A stretch of DNA of 64,000 bases, taken from Deltaproteobacteria bacterium HGW-Deltaproteobacteria-18 (GTDB lineage Bacteria; Desulfobacterota; Desulfovibrionia; Desulfovibrionales; Desulfomicrobiaceae). The notes under the pieces are model-generated. The model made no database searches and had not been told where the DNA came from. It saw nothing but the letters and a program-made list of their open reading frames with translations. The position numbers were made by a program, and so were the translations under genes. The DNA is taken from the NCBI GenBank assembly GCA_002841885.1, contig PHBE01000004.1:62001-126000 (forward strand). The letters run 5' to 3'. This document shows positions 1 through 64,000 of this stretch, one piece after another (within the stretch, counting starts at the first letter, position 1; every line of letters begins with the position of its first letter).

Positions 1-45
1 AAGAACTGACCCTCCCCTCTATCGCCTGGCCGTCACTGTGCATGA

Positions 46-76
46 AAAAGGCCCGAGGAAATCCTGCGGGCCTTTC
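46..76 (-). terminator. Rho-independent terminator downstream of pfkA
   Basis: GGCCCGAGGA pairs with TCCT-G-CGGGCC around a two-base loop. Read on the minus strand the hairpin ends in five T. It lies about 180 bases beyond the pfkA stop and could also stop plus-strand transcription entering from the left. The 77-259 stretch up to the pfkA stop shows no convincing gene. Confidence 0.7.
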
Positions 77-259
77 CGTTTTCCGGACACGGACGTCACC
101 TGAACCTCAGTAATGGCAGGGCGGAACACAAGGGCAGAGCCCAGGCGGCAAGGCGATACGCCCCACGTCCTGCCCTGAGAATTCCACCGGCCGTTTCCAT
201 GGCCGGGCGAGTCGGGTGCGCGACCCTGCAGCAAAATCCCGGGACGTGGGAAGAAATGC

Positions 260-1363
260 TTACATGGCACCCCGTCCGAGGTTCACGCCCGTGGCCTCGG
301 CCGTGCGGATGAGCTGGTGATCCAGGGGTACGGTGCGGCAGATCCCGGCCAGTTCGGCCAGGGGCACCAGAACGATGTCCGGGGTCTTGAGGGCGACCAT
401 GGTTCCGAACTCGCCGCGCGCGGCCGCGTCAACGGCCGCCGCGCCGAGCCGTGTGCCGAGCACCCGGTCGAAGGCCGTGGGCGAACCGCCGCGCTGGATG
501 TGGCCCAGGACCGTGGTCCGCACCTCAAGCGGAATGCTCTCGCGAATCTGATTGGCCAGGTGAAAGCCGATGCCGCCCAGCTGCTCCACTCCCTGCAGAC
601 GCGTGGCGGCCGTGCCCTGGGTGATGCGCTCGCCGCCCTCCTCCCTGGCCCCCTCGGCCACCATGACGATGCTGAAGGGGCTGCCGCCCTGCAGCCGATG
701 CCGGATTTTGGTCACCACGTTGTCGAGGACATATGGAATCTCGGGGATGAGGATGATGTGCGCTCCCCCGGCCAGACCCGCCTCCAGGGCGATCCACCCG
801 GCATTGCGGCCCATGACCTCCAGAATCATGACCCGGTCGTGGCTGCGGCCCGTGGAGTGCAGCCGGTCCATGGCATCGCAGGCCACCTGCACGGCCGTCT
901 GGAAACCAAAGGTGTAGTCAGTGCCAAAGAGATCGTTGTCGATGGTCTTCGGTATGCCGACCACGGGCAGGCCCATCTCCTGGAATTTGTGCCCCAGCTC
1001 CAGGGTGCCTTCGCCGCCGACCACAAAGAGGCAGTCGAGCTCCAGGGAACGAAAGGTGTCCATGGCCTGGCCCGAAAGATCGCGGGTCATGATCTCTCCC
1101 TTCTCGTCGAACTCGCGGTAGGCAAAGGGATTGCCCTTGTTGGTCGTGCCGAGAATGGTCCCGCCCAGGGTCAGGATATCCTTGGTATTGCGGGTGGTGA
1201 GCGGCATTGTGCGACCGAAGACGAGGCCGTCGAAACCGTCCTCGAGCCCCACCACCTCGGCGCCGTACTGGATGATGGCCGTGCGGGTCACGGCCCGGAT
1301 GACGGCGTTGAGACCGGAGCAGTCGCCCCCGCCCGTCAGGATGCCTACGCGTTTCAAACCCAT
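260..1363 (-). CDS. pfkA: 6-phosphofructokinase (group III type, probably ATP-dependent)
   Basis: A 367-residue protein of the PfkA family, which phosphorylates fructose 6-phosphate in glycolysis. The start is the ATG at 1363, preceded by AGGAGGAAGC; an upstream in-frame ATG at 1429 lacks a ribosome site and would add 22 non-family residues. The N-terminus has the nucleotide loop GGDCSGLN. The phosphoryl-donor region reads GGEGT, glycine at the position that is Asp in PPi enzymes, which points to ATP. The catalytic loop reads PKTIDND, with the lysine seen in PPi enzymes and in group III ATP enzymes of actinobacteria and spirochaetes. The donor is therefore inferred to be ATP but not proven. 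The gene stands alone, divergent from the acid-sugar operon. Confidence 0.93.
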   Translation of the reverse strand: MGLKRVGILTGGGDCSGLNAVIRAVTRTAIIQYGAEVVGLEDGFDGLVFGRTMPLTTRNTKDILTLGGTILGTTNKGNPFAYREFDEKGEIMTRDLSGQAMDTFRSLELDCLFVVGGEGTLELGHKFQEMGLPVVGIPKTIDNDLFGTDYTFGFQTAVQVACDAMDRLHSTGRSHDRVMILEVMGRNAGWIALEAGLAGGAHIILIPEIPYVLDNVVTKIRHRLQGGSPFSIVMVAEGAREEGGERITQGTAATRLQGVEQLGGIGFHLANQIRESIPLEVRTTVLGHIQRGGSPTAFDRVLGTRLGAAAVDAAARGEFGTMVALKTPDIVLVPLAELAGICRTVPLDHQLIRTAEATGVNLGRGAM

Positions 1364-1633
1364 GCTTCCTCCTGGAACAACGATTTCTTCATGATTGCCT
1401 CCTACATCGGCAGCGCATCGCCCGTCCATCCCCGGATCGAAACCTCACCGCAAGCCAGGGCATGAGCAGATCACAACCCGGATCCGAGTCAAAACGCTCT
1501 CCAAGGAGCATGCCCCATGAAAGAAAATCACCTGCTCCATTGTCGAACTCTCGCAAATTGGCAGGTTCGAAGCTTTCCGCCAGGTCAGCAGCTCACGCAG
1601 AATGGAAGGATTCCATGATTTCAATTTGATGTG

Positions 1634-1711
1634 TTTTTTTGTTTGAATAATGTTGTTTTTTGTTTAAAACATATTGACCGCATCGACTTAATCTGAAAAC
1701 AAAACAAAAAA
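1634..1711. promoter_or_regulatory. Candidate operator: three copies of TTTTTTGTTT before the DeoR gene
   Basis: Two direct copies of TTTTTTGTTT (1635-1644 and 1656-1665) and one inverted copy (AAACAAAAAA, 1702-1711) lie 35-110 bases upstream of the DeoR-family gene. T-rich repeated half-sites are typical of DeoR-family operators. A TATAAA at 1724 may be part of a promoter. The rest of the 1364-1744 pfkA/deoR gap shows nothing else. Function is inference. Confidence 0.45.
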
Positions 1712-1744
1712 GCACACCAATTCTATAAAAAATTTGAGAAAATC

Positions 1745-2530
1745 ATGTTGCCAGCCGATCGCCGCAAGCACATCCTGGAACACATACTGACCCAGGGCAG
1801 CGCCAACACCGAGGCCCTGGCCCGTCAATATGGCGTATCGACCATGACCATACGCCGCGACCTGCGTCTTTTGGAGGAGCAACGCCGGATCCAGGTCACC
1901 CACGGAGGGGCCGTGCCTCCGAGTTTCCTGCACGAGGACCTGCCCTACGAGAGCAAGAAGGTGTCCTGCCTGAAAGCCAAGCGCGCCATCGCCAGGATCG
2001 CCGCGGAAATGGTCGAGGACAACAGCTGCATCATCCTCGACGCCGGAACCACCACCCTCGAACTTGCCTTCCTGCTACGCAACCGCCACCTCACCGTCGT
2101 CACCACCGACCTGCAGATCGCCCTCGTCCTGTCCCAGTCTCCCACCGTCACCGTGCATACCACGGGCGGCTTCGTCGAACGCATCACCGGCGCCCACGTC
2201 GGCGAGGCAGCCATGTCCTTCCTGGCCTCGGTCAACGCGACCCAGGCCTTCATCGGCACCAATGTCTGGGACGCCGCCCACGGAGTGGCCACCACCACGG
2301 CCGTCAAGCAACACCTCAAACGACGCATGATGAACAGCGCCGGGCAGAGCGTCCTGCTGGCCGATTCGAGCAAGTACGGAGTTTGCAGCACCTGGCGCGT
2401 GGCCGGGCTGGCCGATTTTTCCTGCATCATCACTGACATGGAGCTGTCCGGCGAACAACGCGAAGCCGTCAGCGCCGTCGGCGCGAAGCTGCGCCTGGCC
2501 GAAGGCGAGAAACCCGGATCCGGTAACTGA
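1745..2530 (+). CDS. DeoR-family transcriptional regulator
   Basis: A 261-residue DeoR/GlpR-type repressor. Residues 1-57 form the winged helix-turn-helix (RRKHILEHI..., VSTMTIRRDL) ending in the family HGGAVP motif. Residues 75-235 are the sugar-phosphate sensing domain, with DAGTTTLELA corresponding to the effector-binding loop. It is the first gene of a run that continues, 14 bases on, with the acid-sugar kinase, PdxA and TRAP genes, so it is probably their local regulator with a phosphorylated acid sugar or DHAP as effector (inference). The ribosome site is weak (GAGAAAA), which fits a low-level, possibly autoregulated repressor. Confidence 0.9.
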   Translation: MLPADRRKHILEHILTQGSANTEALARQYGVSTMTIRRDLRLLEEQRRIQVTHGGAVPPSFLHEDLPYESKKVSCLKAKRAIARIAAEMVEDNSCIILDAGTTTLELAFLLRNRHLTVVTTDLQIALVLSQSPTVTVHTTGGFVERITGAHVGEAAMSFLASVNATQAFIGTNVWDAAHGVATTTAVKQHLKRRMMNSAGQSVLLADSSKYGVCSTWRVAGLADFSCIITDMELSGEQREAVSAVGAKLRLAEGEKPGSGN

Positions 2531-2544
2531 AGGCGGAGGAAACT

Positions 2545-3867
2545 ATGTGTGAAGTGGCCGTCATCGCCGATGACCTGACCGGCGCAAATGCCACGGGTGC
2601 CCTGCTTGCCGGCAAGGGGCTCAAGGTCATTACCTGCCTGGGGCTTGAGGGTTTCGTGTCCAGCAGTTCCACGGAGTTCGACGCGGTCTGCATCAGCACG
2701 GACAGCCGCCTGATTCCGGCTTCCGCTGCCCGCGAAGCCGTGCACGCAGCGGTTTCGACCTTCATGTCCATGCGGCCCAAAGTGATCAGCAAACGCATCG
2801 ACAGCACCTTGCGCGGCAATGTCGGAGCCGAAATCGAGGCGGCCCTCGAAGTCATGGGCGACGAGACCCTGGCCGTGGTGGTGCCGGTCTTTCCGGCCTC
2901 CGGGCGCATAGCCGTGGGCGGCTATCTCATCGTCAACGGCGTGCCGCTGGAAAAGACGGCCATCGCCAATGATCCGGCCACACCCGTGCACTCATCCCTT
3001 CCCGCGACCATCATCGCCGAGCAGACCACCCTGCCCATCGACCGCCTGGACCTTTCCACGGTCATGGCCGGCCCGGATGCCATCGCCGCAGCAGTCAGCG
3101 CCAGGCGCAACAACGGCGCACGCATCATTGTGGCAGACGCCGTGACCGATGCCGACATCGCTGCGATCGCCTCAGGCCTGACCCGGCTCGACTTTCCCAT
3201 CCTCTCCGCAGACCCGGGCCCCTTCACTTCCGCGCTGGCCGAAGCACGCGGAGTAGGAGTCAGAAGAACGCTCGAGGACGCCGTGCTGCTGACCATCGGC
3301 AGCGCCTCGGACCCGACCTGCCGCCAGATCGAGGCCCTGCGCCTGGCCGAGTCATGCGCCCTGACGCGCATCGACTGCCGCAGGCTCGTCCTCGAAGAGA
3401 CCCGAACCAAAGAAATTTCCCGCGCCGTCCGCTTCCTGCGCGACCATGCCGGCACGGCGCCAGTCCTTGGCGTTTATACAGTGGAACGCCGCGAAGACGT
3501 CTATGTGCTCGGCGAACTCGCAGAGCAAAGCGGCCTGGCCCTGCACGAAGTATCAAGCCGCATCAACTCCGGTCTGGCCGAAATCAGCGCAACCCTGCTG
3601 GGTGACCCGAATTCCCGTATTGGCGGCCTGTACACTTCCGGCGGAGAGGTGACCTTGTCCGTTGCCCGCCAACTGGGTGCTGTCGGCTTCAGCGTTCGCG
3701 ACGAGGTGCTTCCCCTGGCCGTATACGGCCGTCTGGTCCAGGGAGCCTGCCACGATCTGCCCATCGTCACCAAAGGCGGATTTGTGGGGGACACCCAGAG
3801 TCTTGTGCAATGCGTGCGTTACCTCAAGACCAAGATTTCCACCCGAACCAAACTCACAACCACATAG
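2545..3867 (+). CDS. Four-carbon acid sugar kinase (DUF1537; DtnK/DenK/OtnK family)
   Basis: A 440-residue protein with the two-domain DUF1537 fold. The N-terminal acid-sugar-binding domain begins with [14 protein letters not shown] (residues 8-21). The C-terminal nucleotide-binding domain carries the glycine-rich TSGGEV motif near residue 365 and a K-G-G-F-V-G segment near 410. Length matches the family. Characterised members phosphorylate D-threonate, D-erythronate or related acids at O4. A neighbouring PdxA2 then oxidises the product to a 2-keto acid that decarboxylates to DHAP. The ribosome site GGCGGAGG is strong. The pairing with PdxA and a TRAP transporter favours D-threonate or D-erythronate; sequence alone does not decide which. 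Confidence 0.88.
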
Positions 3868-3877
3868 AGGTCATATA

Positions 3878-4882
3878 ATGTCGAAACCAATCATTTGCGT
3901 TCCCATGGGCGACCCGGCCGGTATCGGCCCCGAGATAGTGGCGGCCGCTGCCGTTTCTCCCGGCATCCTTGAAAATGCCCGCCTGGTGGTCATCGGCCAC
4001 GAGCCCACCCTGCGCCAGGCTGCGAAGCTCATGAACATCGAACCGGTCTTGAACCGCATTGCCGAATCCTGCGACGACGTCCGTGAGGGAGTTGTCAATC
4101 TGATCCATCTGGACAACGTTGACCTTGCAGCACTTCGCTACGGCGAAGTCCAGGCCATGTGCGGACAGGCAGCCTTCGACTGCATCGCCCTGGCCGTAAA
4201 ACTGGCCATGGACGGACGCGTTGACGCCCTGGCCACGACGCCCATCAACAAAGAGGCCCTCAAGGCCGCCGAGATAGACTACATCGGCCACACCGAGATT
4301 CTGGCCGACCTGAGTGCCAGCACCGACCCCCTGACCATGTTCCAGGTGCATGACCTGCGCGTTTTCTTTCTCACCCGCCACCTGTCCCTGGCCGACGCCT
4401 GCAAGGCCGTGACCCAGGAGCGCCTCTATTCCTACATCAAGCGCTGCACCGACGCCCTGAAACTACTGGGAGTGGACGATCCGTCCCTGGCCGTGGCCGG
4501 CTTGAACCCGCACTGCGGCGAACATGGCCTCTTCGGCGACGAGGAAGTCCGCGAAATGGAACCGGCCATCGCCCGCGCTCAGGCCGAAGGCTACCGAGTG
4601 GACGGCCCCCGCCCCGCCGACTCCGTCTTCCATTTCGCCCTCAAGGGTGCGTGGGACGCGGTTCTGTCGCTGTACCACGACCAGGGGCACATCGCGACAA
4701 AGATGGTCGACTTCGAACGAACCATCTCCTTGACCCTGGGCATGCCCTTCCTGCGTACGTCCGTGGACCACGGCACGGCCTTCGACATCGCGGGGAAAGG
4801 ACAGGCCAGCAGCGTGAGCATGGTGGAAGCCATTCGACTGGCCACCCTCTACGCGCCGCGTTTCCGAAGAAATCTGGGCTGA
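3878..4882 (+). CDS. pdxA2: 4-phospho-acid sugar dehydrogenase, PdxA2 type
   Basis: A 334-residue member of the PdxA family, starting at the ATG preceded by AGAGGT at 3865; the open frame extends further upstream inside the kinase gene but not as family sequence. It begins with [11 protein letters not shown], typical of PdxA, and contains HTEILADLS, the [11 protein letters not shown] segment and [11 protein letters not shown] with metal-binding His/Asp residues. PdxA proper oxidises 4-phosphohydroxythreonine in vitamin B6 synthesis. Here the direct link to a DUF1537 kinase makes the PdxA2 role more likely: oxidation of D-threonate 4-phosphate or D-erythronate 4-phosphate to DHAP and CO2. It follows the kinase by 10 bases and precedes dctP by 86. 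Confidence 0.88.
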
Positions 4883-4968
4883 AAGCGCCCCGCAAGCGAG
4901 TCTTGTCCGCCCCATATCGGGGTGTGGCGTATATAACCCCGCGTCAAGCGATACTTCACGGAGGAGTC

Positions 4969-5952
4969 ATGATGAAAAAGGCAATGTGTTGGGCCCTGGC
5001 GGCCATCGTCTGCATTCTGTTTGCAGCGCCCGTTCAGGCCGAGAAAATGGTGCTTCGTGTATCCATCACCCTTGATCCGTCTTCGCACTACTACAAGGGT
5101 TTGGAGATGTTGGACAAGCTGCTCAAGGAACGCACCAACGGCGACCTGGGTCTCGAAATCTACCACTCCGCCCAGCTCGGCTCCGAGCGTGACGCCGTGG
5201 AAGGCGTGTCCCTCGGCACCTTGGAAATGACTCTGAGCTCCACGGGCCCCCTTGGCAACTTCACCAAGGACTTCATGATCTTCGACCTGCCCTTCATCAT
5301 CCAGGACCGTGAAAAAGCCTATGCCTGGATGGATGGTCCCGAAGGCCAGCGCATCCTGAGTTCACTGATGAGCCAGAACATCGTCGGTCTTTCCATCTGG
5401 GAAAACGGCTTTCGTCACCTCACCAACTCCCAGCGCCCCGTGGTCAACCCTGAAGACGCCAAGGGTCTCAAGATCCGTTTGATGGAAAACCCGGTGCATC
5501 TGGCTACCTTCCGTGCCCTGGGCGCATACCCCACTCCAATGCCCTTCGGCGAACTGTTCACGGCCCTGCAGCAGAAGACCGTGGATGGCCAGGAAAACCC
5601 GCTGGTCATCATCGAGACCTCCAAGTTCTATGAAGTCCAGAACCAGCTGGCACTCTCCGGCCACTTCTATTCCCCGGCCATTCTGCTGATCAACAAAACC
5701 GTGTGGGAAGAGAAGCTGACAGACGCGCAACGCAAGATCTTCATGGAAGCCGCTGCCGAAGCCCGCGACTGGGAACGCAATTACAGCCGCGAGATGGACA
5801 TGAAGCTGGCCGAAACCTTGAAGTCCCGCGGCATGAACGTGACCGAGCCCGACAAGAAGGTCTGGAAAGATGCCGTAGCCTCTGTTTACAAGGAGTTCGA
5901 AGGCACTCTCGGCAAGGACGCCATCCAGAGCCTCATCGACGCACAGAAGTAA
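4969..5952 (+). CDS. dctP: TRAP transporter substrate-binding protein DctP
   Basis: A 327-residue periplasmic binding protein. The start ATGATG follows GGAGGAG. Residues 1-25 form a signal peptide ending APVQA. The mature part shows DctP hallmarks: ALGSERDAVEGVSLG-like early helix, the GLKIRLMENP segment whose arginine usually pairs with the substrate carboxylate, and VDGQENPL. It delivers the substrate to DctQM in the membrane. Linked to an acid-sugar kinase and dehydrogenase, the ligand is probably a C4 sugar acid rather than succinate (inference from context). It is followed by a hairpin that likely limits read-through into dctQ. Confidence 0.93.
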   Translation: MMKKAMCWALAAIVCILFAAPVQAEKMVLRVSITLDPSSHYYKGLEMLDKLLKERTNGDLGLEIYHSAQLGSERDAVEGVSLGTLEMTLSSTGPLGNFTKDFMIFDLPFIIQDREKAYAWMDGPEGQRILSSLMSQNIVGLSIWENGFRHLTNSQRPVVNPEDAKGLKIRLMENPVHLATFRALGAYPTPMPFGELFTALQQKTVDGQENPLVIIETSKFYEVQNQLALSGHFYSPAILLINKTVWEEKLTDAQRKIFMEAAAEARDWERNYSREMDMKLAETLKSRGMNVTEPDKKVWKDAVASVYKEFEGTLGKDAIQSLIDAQK

Positions 5953-5957
5953 TCCTG

Positions 5958-5988
5958 GGGAGCGGCCCCGCGGCCGCTCCCTTTTTTT
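5958..5988 (+). terminator. Intercistronic hairpin/attenuator between dctP and dctQ
   Basis: GGGAGCGGCC (5958-5967) and GGCCGCTCCC (5972-5981) form a perfect 10-bp stem with a 4-base loop followed by seven T. It is a canonical intrinsic terminator placed inside the operon, 20 bases before the dctQ start. Partial termination would make the soluble DctP in excess over the membrane subunits. Confidence 0.85.
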
Positions 5989-6007
5989 CCGCAGCAAGGA
6001 GGTCCGC

Positions 6008-6484
6008 GTGCGCAAGATCTTGGACAACATAGAGGAATACGCCCTGCTGGTGCTGCTACCGGCCATGGTCGTGGTGGTCCTGCTGGCCACCCTGGCCCGC
6101 TACACGGGGCTCTTTTCCATGTTCTGGGGCGAGGAACTGGCCCGGTACATCATGGTCTACCTGGCCTACATCGGCATGTCCCTGGCCATGAAGCGCGGCG
6201 CGCACATCGGGGTGACCTTCATCACGGACCAGTTCACCCATCCCGCCGCCGTGGCCTTTTTCAAGATTCTGCGCCTGCTCATCGTCCTGACCTTCTGCGG
6301 CGTCATCACCTGGTTTCTGTCCAAGATCATCGCCAATCAGATGTCTTCGGGACAGACCTCGCCATCCCTGTGGATTCCCATCTGGATCCCTTACGCAGCG
6401 GTGCCCCTGGGCATGATGCTCATGGCGTGGAGGGCTGTCGAAGCCTTCGTCATCGACTGGAAACAGTCCGGAAAGGAGGCATAA
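6008..6484 (+). CDS. dctQ: TRAP transporter small permease DctQ
   Basis: A 158-residue inner-membrane protein with four hydrophobic segments (about 14-34, 48-66, 88-108, 126-146), the DctQ topology. The start is GTG at 6008 behind AAGGAGGT. A conserved WGEELARYIMVYLAYIG stretch identifies the family. It binds the large permease DctM to form the sodium-driven translocon. Its TAA stop is immediately followed by the dctM ATG, so the two are translationally coupled. Confidence 0.92.
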   Translation: MRKILDNIEEYALLVLLPAMVVVVLLATLARYTGLFSMFWGEELARYIMVYLAYIGMSLAMKRGAHIGVTFITDQFTHPAAVAFFKILRLLIVLTFCGVITWFLSKIIANQMSSGQTSPSLWIPIWIPYAAVPLGMMLMAWRAVEAFVIDWKQSGKEA

Positions 6485-7771
6485 ATGGGCCTCGCAATGT
6501 TTCTGACGCTTTTCGTACTGCTCTGTCTGGGCGTGCCCATCGCCGTATGCATAGGCTTCGCCTCCATCGCAGGCATGCTGGTCACCAGCCTGCCGACCAA
6601 CCCCATCGTCATCGGGCAACGAATGTTCACGGCCGTGGACTCCTTCCCCTTCATGGCCATCCCCTTTTTCATGCTGGCCGGCGGTATCATGGAGCACGGC
6701 GGCATCTCGCGGCGACTGGTTCGCCTGGCCTCGACCCTGGTCGGATCCCTGCGTGGAGGCCTGGGGCTCATCACCGTGGTTGCCTCGGCTTTCTTCGGAG
6801 CCATCAGCGGCTCCAACCCGGCCACGGTGGCTGCCATAGGCGGCATCATGGCCCCATCCATGATCAAGAAGAAATACCCCGCGGATTTCGCTGCCGCCAT
6901 CTGTGCGGCCAGCGGCACATTGGGCGTCATCATTCCGCCCTCCATACCCATGATCACCTACGGCGTCGTGGCCGGTGTTTCCATCGGCGACCTCTTTCTG
7001 GCCGGCATCATACCCGGACTGTTCCTGGCCCTGGTGCTCTGCATCAGTGTCTGGGCCATGGCCGCCAGGCTGAACATCCCCATGGAAAACGCCGTCTCCG
7101 GCCGCGAGGTGCTGGCCGCCTTCGGCGACGCGAGCCTGGCACTGATCATGCCCGGCATCATTCTCGGCGGCATCTACGGCGGCGTTTTCACGCCCACGGA
7201 GGCCGGCGCCGTGGCCACGGCCTACAGCCTGCTCGTCAGCGTCCTGGTTTACCGCGAGATGGACTTGGCCACCCTGCGCACGGTCATCGTCAAGGCCAGC
7301 ATCAGTTCGGCCATAGTCTTCTTCGTCATCGCCACATCGCAGTCCTTTTCCTGGCTCATAAACGTGGGGCGCATCTCGCAACTCATCGCCACGACCATGC
7401 TCGGCCTGACCAGCGAACCGTTCCTGATCATGACCCTGATCAACGTACTGTTGCTCTTCCTGGGAATATTTCTGGAGACCCAGGCAATCATCCTGCTCAT
7501 GGCTCCCATCCTGTTGCCGATAGCTCAAACCATCGGTCTGGACCCATTGCATCTGGGCATCATCATCGTGGTCAACACCTCCATCGGCATGATCACGCCG
7601 CCAATGGCAGTGAATCTGTTCGTGGCCCAGGGCATAGTGCGTGAATACGGCACCACCCTTGAGCGCATCAGCCGCAGGATCATCCCCTTCTTTCTGGCCG
7701 AACTTGTGGCGCTCCTCCTGATCAGCAACTTTCCACCCCTCTCCCTGGGATTGTTGCAGCTCATCCGTTAA
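6485..7771 (+). CDS. dctM: TRAP transporter large permease DctM
   Basis: A 428-residue, about 12-helix membrane protein of the DctM/SiaM family, the ion-coupled transport subunit. Family segments include FPFMAIPFFMLAGGIM, SGSNPATVAAIGGIM and IIPPSIPMITYG. The start ATG abuts the dctQ stop; its ribosome site (GGAAAGGAGG) lies in the dctQ 3' end. A strong terminator lies 28 bases downstream, closing the acid-sugar operon. Confidence 0.93.
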   Translation: MGLAMFLTLFVLLCLGVPIAVCIGFASIAGMLVTSLPTNPIVIGQRMFTAVDSFPFMAIPFFMLAGGIMEHGGISRRLVRLASTLVGSLRGGLGLITVVASAFFGAISGSNPATVAAIGGIMAPSMIKKKYPADFAAAICAASGTLGVIIPPSIPMITYGVVAGVSIGDLFLAGIIPGLFLALVLCISVWAMAARLNIPMENAVSGREVLAAFGDASLALIMPGIILGGIYGGVFTPTEAGAVATAYSLLVSVLVYREMDLATLRTVIVKASISSAIVFFVIATSQSFSWLINVGRISQLIATTMLGLTSEPFLIMTLINVLLLFLGIFLETQAIILLMAPILLPIAQTIGLDPLHLGIIIVVNTSIGMITPPMAVNLFVAQGIVREYGTTLERISRRIIPFFLAELVALLLISNFPPLSLGLLQLIR

Positions 7772-7799
7772 CGCCGAGTCCGCTCACAAAACGACAAAA

Positions 7800-7837
7800 G
7801 GCCTGCCGATGCATCACACCGGCAGGCCCCTTTTTTT
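7800..7837 (+). terminator. Terminator of the acid-sugar/TRAP operon
   Basis: GGCCTGCCG (7800-7808) pairs with CGGCAGGCC (7820-7828) and is followed by CC and seven T. It separates dctM from the convergent DUF4242 gene and closes the operon. Confidence 0.9.
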
Positions 7838-7869
7838 CCGCTACCTGAAACTCTCGTTTGGTCCCGCGC

Positions 7870-8145
7870 CTAACCTTCGGAAGTGGTCGGATCGATGATG
7901 GTCTTGACTTCGCTTACGCTGTTGGCCGGGAAGCCGCCCTTGGTGGCATGCTCGCGCACGGCCTCCTCGCTGGGCGCGATGTACACGCAATAGATCTTGT
8001 CCGGCGTCACGAAGCTCTCCACCCACTGGATGGACGGTCCCATCTCCTGCAGCACTCCGCAGGAATGTTTGGAAATGCCTTGCAGGGTTTCGGCGGACAT
8101 GCTGCCCGCGCCGGGGATCTCGCGCTCGATGATGTACTTGGGCAT
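7870..8145 (-). CDS. DUF4242 (SCO4226-like) small protein
   Basis: A 91-residue protein starting MPKYIIEREIPGAGSM and containing KIYCVYIAPSEEAVREHA, typical of the DUF4242 ferredoxin-like fold. The start ATG at 8145 has AGAGGAG upstream; a longer open frame reaching 8259 has no ribosome site. A streptomycete member binds nickel as a dimer, but metal binding here is not shown. It is convergent with the TRAP operon and shares no clear pathway with it. Confidence 0.8.
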   Translation of the reverse strand: MPKYIIEREIPGAGSMSAETLQGISKHSCGVLQEMGPSIQWVESFVTPDKIYCVYIAPSEEAVREHATKGGFPANSVSEVKTIIDPTTSEG

Positions 8146-8457
8146 GAAAGGCTCCTCTGGGTTAAAAGTCCATGTTGCATGGGTGGGACAGCTTCTTGGA
8201 CAAAGCCCCCCCTTGGGCCATACAAAAATGCGGCCAAAAGGAGACGGCTTCCGCAACACGTTCCAATGTCAGGCTTTTCAGCCAATCCTGCGCATCATGC
8301 ACGGCATTGGAGGGCATGCGTGCGGACATTTTCTGTTTCCAAATCGAACAGATTTCATCCCGCATTTGTGTCAAAAAGAAACACGAAAGTCAGATGTACT
8401 CGCCTTTTTGACCCCGGATGCCATCGCGACCGGCCGGAGTCCTTCGATGTCCCCCTC
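8146..8457. other. Intergenic region, one doubtful small frame
   Basis: A minus-strand frame from an ATG at 8365 to a TAA at 8162 encodes 67 residues ending 16 bases before the DUF4242 start. It lacks a ribosome site and matches no family I recognise, so it is not called a gene. No terminator for metY with a T tract was found. Confidence 0.3.
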
Positions 8458-9726
8458 TCATTCCAGCGCCTGATCCAGATCCGCCAGGATGTCGTCGATG
8501 TGCTCGATCCCGACGGAAAAACGGACCAGATCCGGGGAGATGCCCCCTGCAACCTGTTCCTCTTCCGAGAGCTGGGAGTGGGTGGTGCTGGCCGGATGGA
8601 TCGCAAGGCTCTTGGCGTCGCCGACGTTGGCCAGGTGCGAAACCATGCGCAGACGGCCGATGAAATCCCGTCCCGCCTCAAGCCCGCCCCTGACCCCGAA
8701 AACGACCATGCCGCCGAAGCCGCGCGGAAACATGGTCCTGGCCAGCTCGTACGAAGGATCGCCCGGCAGGCCGGGATAGCGGACCCAGGAAACCTTCGGG
8801 TGCGCGGCCAGAAATTCAGCCGCCTGCAGCGCGTTCTCGCTGTGCCGCTCCATGCGCAGGGCCAGGGTTTCGAGGCCCTGCAGAAAGATCCAGCAGTTGT
8901 CCGGCGAGAGACACGCGCCGAGGTTTCTAAGGGGCACTAGGCGCATGCGCAGAATGAAGGCCAGATGATTCATCTCGCCGAGATCATGGGCGTAACGCAT
9001 GCCGTGGTAGGAAGAATCCGGCTCATTGTAGAGGGCGAACTTGGGGTTGGTCCAGTCGAAGCTGCCTCCGTCGATGACAGCCCCTCCGATGGCCGTGCCG
9101 TGCCCGCCGATCCATTTGGTGAGCGAGTGCACGACGATGTCCGCCCCGTATTCCAGCGGCCGGAACAGATAGGGGGTTGTGAAGGTCGCGTCCACCACCA
9201 GCGGTAATCCGTGCTCGTGGGCAATGGCGGCCAGGGCCTCGATGTTGGCCACGTCCAGGGCCGGGTTGCCGATGACCTCGGTGAAGATGAGCCGCGTGCG
9301 TTCGTTTATGGCCGCGCGCACGGCATCCAGGTCATGGATGTCCACGAAGCGCGTGGTGATGCCGGCGTCGGGCAGGATGGAAGCGAACATGGTGTGCGTG
9401 CCGCCGTAAAGGGTCGAGGACGAGACCAGCTCATCGCCCTGGCGGCAGATGTTGATGACCGTATAATGGATGGCTGCCGTACCCGAAGCAAGGGCCAGAG
9501 CGGCCTTGCCGCCTTCGAGCTGGGCCAGGCGCGTCTCCAGGACATCCTGGGTCGGACCGCCCAGACGGGTGTAGATGTTGCCCATCTGGCGCAGGGCAAA
9601 GAGGTCGGCGGCGTGATCCGCATCCTTGAACAGATAGGCCGAGGTGCGGTGCACCGGGACGGCGCGCGAGCCCGTCGCATCCGGAGAGTAGCCGCCGTGC
9701 AGGGCCTTGGTTTCAAATCTTTGCAT
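8458..9726 (-). CDS. metY: O-acetylhomoserine sulfhydrylase (aminocarboxypropyltransferase)
   Basis: A 422-residue PLP enzyme of the Cys/Met metabolism family. The start ATG at 9726 follows AAGGAG. The N-terminus FETKALHGGYSPD...AVPVHRTSAYLF and the PLP-lysine region VHSLTKWIGGHGTAIGG are typical of MetY, which makes homocysteine from O-acetylhomoserine and sulfide, rather than of cystathionine synthases. It is the last gene of metX-metW-metY; the 38-base gap to metW suggests one transcript. In a sulfide-producing organism direct sulfhydrylation is expected. Confidence 0.93.
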   Translation of the reverse strand: MQRFETKALHGGYSPDATGSRAVPVHRTSAYLFKDADHAADLFALRQMGNIYTRLGGPTQDVLETRLAQLEGGKAALALASGTAAIHYTVINICRQGDELVSSSTLYGGTHTMFASILPDAGITTRFVDIHDLDAVRAAINERTRLIFTEVIGNPALDVANIEALAAIAHEHGLPLVVDATFTTPYLFRPLEYGADIVVHSLTKWIGGHGTAIGGAVIDGGSFDWTNPKFALYNEPDSSYHGMRYAHDLGEMNHLAFILRMRLVPLRNLGACLSPDNCWIFLQGLETLALRMERHSENALQAAEFLAAHPKVSWVRYPGLPGDPSYELARTMFPRGFGGMVVFGVRGGLEAGRDFIGRLRMVSHLANVGDAKSLAIHPASTTHSQLSEEEQVAGGISPDLVRFSVGIEHIDDILADLDQALE

Positions 9727-9764
9727 AATTTCTCCTTTTCGGGCCGGGCCCGGCGCGCCGCATG

Positions 9765-10394
9765 CTACGCGGCAGTGATCATGAAAATGCCGTAGGTTGC
9801 CAATAGATTCGGCCAGAAGCGCACTTCTCGCGCGCTGCCGTCCGCCGCCGGGTTCACGGCCAGGGAGCGGATGATGGAAAAGGGCACGGCCCGCGAATAG
9901 GCCCTGAAATCCTCCAGGCTCAAGACCCGGATGTTCGGCGTGTTGTACCACTGGTAGGGCAGCTCGGGCGTGACCGGCACGTGCCCCGAAAAGGCCATCT
10001 GCAAGCGGATCGGCAGACAGCAGAAATTGGGAAAACTGACGATGCCCCGGCGGCCGACCCGCAGCAGCTGCTGCAGAAGGGCCGTCGGTTCATAGGCCTG
10101 CTGCAGGGTCTGGGAGACCACGACATAGTCGAAGGCGTTGTCGGGAAATCCGGCGAGCTCCCTGTTGATGTCGCCGTGGATGACGGACAGGCCCTGGGCA
10201 ATGCAGGACACCACCTCGTCCTCGTCATGCTCGATGCCGAGCCCGGCAACATCCTTGGTGTCCCGCAGCACGCGCAGCAGTTTCCCGTCGGCGCAGCCAA
10301 GGTCCAGCACCCGGCTGCCCGGCTCGATCCAGGAGGCGACTATGCGCAGGTCGAAGCGCAGGACCGGCAGTTCCCGGCATTGTTCAGCATCCAT
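9765..10394 (-). CDS. metW: Methionine biosynthesis protein MetW (SAM-methyltransferase-like)
   Basis: A 209-residue class I methyltransferase fold with SAM motif VLDLGCADGKLL near residue 30, the family VIHGDIN segment and an NFCCLPIRLQMAFSG stretch typical of MetW. The start ATG at 10394 has GGGAGG upstream and lies inside the end of metX (11-base overlap), so the two are translationally coupled. MetW proteins are genetically linked to MetX in homoserine acylation; their biochemical role is still unclear. An upstream in-frame start at 10421 is possible but weaker. Confidence 0.9.
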   Translation of the reverse strand: MDAEQCRELPVLRFDLRIVASWIEPGSRVLDLGCADGKLLRVLRDTKDVAGLGIEHDEDEVVSCIAQGLSVIHGDINRELAGFPDNAFDYVVVSQTLQQAYEPTALLQQLLRVGRRGIVSFPNFCCLPIRLQMAFSGHVPVTPELPYQWYNTPNIRVLSLEDFRAYSRAVPFSIIRSLAVNPAADGSAREVRFWPNLLATYGIFMITAA

Positions 10395-11517
10395 GCAATC
10401 CTCCCAAAAATCCCCTGACAACGGTTTCCAGCCGTTCGTCCGGCAGCAGGAACGCGTCGTGTCCCCAAGGGGCGGTTATCTCGCAGAAGCTCACATCCTT
10501 GCCCAGAGCCTTGAGCACATCGACGACCTGCCGGCTCTGATAGGTCGGATAAAGCCAGTCGGAAGTGAAGGACACCAGCTGAAATCGCGCCTGCGTCGCG
10601 GCCAGGGCGCGCCGTGCAGGACTGTCCGGGCTCGCAAGGTCGAGATCGAAATAGTCCGCGGCCTTGGTCACATAGAGAAAGGCGTTGGCGTCGAAGCGTT
10701 CCACGAACTTCCTGCCCTGATGGTGCAGGTAACTCTCGACCTGAAAATCACCCTCGAAGTTGAAGGCAAAAGAGCCCTTGCGCAGCTCGCGGCCGAACTT
10801 CACGTGCATGGATTCGTCCGAAAGGTAGGTGATGTGCCCGATCATGCGTGCCACGGCCAGGCCCAGATCCGGGCGCACGCCGTCGTAGTAGTCGCCGTTC
10901 TTCCAGTTGGGATCGCTCATGATGGACTGCCGGGCCACCTCGTTGAAGGCGATGGCCTGGGGAGAATGGCGGCTGGTCGTGGCCAGGGCCAGGATGCCGT
11001 CCATCATCTCCGGATAGGCGGCCGCCCACTGCAGGGTCTGCATGCCGCCCAAGGACCCCCCAGTCACGGCCAGGAGATGGTCGATGCCGAGATGCCGGAT
11101 GAGCTCGCGCTGGGCGCGGACCATGTCGGGGATGGTCACCAGCGGGAAATCAAGGCCCCAGTAACGCCCCGTGGCCGGATTGATGGAGGACGGCCCGCAG
11201 GATCCCATGCAGCTGCCGATGACATTGGAACAGATGACGAAATAGCGGTCCGTGTCGATGGGCTTGCCTGGACCTACGTAATGCTCCCACCAGCCGGGCT
11301 TGTCGTCGCCTTCGTGATAACCGGCCACATGGGCATCGCCGGTCAGGGCATGGCAGATGAGCACGGCGTTGGAGCGCTCCGCGTTCAGGGTCCCGCAGGT
11401 TTCGTAGGCCAGGGACACGGGTCCGAACTCCACCCCGCTGTCCAGGACCATGGGCGCCGGTGGATGGGCAAAAGTGAATGATCGGGACCGAACATTGCCG
11501 ACAGATGGCTGGGTCAT
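10384..11517 (-). CDS. metX: Homoserine O-acetyltransferase
   Basis: A 377-residue alpha/beta hydrolase-type acyltransferase. The nucleophile is Ser155 in GGSLGGMQ; the other triad members are visible as Asp320 (SDWLYP) and His353 (WGHDAF). The N-terminal LAYETCGTLN and CHALTGDAH segments are typical of MetX. It activates homoserine for the sulfhydrylase encoded downstream. Some MetX-type enzymes use succinyl-CoA, so the acyl donor is not certain. The ribosome site is GGAGAC. The 150-base region to glpD carries divergent promoters; no SAM-riboswitch structure was recognised. Confidence 0.93.
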   Translation of the reverse strand: MTQPSVGNVRSRSFTFAHPPAPMVLDSGVEFGPVSLAYETCGTLNAERSNAVLICHALTGDAHVAGYHEGDDKPGWWEHYVGPGKPIDTDRYFVICSNVIGSCMGSCGPSSINPATGRYWGLDFPLVTIPDMVRAQRELIRHLGIDHLLAVTGGSLGGMQTLQWAAAYPEMMDGILALATTSRHSPQAIAFNEVARQSIMSDPNWKNGDYYDGVRPDLGLAVARMIGHITYLSDESMHVKFGRELRKGSFAFNFEGDFQVESYLHHQGRKFVERFDANAFLYVTKAADYFDLDLASPDSPARRALAATQARFQLVSFTSDWLYPTYQSRQVVDVLKALGKDVSFCEITAPWGHDAFLLPDERLETVVRGFLGGLHGC

Positions 11518-11667
11518 GAAGTCTCCGTTATTGAGGCAGGGGAGCCTAGCAACTATGAAGCCCCGGCGCCGAGGTCAAGACCCTTGCCAACGCCTCCAAC
11601 GTTCTGGCCCTCCCGGCGGTGCCGTGATATGAAAGTGCGCACAAGCGAAAACATCCTGGAGGCTGCC

Positions 11668-13227
11668 ATGTTCAGATCCGATATTCTTGACCGGCTTGAT
11701 ACCGACACCACATGGGACATGATCATCATCGGCGGCGGCGCCACGGGCCTGGGCTGCGGCGTGGACGCGGCCGGGAGGGGCTACAGGACGCTGCTTCTGG
11801 AGGCGCACGATTTCTCGCAGGGCACGTCCAGCCGCTCCACCAAGCTGGTGCACGGCGGCGTGCGCTACCTGCAGCAGGGCAACGTGGCCCTGGTCATGGA
11901 CGCCCTGCACGAACGGGGGGTGCTGCTCCGAAACGCGCCCCATCTGGTCTACAACCAGGCCTTTGTCGTGCCGGACTACAAATGGTGGGAGCGCCCCTTC
12001 TACGGCGTGGGCCTGAAACTCTACGACATGCTGGCCGGAAAACTGGGCTTTGGCCGTTCGCGCATCCTGTCGCGCTCGAAAACCCTGAACATGATCCCCA
12101 ACCTCGAACCCACGGACCTGCGCGGAGGAGTCATCTACTATGACGGCCAGTTCGACGACTCCCGCCTGGCCATAACCCTGGCCAAGACCATGCAGGATCT
12201 GGGGGGGCTGCCGGTCAACCACATGGGCGTGAGCGCGCTCCTCAAGGACGGAGAAGGCCTGATAAGCGGTGTGGAGGCCCGGGACGCCCTGACCGGCAAA
12301 ACCAGGCGGCTGCGGGCCAGGACCGTCATCAACGCGACCGGCGTTTTCGTCGACGACATCCTGCGCATGGACGACGTGAATGCGCCAAAACTGATCGCCC
12401 CTTCCCAGGGCATCCATCTGGTGCTCGACAAATCCTTCTCCCCCGGGGACACGGCCATCATGGTCCCGCACACGGACGACGGCCGGGTCATCTTCCTCGT
12501 GCCCTGGCACGGACGCGTGCTGGTCGGGACCACGGACGTGGCCCTGGACGCCCCGGACTATGAACCACGGCCCAGGGAAGAGGAGATCGCCTTCCTGCTT
12601 GAACACGCCGGGCGCTACCTGACCCGCGACCCGAAGCGCAGCGACATCCTGAGCATCTTCGCGGGCATCCGGCCACTGATTCGGGCCGAGGGCGAGGACA
12701 AGACGTCATCACTGTCCCGCGACCATCACCTGACCATCTCCCAGAGCGGACTGGTGACCATCGCGGGCGGCAAGTGGACCACGTACCGCAAGATGGGCGA
12801 AGACACGGTGACCCAGGCCGCGCGCTTCGCGGGCCTCCCCGCGCACTCCTGCAAGACCGAGAACCTGCCCCTGCACGGCTGGATGAACGGGCTCGATCCC
12901 CGCGACCACCTCTCGGTCTACGGCAGCGACATCGAGGAAATCCGCGAGATGATCCGCCGCGACCCGGAACTGGGCAAGCCACTGCACTACAAGCTGCCCT
13001 ACCTGCGCGCCGAGGTGGTCTGGGCCGTCCGCCGCGAATGGGCCCAGACCCTGTCCGACGTGCTGCGCCATCGCACCCGGGCGCTCATCCTGGACGCTGC
13101 CGTGAGCATGGTCATCGCCAGGGACGTGGCTGAAATCATGGCCCGGGAACTGGACCAGGGCAAGGAATGGGTCGAGGAGGAGGTCAGCTCCTTCCGGGAA
13201 CTGGCGAGAAATTATCTGGCAGGCTGA
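11668..13227 (+). CDS. glpD: Glycerol-3-phosphate dehydrogenase (FAD, aerobic-type GlpD)
   Basis: A 519-residue flavoprotein. The start ATG at 11668 follows CTGGAGG; an earlier in-frame ATG at 11629 lacks a ribosome site. The dinucleotide motif IIIGGGATGLGCG is at residues 18-30, followed by STKLVHGGVRYL, and later GIRPLIRAEG and the AGGKWTTYRKMGED signature of GlpD. It oxidises glycerol 3-phosphate to DHAP at the membrane, feeding quinones. The end overlaps by 16 bases with the end of the convergent HAD phosphatase gene. With the neighbouring glycerophosphodiesterase it forms a logical glycerophosphodiester-to-DHAP route. Confidence 0.94.
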   Translation: MFRSDILDRLDTDTTWDMIIIGGGATGLGCGVDAAGRGYRTLLLEAHDFSQGTSSRSTKLVHGGVRYLQQGNVALVMDALHERGVLLRNAPHLVYNQAFVVPDYKWWERPFYGVGLKLYDMLAGKLGFGRSRILSRSKTLNMIPNLEPTDLRGGVIYYDGQFDDSRLAITLAKTMQDLGGLPVNHMGVSALLKDGEGLISGVEARDALTGKTRRLRARTVINATGVFVDDILRMDDVNAPKLIAPSQGIHLVLDKSFSPGDTAIMVPHTDDGRVIFLVPWHGRVLVGTTDVALDAPDYEPRPREEEIAFLLEHAGRYLTRDPKRSDILSIFAGIRPLIRAEGEDKTSSLSRDHHLTISQSGLVTIAGGKWTTYRKMGEDTVTQAARFAGLPAHSCKTENLPLHGWMNGLDPRDHLSVYGSDIEEIREMIRRDPELGKPLHYKLPYLRAEVVWAVRREWAQTLSDVLRHRTRALILDAAVSMVIARDVAEIMARELDQGKEWVEEEVSSFRELARNYLAG

Positions 13228-13871
13228 AAACGGCAGCGGCGGGGATCGTCCAGCACCACAAGAGTCGCGCCGGGCATGTCCACGTGGGCTCCCGGAATGA
13301 CTTCGGGCCAGGCGACCGTAATCAGCCCGCCACTGGCAGCCGAGGTCACGCCCACCGTCGAATCCTCCACGGCCATGCACTCGCCCGGTGCGCACCCGGC
13401 CCGTCTGGCGGCCTCAAGGTAGGGGTCCGGCGCGGGCTTGCCGCTGGGCACATCGTTGCCGCAGACCGTGAACGCCATCAAATCCCACAGTCCCAGAACG
13501 CGCAGATTGGCCTCGATGACGGGGGCCTCGCCGTTGGACACGGCCGCCTGCGGAATCCCCAGCTCATGCAGGCGCTTCACCGCAGCCACGGGACCCGGGC
13601 GCATCATGTCGGCCCGCAGCCCCGCCATGTAGGCGCGGGCGCAATCCGCCCTGAATTCATCCTCGGTGAGCCCTGCAGGCAGACGGCTCTCCAGAATGGC
13701 CCATTTCTCCGGCATGGTCTTGCCGAGCAACTCGCCGTTAGCGGTCTCGGTCAGGGTGTAGCCCCGGGCCGCGCACCAGTCGCGAATGACTTCGTAATGC
13801 AGTTCCTCGGTGGTTATGAGCGTGCCGTCGATATCCCAGAAAACGGCTCTGGGCCGCTTGATCAATTTCAT
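13212..13871 (-). CDS. HAD-family phosphatase (phosphoglycolate/glycerol-phosphate type)
   Basis: A 219-residue HAD subfamily IA hydrolase. Motif I FWDIDGTLI (the nucleophile and acid are Asp11 and Asp13), motif II VSNGEAP, motif III lysine in GKPAPDPYLEAA and motif IV VEDSTVG are all present. Its ATG overlaps the stop of the glycerophosphodiesterase gene (ATGA), so the two are coupled. Substrate is unknown; the partnership with GDPD and the convergent glpD suggest glycerol 3-phosphate or a related small phosphate (inference). Confidence 0.88.
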   Translation of the reverse strand: MKLIKRPRAVFWDIDGTLITTEELHYEVIRDWCAARGYTLTETANGELLGKTMPEKWAILESRLPAGLTEDEFRADCARAYMAGLRADMMRPGPVAAVKRLHELGIPQAAVSNGEAPVIEANLRVLGLWDLMAFTVCGNDVPSGKPAPDPYLEAARRAGCAPGECMAVEDSTVGVTSAASGGLITVAWPEVIPGAHVDMPGATLVVLDDPRRCRFQPAR

Positions 13872-14722
13872 TTCATCTCCTGCCTGAATGCTTCCAGCAC
13901 CGCGAGGGCCCGGGCCGGAAAGTCGGTGATTATTCCGGCCGCACCCTCGCGGGCCAGCCGGTGCATGTCTTCCTCGCGATTCACGGTGTAGACGTTGACC
14001 TCGAACCCGGCCTCGCGGAAGGCTGCGATGCGGCCCGGGTAAAGCCCCTTGATGGACGGGTTCACCGCCTCGGCCCCCAGGCTCTGCAGCCTCGCCACGA
14101 TCTCCTGCGTGGAGGCGGCCATGGCCTTTTCGTCCAGGAGCAGCCCCACGGGCACTTCCGGACACAGTTTGCGGAACAATTCCAAGGAATTCTGCCGGAA
14201 CGAGGAGACCAGCACCCGCTGCGCGATCCCCGATGCGCGGATCAGTCGAACAACCTCGCGCACCAGCCCGTCATCATCACCGCCGAGCATGTCCTTGATT
14301 TCGACGTTCACGGCCAGGCCACTCTCACGGGTCCAGTCCAGGGCCTCGGCCAGGGTGGGGATGGATTCTCCGGCAAAGGAGGCCAACTGCCCTGCCGCAA
14401 TCTCTCCGCGCGCCACAGTGCCAAAGGGATCGCGCCGGACGAACCAGCTCCCGGCATCAAGGGAGCGAATCTGGGCCAGGGTCAGGCGGTTCACCACGTG
14501 CCGCGCCCGCACGGGCATGTCCGGCCGAAGAGCAATATCCGTCACACGGCGCAGGCCGTGATCATGGGTGACGATGATTTCACCATCAAGGGTGATGTGC
14601 ACGTCCAGTTCCCAGCCAAACGCACCCTGGGCCAGAGCGGCACGGGCCGCGGCCATGGTGTTCTCGGGAGCCGCGCTGCGAGCTCCGCGATGCGCCCAGA
14701 TCCTGGGCAGGGGGAAGATCAT
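13868..14722 (-). CDS. ugpQ: Glycerophosphodiester phosphodiesterase
   Basis: A 284-residue TIM-barrel GDPD. The start ATG at 14722 is preceded by AAGGAG; a further in-frame ATG at 14749 lacks one. Catalytic motifs are visible: AHRGARSAAPENT at residues 10-22 and ELDVHITLDGEIIVTHD, with the metal-binding Glu/Asp and general-base His. No signal peptide, so it is cytoplasmic (UgpQ type). It hydrolyses phospholipid head-group diesters to glycerol 3-phosphate plus alcohol. It is followed without gap by a HAD phosphatase. Confidence 0.9.
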   Translation of the reverse strand: MIFPLPRIWAHRGARSAAPENTMAAARAALAQGAFGWELDVHITLDGEIIVTHDHGLRRVTDIALRPDMPVRARHVVNRLTLAQIRSLDAGSWFVRRDPFGTVARGEIAAGQLASFAGESIPTLAEALDWTRESGLAVNVEIKDMLGGDDDGLVREVVRLIRASGIAQRVLVSSFRQNSLELFRKLCPEVPVGLLLDEKAMAASTQEIVARLQSLGAEAVNPSIKGLYPGRIAAFREAGFEVNVYTVNREEDMHRLAREGAAGIITDFPARALAVLEAFRQEMK

Positions 14723-15310
14723 TGTTTGCTCCTTGGAGGCAGAGGGCAAGAACCATGGACAGGGTGGACTGCATGGACATTCATGGACGATATGGACGCC
14801 CTTGGAGTTGCCCCTATTAAACCGGACACTCTGCGATTGCTAAAAGGCGGATGAATTCCCTTGGCGAAAGCATCCGCAGCCCCCCGGCACGGTCCATCTC
14901 GTCCATCCGGTCCATCGCCGGTCCCCCGGCACGGTCCAGCAGGCGGCCAGCCTACGGTCGCGTCCGAAACGCGCTACCTGATGGCCCCGGTCCCGTCCAG
15001 AAAAAGAGCGGTCCAATCCGGTGATTCAGATCGCCTGCGTTGCACTCCAGACAAAAGCCTGCCCGGGTACACTGCCCACCACTCACTACAAAAATAACTA
15101 TCCAATATTTAGTGACATTTCACCTTCACCACCAAAATTCGACCATACTTTGCAAATATTATGTAGGCACCAATGCGCATTCATTGCAATTATCGCCCCT
15201 AAAACTATCCATCCAAATACATAATAATTACTTATCGAGCCTAGTTTCACATCCTCATTTTTCTAATATCAGAAAAATAAATCTGCATTATTCGCATTAT
15301 GGAGGACGCC
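14723..15310. other. Intergenic region upstream of the adhesin genes
   Basis: The first 350 bases are GC-rich and contain short imperfect repeats (GGTCCATC/CCGGCACGGTCC). From about 15080 the sequence becomes AT-rich, as expected for a promoter region of the adhesin cluster. No credible gene, sigma-54 site or strong terminator was found. Confidence 0.5.
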
Positions 15311-16477
15311 GTGGAAGAATACACCCGCAACCAAGACACTGTCGGTCCCATTGAAGAGTTGGCCGTAACAGCAAAAGCCGAAACCGTTCAGAACCCTGAG
15401 CAACTTCTCCAGCCCATGGTTGTCGCCCATGCGCCAATGGCCGTGGCAGGTAACGTGTATCTCGGCCAAACCGCCATGGACCAGCCATTCACCTTCACCC
15501 GGGAGCAGCTTTTGGCGTCCTCCACGGGCCCCAGGGGAGACGTGCTGATCGCGGGCCTGGTGGATGTAAACCCGGCCGTCGGCATCGTCACGGACAACGG
15601 TGACGGCACATGGACCTACTCGCCTGTCGCCGGCTTCACGGGCGACGACGTCCAGATCTCCTTCACCGTAAGTGACGGCAACGGCGGCATCGCCTCGGCC
15701 CGGGCCCTGCTGGACGTCACGGCCAGCGTCAACCGCCCGCCCGTGACTGGAAACGTGGACCTCGGCAGCATGGAAGAGGATGGAACACTGACCTTCTCCG
15801 CAGCCCAGCTTCTGTCGGGCTCCCCCGACACCGACGGCGAAGCCCTGACCATCACGGCCGTGACCGTGAACCCGCACTACGGTCTTGTTACGGACAACGG
15901 CGACGGAACGTGGACGTTCACCCCTTCGGAAAATTTCCATGACTTCGACGTACCACTGATCTTCGCCGTGGAGAACGGAAACGGCGACACGGACACGGCC
16001 GTGGCCCTGGTGGACGTAATCGCCGCGCCGTGTCCGCCTGAAACCTATGACGTGGCCCCTGCCCCCATCGAAGAGGATCAAACCCTGACTTTCAGCGCTG
16101 ACCAACTGCTCTCCAATACATACGAGGCCAATAACGAACGTCTGGTCACCTCAGTCACCGTAAACCCCGCTTACGGAGACATAGTAGACAACGGCGACGG
16201 CACGTGGTCCTTCGCGCCCGCGGAGAATTTCCACCACGAGGACATTTTTCTGTGCTTTGCCGTGGAAGACAAACCCGACCGTTCACCGGCCCCGCCTTCC
16301 TCGCGCATACCCACCCTGTCGCCTTCGACCTTCCGGGCTGCTGAAAATTCTGCGCGCACAATATTTAATCACAACAATACGTACATCCCTCTTGAAAGAC
16401 GGTCAAAGTATGTAGCAGCCACGCAACGTAGTTTATCACGAATACCTATTTCAAGCGCACGCAGGTTTCATATATAA
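15311..16477 (+). CDS. Truncated cadherin-like tandem-repeat protein (adhesin remnant)
   Basis: A 388-residue protein. The GTG at 15311 has GGAGG five bases upstream and is preferred to the ATG at 15299, which overlaps that ribosome site. It contains two complete and one partial copy of the roughly 100-residue repeat found in the next two genes (DNGDGTWTFTP and ENFH motifs; repeats near residues 40-143, 144-242, 243-320). After the third copy reaches LCFAVEDK the sequence loses family similarity for about 65 residues and stops. There is no RTX motif and none of the C-terminal region shared by the two giant proteins, so it probably cannot be exported by the type I system. It may be a 3'-deleted copy. 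Confidence 0.65.
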   Translation: MEEYTRNQDTVGPIEELAVTAKAETVQNPEQLLQPMVVAHAPMAVAGNVYLGQTAMDQPFTFTREQLLASSTGPRGDVLIAGLVDVNPAVGIVTDNGDGTWTYSPVAGFTGDDVQISFTVSDGNGGIASARALLDVTASVNRPPVTGNVDLGSMEEDGTLTFSAAQLLSGSPDTDGEALTITAVTVNPHYGLVTDNGDGTWTFTPSENFHDFDVPLIFAVENGNGDTDTAVALVDVIAAPCPPETYDVAPAPIEEDQTLTFSADQLLSNTYEANNERLVTSVTVNPAYGDIVDNGDGTWSFAPAENFHHEDIFLCFAVEDKPDRSPAPPSSRIPTLSPSTFRAAENSARTIFNHNNTYIPLERRSKYVAATQRSLSRIPISSARRFHI

Positions 16478-16517
16478 ATGCTCATTATTTTGCGCCAACT
16501 CATCTTTGGGAGGAAGC

Positions 16518-19500
16518 ATGCAGGGAAACATATTCATCAGAAACAATTCCGGGCAGATGGTAGAAAGAGTGATCACGGACGGCGACGGCATTGTCCTGAA
16601 TCCCGGTGAGGAAATACTCATCGCCGCGGAAGCCGATACAACTGAAATACACTACGAAAGCGACACCAGAGCCGTCATCCGCCTTGAGGGTATCGGGGAA
16701 TTCTCCGTCGAATCCGACACGACCCTGCCGGAAAAGATCGCCTTGGCGCCGCCGTTGGCGCTGCAGGGACAGCAGCCTCTGGGTATTTCCTTCGAAGAGG
16801 CGAGTTCTCCCACAGGCCCGGAATTGAGCATCCTTCCAGACCCGCCGCTGATGCAGCAGGCGAGTACCGACAGCACGAGCTACGCCGACCGGCCGTCAAC
16901 ACCTCCGGTCGATTTCATCGCGCCTGAAGCCTTGCGTTTCAATTTCGGCTACCTCTCCATGTTGGAAGGGGCATCCTCCACGCAGGCGGGTGCACTACGG
17001 CAGGAATTTGACGATTTCGCGGCCTTCAACGTCTTCGACTACAGCACTGATGGCGACACCTCCTCCAACCTTGACACCACGGCCAGCCGCCCGCTGCTGA
17101 CCCTCGACATCGACGCCGCGGGCAACGAGGACACCGTCATTTCTCTGTACATCCGGGCCGGGCTGACCGACACCGACGGCTCCGAGACCCTGACCGTGAT
17201 CATCTCCGGCCTGCCCGAGGGCTCCGTGCTCTCGGCCGGCACGGACAACGGCGACGGCACCTGGACCCTGACCGAAGCCGACCTCCCGGGCCTGACCATC
17301 ACCCCGCCCCAGGACTGGGACCAGGATTTCGACATCACCGTGACGGCCATATCGCAGGAGTCGTCCACGGGCGACACGGCCTCGACCTCCGGCACCATCC
17401 ACGTGGACATCACCCCCGTCAACGACCCGCCGGTGGCCGGGTCCGTGGACCTTGTGCAGATGAACGAGGACACCTCACTGACCATCACGGCCGAACAGCT
17501 CCTGGCGAACAGCCATGACGTCGACGGCGACCCGCTGACCGTCACGGACGTCAGCGTCAATCCCCACTACGGAACCGTCGAGGACAACGGCGACGGCACC
17601 TGGACCTTCACCCCGACCCCGGACTACAACGGCGATGACGTGGCCTTGACGTTTCGCGTCGCCGATCCGTCGGGCGCCTGGAGTTCCAACGTCGCCACCA
17701 TCGACGTCGTTCCCGTCAACGACGCCCCCGTGGTCGGCGACGTGGACCTCGGCGACACCCATCTGGAGACGGCCGTGACCTTCAGCGGCCGGCAGCTGCT
17801 CTCCAACTCCTACGACGTTGACGGCGACACCCTGGCCATCACCGACGTCAGCGTGGACCCGGCCCAGGGCGCCATCGCCTACGACGCGGCCACGGACGTC
17901 TGGACCTTCACCCCGGCCGCCGGGTTCACGGACGAGGACGTCGAGATTTCCTTCACCGCCAGCGACGGCCAGGCGTCGGCCTCGGCCAGGGCGTTCATCG
18001 ACGTGACCGACAACCCCTCGGGCAACCGGCCGCCCGTGGCCGACGACGTGGACCTCGGCCAGATGGACGAGGACTCCTCCATCCGGATCACCGCGGCCCA
18101 GCTCCTGGCGGGCACCCACGACCCCGACGGCGACCCGCGCGCCATCGCCTCCCTGACCGTGAACCCCTACTACGGAACCGTCACGGACAACGGCGACGGC
18201 AGCTGGACCTTCACCCCCACCGAAAACTTCCACGGCGACGACGTGGCCCTGACCTTCACCGTGACCGACGGCAAGGGCGGCGAGGCCACGGCCGTGGCCT
18301 CCGTGGACGTCATCGAACAGCCCGACCTGCCCGTGGCAGACAGCGTGTACCTCGGTCAGATCAACGAGGACACGTCCATCACCTTCACCGAGGCCCAGCT
18401 TCTGGCTAACAGCTACGACCCCGACGGGGACCCCATGTCCATCGCCTCGGTCAGCGTGAACCCCTTCTACGGGACCGTCACGGACAACGGCGACGGCACC
18501 TGGACCTTCACTCCGGCCGAAAACTTCCACGGCAACGACGTGGCCCTGACCTTCATGGTGCAGGACAACGACGGCACGGTCTCGGCCACGGCCATCGTGG
18601 ATGTTTTGGGCGTAAACGACGCGCCCGTGGCCGGCGACGTGGACCTGGGCCAGTGCCAGGCCGGAACCGAACGCGTCATCTTCGCCCATGAGCTTCTGGC
18701 CTTCAGCCACGACCCGGACGGGGACCCGCTGTCCATCACCGCCGTCAGCGTGGACCCGTCCCACGGCGTCATCTCCGACAACGGCAACGGCACCTGGACC
18801 TTCGCGCCGACGGACGGTTTCACCGGCGACGACGTGGCCATCCGCTTCACGGTCAGCGACGGCGAACTGACGGCCGGGGCCGAGGCCTTCGTCGATGTGG
18901 TCGACGACCCCTCCGGCAACCGGCCGCCCGTCATCCTGGCCCCCGCCTATATCGGCGAGACCAGCGAGGACACGGCCTTCACCTTCAATGCCTCAGCACT
19001 GCTCCTCAACGCCTACGACCCGGACGGCGACCCCCTCACCGTCATCTCGGTGAACGTTAACCAGGCGTACGGTCTGGTCGAGGACATCGGCGGCGGCAAC
19101 TGGACCTTCACACCGACTCCGAACTACCACGGCACGGACATCCCCCTGACCTTTACCGTGTCCGACGGCCGGGGAGGCGTCAGCACGGGCGTGGGCACCG
19201 TGGACGTCCTGGCCGTCAACGACGCGCCCGAGGCCGGCAGCGTCAGCCTCGGCCAGATGAACGAGGACACATCCCTGTCCATCACGGCGGCCGAGTTGCT
19301 GGCCAATGCCTCCGACGTGGACGGCGACGTCCTGAGCGTCGAAGCCGGCAGCTTGTACGTCGTCGACCCGGCCCAGGGAAGTGTCGATGACAACCCCAAC
19401 GGCCCCGGGTGGATCTTCAAACCGGCACCGGACTACAACGGCGAGGTCTCCATCGCCTTCACCGTCACCGACGGCAACGGCGGCTCCGTCTCGACCACGG

Positions 19501-22169
19501 CCGACCTCGACGTGCTCCCGGTCAACGACCCGCCCGCGCCCGGGGACGTGAGCCTCGGCATCATCAACGAGGACACGTCCGTGACCTTCTCCAGGCACAT
19601 GCTGCTCTCGAACTTGTCCGACCCTGAAGGCGACCCCTTCGACCTGACCGGCCTGAGCGTGCTTCCCGAACAGGGCAGCCTGACCGCAAATCCCGACGGC
19701 ACCTGGACCTTCACCCCGGCCCAGGACTTCAACGGCACGGCGGCCATCACCTTCACCGTCACCGACACGCACGGCGCCGCCGCCACGGCCCAGGCCATGG
19801 TGGACGTCCGGGCCGTCAACGACCCGCCCGTGGCCAACGACGTCGCGCACCTCGGCCAGATCCTCGAGGACTCGCCCGTGACCTTCACCTCCGCAGAGCT
19901 GCTCTCCGTGATCCAAAACGCCGACGGCGACACCCTGTCCATCGCCTCCGCCGACGTGTCCCAGGCCCAGGGCAGCCTCACCCACGACGCAGCCACGGAC
20001 ACCTGGACCTTCACCCCGGCCGAAAACTTCAACGGCAAAGTGCATATCGACTACACCGTTGCCGACGGCCACGGCGAAACCGGCACGGGCTCGGCCATCC
20101 TCGACGTGCTCCCTGTCAACGACGCTCCCCAGCTCACCCCCATAGCGGCGTGGGGAACTCGTTTTTTTCCTGGGCTCATCAGACACTTAGGCGCGACCCG
20201 CACGGAAACGCCCTTCACCTTTACGGAAGACCTTGTGAAGGTATTCGCCAGCGACCCCGACTTAGAAGACCTGAACATAAATCTCAGCGTGAACCCGGAC
20301 GACGGGACCATCACGAACAACGGCGACGGCACATGGACCTACACCCCGTCGGCGAGCCTCCCCTCCATCACCGACGTGCACGTAACCATCACCGCGGAAG
20401 ACGCCGCCGGTGCCACGTTCGAGGACTCTACCACTGTTTTGATCAGAATCGAGAACACGACCAACCTGCGGCCCGTGCACCAGGACGTGACCGGCACCGT
20501 CCAGGAGGACGGGTCCATCATCCTCACCCCGGCGGACATCCTGGCCAACTGCACCGACCCGGAGGGCGACATCTTGCGGGTCACAGACTTATACATAGAC
20601 CCGAAATACGGCAGTTTCAGCAACGGAGTATGGAACTACGCTACGAATTCGCTCGCCTACGTGACCTTCACTCCGGCCGAGAACTTCCACGGCGAAGTGC
20701 CCATACTCTGCATCGTGGAAGATGGTTTTCGGTATACTGGCACAAGCGGGATAGTAGCTTATGATAAGATCATGTTCATGCTCAACGTCGTTCCCGTAAC
20801 CGATGTCGGCAACGTGGACCTGGGGCAGATCTCCGAGGACAACTCCCTGACCTTCACCGAGGCCCAGCTTCTGGCCAACAGCGAAGACGAGGGCGACCCG
20901 CCGTCCATCGCCTCGGTCAGCGTGGACCCGGCCCAGGGAACACTCACGCACGACGGCGACGTCTGGACCTTCACCCCCGCCGAAAACTTCAGCGGCGACG
21001 TGAAAATATCCTTCACCGTGGCCTACACGGACGAGCAGCTGCCGGCGGAGGCCAGCCTGACGGTGCTCCCCGTCAACGACCCGCCCCGGGCCGGCGACGT
21101 GGACTTCGGACAAAGCCCGGACGGAGCGGTGTACTTCACCGCGGCGGAACTGCTGGCCAACAGCTCCGACGCCGACGGGGACGCGCTCTCCATCGTTGCC
21201 GGCTCCGTCAGCGTGCACCCCGACTTCGGACAGATTCTCGACATGGGCGAGGGGAGCTGGATGTACCTCGCGCCCGAGGGCTTCGCCCACCAGGACGTGC
21301 CCATCAGCTTCCGCGTCAGCGACGGCGACCTGGAGGTCGCGGCCACGGCCGTGATCGACGTGGACACGCACTCCGCGAACGTCCCGCTGGTCCAGACCCT
21401 GGCCCTGGACACCGCGGCGCCCCTGACCGTCACCCAGGACTCGCTCACGACCCCGGACCACGACGGCCTGACCATCACCCACGTCACCGGCGAAGCCGGA
21501 GACACCCTGGAGATCGCCGACCAGGCCAACTGGAGCCACGAGAGCTCCGACGCCGACCATCACCACCTCGTCTCGGCCACCGGCCTGGTCGAGCTGTACA
21601 TAGACAGGGACGTGGACATCCACGTCGTGGGCGGCGTCGACTCCACCGGCAGCCCGACGCCGAGCGACGACAGCCTCCACGTGGACGATTTCTTCCACAC
21701 GGTCCTGTCAGGCGGCGGCAACGACACCATCACCATCGACCCGCTGCTGCACTCCGACGGGCACATCACGTCCGGCGACTTCACGCACATCGACGGCGGA
21801 GACGGCTTCGACGTGCTGAAGTTCGGCGTGGACCAGGCCCTGCACACGGGCACGGAAATGGACCTGACCGCCCTGAACGCGCACCAGGTCGAAAACATCG
21901 AGGCCATCGACATCACCGGCAACACCGACAACACCCTGACCCTGGACGCGGCCAGCGTCATCGACGTCACCGACTCCGGCAACGCCCTGTACGTCCAGGG
22001 CGACGGGAACGACACCGTGCACGTCAGCGACGCCGCATCCTGGAGCCACGCCGGCACCTCGGACCTGGGCGGCGTGACCTACGACCACTACACCGGACTC
22101 GACGCCTTCGGCACGGCTGCGGACCTCTATGTCCAGCAGCACATGCAGACCAACCTGCTTCATCCGTAA
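16518..22169 (+). CDS. Giant tandem-repeat RTX adhesin (LapA/BapA-like), putative T1SS substrate
   Basis: An 1883-residue protein; the ATG at 16518 follows GGGAGGAAGC. Residues 1-80 form a small beta-rich domain without a Sec signal, resembling in general style the N-terminal retention modules of LapA-type adhesins (not proven). A T1SS-143-like repeat spans about 190-300. Thirteen cadherin-like/tandem-95 repeats of about 100 residues follow (about 300-1615), each with a D-x-DGD calcium motif and usually NGDGTWTFTP. The C-terminal 230 residues hold GGGND/GGDGFD RTX-like turns and end in a segment (LYVQQHMQTN) shared with the next protein, probably the secretion signal. Predicted to be a calcium-rigidified surface adhesin exported by the T1SS encoded at 29.4-34.5 kb. 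Confidence 0.88.
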   Translation: MQGNIFIRNNSGQMVERVITDGDGIVLNPGEEILIAAEADTTEIHYESDTRAVIRLEGIGEFSVESDTTLPEKIALAPPLALQGQQPLGISFEEASSPTGPELSILPDPPLMQQASTDSTSYADRPSTPPVDFIAPEALRFNFGYLSMLEGASSTQAGALRQEFDDFAAFNVFDYSTDGDTSSNLDTTASRPLLTLDIDAAGNEDTVISLYIRAGLTDTDGSETLTVIISGLPEGSVLSAGTDNGDGTWTLTEADLPGLTITPPQDWDQDFDITVTAISQESSTGDTASTSGTIHVDITPVNDPPVAGSVDLVQMNEDTSLTITAEQLLANSHDVDGDPLTVTDVSVNPHYGTVEDNGDGTWTFTPTPDYNGDDVALTFRVADPSGAWSSNVATIDVVPVNDAPVVGDVDLGDTHLETAVTFSGRQLLSNSYDVDGDTLAITDVSVDPAQGAIAYDAATDVWTFTPAAGFTDEDVEISFTASDGQASASARAFIDVTDNPSGNRPPVADDVDLGQMDEDSSIRITAAQLLAGTHDPDGDPRAIASLTVNPYYGTVTDNGDGSWTFTPTENFHGDDVALTFTVTDGKGGEATAVASVDVIEQPDLPVADSVYLGQINEDTSITFTEAQLLANSYDPDGDPMSIASVSVNPFYGTVTDNGDGTWTFTPAENFHGNDVALTFMVQDNDGTVSATAIVDVLGVNDAPVAGDVDLGQCQAGTERVIFAHELLAFSHDPDGDPLSITAVSVDPSHGVISDNGNGTWTFAPTDGFTGDDVAIRFTVSDGELTAGAEAFVDVVDDPSGNRPPVILAPAYIGETSEDTAFTFNASALLLNAYDPDGDPLTVISVNVNQAYGLVEDIGGGNWTFTPTPNYHGTDIPLTFTVSDGRGGVSTGVGTVDVLAVNDAPEAGSVSLGQMNEDTSLSITAAELLANASDVDGDVLSVEAGSLYVVDPAQGSVDDNPNGPGWIFKPAPDYNGEVSIAFTVTDGNGGSVSTTADLDVLPVNDPPAPGDVSLGIINEDTSVTFSRHMLLSNLSDPEGDPFDLTGLSVLPEQGSLTANPDGTWTFTPAQDFNGTAAITFTVTDTHGAAATAQAMVDVRAVNDPPVANDVAHLGQILEDSPVTFTSAELLSVIQNADGDTLSIASADVSQAQGSLTHDAATDTWTFTPAENFNGKVHIDYTVADGHGETGTGSAILDVLPVNDAPQLTPIAAWGTRFFPGLIRHLGATRTETPFTFTEDLVKVFASDPDLEDLNINLSVNPDDGTITNNGDGTWTYTPSASLPSITDVHVTITAEDAAGATFEDSTTVLIRIENTTNLRPVHQDVTGTVQEDGSIILTPADILANCTDPEGDILRVTDLYIDPKYGSFSNGVWNYATNSLAYVTFTPAENFHGEVPILCIVEDGFRYTGTSGIVAYDKIMFMLNVVPVTDVGNVDLGQISEDNSLTFTEAQLLANSEDEGDPPSIASVSVDPAQGTLTHDGDVWTFTPAENFSGDVKISFTVAYTDEQLPAEASLTVLPVNDPPRAGDVDFGQSPDGAVYFTAAELLANSSDADGDALSIVAGSVSVHPDFGQILDMGEGSWMYLAPEGFAHQDVPISFRVSDGDLEVAATAVIDVDTHSANVPLVQTLALDTAAPLTVTQDSLTTPDHDGLTITHVTGEAGDTLEIADQANWSHESSDADHHHLVSATGLVELYIDRDVDIHVVGGVDSTGSPTPSDDSLHVDDFFHTVLSGGGNDTITIDPLLHSDGHITSGDFTHIDGGDGFDVLKFGVDQALHTGTEMDLTALNAHQVENIEAIDITGNTDNTLTLDAASVIDVTDSGNALYVQGDGNDTVHVSDAASWSHAGTSDLGGVTYDHYTGLDAFGTAADLYVQQHMQTNLLHP

Positions 22170-22189
22170 AACAGCCGCCGCGATCCCGC

Positions 22190-22222
22190 GGCCGGGGCGG
22201 TCCCGATTTCACCGCCCCGGCC
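22190..22222 (+). other. Strong hairpin downstream of the first giant adhesin
   Basis: GGCCGGGGCGGT and ACCGCCCCGGCC form a perfect 12-bp stem with a 9-base loop, 20 bases after the stop codon. No T tract follows, so it may be an mRNA-stabilising or partial-termination element. The same GC core recurs after the next adhesin gene. Confidence 0.6.
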
Positions 22223-22321
22223 GCAGGGTCGCAACACCCCATGCACAGCCGACCATGAAGGATAACGCCCGGCCATCGCCGGGCGAACGATATCGTCATA
22301 CCAGGCCACCACGGAGACCAC

Positions 22322-25300
22322 ATGACCTTGCAGCCTCAAAGAACCGCCAACGCTTTCATCGATGAACACCTTGAGTCCGTCTCCCCGGGCTATCTGCCCA
22401 CGTCGCGCCGATCAGCCTCCCCGGCATCGGACGACAGGCACGTGACGCCCGATCCCTCCGATGCGCTTCCCATCGAGAGCCCTGTCACCTTCACCGCCGA
22501 CGACCTGCTGGCGTCAGCCGGGGGCGCAGGCTTCAGCCTCATCGACGCGTCCGTCTCGGTCCCCGGGACGTACGGCACCGTCACCGCCAACGCCGACTCC
22601 TGGACCTTCACACCGTCCCCGGGCGTCCGCGGCCAGGCCGTGCCCGTGTCTTTCGACGTCGTCGACGCGGACGGCCATGCCGTATCGCGCGCGGCCCTGG
22701 TGGACGTGCCGGACATGAACACCGCGCCGGAGGCTGGCGACGTCGACCTCGGCCAGTGCGTGGCCGGCGGAGCGCGGATTTTCACCACCTTCGACCTGCT
22801 CGCGGCAAGCCACGACGCCGACGGCGACACCCTGAGCGTCGCCAATGTGCAGACGGACCCGGAATGCGGGACCGTCAGGAGCCTCGGCAACAATTTCTGG
22901 CTCTTCAACCCGGCCCGGGGGTTCGACGGCAGCGTGGAAATCTCCTTCGAGGTCAGCGACGGTGCAGCCGCCTCGTCGGCGGTCGCCGCCCTGGAGGTCC
23001 TGCCCGCAGGCGGCAACCGGCCCCCCATCGTCACTCCCGCCAACCTCGGCCACACTCTCGAGGACACGTCCTTTCTCATCACCCAGTCCCGGCTCCTGTT
23101 CGGCAGCCGCGACCCGGACGGGGACAGGCTCCACGTCGCGGCCGTGTCCGTGGACGAGACGTACGGGACCGTCACGGACAACGGCGACGGCACCTGGACC
23201 TTCACCCCGGCCGAGAATTTCAACGGCGACGACGTGCGCATCCGCTTCATGGTTTCCGACGGCAGGGGCGGCGAAGCCGCGGGCACGGCCCTGCTCGATG
23301 TCCGCCCCGTAAACGACGCGCCGGAGGCCGGAGACGTCCGCCTCGGAACCATGAACGAGGACTCGTCCCTGACCGTCACTGCGGAGCAGCTCCTGCTGAA
23401 GGCCGGAGACGTGGAAGGCGACCGGCTCCACGTCGCCTCGGTGAGCGTGGACCCCGCCGTTGGCGCCGTCACGGACAACGGCGACGGCACCTGGACCTTC
23501 ACCCCGGCCGAAGATCTCAACGGCGACGACGTGCCCCTGACCTTCACCGTGGACGACGGCCATGGCGCCACCGCCTCGGCGCAAGCGACAGTGGACATCC
23601 TCCCCGTCAACGACGCGCCCCGGGCCGGCGACATCTCCATCATCATCGACGAGGACACGACCGCAGAGATCACGCAGGATCTGATCCGCGCCCATTGCAG
23701 CGACGTGGACGGGGACACTGTCACCGCCATCGCCATGTCGCTGCAGACCCCGGGCACGCTGAGCGAAGAGGTTCCGGTGTCAGGCGAGGCCAGAACCTGG
23801 GAATTCCTCCCGCCCGACAGCTTCGAGGGCCAGGCCTCCATCGCCTACACGATCAGCGACGGCCAGACCACGGACGTCGGCCGCATCGACGTGACCGTGA
23901 ACGCCGTGGCCGACCCGTTGAACGCCGAGCACGCCGTCACCGGCTACACCGGAGGCCTGTACCGGCTGGACCTGGACTTCAGCGCGCAGTTCCCGGAGCA
24001 GGACGGCAGCGAGGCGTACACCATCCTCTCCCTGTCCGGTCTGGACGGCGTCCCTGCGGGGGCGCAGCTTCTGGACGGCGACACGGTCATCTGGTCCTCG
24101 GGCGACGGCGATACCCTGAGCCTCACCCCGGAGCAGGCCGCGGGCATCGACAGCATCTGGCTGCGCTGCGGTAACGAGGGCTCCTTCGACATCACGGTCC
24201 ACACCCGCACCGTCGAACTCTCCAACAACGACACCGCCTTCGGCGCGAGCACCCTGCATTTCGACATCGCCGCCCCGCCGCAGCTCGCCACCTACGACAT
24301 CGCCGACACGGACCCGAACATGCCCGGCGTCTTCTGGTACCAGAACGGCCCCAACACGGACGGGCCCTCGGGCATAGGCTTCCCCTCACCCTCGGACGAC
24401 GCGCGGTTCCTGACCTTTGCGAACAACCCCATCCTCTTCAACAACGCCGACCCCGCGGACCCCGACGCCGTCATCAACAGCGTGAACTGGTACGCAGACT
24501 CCGCCAACACCATTGAAATCGAAGGCTTCAGCACCGAGTTCAACCACCTGCCCAGCAACGACAACCCGGACGTGGCCTTCCCCGCGGGCGATCGGCACGG
24601 CGCCATGTTCGACGTGTTCATGTTCCGCTGGGACATGGCCGACCAGGGCAACACGGACCCGCACTTCAGCCCGCACCTGCGCCAGCAGTTCGGCGACCAG
24701 AGCATGCAGGTCGTGACCCACAACGTCGAAAACGGCATCGACTTCTTCGAGGCCCAAAGCGTCATCATGGGCTATATGAACGAATCCTACTGGCTCCATG
24801 ACAAGACGTTCATCAATATCTACAAATTCGAAAGCGCGACGCACCCCGACTACCTCCAGGCCGGCTGGGACGACCGTTTCCTCTTCGGCACGGACGGCGT
24901 GGACGACGTGCTGCGCGGCGAGGACGCGCCCGGGGGCGGCGCCAAGAACAACGTGCTCGTCGGCTTCGGCGGCGACGACACCCTCATCTACGGCGAGGGC
25001 AACGACAACCTCTTCGGCGGGGACGGCAACGACAGTCTGATCATCGACACCGAACACCATAACGGATTCCTCGACAGCTACGCCCTGACCGGCTTCGTCA
25101 TTCCCACCGTTGCCACGAACTTCGTGTCGCCGGGCGAATACGGCTTCTACACCGTGACCGAGGGCAAGATCGACGGCGGCGACGGGTACGACGCGCTCTC
25201 GCTCGGAGCTCAGGCCGGGACCGCCGGTGAAAACACACTCTATCTCAATTACGCCGAACACTGGATCGGCAGGGAGCCTTCCACATACTCCATAGGAATC

Positions 25301-26302
25301 TTCGGCCAGACCACAAACAAGTACTTCGACCACTGGGAACTGACCTATCCCGCGAACTATCCCATGATGGCGGGCGAAACCATCGGCAACTACGCCTCGT
25401 TCAAGTACCACCTCATCAACATCGAGGAAATCGACATCCGCGGCGACGCCGACGACGCCAACACCCTGAGCCTCAACCTGGACAACGTCTGGCTCGTCAC
25501 CAGCCAGGAATACGGCAAGACCCTGCACATCACCGGCGACGCCAACGACACCCTGGAGATCCGCGACCAGGCCAACTGGCGCTACGTGGACTCCGACACC
25601 GAACACCACCACCTCGTCTCCTCCAACGGCCTGGCCGAGCTGTACGTGGACAGGGACATGGACATCCACGTCATCGGCGGCGTCGATTACCGCCTCGCCA
25701 GAGGGTACAACGGCCTCAGACTGGAGTCGCCGAGCAACGACAGCCTGCATGTGGACGAGTTGTTCCACACGGTCCTGTCCGGCGACGGCGACGACACCAT
25801 GACCATGGACCCCGTCCTGCACTATCACGACGGACGCATCGACGCCTCCGATTTCGCGCACATCGACGGCGGCAACGGCTTCGACATCCTGAAGATCGGC
25901 GCGAACCAGGCCGTGCAAAGCGGCGCGGAATTCGACCTGACCTCCTTCGCCCCGGACTACGACGTCCGGCAGCCCGACCCGGACATGTGGCCGGAGCGCA
26001 ACCATGCCGACCGGATCCTGAACATGGAGGCCATCGACATCACCGGAAGCGACCACCTAGACAACACCCTGACCCTGGACGCATCGAGCGTCATCGACTG
26101 CACGGATTCGGACAACATCCTCTACATCCGGGGCGATGCGGGCGACACGGTGCACGCGACGGACGCCTCACAGTGGACCTACACGGAAAGTACGGAGGTG
26201 GGCGGCGTGACCTACGACCATTACAAGGGCCTGGACCTCGTGGGCGCGTGGGCGGACCTGTACGTCGAGCACCAGCTCCAGACCAACCTGGAGCACCCCT
26301 GA
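22322..26302 (+). CDS. Second large tandem-repeat RTX adhesin, putative T1SS substrate
   Basis: A 1326-residue protein starting at ATG 22322 behind CGGAG. There is no Sec signal and, unlike the upstream protein, no N-terminal beta domain. About five cadherin-like repeats (residues 45-530) are followed by a further beta domain (about 535-655). A distinct aromatic-rich region of about 190 residues (657-845) has no resemblance to the repeats. An RTX stretch (GGDDTLIYGEGNDNLFGGDG) lies near 880-905. The last 250 residues are homologous to the C-terminus of the upstream adhesin and end LYVEHQLQTNLEHP. The export signal is thus inferred to be shared. Likely a secreted or surface protein of the same T1SS. 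Confidence 0.86.
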   Translation: MTLQPQRTANAFIDEHLESVSPGYLPTSRRSASPASDDRHVTPDPSDALPIESPVTFTADDLLASAGGAGFSLIDASVSVPGTYGTVTANADSWTFTPSPGVRGQAVPVSFDVVDADGHAVSRAALVDVPDMNTAPEAGDVDLGQCVAGGARIFTTFDLLAASHDADGDTLSVANVQTDPECGTVRSLGNNFWLFNPARGFDGSVEISFEVSDGAAASSAVAALEVLPAGGNRPPIVTPANLGHTLEDTSFLITQSRLLFGSRDPDGDRLHVAAVSVDETYGTVTDNGDGTWTFTPAENFNGDDVRIRFMVSDGRGGEAAGTALLDVRPVNDAPEAGDVRLGTMNEDSSLTVTAEQLLLKAGDVEGDRLHVASVSVDPAVGAVTDNGDGTWTFTPAEDLNGDDVPLTFTVDDGHGATASAQATVDILPVNDAPRAGDISIIIDEDTTAEITQDLIRAHCSDVDGDTVTAIAMSLQTPGTLSEEVPVSGEARTWEFLPPDSFEGQASIAYTISDGQTTDVGRIDVTVNAVADPLNAEHAVTGYTGGLYRLDLDFSAQFPEQDGSEAYTILSLSGLDGVPAGAQLLDGDTVIWSSGDGDTLSLTPEQAAGIDSIWLRCGNEGSFDITVHTRTVELSNNDTAFGASTLHFDIAAPPQLATYDIADTDPNMPGVFWYQNGPNTDGPSGIGFPSPSDDARFLTFANNPILFNNADPADPDAVINSVNWYADSANTIEIEGFSTEFNHLPSNDNPDVAFPAGDRHGAMFDVFMFRWDMADQGNTDPHFSPHLRQQFGDQSMQVVTHNVENGIDFFEAQSVIMGYMNESYWLHDKTFINIYKFESATHPDYLQAGWDDRFLFGTDGVDDVLRGEDAPGGGAKNNVLVGFGGDDTLIYGEGNDNLFGGDGNDSLIIDTEHHNGFLDSYALTGFVIPTVATNFVSPGEYGFYTVTEGKIDGGDGYDALSLGAQAGTAGENTLYLNYAEHWIGREPSTYSIGIFGQTTNKYFDHWELTYPANYPMMAGETIGNYASFKYHLINIEEIDIRGDADDANTLSLNLDNVWLVTSQEYGKTLHITGDANDTLEIRDQANWRYVDSDTEHHHLVSSNGLAELYVDRDMDIHVIGGVDYRLARGYNGLRLESPSNDSLHVDELFHTVLSGDGDDTMTMDPVLHYHDGRIDASDFAHIDGGNGFDILKIGANQAVQSGAEFDLTSFAPDYDVRQPDPDMWPERNHADRILNMEAIDITGSDHLDNTLTLDASSVIDCTDSDNILYIRGDAGDTVHATDASQWTYTESTEVGGVTYDHYKGLDLVGAWADLYVEHQLQTNLEHP

Positions 26303-26318
26303 CCAACCACAAACAAAC

Positions 26319-26354
26319 CGCCCCGGCCATGAGCGATCGTGCATGGCCGGGGCG
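26319..26354 (+). other. Strong hairpin downstream of the second adhesin
   Basis: CGCCCCGGCCATG (26319-26331) and CATGGCCGGGGCG (26342-26354) form a perfect 13-bp stem, 16 bases after the stop. As after the first adhesin, the CGCCCCGGCC core is followed by no T tract. Confidence 0.6.
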
Positions 26355-26562
26355 TGACGCCGAGAGAACGGCTTGTATGGAATGGCTTGTTCGAAATGGC
26401 CCGCCTGGAATGACGCGCTTTGAAGGTACGACAGACAGCGTTGCCGTCGCCGCGAATTTGAATCTGGATGGCCTGGCGGGAATTCGGGCTCTTTTCACAC
26501 CATGTTTTCAGACGATGGATCGTCCCGGAAGATGGATCCCACGCATAGCCTAGCATGGCCCG

Positions 26563-26901
26563 CCTTCGCGGGGATGACAAGACACGGAACAATGCAGTCC
26601 AAAAGCGGAGGCCGGTCTTCCGGACGTTTGCGTGACCAGTTGGCGACCGGAATCACCTCATGGTCATTCCCGCGAAGGCGGGGGTGATAAGGCGCGGAGC
26701 CATGCAGTCCAAAAGTGGAGGCCGGTCTTCCGGACGTTCGCGTGACCAGTTGGCGACCGGAATCACCTCATGGTCATTCCCGCGAAGGCGGGGATGATAA
26801 GGCACGCAAACATGCAGTCCAAAAGCAGATACCAGTCTTCCAGGCGTTTGCGCGACCAGTTTGCGATCGCATCACCTCAAGGCATTCCCGCGAAGGCGGG
26901 G
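26563..26901. repeat. Three-copy 110-bp tandem repeat containing a REP-like palindrome
   Basis: Units begin at 26592, 26702 and 26812 (ATGCAGTCCAAAAG), exactly 110 bases apart; the third copy is diverged and a partial unit precedes the first. Each carries the palindromic ATTCCCGCGAAGGCGGGG (26666, 26776, 26884), a widespread REP-type sequence, and copies 1 and 2 also carry CCGGTCTTCCGG. The rest of the 26303-26938 gap holds no gene. Confidence 0.85.
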
Positions 26902-26938
26902 ATCCACACTTCTCCCCTCTGCCTTGCACCACCCCGGC

Positions 26939-28117
26939 CTAATCCCTGAAAGCCGCGGCCACCTCTTTGAACTCGGCGATATGCGCCATAAAGACGTCCA
27001 CGATTCCCGGATCGAAGTGCGTCCCGCGTCCTTCGCGGATGATGTCCAGCACTTCTTCGAGGGGCATGGCCCTTTTGTAGGGACGGACCGAGAGCATGGC
27101 GTCGAAGCTGTCCACGACGCTGACGATGCGGGCCTCGATTGGGATATCCTCTCCTTTCAGACCGCACGGGTAGCCGCTGCCGTCCCAGCGCTCGTGATGA
27201 TAGTGGGCGATGGTCTCGGCCAGCTGGATGAGTCTGAAACGGCTGTTGGCCAGCCCCTGGGCCCCAATCCGGGTGTGGGTCTTCATGATTTCCCACTCTT
27301 CGGGGGTGAGCTTGCCGGGTTTGAGGAGGATGCTGTCGGAGATGCCGATCTTGCCGAGATCGTGCATGGCACTGGCCAGAAAGAGCAGACCGCAATGCTC
27401 TTCGTCCAGGCCGCACTTGCGGCCCAGCAGGGCCGAGTACTCCTGGATGCGGCGGATGTGCAGACCCGTCTCCTTGTCACGCAGTTCTGCGGCCAGGCAG
27501 AGGCGCAGGATGGCCTCATGCTGCACTTCCTGGATCTCGCGCTGCTTCTCCTGAATCTTGGCGGTGCGCCGCTGCACCTTCTTCTCCAGAATCTGGTTCT
27601 GCTGCCGGAGGGCCTCCTCGGCAGCCTTGAGCATGAGGTGCGTCCTGACGCGGGCCTGCACTTCCAGCGGGGAGATGGGCTTGGTGATGTAGTCCACTGC
27701 CCCGAGGCCGAAGGCCTTGCTCAATGTGGCGGCATCCGAAGCCGAAGTGATGAAGACGATGGGAATGTCCTGATTGTCGGCATCGGACTTGACCGTTTTG
27801 CAGAATTCGAACCCGTCGATTTCGGGCATGAAGAGGTCAAGAAGGATGAGATTCGGTTTCACCTCCTGCAGGCTGTCCAGGGCCACATGGCTGTCCTGGG
27901 CGGCCGCGATGCGGTAATCCTCGCCGAGGCAGTACGCCAGGACGTCGATGTTGGTTCCCACGTCATCGACGATGAGGATCGTCTTCCGGCCCTCCTCGCT
28001 CAGCAGGGACTCGAAGCGGAAGGCATCGGTCTGCGTCGGGCTGAAATCGGTACCGGCCCGGAACACCTCGACCCTTTCGGCATGGGACGCCGTCACGTTC
28101 ATGGATTCGGCAAACAT
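26939..28117 (-). CDS. Response regulator with HD-GYP c-di-GMP phosphodiesterase domain
   Basis: A 392-residue protein. The ATG at 28117 follows AGGTGAG; the frame is open further upstream into the Hpt gene. A short N-terminal extension precedes a CheY-like receiver (about 45-165) with acidic pair DD in LIVDDVG and phosphoacceptor Asp in LLDLFMPEIDG. A coiled linker (about 170-205) leads to the HD-GYP domain (about 205-385), with HDLGKIG and HHERWDGSGYP intact. It should hydrolyse c-di-GMP under control of phosphorylation. It follows the Hpt gene by 19 bases, suggesting a phosphorelay into it, and lies next to the adhesin/T1SS locus, a common c-di-GMP target. Confidence 0.92.
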   Translation of the reverse strand: MFAESMNVTASHAERVEVFRAGTDFSPTQTDAFRFESLLSEEGRKTILIVDDVGTNIDVLAYCLGEDYRIAAAQDSHVALDSLQEVKPNLILLDLFMPEIDGFEFCKTVKSDADNQDIPIVFITSASDAATLSKAFGLGAVDYITKPISPLEVQARVRTHLMLKAAEEALRQQNQILEKKVQRRTAKIQEKQREIQEVQHEAILRLCLAAELRDKETGLHIRRIQEYSALLGRKCGLDEEHCGLLFLASAMHDLGKIGISDSILLKPGKLTPEEWEIMKTHTRIGAQGLANSRFRLIQLAETIAHYHHERWDGSGYPCGLKGEDIPIEARIVSVVDSFDAMLSVRPYKRAMPLEEVLDIIREGRGTHFDPGIVDVFMAHIAEFKEVAAAFRD

Positions 28118-28136
28118 GGCTCTCACCTGCTCGGGG

Positions 28137-28496
28137 TTACATGTTCTCGATGACGTCGCGAAGCTCATAATAGGAATTCAGGATGTTGGGTATGTCCGTC
28201 CTTACGGCGACAATGTCCTGAGCCTTGGAGGACTGCTCCAGTTTCATGGCGCAATGCCTGATCTCGACGGCCGAGAGATTAGCGGCCGCCCCCTTGATCT
28301 TGTGGGCAACCTCGGCAAGTTCGTTGAAATCGATGCTGCCTTGGGACAGGACACCATTCAGGTCTGCCATGATGCTTTCATGGCTTTTCACGAAGTATTT
28401 CATGATCCGGAAATACGTCTCCCAGTTTCCGGAAAAACGCTCCATTCCCTCGGCAATGTCAATGCCAGGCAGATAGTTAGGCGGCATTGCAGTCAT
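28137..28496 (-). CDS. Hpt (histidine phosphotransfer) protein
   Basis: A 119-residue all-helical protein with the Hpt signature AHKIKGAAANLSA, in which the histidine (about residue 64) is the phosphorylation site. It carries phosphoryl groups between hybrid kinases and response regulators. It is directly upstream of the HD-GYP regulator on the same strand (19-base gap), so that protein is its likely target. The donor could be one of the hybrid kinases at 35-43 kb (inference). The ribosome site is GGGGGG. Confidence 0.9.
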   Translation of the reverse strand: MTAMPPNYLPGIDIAEGMERFSGNWETYFRIMKYFVKSHESIMADLNGVLSQGSIDFNELAEVAHKIKGAAANLSAVEIRHCAMKLEQSSKAQDIVAVRTDIPNILNSYYELRDVIENM

Positions 28497-28657
28497 GATC
28501 CCCCCTTGTGATCGTCATCACTTGAAACCATTCACCATTTATTTGGTTCGCGCCGCTGTAGGCCGTCTTCAACTCGTAGAAGAAAAAGATGCTTTTCGTC
28601 CATCTGAGCGGGAGCACTCTTCATTTTACAACCACGCCGCCATGCGGCATCTCACAA

Positions 28658-28700
28658 TGTATTTTGGGGCAATCCTGCAGGCAAATTGCCCCAAAATACA
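28658..28700 (-). terminator. Perfect 16-bp inverted repeat at the end of the T1SS operon
   Basis: TGTATTTTGGGGCAAT and ATTGCCCCAAAATACA form a 16-bp stem with an 11-base loop. It lies 10 bases beyond the stop of the response-regulator gene, so it is read here as the operon terminator or 3' stabiliser. It has no separate U tract; a palindromic protein-binding site is the alternative. Confidence 0.55.
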
Positions 28701-28709
28701 TGTGAAAAA

Positions 28710-29357
28710 TCAATCATCACAGACACATATTCCATCACGAATCAAGACGTTGCAATTCTTGATTCCAAGCTTGCTGATGATGTTCGAGCGATGCTTGTTG
28801 ACAGTCTTGATGCTGATGTCGAGAATCTCGGAAATTTCGCTGCTCTTCTTCCCTTCCGTGATGAGGCGGACAATCTGCTTCTCCCGCGCGGTCAGGTAGT
28901 GCATTGAAGGCAATTTCTTGCATTTTCTGTTTACGACCAGATAATCCCCTGCAATGCGCTTCGCCAGCTGGGGGCTGATGAACAGACCCTGGGTAAGCGC
29001 ATAATCCATGGCCAGAAACAGTTCTTCAGGATCCGCCCCTTTGAGGACATACCCATTGGCGCCACATTCCAAGGTCTCAAAAATGAGCTCGCTGTCGTCA
29101 CTGGCCAGAAGGATGACTACCAAGGCCTTGGGATCCATACCCTTGATCCGTCTGAGCACCTCCGTTCCCGGCATGTCAGGCAGACGTATGTCCAGCAGAA
29201 CAATGTCGACATGCTTTTGACTGAGACGCTGTATGGCCTCCCATCCGGTGGAGACGTCATCCTCGACCACATGACTTCCGCGCATGCTGATCATGGATTT
29301 CAAACCCATGCGCAGCAGGTTGTCGCCTTCGATCAGCAATACTCGCTTCTTGGACAT
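28710..29357 (-). CDS. LuxR/NarL-type response regulator in the T1SS operon, atypical receiver
   Basis: A 215-residue protein with receiver (1-120) and LuxR HTH (about 148-210: LTAREKQIVRLI, KTVNKHRSNI). The phosphoacceptor Asp in LLDIRLPDMPG and the switch Lys in YVLKGA are present. However the metal-binding acidic pair, E-D in the paralogue at 47.0 kb (LIEDDD), reads E-G here (LIEGDN). Phosphorylation may therefore be weak or absent. It starts 28 bases after the HlyD gene and so probably belongs to the tolC-ABC-HlyD transcript, where it is a candidate regulator of the adhesins or of the secretion operon. Confidence 0.9.
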   Translation of the reverse strand: MSKKRVLLIEGDNLLRMGLKSMISMRGSHVVEDDVSTGWEAIQRLSQKHVDIVLLDIRLPDMPGTEVLRRIKGMDPKALVVILLASDDSELIFETLECGANGYVLKGADPEELFLAMDYALTQGLFISPQLAKRIAGDYLVVNRKCKKLPSMHYLTAREKQIVRLITEGKKSSEISEILDISIKTVNKHRSNIISKLGIKNCNVLIRDGICVCDD

Positions 29358-29385
29358 TTCCCGCTCTCTTTGCTGTAGTTTTCTT

Positions 29386-30717
29386 CTAACGCTCTCGCAA
29401 GGCGTTCTGCTTGGTCTTGATTATAGGTTTGAGGATGTATTCCAAAACTGTCTTCTTCCCGGTCAAAATGCTGATCTCGGCAACCATACCGGGAATGATC
29501 GGCAGTTCCTTTCCGGCACGATCCTTAAGAGAAGTCTCCTGGGTTCGGATCTTGACTAGGTAGTAGCTGTATTTCTGCTGCTCGTCGGTGATGGCGTCGG
29601 CACTGATGTGCTCGACCACGCCATCCAGACTGCCGTAGATGGATGAATCGTATGCCGTGAGCCTGACGCTGGCGTTCTGACCGGGATGGATGAATGCTAT
29701 ATCCTTCGGCAGAACCTGGGCTTCAACCAGCAGGGAGTCCTCCAGGGGAACTATCTCGACCATGTCCTTGCCGGACGAAATGGTCTCCCCGATGGTGTTG
29801 ACGAAAACCTGCTTGACGATGCCGTCCACGGGCGAACGTACAACGGTCCGGTCGACCTGGTCCGCCAGGGCCGGCAGCTTCTCCTTCATGCTCTCCAGCT
29901 GTGTCCGGGCTTCATTGAGTTCCTTGAGCAGTTCGTTGCGCTGCCGGGAAGTCTCCTCCTCGATCCTGTTCTCGGCCGCCTGGAGAGAGGACTGGATCTT
30001 CGGAATCTGGATGCGGGTTTCCTGAATGTTCCCGTTCACCTCATTGATCTGCCGCCTGAGTTTGAGTTCCTCCATCTCCGATGCGGCACCGCGGGCGACC
30101 ATAGGCTCGATCATGGCCAGCTCCTTTTTGAGCAGTGTCAGGTTGCGCCCCTGGTATTCCAGCCGGCTCCGTGCCTCCTTGAGCTCCTGACTGATCTGCT
30201 CACGCTCCTGGATCAGGACGTCCAGGGCCGAACGGTCCACGAGTTGCCTTGAGAGCATCAGCTGCATCTGGTTTTCGGCCAGTTCGGGCCTTTGGGCCAG
30301 CAACTCCGGTGGCAGGCGAATATCCTTCCGTCCTTCAAGGTGCGCCTCCAGTCTGGCGATGGTGGCCAGCAAGTCGAGGTGCATCGACTGATGCTCCCGC
30401 AGGCGAGAGGAAAACTGTACTTCCTGGAGCCGGATAAGGGTGTCACCCTTTTTGACTTCCTGACCGGCCTTGACCAGAATCTCGGACACGATACCGCCTT
30501 CGAAATTCTGGATGCGCTTGATCTCCGAGGAGGGGATGACCTTGCCGGACCCCCTGACAGTTTCGTCCAGTTCAGCCAGGGCAGTCCAGGTCACACCGGC
30601 AACAAAGAACAGGAAGACGGACGCGAGCAGCATGCTGGACACACGCCTGTTGGAAGAAGTCAGCTCATCAAGCTCGCCATGAAAATTCGTTACCGCCATG
30701 ATCGTAGTTGCTGTCAT
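29386..30717 (-). CDS. Type I secretion membrane fusion protein (HlyD/LapC family)
   Basis: A 443-residue periplasmic adaptor. A single N-terminal membrane anchor (about 25-48) is followed by a lipoyl-like half motif (SGKVIPSSEIKRIQNFEGG). Long alpha-helical hairpin segments span about 110-290, and the second lipoyl/beta-barrel half ends in the HlyD-type PGMVAEISILTGKKTVLEY. It links the ABC transporter to TolC. The ATG overlaps the stop of the ABC gene (ATGA), so synthesis is coupled. The location right beside two giant RTX proteins makes these its likely cargo. Confidence 0.93.
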   Translation of the reverse strand: MTATTIMAVTNFHGELDELTSSNRRVSSMLLASVFLFFVAGVTWTALAELDETVRGSGKVIPSSEIKRIQNFEGGIVSEILVKAGQEVKKGDTLIRLQEVQFSSRLREHQSMHLDLLATIARLEAHLEGRKDIRLPPELLAQRPELAENQMQLMLSRQLVDRSALDVLIQEREQISQELKEARSRLEYQGRNLTLLKKELAMIEPMVARGAASEMEELKLRRQINEVNGNIQETRIQIPKIQSSLQAAENRIEEETSRQRNELLKELNEARTQLESMKEKLPALADQVDRTVVRSPVDGIVKQVFVNTIGETISSGKDMVEIVPLEDSLLVEAQVLPKDIAFIHPGQNASVRLTAYDSSIYGSLDGVVEHISADAITDEQQKYSYYLVKIRTQETSLKDRAGKELPIIPGMVAEISILTGKKTVLEYILKPIIKTKQNALRER

Positions 30718-32954
30718 TGTTCCCTCCCAGCGCGTTTGATCGCGCCCTGCATCAACTTTTCGAGCACCACGTCCCGCGAACCGTTCTCGACAATTCGGCC
30801 CTCATCAATGACCACCAAACGGTCCACCAGGGCCAGCAGCGACGACTTGTGCGTGATGAGGATCAGGGTCTTGTCCTTGAGGACCAGCTTCAGGCGCTTC
30901 ATGAACAGCTCTTCGGCGCGGTTGTCCAGGGAACTGGTGGGCTCGTCGAGGACAAGAATCTTGGGATTGTGCAACAACGCCCTGGCGATGGACACGGATT
31001 GTTTTTGCCCCCCCGAAAGGTTGCAGCCCCGTTCGCCCACGGGCAGGTCATAGCCTTGGGGATGCAGCCGGACAAAATCATGGGTGCCGGAGACGAACGC
31101 GGCGTTCAGTATCTGCTGGTCCGTTGCCTGGGGATAGCCCATGCAGATGTTGTCCCGAATGGATCCCTGGAAGAGGGTCACATCCTGGGGGACAAAGCCG
31201 ATGGCCCGGCGAATGTCCACAGGGTCGAGCTGCTGCATGTCCGTGCCGTCGATGAGAACCGCTCCCCGATCGGGCGTGTAGAGATTCAGGATGAGCTTGC
31301 CGAGAGTGGACTTGCCCGACCCTGTCCGCCCGAGGATGCCGACCTTCTCGTTTTCGGCGATTTTCAGGTTGAATGCGCTCAGGACCGGCGTAGAGGCATT
31401 CGGGTAACTGAACTCCACATCACGGAATTCGATCTCGCCCCCGTGCAGATTGCGCTGCACGAAGCGCTTCCCCATGGGCCGCTCCTCGGGCATGCGCATG
31501 ACCTCGTCGAGGCGCTTGTAGGAGGTCACCGCGTGTTGCAACCTGGTGATGAGCTGGGCGATCTGCGCGAAAGGGGTCATGACCCTGCCGCTCAGGATCG
31601 AACAGGCGATGAGGCCGCCGGTGGTCATCTCTCCCTCGCGGATGAGGTAAACACCTACGATGATGATGACCACGTAGGCGAACTGTTGCAAGAGGCCGGT
31701 GATGTTCATGGTCAGGTGAGACAGGGAGCGCGAGCGCACGGCGTATCCTGCACCCAAATGAGCGCTTTCCCCCCATTTTTTGCGCAAGGCGGACTCGCAG
31801 CCGACGGCCTTGACCGTCTCGATGTTGCTCAGGGCCTCGACGAGAATGGCGTGCTTTTCGTGGGCGCTCTCCAGCGAACGGCATACGGACTTCCTGAGCG
31901 GAAAGTGGATCAGGAAGCCCATGGCCACTACCAGCGGCAGGACGGCCATGAAGACAAAGGCGATGGGGCCGCCGATGTACCAGAACAAGGCGATGAAGAT
32001 GAATATGAACGGCAGGTCGATGAAACTGGTCAGGGTCGCGGAGGTGAAGAAATCCCGCACCATTTCCATTTCACGGATGATGTTGGCGAAGTAGCCACTT
32101 GACGCCGGCCGATCCCTGAGCCGCATCCCGAGCATGCGGACAAAAAGGCGGTTTTCGAGGAGGATGTCCACCTTCTTGCCGCTGCGGTCGATGAACAGGC
32201 CTCGCAGGGTCTTGATGAGGAAATCGAAGCAAAAGACAAGAGCCACGCCGATGCTCAGGACCCAGAGGCTCTCCATGGCGTTGTTGGGCACAACCCGGTC
32301 GTAGACGTTCATGACGAAGAGGGGGCTGGCCAGAGCGAAGCAGTTGAGCATGAAGGCCGCGATCATGACCTGGGCATATGACCACCACTGTTCCCGAAAG
32401 GCACCCCAGAACCAGTGTCCCCCGGAAGGGGCCGAATCCCCTGGACGCGTTTCGACCCCGGAGCGCGTGGACGGCAGGGCATAGATCACAAATCCGCCGT
32501 AGAGCTCCTGCAGGTCCCCGGGTGCGTATTCCCTGACGCCATCGCAGACATCCGGAAAAACCACGCCCATCTTTCCGTCACTCTCACGGGAAACCAGGAC
32601 GCACGCGCTCTCGTCCTTGAGCAGCAGAATGGCCGGCAAAACCTCAGCCTTGATATGCTCCAGGGTTTGCCGAACGGCCCGGACGTTCAGTCCGGCCCGT
32701 TCGGCAGCCTGGGGCACGAGAAGGGGCGTCAGCCGTCCCTCGTTTGCCAGTGGGATACCCGCCAGCAGGGCTTCCCTGGAAATGGGACGGCCATGATGAC
32801 GCGCGATGTGCAACAGGCAATGAGTCAGCGTGTCCGGAGTCGATACCTGTGCCTCACGAGGTGCCGGGTCTGGCGAAACATTCTCACCGTTCATGGCGGG
32901 CGTGACCGGGATATCCTTGGACACGTCCTTTTCCCGAATGATATCGTTTACCAT
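30714..32954 (-). CDS. Type I secretion ABC transporter (LapB/RtxB family)
   Basis: A 746-residue half transporter starting behind GGAGGTGA. Residues about 40-165 form a peptidase C39-like domain without the catalytic cysteine, as in transporters of RTX proteins that are not N-terminally processed. Five to six transmembrane helices span about 190-470. The ATPase domain (about 500-740) has Walker A GRTGSGKST, signature LSGGQKQ and Walker B ILVLDEPTSSLD. It powers export of unfolded RTX adhesins with HlyD (overlapping ATGA) and TolC (108 bases upstream). No LapD/LapG-type retention control genes are in the window. Confidence 0.94.
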   Translation of the reverse strand: MVNDIIREKDVSKDIPVTPAMNGENVSPDPAPREAQVSTPDTLTHCLLHIARHHGRPISREALLAGIPLANEGRLTPLLVPQAAERAGLNVRAVRQTLEHIKAEVLPAILLLKDESACVLVSRESDGKMGVVFPDVCDGVREYAPGDLQELYGGFVIYALPSTRSGVETRPGDSAPSGGHWFWGAFREQWWSYAQVMIAAFMLNCFALASPLFVMNVYDRVVPNNAMESLWVLSIGVALVFCFDFLIKTLRGLFIDRSGKKVDILLENRLFVRMLGMRLRDRPASSGYFANIIREMEMVRDFFTSATLTSFIDLPFIFIFIALFWYIGGPIAFVFMAVLPLVVAMGFLIHFPLRKSVCRSLESAHEKHAILVEALSNIETVKAVGCESALRKKWGESAHLGAGYAVRSRSLSHLTMNITGLLQQFAYVVIIIVGVYLIREGEMTTGGLIACSILSGRVMTPFAQIAQLITRLQHAVTSYKRLDEVMRMPEERPMGKRFVQRNLHGGEIEFRDVEFSYPNASTPVLSAFNLKIAENEKVGILGRTGSGKSTLGKLILNLYTPDRGAVLIDGTDMQQLDPVDIRRAIGFVPQDVTLFQGSIRDNICMGYPQATDQQILNAAFVSGTHDFVRLHPQGYDLPVGERGCNLSGGQKQSVSIARALLHNPKILVLDEPTSSLDNRAEELFMKRLKLVLKDKTLILITHKSSLLALVDRLVVIDEGRIVENGSRDVVLEKLMQGAIKRAGREQ

Positions 32955-33062
32955 GCCGTCACCTCCATTGGTTACGTGATCCGCAGGAGACGCTCTCCCG
33001 CGCCATGACCGTCCACCCTCTCGACCACAATGCTTCGTCTGAAGGCTTCCCGGAAGCGCCGC

Positions 33063-34454
33063 CTATTCTTCCTCGACCTTGGCGACCTCTTCGAGTTGCA
33101 GAACCTCAAGCAGCGTCGAGAGAGGCAGGCAGGTGCGATAAAAGGAATAGATGTTTGCCAGCTTGCCGTTCAGAAGCGCCTGTTCGGCTACGAAAAGGCT
33201 TTTTTCGGCGTCCAGCAGGTCCAGCAGCGTGCGAGAACCCATGCGGAACTGATCGAAATAGCTGAGCAGAGTCTTGGCGTTCTGCTCGACGTTGTCGGCG
33301 AGAACGGGGAGCAGATCGCCCGTGGCCGTCATGAAGTTGTAAGCCGTGCGCACGTCCTGCTCGATGGCGCGCCGGGTCTCCTCGCGCTTGAACTGCGCCT
33401 GTCGCAGCAGGCTTCGGGCCTCGGCGATGGCCGCACGGTTTGATCCGCCGTCGAAGATGGTGAAATTGACATACATACCGATGGACGCGTCATTATAGCT
33501 CTCGTCGAAACCGGAGGTATTGTCTGCCCTGCCCACGCCGCCTCGCAGGGAAATGCTCGGCAGCAGGGCCCCACGAGCCGAGTCCAGTTTCTTCTCGCGC
33601 TGCTGGATGCCAAGGTCGGCCGCCTTGATGGCGTCGTTGTTTTCCATGGCCACCCCGATTCCCGATTCGATAGTCGCAGGAAGCATTGCCTGCTCTTTGG
33701 CGGGCAACTGCAGGACACCAGGTAACGCACCGAAAGTATTTGCGAAATCAGCTTCAGCATCCCGCACGGCCTGTTCGGCATAAATCTGCTTGGACCTGGC
33801 TTCGGCCAGAGCCGCTTCGGCCTGATACACATCGGCCTTGGTGCCTGCCCCGCTACGCTGCCGAAGGGTGACCATCTTCAGAACCTGCTCGTGATTGCCC
33901 ACGTTGCGCCTGCTGAGCTCGAGAATGCCCCGCACCCTGATGACTTCGAGGTAATACTGCGTTGCATCGAGAGCCACCTCGGCGGCCTTGTTGTAGGCCT
34001 CCTTGAGCTTCGAATCAGCGTGAAGCTCGTCGGCGTCGACGCGTCCCATGGTGGCCCCACCGTCCCAGACAAGCTGCGACAAAGAGAGCCGCTGCTCGTC
34101 GGTGACGATATCGTTGGAGCCCCCGCTGTGCCGGCCGATGGTACCATCATTGCGGACATGCTTCAGGGAGGCGGATGCGGAGAATTTCAGGGAGGGCAGC
34201 AGCTCGCCGAAAGACTTGCGGTACGCCGCCCGGGCAGCCGAATACTCGGCCCTGCTGGCCAGAAAGGTCGGGTTGGTTTTAAAAGCCTCCTGCAGGGCCG
34301 TGGCCAGCGTGGTACCGTCACCGCCCCCGGCGATGCTTCTCAGTATGGAGTCGACATCGTATTGTCGGGCCTCATTCTGACCCAAAGCCGCAGTGACCTG
34401 CAGGCACGTCAGCCCCAAAACAAGGAAAGACAGAATAAAATACTTCCCTTTCAT
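33063..34454 (-). CDS. TolC-family outer membrane channel of the type I system
   Basis: A 463-residue outer-membrane efflux protein. The ATG at 34454 is preceded by GAGGAGG. A signal peptide covers about 1-26 (ending AALGQ). Two repeated OEP halves follow (about 50-240 and 260-450), with the usual N-x-P-x-F/A-start helix (KTNPTFLASRAEY) and the LLDAEKSLFVAEQALL motif. It is first in the operon, 108 bases ahead of the ABC gene. Having its own TolC fits a dedicated LapE-like role in adhesin export. Confidence 0.93.
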   Translation of the reverse strand: MKGKYFILSFLVLGLTCLQVTAALGQNEARQYDVDSILRSIAGGGDGTTLATALQEAFKTNPTFLASRAEYSAARAAYRKSFGELLPSLKFSASASLKHVRNDGTIGRHSGGSNDIVTDEQRLSLSQLVWDGGATMGRVDADELHADSKLKEAYNKAAEVALDATQYYLEVIRVRGILELSRRNVGNHEQVLKMVTLRQRSGAGTKADVYQAEAALAEARSKQIYAEQAVRDAEADFANTFGALPGVLQLPAKEQAMLPATIESGIGVAMENNDAIKAADLGIQQREKKLDSARGALLPSISLRGGVGRADNTSGFDESYNDASIGMYVNFTIFDGGSNRAAIAEARSLLRQAQFKREETRRAIEQDVRTAYNFMTATGDLLPVLADNVEQNAKTLLSYFDQFRMGSRTLLDLLDAEKSLFVAEQALLNGKLANIYSFYRTCLPLSTLLEVLQLEEVAKVEEE

Positions 34455-35372
34455 TGAGTTACCTCCTCTTTTCTTGATCATGGCAATTCTCTCCTTTTGC
34501 GTTATGAGCGTATTCGGACAGTCTCTGGTTACATTTTCTAGATACTTTCCATGAGATAATTAACTCAGATCAGTATGTATTTATCCAGTATTATACTGGG
34601 CATCTCCTCGCATTCGAGGTACTTGCTAGCTAGTAGGGCTTATGAGTTGAGATAATGAATTGTACGCATAAGTACGTACCAAGATGAACACGGGAGGGAA
34701 CAAACTGCAGAGCTTGGCGGTTTTGGGCCATTCCTGGAAAGATTCGGGGCATGCCCAAAATACGAAACGCCAGGACCAAGACGCATTCCGGTGCGCCAAG
34801 GAAGCAAGCTGTCCGATTTGAGCAAGCTGCAAATCCGGCTTGTCTGATCTTGCACTGTTTTTTTTTGGGGGCCCTGCCACTCGATAGACCCGTCGCACGG
34901 TTCCGGAACATGATCCTGGCTTGAGTGATTGATATTCAGCCTGAAACATACCCCGGTCGGGTCAGACAGGACGTCACTGATAGAAGTCGTCATCCCCTTG
35001 GAGAATGGATTTGATGCTCTTGCCCGGCATGGCCTGCCTACTCAAGTGGGCAGACATTTGCGGGAATGGCACCCTGTTTTTTTGGCGACTTTTTGCAATG
35101 GCGTCAGATAGGTAAATTAGCAGAAATCGAACTTGTATAAATTAACATTTGAATGTATATTTTCAAAATATATATACATATTTTCTTATTCGAAACACGA
35201 TAAACAAACTACGAACATAGCCAGCGCTGTGTACGTATATGTTCTTGACTCAGATCCCACTACGCCTCCGCACACGGCGCAATACACTCCCCCTTGTTGA
35301 AGGGCGATGGCGCCAACGCCCAGATCCAAGGTTTCACCGCCTCGGGCCTGCACGGGAGAAGCGAAAACGCGC
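34455..35372. other. Divergent intergenic region between the T1SS operon and a hybrid kinase
   Basis: About 900 bases without a convincing gene. It must carry the promoters of the tolC operon (minus) and of the hybrid kinase (plus). Sequence is AT-rich at 34500-34650 and 35100-35230, including alternating TATATACATA tracts. A sigma-54-like GG...GC at 35084-35096 has N9 spacing and was rejected. Confidence 0.5.
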
Positions 35373-38396
<3,024 letters not shown>

Positions 38397-38507
38397 CTGA
38401 AGGCAGCCAGTGGCCTTGGCGGAAGCGAAAGCTGCCATATCCTGAAAAAACCCTTTGCCAGCCAGCATGTGCGGCCCGACCGGCAGCAACACGAAAGGAG
38501 AACGCGA

Positions 38508-39653
38508 ATGTCACGAAAATCGCAGCTCACACTGGTCAGCCTGGCCATACTTTTCTCAGCCCTGGTTCTGGTGTGGCGCTTCTTCACGGGCGGACAAGAT
38601 AACGGTCCCGTCACCGTCGGCGTTGCGGTCACGCTGACGGGCAACAACGCGGAACTGGGAATTCAGGCGCGCAACGGGATCGGCTTGGCCCTGGAGGATT
38701 TCAACGCCAAGGGAGGCATTGACGGCCGCCCCGTGGAGCTTGCCGTCACGGACGACGAGGGAACGCCCGAAGGCGCGGCCGCGGCCTGCTCCTCTCTGGC
38801 CGAACAAGGCGTCGCGGCCGTCATCGGGCACTCCACCAGCTCCCAGACCATGGCCGGACTGAAGGTGACCGACCCGCTCGGCATCGTCATGATCAGCCCC
38901 ACGGCCTCCACGGATGCCCTGTCGGGAAAGGACGACTTCTTCTTCCGCGTGGTCGACGTCTCGGTGACCCGGGCCGCGGTGCTCGGCAGGCACATCCTCA
39001 CCGACAGGGGCTGCGCCACCATGGCCATCGTTTACGACACGGTGAACAAGGCCTTCACCAGTTCCTTCGCCGAGGCCCTGCGCTCGGACTTCGAGACCGC
39101 CGGTGGCCGCGTCGTGGAGATCATCCACTTTGACTCTTCAGCCTCTCCGGATCTTCCGGCCATCATCTCGAAACTGACCGACGCCGCGCCAGAGGCCATC
39201 TGCATCGTCGCCAGCGACATCAATACCGCCCTGGTCAGCCAGCGGATTCGCCTGGCCGGGATCACCGCTCCGCTGTTCACATCGAGCCTGGCCTTCACCC
39301 CCCACCTGATCAGCCACGGCGGAAACGCCGTGGAGGGCATCTCCACTGTGCAGAGCCTGTGGGTCAGCGACGACAATCCGGAGTTTAGACCCTTTATACA
39401 GCGCTATCGCGAAAGCTACGGCGAAGCGGCCGCCTTCGGGGCGGTCTTCGGCTATGAAGCGGCCATGATCCTCTTCGAAGCCCTGACCGAGACCCGAGGC
39501 ACCGGTGGCGAAGCCCTGAAAAAGGCCCTGCTGGGCATGGCGGCAAGGCGCGTCCTGACCGAGTCCATCTCTTTTGACGCCTTCGGCGACGTGTCGCGGC
39601 CCTACTCGCTGCTGACGGTCAAGGATGGTAAATTCGTTCAGGGAGGCATGTAG
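38508..39653 (+). CDS. Periplasmic ligand-binding protein, branched-chain amino acid (LivJ) type, orphan
   Basis: A 381-residue Peripla_BP_6-type protein starting behind AAAGGAG. Residues 9-27 form a hydrophobic signal or anchor. The mature part begins TVGVAVTLTGNNAELG, as in LivJ-like proteins, and contains GVAAVIGHSTSSQT and VMISPTASTDAL, which line the ligand cleft in the family. No permease or ATPase gene of the Liv type is nearby; instead it sits between two hybrid histidine kinases with large periplasmic domains. It may present an amino acid or aromatic ligand to a kinase (inference). It is convergent with the next kinase gene. Confidence 0.87.
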   Translation: MSRKSQLTLVSLAILFSALVLVWRFFTGGQDNGPVTVGVAVTLTGNNAELGIQARNGIGLALEDFNAKGGIDGRPVELAVTDDEGTPEGAAAACSSLAEQGVAAVIGHSTSSQTMAGLKVTDPLGIVMISPTASTDALSGKDDFFFRVVDVSVTRAAVLGRHILTDRGCATMAIVYDTVNKAFTSSFAEALRSDFETAGGRVVEIIHFDSSASPDLPAIISKLTDAAPEAICIVASDINTALVSQRIRLAGITAPLFTSSLAFTPHLISHGGNAVEGISTVQSLWVSDDNPEFRPFIQRYRESYGEAAAFGAVFGYEAAMILFEALTETRGTGGEALKKALLGMAARRVLTESISFDAFGDVSRPYSLLTVKDGKFVQGGM

Positions 39654-39692
39654 GCAAGGAAGCGACCGATACAAAGGCAGACCCGCAAGGCA

Positions 39693-42600
39693 TCACGAAC
39701 AAAGGAACCTGCCGAGAACATCCTCCAGCCGGCGCCGTTCCAGGGGTTTGGAAAGATACTCGTCCATGCCCTTTGCGAGGCACCTGTCCCGATCCCCGGT
39801 TGTGGCGTGAGCCGTCATGGCCACGATGGGCAAATGCCGCATCCCGAGCTGCTCGCGGATGATGGCCGTGGCCTCGAAGCCGTCCATGATGGGCATCTGC
39901 ACATCCATGAAGACCAGATCGAAGGAGTGGCCGTCGGCCAAAAGATCCACGGCAACCTTTCCATTGTCGGCCACGGTCACGTCGAGACCGTAGGCTCCAA
40001 GTACTTCCAGGGCGACCATCTGGTTGAACTCGTTGTCCTCGACGAGCAGAATCCGCTTTCCGTCAAGCCCGCCGCTCTCCGCATTGACATAGTCATGAGC
40101 CGTCCTGCCTCCATCCTCCCCGAAGAGTTCGAGCACCCGCCGCAGGAGGTGCCTGCGACGAAGAGGCTTGTTCATGAACTCGACCAGGCCTTGCCCCCCG
40201 AAGGGCCGCTCCTCGACCTGGGCTCCATAAGGCAGCAGAACGATGACCCGTGCCGCATCCCCTTTGGCCGCCAGATATGACCCCAGGAATTCCATGACGC
40301 CCACCTCCCCCAGCGGACAATCGATGACGGCCAGGTCATGATTGAAATGGTCCGATAGGCCCGTCAGGCCATGCAGGGATTCGCACGGGCTGATGCGGGT
40401 GATCTCGCAGCCGAATCCGGACAGAAGCTGCGGGACCACCTGGGTGAGCTTTTCACTTGCGGAAACGAGCATGACCCTGACGCCCGCCAGGCTTTCGGAG
40501 CCTTCGGCGGCCGCAACCGGAGGCTCCGGCACAGCGGCACGAATGGTGAAACAAAACTTGCTCCCCACACGATACTCGGGATCGATCCAGATCTCGCCTC
40601 CCAACATTTCAACGATCTTCCTGCAGATGGTAAGCCCGAGCCCGGTCCCGCCGTAGCGCCGGGTCGTCGAACTGTCGGCCTGTTGAAACGCATCGAAAAG
40701 TCGGTCCCGCTTTTCCATGGGGATGCCGATGCCTGAGTCGGCGACCTCGAACAGCAGCTCGCAGCCCTCGTTGCTCAGCCCTTTGACGCGGACCGCGATG
40801 ACGATCTCGCCCTGCTCCGTGAACTTGAACGCGTTGGAGCACAGATTGATAATGACCTGACGCAAGCGGAACTGGTCGGTGAAAAGTATGCGCGGCACGC
40901 CCTCGTCGATGTCCGCGATAAATTCGATGTCTTTCCTTGATGTCTGCGCCATGAAAAGGCTCAATATTTCGTCGATCATCTCCTCCAGGTCGAAGACCTC
41001 TTCCTCGATGCGCATCTGCCCGGATTCGATCTTCGAAAAGTCGAGGACCTCGTTGACCAGGTGCAGAAGATTCCTGCTCGCGGTGTCGATGACCCGGACG
41101 TACTCCCCCTGCTTCTCGGCCAGATCGGTCTTCTGCAGCACTCCGCTCATGCCGATGATGGCGTTCAGGGGAGTGCGTATCTCATGACTCATATTGGCCA
41201 GAAACAGACTTTTGAACTCGCTGGCCTTCTCCGCAGCATCACGCGCTGTCTCGGCCCTCTCCTTTTCCTTGCGCGCCGAGATGTCCGCGATACTGCCCTC
41301 GAAGACCGGAGAGCCAGAATCGGAATCACTGGTCAGATGCATGGAGACCAGGGCCGGAAAGCGGGTCCCGTCCCTGCGGACCATTTCGATCTCGTGAATC
41401 TTTATCTTTCCCCGTGAAGCCACCATGCCGAAGAAGCTGTCGGCCGCCGCGGCATCCGGGAACAGCTGCTCCTTCACGTTCACAACTGTCTTCATGAACC
41501 CGCGCACATCCTCGTAACCGAACATTCGCGCCGCCGAGATGTTGCAGTCCGCAATCCTGAAATCAATGCCGACCTGCATGATCCCTTCCACGGAATTAAT
41601 GAATATGTTTCTGTATTTCCTCTCGGTCCGCGCAAGAGTCTCCTGCTTTTTTCTCAGCTCGGAGATCATATTGTTGAAGGAATCCGCCAGATCTCCGATC
41701 TCGTCGTTCTGATCGATGACAACATCCCGGAAAGTATTTTCCAGAGTCATTCTTTTTATGGATTCACTCAGATAATAAATGGGATTTGTCAGATACTTCG
41801 TCACCAGAAAAATGATAACAATGGCACCGCTCAAAGACACTGCAAGTTCGATACACAATTTCCTGTATGCGTTGTCTATCTCGTGATCAATAACACTTCT
41901 GTCTATCGACGCGGAAATATATCCAAGAATATTCCCATTAAAGTTCACAACGGGACGATATGCCGACTGATAAACCCTACCATCAACTCTATCTGTCTTC
42001 ATGAGCATCTTTTCTGCCCCGATCCTGGACTTTTCGAAAATCGGAAATCTGTCACTCATCAAATCCGTCGATGCTGTCGAACGCATAGCGTTCATATGAT
42101 CGACATACAGAAAAATATCGTGCTTTATGCTTGATTTGATCTTGTACAAAAGTTGCGAGTCGAAGGGGTACGTCACAATGACGGCACCAAGACAAGACAG
42201 ATCGTGAGGGGCAATGATGGGTGTCGAGGCGCGGATGGAGATGCCGGCAGGGGAAGCGAAGAAGTCGGCGATCTTGGCCAGACGTAGCGTCTGCTGGAGG
42301 ATTTCGGAGTTCTCGTCGACAAAAAAGGAAGGCGTCCCTGGTTCGCCGTCAAAACTGCGCCCGAGCAACTTCCTGTTCGCGTCAAAGATTTCGACGATGG
42401 CGTTATCCCAGATATCCTGCTTGTAATAGAGAAAATTCTGTACCTCGCCCGGGCGCAGGACAAGGCCATCCCCGACAAGCTCCGCTGCAAGATCTGCTTT
42501 CTGAACGGCATTTTTCATGTAGTATATCAACATATTCGACACGTCTTTCGATGCATCGACCAACTTCCCCTGCAAAATGGAGCTCTGACTTATCTTTATA

Positions 42601-42737
42601 GTGTAATAATTATAATAACTTATCAATATAATCGGAAAAGCTATGATAATCGCAAATACGATAGCAAATTTTGTCCGTATGGAAAGTCTTATTTTTTTGC
42701 GAAATGAATTGATCATATTTATTTCGCTATCAATCAT
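39693..42737 (-). CDS. Membrane hybrid histidine kinase (sensor-HAMP-PAS-HisKA-HATPase-REC-REC)
   Basis: A 1014-residue sensor kinase. Transmembrane helices at about 23-42 and 297-315 flank a periplasmic sensor. HAMP (about 316-368), PAS (about 372-490), HisKA with phospho-His near 518 ([16 protein letters not shown]) and HATPase (about 610-735) follow. A degenerate receiver (about 750-870, LVSASE replacing the acidic pair) precedes a full receiver (about 893-1010, LVEDNEFNQ and [12 protein letters not shown]). Its ATG overlaps the end of the upstream solute-binding-protein gene by 8 bases (ATGATTGA). This direct coupling suggests that the binding protein and the kinase act together. Codon use becomes more AT-rich in the N-terminal third. 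Confidence 0.92.
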
Positions 42738-44331
42738 CTGTAATATTTACTTTGTGATAGTAATAAGATCCATTTATATTATATATAAGTCCACAGATAT
42801 GTGATGAATGGGCGATATGCTGCTCGGCATGGGCCAGAGGCACCCACGGCGCTTGGTCATGGATGACTTCCTGGGCTCTTTCATAGATCCTGGAACGTTC
42901 CTTGACGTCACAGGTCTCCTGGGCCCTGAGCAGCAGTTCATGGACTTCGCCGTTGTTGAAGAAAGCGCGATTCATGGCCGTGGGCTTGGAGATGTTGTCC
43001 GCGTCCAGGAGCGTATAGAGGAAGTTGTCCGGGTCACCGTTGTCGCCCACCCACCCGAGCAGACACATGTCATGCTCACCATCGTCGACACGTTCCAGAA
43101 ATTCGCGCCATGGATAGGAGATGATAGTAGCCTTGATCCCCAGAGCGGCCAGATTCTGCTGGATGATGCGGGCCACTTCGAGGGGTGCGGGCATGTATGG
43201 GCGCGGCGTGGTCATGACATGGATATTCGTGTCGAACCCGTTCGCCCATCCCGCCTGCGCAAGCAACTCTCTGGCCAACCCGGGATCATAGCCGTAGTCC
43301 GCAATATTCCCGTTATGCCCCCATATGGACGGAGGGACCGGCGTTGCGGCGGGAGCGGCAGAGCTTTGATACACGAAACGGATGAGCCTGGCCTTGTTGA
43401 TGGCGTGGTTCACGGCCCGCCTTACCAGCACGTTGTCGAAGGGTGGCCGCTGGGTGTTCATGGCCAGGTAGGCCACGTTCATGCCCGGTCGCCGGACCAT
43501 GACAGCACCCGGCATTTGCCGGATTTTAGGGATATCCGAAGGTTTGAGGTTGTCGATGACGTGGACCGCGCCCCGCTGAAACTCCTCAAAGCGCAGGGTC
43601 GTGCTTTTGATGACCCTGAAGTGCAACCGGGAAACCCGGGGGCCGCCGCCCCAATACCCGTCGTTGCGATCCAGGACGTACTCCGTCCCCTCGGCAGCGA
43701 CGGTCGGGCCTGACAGAAGAAAAGGCCCCGTGCCGACCGGATTCCACTCGAAGAGGGGACCATGGAGTCTCACGGCGGCAGGGCTGACGATGGGCGCGGC
43801 CATGGGCATGGCCAGATTGGCCAAAAAGGGGGCATAGGGCTTTTTCAGACGTATGACCAACGTATGGGCATCAATCGCATGCATGTCCTCGATATGCTCC
43901 AGGGCGAAGCGGGCATATTTCGCCTTGTGGTTGAAATATGCATGCGTCCTGTCTATCTGCCTGGAAAAGGAAAAGATCACGGCCTCGGCATCGAAGACCG
44001 TCCCGTCATGAAACACCACACCCTTGCGCAGATGAAATGTCCACACCTTCCCATCGTCTGAAGTCTTCCAGTCTGTCGCCAGACAAGGCTCAATCTCAGA
44101 AGTCTGATTCGCGTACCTGACAAGCCCCTCGCATATGGCATTTGTAATCTTTGCGGATTCGTAGTCTGTAATCACTGCAGGATCCAGGGAGATCGGCGCG
44201 GCATTCAGTGTCATGACAAAGGAGTCTTCCCGTGCGTCAGAACATTTTGGGGAAAACAGGAACAAGGCGACGAGCAGCATCACTGATTTTCCAAGCAACT
44301 GTATCATAAGATTCCCAATATGATTGAGCAT
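42730..44331 (-). CDS. Oligopeptide/dipeptide-type solute-binding protein coupled to a hybrid kinase
   Basis: A 533-residue SBP_bac_5 (DppA/OppA) protein. The ATG at 44331 follows a G-rich site; a later ATG at 44307 is possible. A hydrophobic signal (about 15-32) is followed by family features: LDPAVITDYES, WTFHLRKGVVFHDGT, VGTGPF and MNTQRPPFDNVLVRRAVNHA. It has no permease or ATPase partner and overlaps the hybrid kinase gene by 8 bases. It is divergent from a paralogue at 45.1 kb. A role as periplasmic receptor for the kinase is more likely than transport (inference). Confidence 0.88.
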   Translation of the reverse strand: MLNHIGNLMIQLLGKSVMLLVALFLFSPKCSDAREDSFVMTLNAAPISLDPAVITDYESAKITNAICEGLVRYANQTSEIEPCLATDWKTSDDGKVWTFHLRKGVVFHDGTVFDAEAVIFSFSRQIDRTHAYFNHKAKYARFALEHIEDMHAIDAHTLVIRLKKPYAPFLANLAMPMAAPIVSPAAVRLHGPLFEWNPVGTGPFLLSGPTVAAEGTEYVLDRNDGYWGGGPRVSRLHFRVIKSTTLRFEEFQRGAVHVIDNLKPSDIPKIRQMPGAVMVRRPGMNVAYLAMNTQRPPFDNVLVRRAVNHAINKARLIRFVYQSSAAPAATPVPPSIWGHNGNIADYGYDPGLARELLAQAGWANGFDTNIHVMTTPRPYMPAPLEVARIIQQNLAALGIKATIISYPWREFLERVDDGEHDMCLLGWVGDNGDPDNFLYTLLDADNISKPTAMNRAFFNNGEVHELLLRAQETCDVKERSRIYERAQEVIHDQAPWVPLAHAEQHIAHSSHICGLIYNINGSYYYHKVNITDD

Positions 44332-45065
44332 AGGCCCCCCGCAATCATACAGCGTGACACGGGGAGAAGCGTTCCCTCCAAGGCCAAAATCGCTGGACAG
44401 CATGACAGGTGCATAAAATTCATGAACGTTTAATGTAGCGCGATACGAACCGGATCAGATCGAAACGGTCGGCATAGCTTCAAGGCCGCCTTCAAAACGG
44501 ACTCCGTCGCCCGCCATTTGCGCCGCAGGCACCCGTATGCCCGTACGTTAGAAGGATCCCGCTGCGAGAATAGAGAGTTAACCCTTGGCATTTATTCAAG
44601 AAAAAAGCACCCACTCCCCTCCCACCACAAATTTAAAAGCTATTCCCACAAGTCTCAGACCTTATCCAGGGTAATGCAGACTGGGTATGAGTAGTGTTTG
44701 TTAATTTTCAAATTCATGATTACGCATCTATGAGTATTCAATCAGAACAAGTATGTACTCATTTTTAATTATAGCTACACCAAGAAAAACGAGCACATAC
44801 CGCACCACCCTACTCCAGCAAACCAAATCTGCAAATCAGTAGACAAAAACAACATAACTACTACTCATTTACACGAGTAAGCATATTCGTATTTTTGATG
44901 AATAATTATCGAGATAAATAGTTACTAATGCCTATATATTACGCATTATATTTTCAGCATATATTATAAATATCCAGCAGTACAACGGCACTCCCGACAT
45001 CGGCAGGCATGCGTACATGTTTTACCCATCTCAACCCCTGTTTCAATTTCAGATGGAGCGGAAAA
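44332..45065. promoter_or_regulatory. Divergent control region with four ATGAGTA sites
   Basis: The 730-base, AT-rich region between two divergent binding-protein genes has ATGAGTA at 44687 and 44730 and its reverse complement TACTCAT at 44756 and 44862, a symmetrical arrangement that suggests a regulator-binding array. No gene is evident in the region. The nearby LuxR-type regulator at 47.0 kb is a candidate binder. Confidence 0.4.
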
Positions 45066-46631
45066 ATGGGCGTCTTCATTTCCTTTTCAATGACAATCCT
45101 GTTCACATTTCTGATGATCTGCAGCGGCTTCTGCCAGGATCGCGCGCAAACCATCGTCTGGGGCAGAGGCGGCGATTCCATCTCCCTGGATCCGGCCCTG
45201 GCCCAGGACGGCGAGTCCCTGAAGGTCACGATGCACATCTTCGAGACGCTGGTCCGCTTCAGGATAGGCACCTTTGAAATCGAGCCTTGGCTGGCCCAGG
45301 CATGGACGACGTCGGAAAACGGCACGGCCTGGACCTTCACCCTGCGTGACGGCCTGAAATTCTCCGACGGCTCGCCCTGTGACGCAGCAGCCGTGGTCTT
45401 CTCCTTCATGCGCCAGATCGACAGAAACCACCCTTACTACACCGAAGGAATCTGGGCCCAGTCAACCTTCGCCGGCGTCAAGACAGTTGAGGCCCTGGAT
45501 CGGCTGACGGTGCGCATCACCCTGGAAAAGCCCTACGCCCCCTTTCTGTCGAACCTGGCCATGATCGCCGCCGCCCCCATCGTCTGTCCCAACGCCGTCA
45601 AGCGCTACGGCAGTGAATTCGGAAAAAATCCCGTCGGAAGCGGTCCTCTGGCTTTCGTTGAATGGGTCCCCGGCGAGAGGATCGCGCTGCAACGCAATCC
45701 GCACTACTGGGGCCCCGCCCCGGAGTTCGACACCCTCATCTTTCGTTCCATCATCAACAACCGCAATCGCCTGAGCGCCCTCAAGGCCGGGGTGCTGCAC
45801 GGCATGGACGGCGTGGATTATGAAATCCAGCGTCAGATCATGCGTGACGAGTCCCTGCGGTTGACCACGGGCCTGCCCATGAACGTGGGCTACCTGGCCA
45901 TGAACACCCAGCGGCCACCCTTCGATAACGTACTGGTAAGGCGGGCCGTGAACCACGCCATCAACAAGCAAAGCCTCGTCAAGCTCTTCTACCAGGACAT
46001 AGCGGTCATCGCCAAAGGCCCCCTGCCGCCGGGCATGCTCGGCTACGACCCCGATCAACCGGAGTATGGGTTTGATCCGCAGCAGGCCAGGGAACTCATG
46101 AGACAGGCAGGGTACGCAGAAGGCGTGACGGCCCGCCTGTGGACACCGCCGGTGCCCCGTCCAGCCATCCCCGAACCCATGAAGATCGCCATGTCCATCC
46201 AGTCGTCCCTGGCCGCCATCGGCATCCGTCTCGAGATCGTGTCGCCGGCCACCTGGCGGGAATATCTCGACCAGGTCAACAACGGCGAACATGACGCCTG
46301 CCTTCTGAGCTGGATGGGAGACAACGGGGATCCGGACAACTTCCTCTACACCCTCCTGGACATGGACAACGCGGTGAAACCCAAGGCCCTGAACAGGGCG
46401 TTTTTCAAGGACCAGGAGGTTCATGCCCTCCTTATCCAGGCTCAACAGGAACTGGATCCCAAAAACCGGGACGCCCTGTACAAGAAGGCTCTCCTGCGCA
46501 TCCACGATCAGGCTCCATGGGTTCCCCTGGCTCACGCGCAAACGCTGATGGCCATGCGCAGCAACCTTTTCGGCTGCGAAATGACGGCCTTCAACCTCCC
46601 ATATCTCGCCAACGCTTCACGGAGTCGGTAG
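45066..46631 (+). CDS. Oligopeptide/dipeptide-type solute-binding protein (paralogue), orphan
   Basis: A 521-residue SBP_bac_5 protein, clearly paralogous to the divergent gene at 42.7 kb. The ATG at 45066 is preceded by GGAGCGGAAAA; a signal peptide covers about 1-23 (ending SGFCQ). Family segments SLDPALAQDGES, WTFTLRDGLKFSDGS, VGSGPL and MNTQRPPFDNVLVRRAVNHA are present. There is no transporter partner nearby. The next gene on this strand is a response regulator, so a sensory role within the local signalling cluster is inferred. Confidence 0.88.
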   Translation: MGVFISFSMTILFTFLMICSGFCQDRAQTIVWGRGGDSISLDPALAQDGESLKVTMHIFETLVRFRIGTFEIEPWLAQAWTTSENGTAWTFTLRDGLKFSDGSPCDAAAVVFSFMRQIDRNHPYYTEGIWAQSTFAGVKTVEALDRLTVRITLEKPYAPFLSNLAMIAAAPIVCPNAVKRYGSEFGKNPVGSGPLAFVEWVPGERIALQRNPHYWGPAPEFDTLIFRSIINNRNRLSALKAGVLHGMDGVDYEIQRQIMRDESLRLTTGLPMNVGYLAMNTQRPPFDNVLVRRAVNHAINKQSLVKLFYQDIAVIAKGPLPPGMLGYDPDQPEYGFDPQQARELMRQAGYAEGVTARLWTPPVPRPAIPEPMKIAMSIQSSLAAIGIRLEIVSPATWREYLDQVNNGEHDACLLSWMGDNGDPDNFLYTLLDMDNAVKPKALNRAFFKDQEVHALLIQAQQELDPKNRDALYKKALLRIHDQAPWVPLAHAQTLMAMRSNLFGCEMTAFNLPYLANASRSR

Positions 46632-47024
46632 TGCCGGACACGGGACGGTCTCACCACACACCCCGTTGTTGCGCCGCATATACCCCGTCTCGCGAATATG
46701 CGCCGTAGCGTATACCGCCAGTTTCTCGGCAGACTCTTCGACTTTTAAGCATCGGTCGCCCTCCCCTGAGGCAGTCGGGAACAAAGCCCCCATCGGTTTT
46801 TTTTGAGGGGGAGGCGATCGTGGTGCAGAAAAAAACAGATGGAAGACCAACGCTGCTCGCAGTCGTCATTCATGACGTCTGTCAATGCAAACTGCCCCCC
46901 TGCTACGGAGGCTCCGCCTTACGGCGGGATACAGACAGCAAATGGGACATGTAATTTATGAGAGGAATAGCTTGAGTTATCGCGTTGCGCATGGCAACAA
47001 TGAAAGTAATCGGGGAGGCCTGTC
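46632..47024. other. Intergenic region upstream of a response regulator
   Basis: No gene seen. It contains an eight-T run at 46798-46806 flanked by C-rich and G-rich tracts, which could form a weak hairpin, and a short GC palindrome near 46905-46925. The promoter of the response regulator must lie here. Confidence 0.4.
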
Positions 47025-47690
47025 ATGAAAAAAAGGATTCTGCTGATTGAGGACGATGACCTGCTTCGCATGGGCCTAAGGTCCATAATTCAGACCCGCA
47101 AGGAATACAGCGTCGAAGCCGACACGGCCAGCGGCAAGGAAGCGCTCCGCCTCTTTGAACTTCACCGCCCTGATCTGGCGATCCTTGACCTGGTCCTGCC
47201 CGACATATCAGGTATAGAGGTACTGGAGCGCATGAAGCAGATTTTGCCGGAAACGCCCGTGGTAGTGCTCACATCCCATGACGAGAACGAACTCCTCTTC
47301 AATGCTCTGGAGACGGGTGCCAATTGTTACGTCCTGAAAGGCGCCGGCCCCGAAGAACTCTTCCTTGGCATCCACTATGCCCTGATGGACGAAATGTTCA
47401 TAAGCCCGATGCTGGCCAAGACCATCGTGGAGGCCTATCGGTTCGTCAACCGCCAACGAAAATCCCTGCCGCCTTTGGACGATCTTACACCCAGAGAAAA
47501 GGAAGTCGTGCGCCTCATCATTGATGGCAAAAAAAGCAAGGAAATTGCGGACACCCTTTTCATAAGTGTAAAAACCGTCAACAAGCACCGCTCGAACATT
47601 CTGGAAAAGCTGGGAATGAGCAACCTGGCTGAATTGCGCCTCAGAAAAATATACGTCCTGGACAACATTCTCGGCGGAAACGAATGCTGA
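47025..47690 (+). CDS. LuxR/NarL-type response regulator
   Basis: A 221-residue regulator starting behind GGGAGG. The receiver (1-120) is complete: acidic pair in LIEDDD, phosphoacceptor in ILDLVLPDISG, Thr in VVLTSHD and Lys in YVLKGA. The LuxR HTH (about 150-212) reads LTPREKEVVRLI and KTVNKHRSNILEKLG. It is close in sequence to the T1SS-operon regulator at 28.7 kb, including the linker. Standing next to two hybrid kinases and the ATGAGTA array, it is a plausible output regulator of that cluster. Confidence 0.92.
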   Translation: MKKRILLIEDDDLLRMGLRSIIQTRKEYSVEADTASGKEALRLFELHRPDLAILDLVLPDISGIEVLERMKQILPETPVVVLTSHDENELLFNALETGANCYVLKGAGPEELFLGIHYALMDEMFISPMLAKTIVEAYRFVNRQRKSLPPLDDLTPREKEVVRLIIDGKKSKEIADTLFISVKTVNKHRSNILEKLGMSNLAELRLRKIYVLDNILGGNEC

Positions 47691-47992
47691 AGCATTTCAT
47701 TCACACACGAAATTCAGAATCAATGCCTCTGAAGTGCACGACATGCAATATCGAGCAATTTTGAACAATACCTATCTGAACTTTCATTCAGGATTCTTTT
47801 TTGCCCTTCAATAGTGAACTCCAAATGTGCCAAAACGTCTCCACCACGGGCCCGACACCATAGCTGTTGCATAAAAGATTCGAAGCCTAAAGAGAATCGC
47901 ACCCGGTGGTGGACCTCATGATGCGCTGCGGACTCTACCAGAAGATGCCACGTTGCGACCGCCTGGCATTGATCAAATCCCTGGTCGGGACG
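47691..47992. other. Intergenic region with weak terminator
   Basis: A short stem (CTGAA 47776-47780 with TTCAG 47787-47791) followed by GATTC and six T at 47797 could terminate the regulator transcript. Nothing else is recognisable before the convergent diguanylate cyclase. Confidence 0.4.
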
Positions 47993-48829
47993 CTAGCAAC
48001 TGCCCGGCATGCGCTGGAATGAACGGGTGGTCATGTTTGGAGAAAATATCTCGTAGCTGTTACGCCCCCTCCTTTTGGCCTGATACATCGCCAAATCCGC
48101 GTTATGCATCAGCACGTCGGCGTCAGCACCGTCATCCGGGCACATGGTGATGCCGATGCTCAAGGTGACACGCAGTTCTTGCCCGGAAATGAGATGGGGC
48201 TTCCCGACACTTTGAATCAGCTTCTCGGCGAAGTGGATGACGCTTTGCGAATCCCCTATATCCGGGAGCAGGATCACGAATTCGTCGCCGCCGTAACGAC
48301 TGACAGTATCCGAGTTGCGCACGCTCGCCTGCAGGCGCCTGGCGACGGATTGCAGCAACTGGTCGCCAATGGCATGCCCCAGGGAATCGTTGATGCGCTT
48401 GAAGTGGTCGATATCCAGAAACATCAGCGCCAGCTTGCTGCCGTGGCGATTCGCGAGCAGAATCGACTGTACCAGACGATCGGCCAATAGTGACCGGTTC
48501 GGCAAGTTCGTGAGCAGGTCATGCTCGGCCATGTGGGACAAATGGACCATGACCCTCTCGACCGCCTCGGCCACAACCTGGGCGTTAACCGATGCGACGA
48601 CGAGGTTTTCGTTTGCTTCCCGCAACGAGGTTTCCATTTCCGTACTGAATTCACCCTTGATTTTTTTGGCATTCTTGCGAGGCCGCAGCGCCTTCTTGAC
48701 CATCCTTGAGACTTCTTCCCGCCTGTCGGAAAACGCCTCGCCATGACTGTCTGATTTTGCTTCTGGCGACCTCTTTTCGGCAGCCTTCCGTTTTCTTCCG
48801 GCGTATCTGGTGTCAATCTTACAGATCAT
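47993..48829 (-). CDS. Diguanylate cyclase (GGDEF), soluble
   Basis: A 278-residue protein. The ATG at 48829 has GGGAGAAA upstream. The N-terminal 100 residues are basic and then helical without a recognisable sensor. The GGDEF domain (about 105-265) has HDLLTNLPNRSLL, DIDHFKRINDSLGH, an intact RYGGDEF active site and an RxxD inhibitory site (RNSD) five residues before it. It should make c-di-GMP with product inhibition. It overlaps the preceding gene by 11 bases and is the last of a three-gene run. Confidence 0.9.
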   Translation of the reverse strand: MICKIDTRYAGRKRKAAEKRSPEAKSDSHGEAFSDRREEVSRMVKKALRPRKNAKKIKGEFSTEMETSLREANENLVVASVNAQVVAEAVERVMVHLSHMAEHDLLTNLPNRSLLADRLVQSILLANRHGSKLALMFLDIDHFKRINDSLGHAIGDQLLQSVARRLQASVRNSDTVSRYGGDEFVILLPDIGDSQSVIHFAEKLIQSVGKPHLISGQELRVTLSIGITMCPDDGADADVLMHNADLAMYQAKRRGRNSYEIFSPNMTTRSFQRMPGSC

Positions 48830-49382
48830 GACGTTTCTCCCGCTCCGCCACCGCAGTTGCGACACCACAGACCGGAGCAAGCAGGCGCGTGGTCAAGGAG
48901 TTTCCAATCAAGGTGGCGAGCAATTCAATGAAAGTTATAAGCAGGGAACTGCTTGCCTGCGCTGCCGCGACCGGGTCGCGCCCAGCCATGCGCATGCTGA
49001 TTCGCAACGGAAGAGATTCGTGATCCACCGGCTCATCCGAAATAGCCAGCCAAGGGAAGGCGGCGCTCGTCAGATGCAGGGACCTGTTGAGAATGGCATC
49101 GACCCCATTGCCGCCGATCACAGGAGTCAACTGGGCGGAGATCAGCAGCCATATCTCGGAGGTCGCCTTGGCAATGGCGATTGCGTCCGCAGAGTCTCCG
49201 CCGCGTTGCCTCAGAGTACGTCGTATCGCTTCGCGACAATGTTCGCGATCTGTGATTGGTATGAAAATGACTCCTGAAAGATTATCCCGGCTTTTCCGTA
49301 TTGAAATGCACGGCTCATCAGAACGACGTAATAATTTATCGTATTTCGGTTGCCTCAAATTAGAACTGCTGCAAAGCTTCAT
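48819..49382 (-). CDS. Conserved-looking protein of unknown function, coupled to a diguanylate cyclase
   Basis: A 187-residue protein. The start at ATG 49382 overlaps the stop of the preceding small gene (TGATG), and its end overlaps the diguanylate cyclase start by 11 bases; this double coupling is the main support. Residues about 75-187 look like a compact helical domain with REAIRRTLRQRGG, a segment ending in ILNRSLHLTSA, and LLITFIELLATLIGNSLTTRLL near the C-terminus. I recall similar ORFs beside GGDEF genes but cannot name a family. The first 50 residues are low-complexity and may not be translated if initiation occurs further in. Confidence 0.6.
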   Translation of the reverse strand: MKLCSSSNLRQPKYDKLLRRSDEPCISIRKSRDNLSGVIFIPITDREHCREAIRRTLRQRGGDSADAIAIAKATSEIWLLISAQLTPVIGGNGVDAILNRSLHLTSAAFPWLAISDEPVDHESLPLRISMRMAGRDPVAAAQASSSLLITFIELLATLIGNSLTTRLLAPVCGVATAVAEREKRHDL

Positions 49383-49669
49383 CACGCATGACCACGCAGG
49401 ATTAAAATTGCCAAAAAGATCAGGATTGAAATTACAATAGCCCAAAGCAGAGTCCAGACAATTCTTCCAGATTTCTTGTCACACACAGAGATCCGCCATT
49501 TCTGGTCTTGTTGCAAAAAATTGAATTTGAGCGAATGCAAATTTTCAATATCTTTGTCTTTAGATCTTAAAATATTATTAAAAATAACATGTCGCTTGCT
49601 AACTTTTTGCAATAACATCAGTTCACCATGTTCGAATATTTGTTGATGTTTTATCAAGAGATCGAACAC
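49382..49669 (-). CDS. Small membrane-anchored hypothetical protein
   Basis: A 95-residue protein with a hydrophilic helical N-terminal part and one transmembrane segment near the C-terminus (WTLLWAIVISILIFLAILIL). Initiation is GTG at 49669 or possibly ATG 49618, which has GGTGA upstream. The stop overlaps the next start (TGATG). Not recognised; it may regulate or localise the downstream diguanylate cyclase (inference). Confidence 0.5.
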   Translation of the reverse strand: MFDLLIKHQQIFEHGELMLLQKVSKRHVIFNNILRSKDKDIENLHSLKFNFLQQDQKWRISVCDKKSGRIVWTLLWAIVISILIFLAILILRGHA

Positions 49670-50143
49670 GCAAACGCCAGAGAGAGTTCCTGCTCAACAA
49701 CAAACTTATTAAGCAACGATCGCGCCAACATGATACGAGAAATATAATCTTACAAAAGCCTGATTGCATTAACTAAATTAAAATTCAAAAGCGACAGAGG
49801 AGCAGCAAAATCAGAACAAATCCGTTGCATACACCAAAACCGGGATATATGACGGGCAAATACCTGAAAAAATACTTACGCTCTTGCGGATTATTATCCG
49901 AAAAAATATTTTCAACCCCCGTTATTGCAGTTAGAATTCTTTTTACTTATATGATGAACGCAAACAATATATGCATCACTTTTAGGATGCTCAAAAAGTT
50001 TCTACAAATTGCCGATTGATGTCTTACATTATGCGAAGACATTATTTCAATACAAATTGATCTTCAATTTCAGATCAAAGTGGAATTCTCACATTGCAAA
50101 ATTTTAATGACACAGTGCCAGAAACTATGTCATTAAAAATTAC
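49670..50143. other. AT-rich divergent intergenic region
   Basis: About 470 AT-rich bases between the minus-strand GGDEF operon and the plus-strand CheB-CheR gene. Small frames here (for example 49825-50019) have no ribosome site or family resemblance. No GG-N10-GC element was found. Confidence 0.5.
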
Positions 50144-52768
50144 ATGATCAAGAAATCAAAATCCAAGAATAACGATTCTCCTGCCTTGAACCCTGAATCC
50201 ACGCCGCCGACTTTCTTCATTGTCGGCGTTGGAGCTTCCGCAGGAGGACTTGAGGCACTGGAGCACTTTTTGCGGCATGTGCCAGAGAAAAGCGGACTGG
50301 TTTTTGTCATCGTCCAGCACCTCGACCCCACTCACAAGGGGCTCCTGCCGGAACTGCTCCAGCGCGTCACCACGATGACGGTACATCAGGTCAAGGACAG
50401 GATGCCGGTCGAAGCGGACTGCGTGTACGTGATCCCGCCCAACCATGACATGTCCATCCTGCATGGCGTACTGCATCTGTTCAACCCGGCCGCCCCGCGC
50501 GGTCTGCGCCTGCCCATTGATTTCTTCTTCCGGTCACTGGCCGAGGACCAGCGGGAGCGCAGCATCGGCGTCATCCTCTCCGGAATGGGCTCCGACGGTA
50601 CGTTGGGACTGCGAGCCATCAAGGAAAAGGCGGGACTGGCCCTGGTTCAGGACCCCGTCTCGGCCAAGTTCGACAGCATGCCCAGAAACGCCATCAACGC
50701 AGGACTGGCCGATCTGGTGGCCCCGGTGGAAGAATTGCCCGCAAAGCTCCTCGACCTCATTCGACATTCCCGGATTGTCGGTTCAGGCATCACCCCGCTT
50801 AAGGACAAGACGCAAAGCGGCCTTGAAAAAATCATCCTCCTGCTGCGCACCAAGACCGGCCATGATTTTTCCCTTTACAAAAAGAACACCCTATATCGCC
50901 GCATCGAACGGCGCATGAGCATTCACCAGATCGACAGGATCATGACCTATGTCCGTTTTCTTCAGGAAAACTCCCAGGAAGCGGACCTCCTCTTCCGGGA
51001 ACTCCTGATCGGGGTGACCAGCTTTTTCCGCGATCCTGCGGCCTGGGAGAATCTGCAGGCAACTGCCCTCCCGCCGCTTTTGAAATCGTGTCCGGAGAAC
51101 GGCACCCTGCGGGCATGGTCAATTGGCTGCTCCACGGGGGAAGAAGCCTATTCACTGGCCATTGCCTTCAAAGAGACAGTTGCCGAACTGGCGCCGGAGT
51201 CGGGCCTCAAGCTGCGCATCTTTGCCACCGACCTGGACAAGGACGCCATCGACAAGGCCCGTCAAGGCCTCTATCCGCAGGGAATCGCCGCAGATATTTC
51301 ACCCGAACGACTGGACCGCTACTTCGTACAGGACGGGAACGGCTTCCGGATCGGCAAGGAGATCCGGGAAATGATCACCTTCGCCACGCAGAATGTCATC
51401 ATGGACTCGCCGTTCACCAAGCTCGACATCATCATTTGCCGCAACCTGCTGATCTATCTCACGCCCGAACTTCAGCAACGGATTCTCTCGCTCTTCCATT
51501 ACAGTCTGGCCCCGGATGGAATCCTCTTTCTGGGTAGTTCGGAGGCGATAGGCGGGAGCACCGACCTCTTCATCTCCATAGACAGCAAATCAAGGCTGTT
51601 CCGGCGTCGCGGAGAAACCCTTACCCCCTCGACGATCGCATTTCCGTCGTCGTTCATTCCGGCACTGCCGGGTGTCAGGCAGGAGACCACAATGCTCAAA
51701 CCGACGGTCAACATCCAGTCCCTGGCGGACCAAGTGCTGTTGCAGCGCTTTTCACCGCCCGCCGTGCTGGTCAACAACAAGGGGGATATCCTCTACATCA
51801 GCGGCAGGACGGGAAAATACCTTGAACCGGCGGCAGGCAAGGTCAACTGGAACATCCACGCCATGGCTCGCGAGGGATTGCGTTTTGACCTGGGAAGCGC
51901 CTTTATGCAGGCCCTTCGGCAAAAGGAGGCCGTCGTCATCAAGGGGCTCAAGGTCACGGAAGGCGACGCGGTTCAGTCTGTGGACCTCACCGTGCAGGAA
52001 ATCCAGGATCCCGAGCCGCTGCGAGGCATGGTCATGATCATCTTCACCGATGTGCCGACACCTCCGAAACAAAAGGCGATCCGCCGTTCAAAGGCCGGAG
52101 CTGCAGGCAGCGCCAGAGCCCTGGAACTGGAGCAGGAGCTGCAACGTTGCCGCGAGGAACTGCGGACAACCAGAGAAGAGATGCAGGCCTCGCAGGAAGA
52201 GCTCAAATCCTTCAACGAAGAGATGCAGTCCACCAACGAAGAGCTTCAGTCCGCCAACGAGGAATTGACCACCTCTCGCGAGGAGATGCAATCACTCAAC
52301 GAGGAACTGCAGACGGTGAACGCCGAGCAGCAATCCAAGATGGACGAGCTCGCGCGGGTCAATGACGACATGCGCAACCTGCTCAACAGCACGGAGATCG
52401 TCACGATTTTCCTCGACAACGACCTGCACGTTCGACGCTTCACTCCCGGCGCAAACAAGATTTTCAAGCTCATCCCCGGTGATGTGGGACGGCCCCTTTC
52501 CGACCTCGCCAGCGACCTTGTCTACCCGGAAATGTCCGACCAGGCCCACGAAGTACTCAGGACGCTGGTGTTTTCGGAAAAACAGGTTTCCACAACCGAC
52601 GGCCGCTGGTATGCGGTACGCATCATGCCTTACAGGACCATGAATGATGTCATCGCAGGCCTGGTCATGACCTTTACGAACATCACTGCGACCAAGGAAC
52701 TCGAAGGAGTACTGCGCGAGGAAAATGACCAGCTGAGGCTTCGACTTGGCAAAGGAGGATCATCATGA
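50144..52768 (+). CDS. CheB-CheR-PAS fusion protein
   Basis: An 874-residue soluble fusion. A CheB methylesterase domain (about 24-205) has its triad visible: Ser32 in GASAGG, His59 in QHLDP and Asp151 in GMGSDG, with no receiver attached. A CheR methyltransferase domain (about 225-490) has the SAM motif WSIGCSTGEEAYSLA. A long coiled coil (about 650-750, EEL/NEE repeats) and a PAS domain (about 755-862) follow; no kinase domain is present. Such fusions are found with signalling rather than flagellar genes. The stop overlaps the sigma-54 activator start (ATGA), so it probably modulates that protein. No good ribosome site precedes the ATG. Confidence 0.92.
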   Translation: MIKKSKSKNNDSPALNPESTPPTFFIVGVGASAGGLEALEHFLRHVPEKSGLVFVIVQHLDPTHKGLLPELLQRVTTMTVHQVKDRMPVEADCVYVIPPNHDMSILHGVLHLFNPAAPRGLRLPIDFFFRSLAEDQRERSIGVILSGMGSDGTLGLRAIKEKAGLALVQDPVSAKFDSMPRNAINAGLADLVAPVEELPAKLLDLIRHSRIVGSGITPLKDKTQSGLEKIILLLRTKTGHDFSLYKKNTLYRRIERRMSIHQIDRIMTYVRFLQENSQEADLLFRELLIGVTSFFRDPAAWENLQATALPPLLKSCPENGTLRAWSIGCSTGEEAYSLAIAFKETVAELAPESGLKLRIFATDLDKDAIDKARQGLYPQGIAADISPERLDRYFVQDGNGFRIGKEIREMITFATQNVIMDSPFTKLDIIICRNLLIYLTPELQQRILSLFHYSLAPDGILFLGSSEAIGGSTDLFISIDSKSRLFRRRGETLTPSTIAFPSSFIPALPGVRQETTMLKPTVNIQSLADQVLLQRFSPPAVLVNNKGDILYISGRTGKYLEPAAGKVNWNIHAMAREGLRFDLGSAFMQALRQKEAVVIKGLKVTEGDAVQSVDLTVQEIQDPEPLRGMVMIIFTDVPTPPKQKAIRRSKAGAAGSARALELEQELQRCREELRTTREEMQASQEELKSFNEEMQSTNEELQSANEELTTSREEMQSLNEELQTVNAEQQSKMDELARVNDDMRNLLNSTEIVTIFLDNDLHVRRFTPGANKIFKLIPGDVGRPLSDLASDLVYPEMSDQAHEVLRTLVFSEKQVSTTDGRWYAVRIMPYRTMNDVIAGLVMTFTNITATKELEGVLREENDQLRLRLGKGGSS

Positions 52769-54492
52769 ACACAACCAAAAACAAAAAAAAAGCCGATCCG
52801 GCGCAGGCACGGCAGGCGGTTGAACCGGCACGCGCCGAGAACACCGGCACTCGTCCCCTTCTGCCAGAAACCGAGATGAAGCGGCTGGTGCAGGAACTTG
52901 AGGTTCATCAGCTCGAACTGGAGATGCAAAATGAAGAGCTGCGCCAGGCTCAGGACGCGCTCGAGAAATCAAACAATGCCTTTGCCGAGCTTTATGACTT
53001 CGCCCCTGCGGGCTATTTTTCCTTTGACCGTCAGGGCCTGGTACGCAGCGTCAACCTTCCGGGCGCGAACTTGCTTGGCATCGAACGGCAGCGCCTGCTG
53101 GGCAAACCCATGAGCCTGTGGATCGCCGACCCGGATGGCCGGGAGCTGTTTTCAAAACACTGCGCGGATGTCTTGCGCAGAGAGGGAGACGATATCTGCG
53201 AAATCTGGCTGCAGCGATCGGACGGAATAATGTTTCTTGCCCGCCTGCGAAGCATTGCCAAGGATCCGGTGGAAGGAACACACGGTGACATCCGGTCCAT
53301 GATCGTTGACGTGACCGAACAGATCCAACTCAGGACAGCGCTGCAAAATGCTCATAACCAGCTTGAACAGAAGGTCGAGGAGCGAACACGTGAATTACTC
53401 CTGGCCAATGAGCGTCTTGTGCAGGAAATAGCGGTGCGCAAGGACACGGAAGAATCCCTGCGCCTGGCGTTCATGGAAATCAAGGAACTCAAGGACCGCC
53501 TCCTGGCCGAGAACATCTATCTGCAGCACGAGGTTGCCCGGAAGTTCAACTTTGGCGAGATCATCGGCCAGAGCGGCGCCATCTCGCAAGTCTTCGACAA
53601 GATCGAACAGATCGCTCCCCAGAATACGACCGTGCTCCTCCAAGGCGAGACGGGATGCGGCAAGGGAATCGTGGCGAGGGCCATCCATGCCCGGAGTCTG
53701 CGCAAGGATCGGCCGATGGTCACCATCAACTGCACGGCGTTGCCGGCAAACCTCATTGAAAGCGAACTCTTCGGGCGTGAAAAGGGTGCCTTCACCGGAG
53801 CAAGCGCCAGGCAGATGGGACGCTTCGAACTGGCCGACGGAGGCACTATCTTTCTTGATGAAATCGGCGAGATGCCGATGGATCTGCAATGCAAGCTCCT
53901 GCGGGTGATCCAGGACGGCGAATTCGAGCGTTTGGGAAGTCCGCGCACCATCAAGGTCGATGTGCGGATCATCGCGGCCAGCAACCGCAATCTGGAAGAG
54001 GAAATCAAGAATGGCAGTTTCAGGGAGGATCTCTACTACCGGCTCAACGTCTTCCCCATCACAATCCCGCCGCTCAGGGCTCGCAAGAAAGACATCCGCC
54101 TGCTCGTCGATTTTTTCGTCGCCAAATTCAACAAAAAGATCGGCAGGAAGATCGAAACCATTCCAAAGGAAGCCCTCGAAGCGTTGGAAAATTACGACTG
54201 GCCCGGCAACGTGCGGGAACTGGAGAGCGTGATCGAAAGGGCGACCATTATCAGTCCGGGTCCTTCATTGCGGATTCTGGATCATTTCAATGCGCCACTC
54301 AAGCCAAGCGAGCCTGCCGGTTCTGACGTAAAGGCCCTGGCGGAACTCGAGCACGACCACATCCTCCAGGTGCTCCGGAAAACGAACTGGCGCGTTGAAG
54401 GAAAAAATGGCGCGGCGGCCATCCTCGACATCAACCCAAGCACGCTTCGTGCGCGCATGCGAAAGCTCGGAATTCAGCGCAACAACACGTAA
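52765..54492 (+). CDS. PAS-domain sigma-54-dependent transcriptional activator
   Basis: A 575-residue bacterial enhancer-binding protein. Residues 33-63 form the helix VQELEVHQLELEMQNEELRQ, followed by PAS (about 65-190) and a coiled segment (about 195-255). The AAA+ domain (about 266-500) has Walker A GETGCGKG, the sigma-54 contact loop GAFTGA and GGTIFLDEIGEMP. A Fis-type HTH closes the protein (AAAILDINPSTLRARMRKLGI). There is no receiver, so activity is likely set by PAS or partner proteins. It overlaps the CheB-CheR gene (ATGA, ribosome site AAAGGAGG). Three sigma-54 promoters just downstream are its likely targets. Confidence 0.94.
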   Translation: MNTTKNKKKADPAQARQAVEPARAENTGTRPLLPETEMKRLVQELEVHQLELEMQNEELRQAQDALEKSNNAFAELYDFAPAGYFSFDRQGLVRSVNLPGANLLGIERQRLLGKPMSLWIADPDGRELFSKHCADVLRREGDDICEIWLQRSDGIMFLARLRSIAKDPVEGTHGDIRSMIVDVTEQIQLRTALQNAHNQLEQKVEERTRELLLANERLVQEIAVRKDTEESLRLAFMEIKELKDRLLAENIYLQHEVARKFNFGEIIGQSGAISQVFDKIEQIAPQNTTVLLQGETGCGKGIVARAIHARSLRKDRPMVTINCTALPANLIESELFGREKGAFTGASARQMGRFELADGGTIFLDEIGEMPMDLQCKLLRVIQDGEFERLGSPRTIKVDVRIIAASNRNLEEEIKNGSFREDLYYRLNVFPITIPPLRARKKDIRLLVDFFVAKFNKKIGRKIETIPKEALEALENYDWPGNVRELESVIERATIISPGPSLRILDHFNAPLKPSEPAGSDVKALAELEHDHILQVLRKTNWRVEGKNGAAAILDINPSTLRARMRKLGIQRNNT

Positions 54493-54984
54493 CACGGCCA
54501 GCACCCGTTTCACCCAGGCCAGTCCTGGCCCTGGCATCGGCCATGGCCCCCTGCGACCGAATTCAATACCCCCACAGCTTCCTCGTCATCTCCAACCTGA
54601 ACATCATGCACCCCTCCTTACGACAGCACCAGCAAGACCCAAAGGGAGGCATGATGATTTCAGGCGTTCCGTCCTGCGCGGACAGGCTGTCATATACGGC
54701 GCCTGCGCCAAATGTGACCGATTCCCGTTGACGGATTTCCAATGCCCGCGCCCATCCCGATCTCCAATATCTTTGCAATCAGGTAGTTGCGTCCAGACAA
54801 ACGCCCTGTGTCGCAGGCACGAAAGTTGCGATTCAAAATACGCCGCAGTCCACACACACATGGATGCGTGGAATTCCGGGCTGTTCAACATTAACAGGCA
54901 ATCCTGCTTCCATTCAATCATTCCATCCGGAACCAAACACTCCATGAACGCCTGATCATATCGAAAAAAAAAGGAGGCAGAAAC
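54493..54984. other. Leader region of the baeRF3-like gene
   Basis: No gene seen. It holds the sigma-54 promoter at 54815-54830 and an AAGGAGG ribosome site at 54971-54977. The GC-rich first 150 bases have several GGCC palindromes but no T-tailed terminator. Confidence 0.5.
54815..54830 (+). promoter_or_regulatory. Sigma-54 promoter upstream of the baeRF3-like gene
   Basis: AGGCAC-GAAAG-TTGCG matches the -24/-12 consensus TGGCAC-N5-TTGCA, with invariant GG at 54816-54817 and GC at 54828-54829, exactly N10 apart. It is about 155 bases before the GTG start. Confidence 0.75.
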
Positions 54985-56148
54985 GTGTTACAGAACACAG
55001 TATCACCCACCATCGAATCTCTAGCCGAACTGACGGCGGCACATCAACCGCCATGCCTGTCCCTCTACCAACCGACACATCGTCACGGCCCCGAAAACAG
55101 ACAGGATCTGATCAGATTCCGTAACCTGGTCAAGTCCATGGAGTCATCGCTCAGGACAAAATACCCCGAACCAGAGACCAGACACTTCCTGGAGCCGTTT
55201 GAAGCTCTCGGGCTTGATCGCGAATTCTGGAACAACACACTGGATGGACTGGTTGTCTTGAGTGGGGCGGGCGTGTTGCGGGTGTTCCGACTCAGGAGGT
55301 CGGTTCCCGAACTGGCCATCGTAGGCAACAGCTTTCACGTCAAGCCCTTGCGGCGTTTCATGCAATACGTCGGCCGCTACCAAATCCTCGGACTGAGCCT
55401 GACCAAAATCCAGCTCTTCGAGGGAGACCTGGGCACGCTGGAAGAGATCGAGCCCGCCCGGGGAGTTCCGCGGACACTCACCGAAGCTCTGGGCTCCGAG
55501 TTGACCGAGCCTCATCAAACGGTGGCCTCCTACGGCGGGGCTGGAGGAGGCGTCGGCCCCATGCGTCACGGCCAGGGCGGGAAAAAGGACGAGGGCGACA
55601 AGGACACGCAGCGTTTCTTCCGGGCCGTTGATCGCGCGGTACTTGAGCATCACTCGCGCCCCTCCGGTCTGCCGTTGCTCCTGGCCGCACTGCCGGAGCA
55701 CCATCATCTCTTCCGGAGCATCAGCCACAACTCGTTCCTCATGGAGGAGGGCCTCGATCTCAACCCCTTCGTACTGACGTCATCCGAACTGCGCGAACGC
55801 GCGTGGGAACTGCTCGAACCCCAGTACCAGGCCTGGCTGGCCTCGCTGCGCGATGAATACGGAGAAGCGCAATCTCGGGGATTCGGCAGCGGCGACCTTG
55901 GAGAAGTTTTGAGAGGGGCCACCGACGGACGCGTGTCGAAGCTCATGATCGCATCCGATCGCGAGATTGCCGGTCGAATCCTGGGTGACACTGGCAAGTA
56001 TGAACTCACGGGCATCAAGGAAGAGAACGCCGCTGATCTGCTCGACGATCTTGGTGAACTGGTGGACAGGATGGGGGGGCAGGTTCTGGTCATGCCTGCC
56101 GCGCAGATACCTGGCAAGACCGGTCTGGCAGCCACCTTCCGATACTGA
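54985..56148 (+). CDS. baeRF3-like protein (bacterial archaeo-eukaryotic release factor family)
   Basis: A 387-residue protein starting at GTG 54985 behind AAGGAGG. The N-terminal part (about 10-150) has LYQPTHRHGPENRQD and the central part (about 150-290) contains the glycine loop VASYGGAGGG...MRHGQGGKKDEGD followed by QRFFRAVDRAVLEHH, which I recognise from the baeRF family 3. The last 100 residues resemble the eL30-like release-factor domain. Related proteins (eRF1, Pelota, the hibernation factor Balon) bind ribosomes; that role here is inference. It lies 490 bases after the sigma-54 activator and has its own sigma-54 promoter. Confidence 0.75.
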   Translation: MLQNTVSPTIESLAELTAAHQPPCLSLYQPTHRHGPENRQDLIRFRNLVKSMESSLRTKYPEPETRHFLEPFEALGLDREFWNNTLDGLVVLSGAGVLRVFRLRRSVPELAIVGNSFHVKPLRRFMQYVGRYQILGLSLTKIQLFEGDLGTLEEIEPARGVPRTLTEALGSELTEPHQTVASYGGAGGGVGPMRHGQGGKKDEGDKDTQRFFRAVDRAVLEHHSRPSGLPLLLAALPEHHHLFRSISHNSFLMEEGLDLNPFVLTSSELRERAWELLEPQYQAWLASLRDEYGEAQSRGFGSGDLGEVLRGATDGRVSKLMIASDREIAGRILGDTGKYELTGIKEENAADLLDDLGELVDRMGGQVLVMPAAQIPGKTGLAATFRY

Positions 56149-56326
56149 CCGGCTGGCTGTCGGGGAAACGCGCCAGACACCGCGTCCACCGAGAGCCAGC
56201 TGTCATATTTCGCAGATTCAGATCATATGATGGATCAAATGAACGGACTTACCACCCTATATATTCGACTCAATAATTTAAATAATTAATTCAGTATATT
56301 CATACAGTTAATTTATTGATATTCAA

Positions 56327-56342
56327 CGGAACGCTTATTGCT
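56327..56342 (+). promoter_or_regulatory. Sigma-54 promoter upstream of the 56.4-kb envelope gene run
   Basis: CGGAAC-GCTTA-TTGCT: GG at 56328-56329 and GC at 56340-56341 are N10 apart and the -12 half TTGCT is perfect. It lies 42 bases before the ATG at 56383 in a markedly AT-rich stretch. Confidence 0.75.
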
Positions 56343-56382
56343 CATATCATTACATCACCAATATATAACAAAAGAGGTGGAT

Positions 56383-56766
56383 ATGAAAATTCTCAGATAC
56401 TTTTCCGTTTTCTTGCTCGCTGGACTTCTCTTTACTGGAACGTCTTCCTGTTTTGCCCAAGGCACAACAGCAACTCCATCTCCTGATGTCGATGGATATG
56501 TATGGATGAAGTCAACCGATCCCGAAAAAAAGGCATTCCTGTTCGGAGCAGGAACAGCCGTCGCCCTTGAATACCAGATGCGAGCAAAACGCGCGGAAGA
56601 ACCGTCCAAGTTCATCAAAGGATGGATCGAGGCTTTTGACAACATGAGTTGGGCGGAAATGGCCTCCAGGCTCGACAATTATTACGAATCGAACCCTGAC
56701 AAGGCAAACAGGCTGGTATTTGACGTGCTTTGGCATGAAATAATCAAGCCCAACCTCCAAAATTAA
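56383..56766 (+). CDS. Secreted protein of unknown function
   Basis: A 127-residue protein starting behind AAAGAGGTGG. A signal peptide covers about 1-25 (ending SSCFA). The mature part has KKAFLFGAGTAVALEYQMR, KFIKGWIEAFDNMSW and DVLWHEIIKP, with helical, conserved-looking segments, but I cannot name a family. It is the first gene after a sigma-54 promoter and precedes a glycine-zipper lipoprotein by 10 bases, so an envelope-stress function is inferred. Confidence 0.8.
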   Translation: MKILRYFSVFLLAGLLFTGTSSCFAQGTTATPSPDVDGYVWMKSTDPEKKAFLFGAGTAVALEYQMRAKRAEEPSKFIKGWIEAFDNMSWAEMASRLDNYYESNPDKANRLVFDVLWHEIIKPNLQN

Positions 56767-56776
56767 GGAACCGGAT

Positions 56777-56998
56777 ATGCAAAAAATACTTCTCTCCCTC
56801 ATGATACTGTTACTTTTGAGCGCTTCCGCCTGCACAAACATGTCCCGCACGCAGCAGGGCGCATTGTCGGGCGGTGCCATCGGAGCCGGAGCGGGCCTTG
56901 GAATCAGCGCCCTGACTGGAGGCTCCCTGGGTGCCGGCGCCCTGATTGGAGGCGCGCTGGGCGGAGTCGCGGGCGGCATTTACGGCAATCAGAAATAA
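56777..56998 (+). CDS. Glycine-zipper lipoprotein
   Basis: A 73-residue lipoprotein. The signal peptide ends in the lipobox LSASAC (Cys19). The remainder is a glycine-zipper membrane-spanning hairpin (GGAIGAGAGLGISALTGGSL, then GAGALIGGALGGVAGG), as in small YMGG-like and OmpA-associated proteins that insert into the envelope. Ribosome site AAGGA. Transcribed with the preceding gene, 10 bases apart. Confidence 0.85.
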   Translation: MQKILLSLMILLLLSASACTNMSRTQQGALSGGAIGAGAGLGISALTGGSLGAGALIGGALGGVAGGIYGNQK

Positions 56999-57033
56999 TG
57001 ACTTTCAACTGTGCAGCAAGCACTGGAGTTACC

Positions 57034-57609
57034 ATGAACGGATTTATTGAAAAACACAGGCCGGGCATAACACACGGCATATTGCTGCTCGTAACGCTGG
57101 TGATGATGTGCATGACCGCAAGCGCCGCGCTGGCAAGAACAGCCGAAGAGATCGACACGCACGCCGACATGACGCTGCAGCGTTTTTACAAAGAGGTGAA
57201 CGGCGGCAAGGAGATTGCCCAGGAAGCCAAGGCGCTTCTCATTATGTCTGACGTAACCAAGGCAGGCTTTGTTCTTGGCGGGACCTACGGCCAGGGAGCC
57301 CTGCGAGCAAACGGCAAGACCACCGGATACTACAATCTCATCGCCGGATCGTACGGGTTCACATTTGGCGCGGAACAGATGGACATCGTCCTCGCCTTCA
57401 TGACCCAACAGGCGCTCGACGACTTCGTCAAGATTGAAGGCTGGGAGATCGGCGTCACCGGCAACGTCGCGTTCATAGATGTCGGCGGCGGCAAGAGACT
57501 GGACACCACTTCGCTCAAAGACCCTGTCGTGGCCTTTGTGTTCAGTCCTGAAGGGCTGATGGTCGATGCGTCCCTGAAGGGCGCAAAGTTCACGAAGCTC
57601 AACAAATAA
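57034..57609 (+). CDS. SYLF-domain (Ysc84-like) lipid-binding protein
   Basis: A 191-residue secreted protein; ATG 57034 follows CTGGAG, 35 bases after the glycine-zipper gene. A signal peptide or anchor (about 12-35, ending ASAALA) is followed by a SYLF domain (about 65-185): AKALLIMSDVTKAGFVLGGTYGQGAL, AGSYGFTFGAEQMDIVLAFM and NVAFIDVGGG. SYLF proteins bind phospholipids, in bacteria probably at the envelope. It belongs to the same gene run as the two preceding genes. Confidence 0.88.
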   Translation: MNGFIEKHRPGITHGILLLVTLVMMCMTASAALARTAEEIDTHADMTLQRFYKEVNGGKEIAQEAKALLIMSDVTKAGFVLGGTYGQGALRANGKTTGYYNLIAGSYGFTFGAEQMDIVLAFMTQQALDDFVKIEGWEIGVTGNVAFIDVGGGKRLDTTSLKDPVVAFVFSPEGLMVDASLKGAKFTKLNK

Positions 57610-57688
57610 GCTGTCACTTGCCGCACAAGGCAGGATCGTGTGCCCACAGGATGCGATCCCGCCCTGCCCGTGGAAGGAGAAAACAATC

Positions 57689-57841
57689 ATGGGACTCATA
57701 CTCATCATCATTCTTGTTCTCATATTCCTTGGAGCCTTGCCGACATGGCCCCACAGCAGGAGCTGGGGATATTACCCCAGCGGCGGGTTTGGGCTGATCC
57801 TTCTGATCGTGCTCATCCTGATGCTGATGGGAAGAATCTGA
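57689..57841 (+). CDS. DUF3309 small membrane protein
   Basis: A 50-residue protein that begins MGLILIIILVLIFLGALPTW, then HSRSWGYYPSGG and a second hydrophobic helix ending MGRI. This pattern is typical of DUF3309. The start has GGAAGGAGA upstream; an earlier in-frame ATG at 57638 does not. Two membrane helices with a central aromatic loop. Function unknown; commonly found near other small stress-membrane genes, as here. Confidence 0.85.
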   Translation: MGLILIIILVLIFLGALPTWPHSRSWGYYPSGGFGLILLIVLILMLMGRI

Positions 57842-57927
57842 AGCACTGCCGGAGAATCTCTCCGACTTGGCCGCCAGTACCCGCATGGCGTTTTTTCCAG
57901 GAATTCCTGAAAATTTAGGGGACCACC

Positions 57928-58455
57928 ATGAACACGCAACATTCGACCTACACAAAACTCAAATCGCTGATGGAAATGCTTGAAAGCAAGGACGGCCTGG
58001 TCCGTCAGAAGGCGCGGATAGCCCTGGTGGAACTGGACGGCCCCGCCGTCATCCCTCTCTCGGACGCACTGACGCACTCGAAGCTGGATCAGACCCGTTG
58101 GGGCGCCGCAAAGGCGCTTGGCGAAATCGTCGATGTCAGATCAATCCCCGCGTTGGTGAACGCACTCGAAGACAAGAATGCCGACGTGGCTTGGCTTGCG
58201 GGTGTAGCGCTGCGAAAATTCGAGAAGGCGGCCTGGAAGCTCCTGCTGCAGAAATTGATCGAAAGCGGAGTGGATTCCGTAAGGCTGCGCAACGGAACGC
58301 GCCATGTGTTCAGCAGCCAAAAAGAGGAAGGATTCAACGACCTGCTTGAGGAGCTCATGACTGCTCTCGAAGATGCGGCGCTCCCGGAAGCCGGAGCAAT
58401 CGTCGCAACGGAAATCCTGAAACGCATGCGGATCGAGGACGTGGATGCAGCCTGA
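57928..58455 (+). CDS. HEAT-repeat (PBS lyase-like) protein
   Basis: A 175-residue cytoplasmic protein. Residues 15-110 contain about three HEAT/PBS-type helical repeats (VRQKARIALVELDGPAVIPL, RWGAAKALGEIVDVRSIPAL, VAWLAGVALRKF), a protein-interaction scaffold. The C-terminal third is helical and not recognised. The ATG follows AGGGGA. Its role within the stress cluster is unknown. Confidence 0.82.
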   Translation: MNTQHSTYTKLKSLMEMLESKDGLVRQKARIALVELDGPAVIPLSDALTHSKLDQTRWGAAKALGEIVDVRSIPALVNALEDKNADVAWLAGVALRKFEKAAWKLLLQKLIESGVDSVRLRNGTRHVFSSQKEEGFNDLLEELMTALEDAALPEAGAIVATEILKRMRIEDVDAA

Positions 58456-58552
58456 GAAATGTGATCAAGCACCCGATGCCCAACCCAGAACCGGTGCATC
58501 GCTTTATTCGAGTGCCGCGTACAACATGTTACCGAAGGACAATGGAAATCAG

Positions 58553-58870
58553 ATGATGGAAAATTTCACGAATATTATCAAGATCGTAATGTGCATGCTG
58601 CTTTTGACATCACTTTTGAGCTGCGCTGGCACAAGCCAGAGGGAAAGCACCGGTCAGTATGTTGACGACTCCGCTATTACAGCCAAGGTCAAAGCAAGAA
58701 TATTTGATGAAGACTCTTTGAAGTCAATGCAGATAACTGTGGTGACGTTCAAAGGAGACGTTCAGCTGAGTGGCTTTGTTGATTCCTCACATAATGTCAT
58801 CAAAGCAGGAAAAATTGCCAGGAATGTTGCAGGCGTAAGATCCGTAAAAAACGATCTCGTGGTAAAATAA
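58553..58870 (+). CDS. BON-domain lipoprotein (OsmY-like)
   Basis: A 105-residue lipoprotein. The tandem ATGATG at 58553 is chosen because it directly precedes the signal sequence with lipobox LLSC; the ribosome site is weak (GGAAA). The mature part is one BON domain (DDSAITAKVKARIF, VVTFKGDVQLSGFVDS, VAGVRSVKNDLVV). BON lipoproteins bind phospholipid and protect the envelope during osmotic stress. It follows the HEAT gene by 97 bases; its stop is followed by a nine-T run but only a very short stem. Confidence 0.85.
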   Translation: MMENFTNIIKIVMCMLLLTSLLSCAGTSQRESTGQYVDDSAITAKVKARIFDEDSLKSMQITVVTFKGDVQLSGFVDSSHNVIKAGKIARNVAGVRSVKNDLVVK

Positions 58871-59389
58871 GATTTTTTTTTAATTGGCACATTCACTCTG
58901 CTCATTCAAACACGGAAAACGACTTGCTGCATGAGCCGCTTTTTCAGGTCCGACAGTTTCCTCGAAATTGCGACATATAGCCTTAATGACATGCTCATAA
59001 TGCATCTCTGCCGTGGTTTGCGGGCTCTGTCCTCCATTCCTTGTACGATATCGTAGTCGCGAGTCGAAGACATCATCCAGGTTGCAAGAAGACCTGGAGG
59101 AAATTTTTTTGTGCTCGTATATTTAGAGCGACCAAAGGTGAAATCTTGCAGTAGCGCCATATGTGACGCTTTCAGCTTCTTTGCTTTTCCCGCATGATAT
59201 CAGAAACAATATATTTTATTATTTATAATCAACTTGTTGCACAAAATAATAAAGCAATGCCAAGTTTGGCACATTCATTGCGATACACTAATTACCCTCT
59301 GGAAACGTGTCGCCTCCCATTTCAATAAAAGTGCGAGGTTGTGAAAGAGCTGAAATATTTTGAATTTTTAACAAAAAAAGGAGAGGTGA
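58871..59389. other. Intergenic region with small minus-strand frames
   Basis: Two overlapping minus-strand frames exist: 58906-59160 (84 codons) and 58880-59005 (41 residues, with VIKAICRNFEETVGPEKAA). Neither has a ribosome site or a family I recognise; one could be a gene remnant. The region ends with the sigma-54 promoter of the CsbD gene. Confidence 0.35.
59267..59282 (+). promoter_or_regulatory. Sigma-54 promoter upstream of the CsbD-like gene
   Basis: TGGCAC-ATTCA-TTGCG is an almost perfect match to the -24/-12 consensus, with GG at 59268-59269 and GC at 59280-59281 separated by ten bases. It lies about 108 bases before the CsbD start. Confidence 0.85.
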
Positions 59390-59569
59390 ATGAAGTCCAG
59401 CACAATAAATCAGGCGAAAGGCGTTTTCCATGAAGCCAAAGGCAATATCAAAAAAACCGTCGGAAAGATTATCGACAACCCATCCCTAGAGACCGAGGGG
59501 CTAGTGGAAAAAATTGCAGACAAGGCACAGAAAAAAATAGGACAGGTGGAAAAAGTTCTGGACGAATAA
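59390..59569 (+). CDS. CsbD-like stress-response protein
   Basis: A 59-residue hydrophilic protein: MKSSTINQAKGVFHEAKGNI, then KKTVGKIIDNPSLETEG and KAQKKIGQVEKVLDE. This matches the CsbD pattern of K/G-rich helical repeats. The start follows GGAGAGGTGA. CsbD proteins accumulate in general stress in many bacteria; the molecular function is unknown. An almost perfect sigma-54 promoter upstream suggests control by the activator at 52.8 kb. Confidence 0.88.
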   Translation: MKSSTINQAKGVFHEAKGNIKKTVGKIIDNPSLETEGLVEKIADKAQKKIGQVEKVLDE

Positions 59570-59640
59570 CAGTCAAACACAGCTTCCTTTCTCCTGTTGA
59601 CCATCCTGCGCGAGTACGAAGCATGCCGATATAAACAGCA

Positions 59641-59670
59641 ATGCCCGGAGCACGTTAGTTCTCCGGGCAT
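59641..59670 (+). other. Hairpin downstream of the CsbD-like gene
   Basis: ATGCCCGGAG (59641-59650) and CTCCGGGCAT (59661-59670) make a perfect 10-bp stem with a 10-base loop, 71 bases after the stop. No T tract follows; it may be a partial terminator or a 3' stabiliser. Confidence 0.5.
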
Positions 59671-59721
59671 CCAAATACCATAAAATTTGATCATACAGCC
59701 TCACGGCAAACAGGAGTGGTC

Positions 59722-59943
59722 ATGAAAACGTTAAGCATAGTCGGAATACTACTGATTGTCCTTGGAATCGCAACCTTTGCTTACCAGGGTATAACCTACA
59801 CGACCCAGGAAAAAGTCGTTGACCTTGGACCTCTCCAGATGACGGCTGAAAAAACACGGACAATTCCTCTGCCCCCCATCATGGGCGCAATCGCCCTGGC
59901 GGGGGGAATCGCCCTGCTTATTGTTGGAAAGAGAAACTCCTGA
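59722..59943 (+). CDS. Small two-helix membrane protein of unknown function
   Basis: A 73-residue protein with membrane helices at about 4-22 (LSIVGILLIVLGIATFAY) and 50-68 (IMGAIALAGGIALLIVG), joined by a short loop containing KVVDLGPLQMTAEK and TIPLPP. I have seen similar proteins near stress-membrane genes but do not assign a named family. AGGAG lies five bases before the ATG. Confidence 0.8.
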   Translation: MKTLSIVGILLIVLGIATFAYQGITYTTQEKVVDLGPLQMTAEKTRTIPLPPIMGAIALAGGIALLIVGKRNS

Positions 59944-60014
59944 AGAGAGAAGAACTGAGTTACAATAATATATATGCACACATTCTTACATTTTAATAAA
60001 TAAGTGAGCAAAAA

Positions 60015-60164
60015 ATTTTTTATACAATTGCTATAATTCTAGTAATTTTATGGCTTCTTGGGATTGTAAGTGGTTATACAATTGGATCATTCATACACAT
60101 ACTTCTTGTTATTGCTGTTATCATAATTTTAGTAAATATAATTCAAGGAAGGAGAATACTTTAG
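60015..60164 (+). CDS. lmo0937-family small membrane protein, apparent non-ATG start
   Basis: A 49-residue hydrophobic protein whose translation, IFYTIAIILVILWLLGIVSG, then FIHILLVIAVIIILVNIIQG, matches the lmo0937-type small membrane proteins along its length. The frame has no ATG, GTG or TTG in the family start region; the first residue falls on ATT at 60015, preceded by AGTGAG. Either a rare start is used or the gene is decayed. Very AT-rich compared with its neighbours. Confidence 0.6.
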   Translation: MFYTIAIILVILWLLGIVSGYTIGSFIHILLVIAVIIILVNIIQGRRIL

Positions 60165-60287
60165 ATTTATACAAATAAAATTTTTAATTACATCATAGAT
60201 AACTCGCAATATTTTATGAAGTACAATGCAAATTCCAGCAGTTGCGATAATTTCCATCACGGGCTGCAAGCAGACGCTTTTACCTAA

Positions 60288-60322
60288 ACCTAAAGCCGGC
60301 TCGTGAGAGAGCCTACCTAGGT
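60288..60322 (+). promoter_or_regulatory. Two-tier hairpin in the leader of the soluble hybrid kinase
   Basis: An outer stem ACCTA/TAGGT (60288-60292, 60318-60322) encloses an inner stem GGCTC/GAGCC (60298-60302, 60309-60313) just before the GGAG ribosome site and ATG at 60334. The arrangement could control translation. It does not match the c-di-GMP (GEMM) riboswitch consensus I know. Confidence 0.35.
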
Positions 60323-60333
60323 GGAGATGTTTT

Positions 60334-62451
60334 ATGAAGAGCCGTATCAATCAATCCGGAAATCTGGACCTGCTTCGCAGAAAGGCTGAAGAAATCAGCC
60401 GGAAGAGCGAAGCCGGTTCGCCGGAGAGCCATGCCGACGACCCTATCGGAGATGCCTCATGGATGGTCCATGAGCTGCACGTTCACAAAATCGAGCTCGA
60501 GATGCAGAATGAGGAATTACACAGGACGCATGAAGATCTTGAAAAAGAGCACGAGCAATATCTGGATCTCTACGACTTTGCTCCAGTTGGATATTGCACC
60601 ATCTCGGAACAGGGACAGGTCATGGCAACCAATCTCACAGCCACGACAATGCTCGGCATGACCCGAAACAATCTCGTTGGCCAGCACATAAACCGCTTCA
60701 TCCGTGATGAGGAACAGCACACCTTCTCCCGCAACATACGACAACTTTTTGCAACCGGGGAAGCACAGGACTGCGAACTGGGCATGAAGAAATCTGACGG
60801 GACCGACTTTTGGGCCAGCCTCAAGGCGGTCTTGAAGCTGGACATGAACATCCCCGCCTGCCGCATCATCATAAGCGACAGCAGTGACAGGAAAAAAGCC
60901 GAGAAGGCGCTGGCCGAGAGCGAACTGCATTTCAGAAACCTGGCCAACTGCGGCCAGGCGCTGATCTGGACTTCCGGAGTAGACAAGCTGTGCGACTATT
61001 TCAACGAACCCTGGCTCACCTTCACCGGACGCACTCTGGAGCAGGAGCTCGGCAACGGCTGGCTCCAAGGAGTCCATGCGGAGGATTTTGATCGTTGCAT
61101 GGCCACCTATGTCTCGGCCTTTGACCGGCGCGAACCTTTCAGCATGGAGTACCGCCTGCGCCATGCCGACGGCGAATACCGCTGGCTGGTCGATCAGGGC
61201 ACGCCACGCTTCGACTCCGGGGGTGCGTTCGCCGGGTACATCGGCCATTGTCTGGACATCACCTCCCGCAAGCACATGGAAGAGGTGCTCCTGGCCACAA
61301 AAAAGGCGGCTGAATCGGCGAATATGGCCAAGAGCGCTTTTCTGGCCAACATGAGTCACGAAATCAGAACCCCGCTAAACGGACTGCTGGGCATGATGCA
61401 GTTGCTCGAATTCACGGAGACAAACGACGAACAGCGCATGTACATTGAGATGGCCATCCGCTCCGGGGGCAGACTTACCCGCCTCTTGAGCGACATTCTC
61501 GACCTTTCCCGCATCGAGGCCGGCCGGATGCCGTTAGGCGAGCAGCCGTTCAGCCTGTCCGAAACGTATGCCGCCATTACCGAAAGTTTTGGCCCGCTGA
61601 GCATTCAGAAGAGTCTGCCTGTTCGCATCGACGTCGCGCCGGACGCGCCCTCGGATGTGTTCGGGGATGAGGTCCGCGTACGTCAGGTACTGTTCAATCT
61701 CGTCGGCAACGCCATGAAGTTTTGCGACCAGGGAGAGGTCAGGCTCGAGGTGTCGACGCTGCTTCCCATGCCGCCGGATACCGTTCGCATGCTGTTCTGC
61801 GTTTCTGATACGGGAGCGGGGATGAGCGATACGACGATCGAAACTTTGGGTTCCCCTTTTACCCAGGCCAGTAACGGCTTCAGCCGCAAGCATCAGGGCG
61901 CAGGGCTTGGAATCTCCATATGCAAGCGCCTTGTTTCCGCGATGGGAGGGACTCTGACCTTTGAGAGTGCGCCGGAGCAGGGGACCAGCGCCTACCTGAT
62001 GCTCCCCTTCAGGCAGAGAGAGTATTCAATGCTCCCGGATCAGTCTGCCGCCGACTCCGTCTCGCCCTCGCTCCGAATTCTGCTTGTTGAAGACGACGAA
62101 ACCAGCCGCGTGGCTGAAATGGAGATGCTCAAAAGGATGGGCCACTCCGTGCAGACGGCGAACAACGGGATCGAGGCACTCAGTTGCATGCGTCAGAACA
62201 CCTTTGATTGCGTGCTGATGGATGTGCAGATGGAGGTCATGGATGGCCTTGAGGCCACCAGGAAAATCAGAACGGACGTCTCCAGTTTTTTTGACCCCAC
62301 AATCCCCATTGTCGCCATGACGGCATCTGCCATGTCTGGCGATCGAGAGCGGTTCATGATGGCCGGCATGGATGACTACATCTCAAAACCATTCGAACTC
62401 AACAATCTTACGGAAGTGCTGGGCGGCATTGACGTCAACGACAGCAAATGA
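60334..62451 (+). CDS. Soluble hybrid histidine kinase (PAS-PAS-HisKA-HATPase-REC)
   Basis: A 705-residue kinase without membrane segments; the ATG follows GTGGAG. Residues 45-75 (VHELHVHKIELEMQNEELHR) and the following PAS (to about 180) closely resemble the N-terminus of the sigma-54 activator at 52.8 kb. A second PAS spans about 190-315. HisKA has phospho-His near 341 ([16 protein letters not shown]), HATPase about 445-565, and a receiver about 582-700 with LVEDDE and VLMDVQMEVMDG. It may sense the same intracellular cue as the activator. It is the last gene of the stress cluster. Confidence 0.92.
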   Translation: MKSRINQSGNLDLLRRKAEEISRKSEAGSPESHADDPIGDASWMVHELHVHKIELEMQNEELHRTHEDLEKEHEQYLDLYDFAPVGYCTISEQGQVMATNLTATTMLGMTRNNLVGQHINRFIRDEEQHTFSRNIRQLFATGEAQDCELGMKKSDGTDFWASLKAVLKLDMNIPACRIIISDSSDRKKAEKALAESELHFRNLANCGQALIWTSGVDKLCDYFNEPWLTFTGRTLEQELGNGWLQGVHAEDFDRCMATYVSAFDRREPFSMEYRLRHADGEYRWLVDQGTPRFDSGGAFAGYIGHCLDITSRKHMEEVLLATKKAAESANMAKSAFLANMSHEIRTPLNGLLGMMQLLEFTETNDEQRMYIEMAIRSGGRLTRLLSDILDLSRIEAGRMPLGEQPFSLSETYAAITESFGPLSIQKSLPVRIDVAPDAPSDVFGDEVRVRQVLFNLVGNAMKFCDQGEVRLEVSTLLPMPPDTVRMLFCVSDTGAGMSDTTIETLGSPFTQASNGFSRKHQGAGLGISICKRLVSAMGGTLTFESAPEQGTSAYLMLPFRQREYSMLPDQSAADSVSPSLRILLVEDDETSRVAEMEMLKRMGHSVQTANNGIEALSCMRQNTFDCVLMDVQMEVMDGLEATRKIRTDVSSFFDPTIPIVAMTASAMSGDRERFMMAGMDDYISKPFELNNLTEVLGGIDVNDSK

Positions 62452-62587
62452 CCGGGACCGCCCCGCCTGCACGTCAAACCATGCCTTCGCTACTTTGCTG
62501 AAGACAGCGTGCGGTCTTATAAATTTCAACCAGTCTGCAGCCAGGGCAAATCTCATGCTTTCGCTCTAACCCAAGGAGACCACGCGC

Positions 62588-64000
62588 ATGAAGATGAGCA
62601 GCAACACAGGCAAGGGCGCCAGTCCACGATTCTGGACGCGTCTGACCGGACGTGGAGCATCCTTGAAAAGTCTCGAAGAGGAGCTTCCCCTCCGGGCGGA
62701 ACTCTTCAGCGCGGCCCAGATGGAGCTGCACGGCAAGATTCTGGCCAATATGCACCAACTCAGAGGCAAACGCACGCAGGACCGCCTCCTGTCGCGACTG
62801 GCCGAAAACGAAAAGGTGTTGCGGGATGTACACCGCCTGCTGACGGAAGACGTCAAGGAAGACCGGCGCATGACTCCGGCCGGGGAATGGCTGCTCGACA
62901 ACTTCTATGTGATCGAAGAGCAGATCCGCATCGCCGCCAAGCACCTGCCCAAGGGCTACAGCCGTGAACTGCCGCAATTGCGTGGCGGGCAGTCGGCCGG
63001 CCTTCCGCGCGTGTACGACCTCGCCCTGGAGGCGATCTCGCACGGCGATGGCCGCGTGGACCCGGAGTATCTGAGTCGCTTCGTGGCCGCCTACCAGAGC
63101 GTGACGTCCCTGAAACTCGGCGAACTGTGGGCCATTCCCATCATGCTGCGCCTGGCCCTGATCGAAAACCTGCGCCGTGTTGCGGCCCGCCTCGCCGCAC
63201 GAAGGACAGACCGCAGCAACGCCGATTATTGGGCCGATCTGATGACCGAGGTGGCCACCACCGATCCCAAGAGCCTGATCCTGACCATCGCCGACATGGC
63301 CAGATCCGATCCGCCCATGGACAGTTCCTTTGTCGCGGAGCTGACCCGTCGTCTGCAGGGCCAGGGACCGGCGCAATCCCTGCCGCTATCGTGGATTGAA
63401 CGCCGTCTGTCCGAATCCGGCCAGACCATCGATCAGCTGGTGCGCCTGGAAAACCAGCAGCAGGCCTCCGACCAGATCTCCATCAGCAACAGCATCGGCA
63501 GTCTGCGCTCCCTGAACGCCACGAACTGGAACGACTTTGTCGAATCCTTGAGCACGGTCGAGGGCATTCTTGGGGAAGATCCCGTTTCCATCTACGGCAA
63601 GATGAATTTCTTCACCCGGGACCGATATCGCCATATTATTGAAAAAATAGCAAAAAAATGCCCTCATGCCGAACCTGAAGTGGCACGCAGAGCGCTCGAA
63701 CTGGCGCGGGAAGGCGCAGCTTCACAGAATGAAGAGCGCAAGTGCCACGTAGGATACTATCTGGTCGGAGACGGACTGGCTCAGCTTGAGCGACTGGTTC
63801 AGATGCGCCGGTCGCCCATTGCGATGTTGCGCGATCCCGGTCGGCGATTATTCGTCCACGGCGGCGGCATCGTGCTCCTGACGATCATGCTGACCGCATT
63901 CCTTGGGCTCAAAGCCCATGGTGACGGACTTGGCGGCTGGCAACTCGGTCTTTTCTGCCTACTCCTTGTGCTCTGCTGCAGCCATCTGGCGGTATCGCTT
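62588..64000 (+). CDS. ndvB: Cyclic beta-1,2-glucan synthase (NdvB/ChvB), 5' part
   Basis: An open frame of 471 codons runs off the window end. It starts at ATG 62588 with AAGGAG nine bases upstream. The N-terminal region (LEEELPLRAELFSAAQME, TPAGEWLLDNFYVIEEQI, RHLPKGYSRELP-type segment, YDLALEAISHGDGRVD) is characteristic of NdvB, which in full is about 2800 residues with glycosyltransferase GT84 and GH94 phosphorylase domains. The first membrane helices appear near 425-470. The product is a periplasmic cyclic glucan used in osmoadaptation and surface interaction. It follows the stress cluster by 136 bases. Confidence 0.93.
   Translation, partial: MKMSSNTGKGASPRFWTRLTGRGASLKSLEEELPLRAELFSAAQMELHGKILANMHQLRGKRTQDRLLSRLAENEKVLRDVHRLLTEDVKEDRRMTPAGEWLLDNFYVIEEQIRIAAKHLPKGYSRELPQLRGGQSAGLPRVYDLALEAISHGDGRVDPEYLSRFVAAYQSVTSLKLGELWAIPIMLRLALIENLRRVAARLAARRTDRSNADYWADLMTEVATTDPKSLILTIADMARSDPPMDSSFVAELTRRLQGQGPAQSLPLSWIERRLSESGQTIDQLVRLENQQQASDQISISNSIGSLRSLNATNWNDFVESLSTVEGILGEDPVSIYGKMNFFTRDRYRHIIEKIAKKCPHAEPEVARRALELAREGAASQNEERKCHVGYYLVGDGLAQLERLVQMRRSPIAMLRDPGRRLFVHGGGIVLLTIMLTAFLGLKAHGDGLGGWQLGLFCLLLVLCCSHLAVSL

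Follow-up and report, generated by a model that had tools for sequence, protein, structure and literature searches.

A sigma-54 activator and its CheB-CheR-PAS partner appear to run a general-stress-type regulon in sulfate-reducing bacteria

Other bacteria usually assign their general stress genes to a dedicated stress sigma factor, and the locus described here raises the question of how such genes might be switched on in a family where RpoS is not detected. In 22 genomes of the family, no protein scored over the curated TIGR02394 cut-off for RpoS. The same model also finds three sigma-70 proteins in the host genome, in open frames of 614, 377, and 293 amino acids and all under the cut-off, which, partly from the reading of one ORF, we assign provisionally to RpoD, to an RpoH type, and to FliA or something similar. 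An alternative stress sigma factor in the host genome was rejected on these scores. The gene for RpoN is present. Neither a description of the regulon proposed below nor an account of general stress organization in sulfate reducers without RpoS was found in the open-licence literature searched. In the window, by which we mean the whole stretch of 64,000 nucleotides analyzed here, an activator and its partner appear, from sequence comparison, to switch on general-stress genes through sigma-54 RNA polymerase, and apparently do the same in other sulfate- and metal-reducing bacteria. We consider it likely that a regulon of the general-stress type is controlled by this one-component activator together with its CheB-CheR-PAS partner.

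The coordinates of the activator, its partner, and the features discussed below are collected in Table 1. Pfam matches of the activator comprise Sigma54_activat (PF00158, 240.6 bits), a C-terminal Fis-type helix-turn-helix (HTH_8), and a weak PAS_9 match under its cut-off, with no receiver domain at E<=0.001. The sequence-only reading of an activator with GAFTGA and without a receiver thus holds. By its domains (AAA+ with GAFTGA, Fis-type HTH) it is assigned to the NtrC class of enhancer-binding proteins, and it is predicted to bind palindromes. The CheB-CheR-PAS frame ends within the start of the activator gene, with an overlap of 4 bases, and its Pfam matches include neither a receiver (E<=0.001) nor a kinase domain. 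The pairing is conserved across related loci: the two genes adjoin in L031, L032, L160, L161, L164, L230, and L232-L235, and lie ~1 kb apart in L229. Matches to the queries (activator, CheB-CheR, and kinase) that were weak or short were removed before counting. CheB-CheR-PAS fusions standing apart from chemoreceptor genes are common.

Three plus-strand sites had been read as independent matches to TGGCAC-N5-TTGC, at 54815, 56327, and 59267. All three lie at these positions with exact GG-N10-GC spacing, but the match is strict only at 59267, the other two having 1 and 2 mismatches. It had also been said that no other intergenic region held an equally good match. This was wrong, since a minus-strand site at 49712-49728, which is part of this set, has the highest score in the window (with a hand-typed matrix). 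Nor is the regulon just local, as had been supposed; a fifth promoter lies outside the window, ~13.5 kb past the csbD promoter (L167:8751). The core motif alone was rejected as evidence, as its counts are not above chance. With up to two mismatches there are 51 matches in the window against 73.7 expected, and a genome-wide scan allowing up to one mismatch gave 118 matches forward and 126 reverse, where the reversed pattern gave 117 and 139. These counts would suit the view that the sites arose by chance and that transcription of the genes starts from promoters of another kind. We regard that view as having a negligible probability, given the fixed enhancer and IHF geometry and its conservation in distant relatives. 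The window sites are convincing because of the remainder of each promoter, the palindrome and IHF site, and not the core alone.

Table 1. Features of the activator locus and of the four sigma-54 promoters in the window.
Feature	Position	Strand	Sequence or basis
Small membrane-like ORF (start MLLQKVSKRH), first gene of fourth unit	49382..49618	-	ORF sequence
Fourth sigma-54 promoter	49712..49728	-	TTGGCGCGATCGTTGCT; top matrix score in window
IHF-like site of fourth promoter	49753..49765	-	AATCAGGCTTTTG; consensus match
Putative activator-site palindrome of fourth promoter	49841..49854	-	CGTCATATATCCCG; 126 bases upstream of -24 start
CheB-CheR-coil-PAS fusion, 874 aa	50144..52768	+	Pfam CheB_methylest, CheR_N, CheR, PAS_10
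PAS / sigma-54 enhancer-binding activator, 575 aa	52765..54492	+	GAFTGA in translation; Pfam (see text)
Putative activator-site palindrome 1 of baeRF3	54688..54701	+	TGTCATATACGGCG; 126 bases upstream; conserved in three congeners
Putative activator-site palindrome 2 of baeRF3	54706..54719	+	CGCCAAATGTGACC; 108 bases upstream; 18 bases from palindrome 1
IHF-like site of baeRF3 promoter	54777..54789	+	AATCAGGTAGTTG; consensus match
Sigma-54 promoter of baeRF3	54814..54830	+	AGGCACGAAAGTTGC; 1 mismatch to TGGCACN5TTGC
baeRF family 3 protein, GTG start	54985..56148	+	Pfam PF18845, 161.7 bits
Putative activator-site palindrome of secreted-protein operon	56201..56214	+	TGTCATATTTCGCA; 125 bases upstream; conserved
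Sigma-54 promoter of secreted-protein operon	56326..56342	+	CGGAACGCTTATTGC; 2 mismatches; weak -24, CGGAAC
Probable operon: secreted-looking, glycine zipper, SYLF/Ysc84, DUF3309, HEAT repeats, BON	56383..58870	+	Pfam
Putative activator-site palindrome of csbD	59155..59168	+	CGCCATATGTGACG; 111 bases upstream
IHF-like site of csbD promoter	59227..59239	+	AATCAACTTGTTG; consensus match
Sigma-54 promoter of csbD	59266..59282	+	TGGCACATTCATTGC; 0 mismatches (perfect core)
CsbD	59390..59569	+	Pfam PF05532, 48.9 bits, cut-off 40
Small membrane-like protein 3' of csbD	59722..59943	+	ORF

Upstream of the -24 start, at a distance of 108, 111, 125, or 126 bases, all four window promoters carry a palindrome like CGTCATATATGACG, within the range of 80-200 bases where an activator site had been anticipated. 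Exactly four pairs of palindrome and promoter occur in the 64 kb, all at the activator locus and none elsewhere, and a matrix built from a Geobacter locus only returned the same four at each of three thresholds (6, 8, and 10). In 200 shuffles of the window the mean and maximum numbers of pairs were 0.885 and 4 at threshold 6, 0.26 and 3 at 8, and 0.05 and 1 at 10. Across the host genome, 11 palindromes have at most one mismatch, and a sigma-54 partner is correctly placed for only 3 of them. An IHF-like site, scored by consensus, lies at -37 to -39 in three of the four window promoters; the promoter at 56326 has no match in the usual place. Sigma-54 promoters often, though not always, have an IHF site between enhancer and promoter. 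In a set of 42 promoters (identical ones counted once, those under the palindrome threshold dropped), the palindrome search covered distances of 104-131, and 50 of the 54 palindromes fall at 107-112 or 125-131; the IHF consensus occurs in 23 promoters, in 22 of these at -37 to -41. As a control, 1000 shuffles gave a mean of 0.8 and a maximum of 4 promoters with the consensus, and segments beyond the palindrome gave 0/42. The four window promoters share a single predicted enhancer design, in which one palindrome or two (then 18 bases apart) precede the -24 element by 108-111 bases, by 125-126 bases, or by both, with an IHF site in three of the four and GG-N10-GC in all.

Comparison with relatives, proposed in the sequence-only reading for the promoters, bears on which regulator uses these sites. 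In an alignment of the window with three congeners, the letters of two promoters are invariant and form the longest invariant runs, GGCACGAAAGTTGC at baeRF3 (14 columns) and GGAACGCTTATTGCT at the secreted-protein operon (15 columns). The fourth promoter has counterparts at L031, L203, and L209, and in the latter two a counterpart of the small membrane-like ORF is followed by an orphan of 210 to 224 aa and then by KaiC in L203 (Pfam) or, in L209, by a remnant that resembles KaiC by eye. Further away, six other families of the phylum contribute seven loci whose activator orthologue is full-length (56-63% identity), and 7/7 carry the pair. The same promoter design also occurs in a Geobacter record. 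Activator loci across the phylum gave 16 pairs in 274 kb (16 loci) against 0 in the mirror control, and 73 loci of other activators (1.17 Mb) gave 1 pair against 3 in the mirror. These control loci are L037-L098 and L100-L110, with the closer relatives L031-L036 and L099 left out; L036 carries the same activator as L243 and was tested as L243. With more distant activators the pair is found in only 3/9 phylum loci and the operator has diverged, a changed HTH helix going with a changed operator at unchanged spacing.

The picture is not uniform. No pair was found at L034, L035, L036, L044, L136, L165, L166, or L169, and L134 (G061, activator 80%) and L163 (second G024 copy, 81%) have only a gap-pattern match. 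A loose setting gave off-place or low-scoring pairs at L032 (three), L112, L124, L167, and L168. Gap-pattern matches numbered 34 against 3 for the reversed control in five congeners with a close activator, 6 against 2 in G076, and 5 against 0 in G123. In nine congeners that have no close activator the count was likewise above the reversed control, at 16 against 2, an excess due partly to recurrent coding matches, and the reversed-pattern control was for this reason judged insufficient by itself. The gap-pattern match at G000:C12:65126 has no pair in L211 and was taken as chance.

Among 37 csbD loci examined, the pair occurs at 6/12 in genomes with the activator and 0/25 in others, and CsbD itself is found in 4/5 congeners with a full-length activator and 0/11 without (Fisher p=0.0027, phylogeny ignored). 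In G061 the activator is present and no CsbD match was found. The csbD gene of G029 has no promoter pair of its own because coding sequence precedes it, and it is therefore probably co-transcribed. It is decidedly improbable that the palindromes are bound by another regulator, whether another activator or a paralogue, so that the neighboring activator would be linked by position only. Such a reading could draw on the several similar activators of some genomes (four matches in G024 and in G039, three in G061, two in G029) and on G058, which has the pair without an activator match at E<=1e-100. The host genome, however, has a single match at this threshold among the 4 of 88 candidates scored, and both the contrast between 7/7 orthologue loci and the other-activator loci and the joint change of HTH helix and operator argue against it. 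Strong support for the receiver-less activator as the predicted driver of all these promoters, in one regulon, comes from the shared palindrome at fixed spacing, the fixed IHF site, and conservation with the activator in congeners, other families, and the Geobacter record.

The genes behind the promoters suggest what the regulon may be for. The 127-aa protein of the probable operon is secreted-looking with no Pfam match, the glycine zipper match is under its Pfam cut-off, and gene order in the secreted/glycine-zipper/SYLF operon is kept in L031, L160, and L161. The ORF 3' of csbD, which we take to be DUF3185, is possibly read together with it, and homologues follow CsbD in L031, L160, L164, and also L202 (by eye). 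A structured baeRF3 leader was rejected because only 2/25 predicted pairs changed on both sides, as was a general sRNA downstream of the activator, a terminator-like hairpin lying behind only the Geobacter promoter of 12 checked. In relatives, the genes behind such promoters encode phosphoketolase, LigD, BON, CsbD, a KaiC unit, a B12/radical-SAM protein (DUF4070), and, less surely, Fe-SOD; for phosphoketolase and LigD the site is found at 115-116, away from both of the main positions.

The envelope-and-ribosome response of the sequence-only reading fits part of this. Several window targets (SYLF, glycine zipper, BON, DUF3309, baeRF) look secreted, membrane-bound, or ribosome-associated, and operons linked to the cell exterior form the largest functional group of D. 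vulgaris sigma-54 operons, according to the portions consulted of Kazakov 2015 (PMC4641369). A specialized envelope/ribosome or redox response, run by the same activator from the same promoters, is nevertheless rather unlikely, as the targets in relatives (LigD, phosphoketolase, KaiC, CsbD, BON) look more like general stress and the B12/radical-SAM gene and perhaps Fe-SOD join them. From gene content we infer a role in stress, the stress-type genes (CsbD, BON, LigD, SOD, and the like) being pooled over several genomes. BON/OsmY, LigD, SOD, and KaiC are gene types common to general stress regulons, of which that of SigB is one. The csbD gene is a target in the RpoS and EcfG regulons, as yjbJ in Salmonella and csbD in Sphingopyxis, according to the sections consulted of two papers (PMC5437024, PMC7083833).

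The regulons of RpoS, EcfG, and SigB use a stress sigma factor of the sigma-70 family, whereas here sigma-54 would act with an enhancer-bound activator. In the Borrelia Rrp2-RpoN-RpoS cascade, as far as our sources cover it, sigma-54 likewise feeds a stress-type program but acts through RpoS; in the present family stress genes carry sigma-54 promoters themselves and no RpoS is found over the cut-off. Closer comparisons come from D. vulgaris. The parts consulted of PMC4641369 describe one-component activators that are receiver-less, have a Fis HTH and mostly GAFTGA, and come with predicted binding motifs; their -24/-12 promoters have the consensus tGGcacg / tTGCt, and targets often lie beside the activator. 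In all these respects, namely activator type, GAFTGA, promoters, and nearby targets, they resemble the present system. Of the functions named for its 37 activators (its Table 1 gives locus numbers), none fits this gene set; the main text does not mention CheB, and CsbD is absent from the matches listed. The DVU3303-3305 three-component system includes a sigma-54 activator for which its authors propose a connection with general stress (Rajeev 2011, PMC3333781, seen in part), and is alike in tying such an activator to general stress in a Desulfovibrio sulfate reducer. DVU3305, however, belongs to the response regulators, carries GAFSGA (PMC4641369, Table 1) and has UspA-type targets, whereas the window activator has no receiver, GAFTGA, and CsbD/BON/baeRF targets. 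IHF is required at the sigma-54-regulated orp operons of D. vulgaris, by the title of PMC3897727, which is alike in IHF and sigma-54 and differs in activator and targets.

These observations are consistent with a model in which the PAS input senses a stress and the activator responds, binding the palindromes as an oligomer. IHF would bend the DNA between palindromes and promoter, and the AAA+ ring would open the sigma-54 polymerase complex. The output would be baeRF3, csbD, the minus-strand unit, and the secreted/glycine-zipper/SYLF/DUF3309/HEAT/BON operon. Judging from the genes in relatives, the regulon would provide general stress protection in a family without detected RpoS. In the least certain step, CheB-CheR-PAS may modulate the activator by a methylation-like step or by direct contact and not by phosphorylation.

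More broadly, it is quite possible, and we propose it tentatively, that sigma-54 runs the general stress response in this family without detected RpoS, and perhaps also elsewhere among Desulfobacterota and in some relatives of Geobacter that have the same activator. A PAS activator, modulated without phosphorelay by a co-transcribed CheB-CheR-PAS protein, would then activate stress genes in several operons by way of palindromes (often in tandem, 18 bases apart) and IHF. If true, this would give a use for CheB-CheR-PAS fusions apart from chemoreceptor genes. If the reading holds, a sigma-54 enhancer regulon whose operator, spacing, and sensor pair are defined would account for part of the stress organization in sulfate reducers without RpoS, and sigma-54 control of general stress would join RpoS, SigB, and EcfG as a fourth architecture.

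The sigma-54 core sequence is by itself uninformative in this genome. The three promoter sites proposed in the sequence-only reading, before baeRF3, the secreted-protein operon and csbD, are all present with exact GG-N10-GC spacing, and the fuller TGGCAC-N5-TTGC motif claimed for them is matched perfectly at one site and with one and two mismatches at the other two. With up to two mismatches allowed, the window (positions 62001-126000 of contig C4 in the 3.99-Mb genome G000) contains 51 matches to this motif versus 73.7 expected, and with at most one mismatch the whole genome contains 118/126 versus 117/139 for the reversed pattern. The suggestion that the other intergenic regions hold no equally good match does not stand; the top-scoring site is a fourth promoter (49712-49728, minus strand), divergent from the CheB-CheR gene.

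Comparison of upstream regions in the window, in a congener locus (L031, activator 82% identical) and in a Geobacter locus (L032, 61%) identified a palindrome with the consensus CGTCATATATGACG. A search for pairs of palindrome and promoter, using a matrix built on five window copies together with a sigma-54 score, found exactly four in the 64-kb window: at 49712 (palindrome 126 bases from the -24 start), 54814 (126 and 108), 56326 (125) and 59266 (111). The same four were recovered by a second matrix made only from four Geobacter copies, which were chosen by eye once the window had been seen. In 200 block-wise dinucleotide shuffles, the mean and maximum numbers of pairs were 0.885 and 4 at a threshold of 6, 0.26 and 3 at 8, and 0.05 and 1 at 10. 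The loose setting has some background, as indicated by a few off-place or low-scoring pairs among 38 sources (L032 at 1328, 1653 and 11627; L112; L124; L167 at 19381; L168). Spacing is narrowly distributed, with 50 of 54 palindromes at 42 promoters lying 107-112 or 125-131 bases from the -24 start (search range 104-131). In its own genome, the palindrome occurs 11 times with at most one mismatch, and three copies, two inside the window and one beyond, have a correctly placed sigma-54 partner.

A 13-base IHF consensus is located at -37 to -41 from the -24 start in 22 of the 42 promoters, a set drawn from 28 sources by palindrome threshold with orthologous promoters counted separately; one further promoter has a match elsewhere in reverse orientation. 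Shuffling 1000 times gave a mean of 0.8 and a maximum of 4, and the consensus was absent from segments beyond the palindrome (0/42).

Within the genus, when the window is aligned with three congeners, the sigma-54 element forms the longest invariant run, both before baeRF3 (14 columns; mean column identity 80%) and before the secreted gene (15 columns; 82%). All four pairs are kept in L031 (the same contig as G024:C6, counted once). At the locus, G029 and G039 retain the pairs that precede baeRF3 and the secreted gene; both congeners carry the fourth promoter type at another place in their genomes (L209 and L203, respectively). Pattern matches are present at L134 (G061) and L163 (a second copy in G024), with no pair above the matrix threshold. 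The baeRF3 leader (54838-54984) is also conserved in sequence among congeners, with little covariation support for a common fold. Several activators of the window type occur within single congeners (G024 on C2, C5 and C21; G039; G061); their HTH regions are alike where compared and their N-terminal parts fall outside the match, perhaps providing several inputs into one operator. One congener that lacks a close activator (G058, locus L210) also has a pair, before a secreted-looking protein.

A search of 395 genomes of the phylum gave activator matches at E<=1e-140 in 17, this one included, and at least one pair is found at 10 of the 16 loci around the other activators. Pairs occur at all seven loci of full-length orthologues (56-63% identity, six families), which are not fully independent, L234 and L235 being from one genus, and at three of nine loci of more distant activators, with the same spacing and low scores (9.0-10.4). 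At the latter the operator reads CTCCATATATGGAG or similar (L237, L239 and L241, at the same 111/129 spacing) and appears to have drifted along with the HTH. The 16 loci hold 16 pairs, two of which, antisense to the activator gene and overlapping it, are probably spurious, versus none in the mirror control; in 1.17 Mb around other activators (73 loci) there was one pair versus three in the mirror control. The CheB-CheR-PAS gene is near the activator at six of the seven orthologue loci, with a gap of about 1 kb in L229, and is farther away in the seventh, L231.

Among 16 genomes of the genus, a full-length activator is present in G000, G024, G029, G039 and G061; all of these except G061 also have CsbD, which the other 12 of the 16 lack (Fisher p=0.0027, with relatedness ignored and two of the 16 genomes <90% complete). 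Of 37 csbD loci, a pair is present at 6/12 from genomes with the activator and 0/25 from others, five of these 25 belonging to genomes whose activator is more distant; in L249 the pair heads the csbD cluster, about 1.4 kb upstream. Gap-pattern counts were 34 versus 3 in the reversed control for five congeners with the activator, 16 versus 2 for nine without a close one and, outside the genus, 6 versus 2 in G076 and 5 versus 0 in G123, which shows enrichment, but background too.

The genes 3' of the activator encode baeRF family 3, a secreted-looking protein, glycine zipper, SYLF, DUF3309, HEAT, BON and CsbD. Beyond the window, a pair at C4:134752 precedes a B12-binding radical-SAM protein with DUF4070, and a very similar protein lies behind the same promoter type in L032. 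Palindromes for phosphoketolase and LigD lie one helical turn nearer (table). In L203, the fourth promoter type is followed by a small ORF, then a 210-aa orphan and KaiC, and the L209 KaiC seems truncated. No KaiC ORF was seen behind the fourth promoter in the window (47993-49445, minus strand), where the ORF after the unit is presumably GGDEF-like. A strong terminator-like hairpin lies no more than 95 bases beyond the first sigma-54 promoter after the Geobacter activator (L032:11838-11932), and this promoter may thus yield a small RNA. Target genes other than csbD have links to stress. For csbD, general-stress control is described in Salmonella (RpoS) and Sphingopyxis (EcfG) (PMC5437024, PMC7083833). 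For baeRF proteins an action on ribosomes has been proposed, and some families adjoin hibernation-factor genes (PMC6514570).

Regulatory genes of the window and candidate targets of the promoter system in relatives
Feature	Position or locus	Details
CheB-CheR-PAS fusion	50144-52768	4-base overlap with activator gene
Activator, 575 aa	52765-54492	Sigma-54 interaction domain, GAFTGA, Fis-type HTH, weak PAS match (Pfam)
BON, congener	L200, L204	Pfam (L200), by eye (L204)
Phosphoketolase, congener	L201, L207	Pfam (L201), by eye (L207); palindrome at 115-116
LigD, congener	L205	Palindrome at 115-116
CsbD, congener	L202, L208	
KaiC unit, congener	L203	
Alpha/beta hydrolase with Fe-SOD farther along, congener	L206	Weaker site
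Hemerythrin, congener	L208	Weak site
CsbD-BON, other family	L231	
CsbD, further small membrane proteins and BON, other family	L232	
2,920-aa protein, other family	L230	

These observations document the anatomy, spacing and conservation of a promoter system at which an activator oligomer would sit on its palindromic sites, IHF would bend the DNA between enhancer and promoter, and the AAA+ domain would remodel sigma-54 polymerase; RpoN is present in the genome. The CheB-CheR-PAS protein might conceivably supply the signal. A phosphorelay through the two proteins is unlikely because neither has a Pfam receiver match and the partner has no Pfam kinase match. The stress cluster closes with a gene (60334-62451) that we take, from its domains, to encode a PAS hybrid histidine kinase; it is retained in L031, L160 and L164 and may be part of the same signalling system. 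RpoS was above the cut-off in 0/22 genomes of the family. Geobacter sulfurreducens has an RpoS; a role in place of RpoS can thus be considered for this family only, which is also what the search covered.

Sigma-54 regulons with one-component activators are already described (PMC4641369). DVU3305 of D. vulgaris is another sigma-54 activator linked to general stress, and is a response regulator (PMC3333781). Over-expression of RpoN in G. sulfurreducens altered stress genes for which no RpoN sites were identified (PMC2725144). In the literature searched, no description of this activator, its operator or this group of genes came to light. The sigma-54 mechanics would be ordinary; what sets the case apart is the general-stress-like gene content and the unusual partner.
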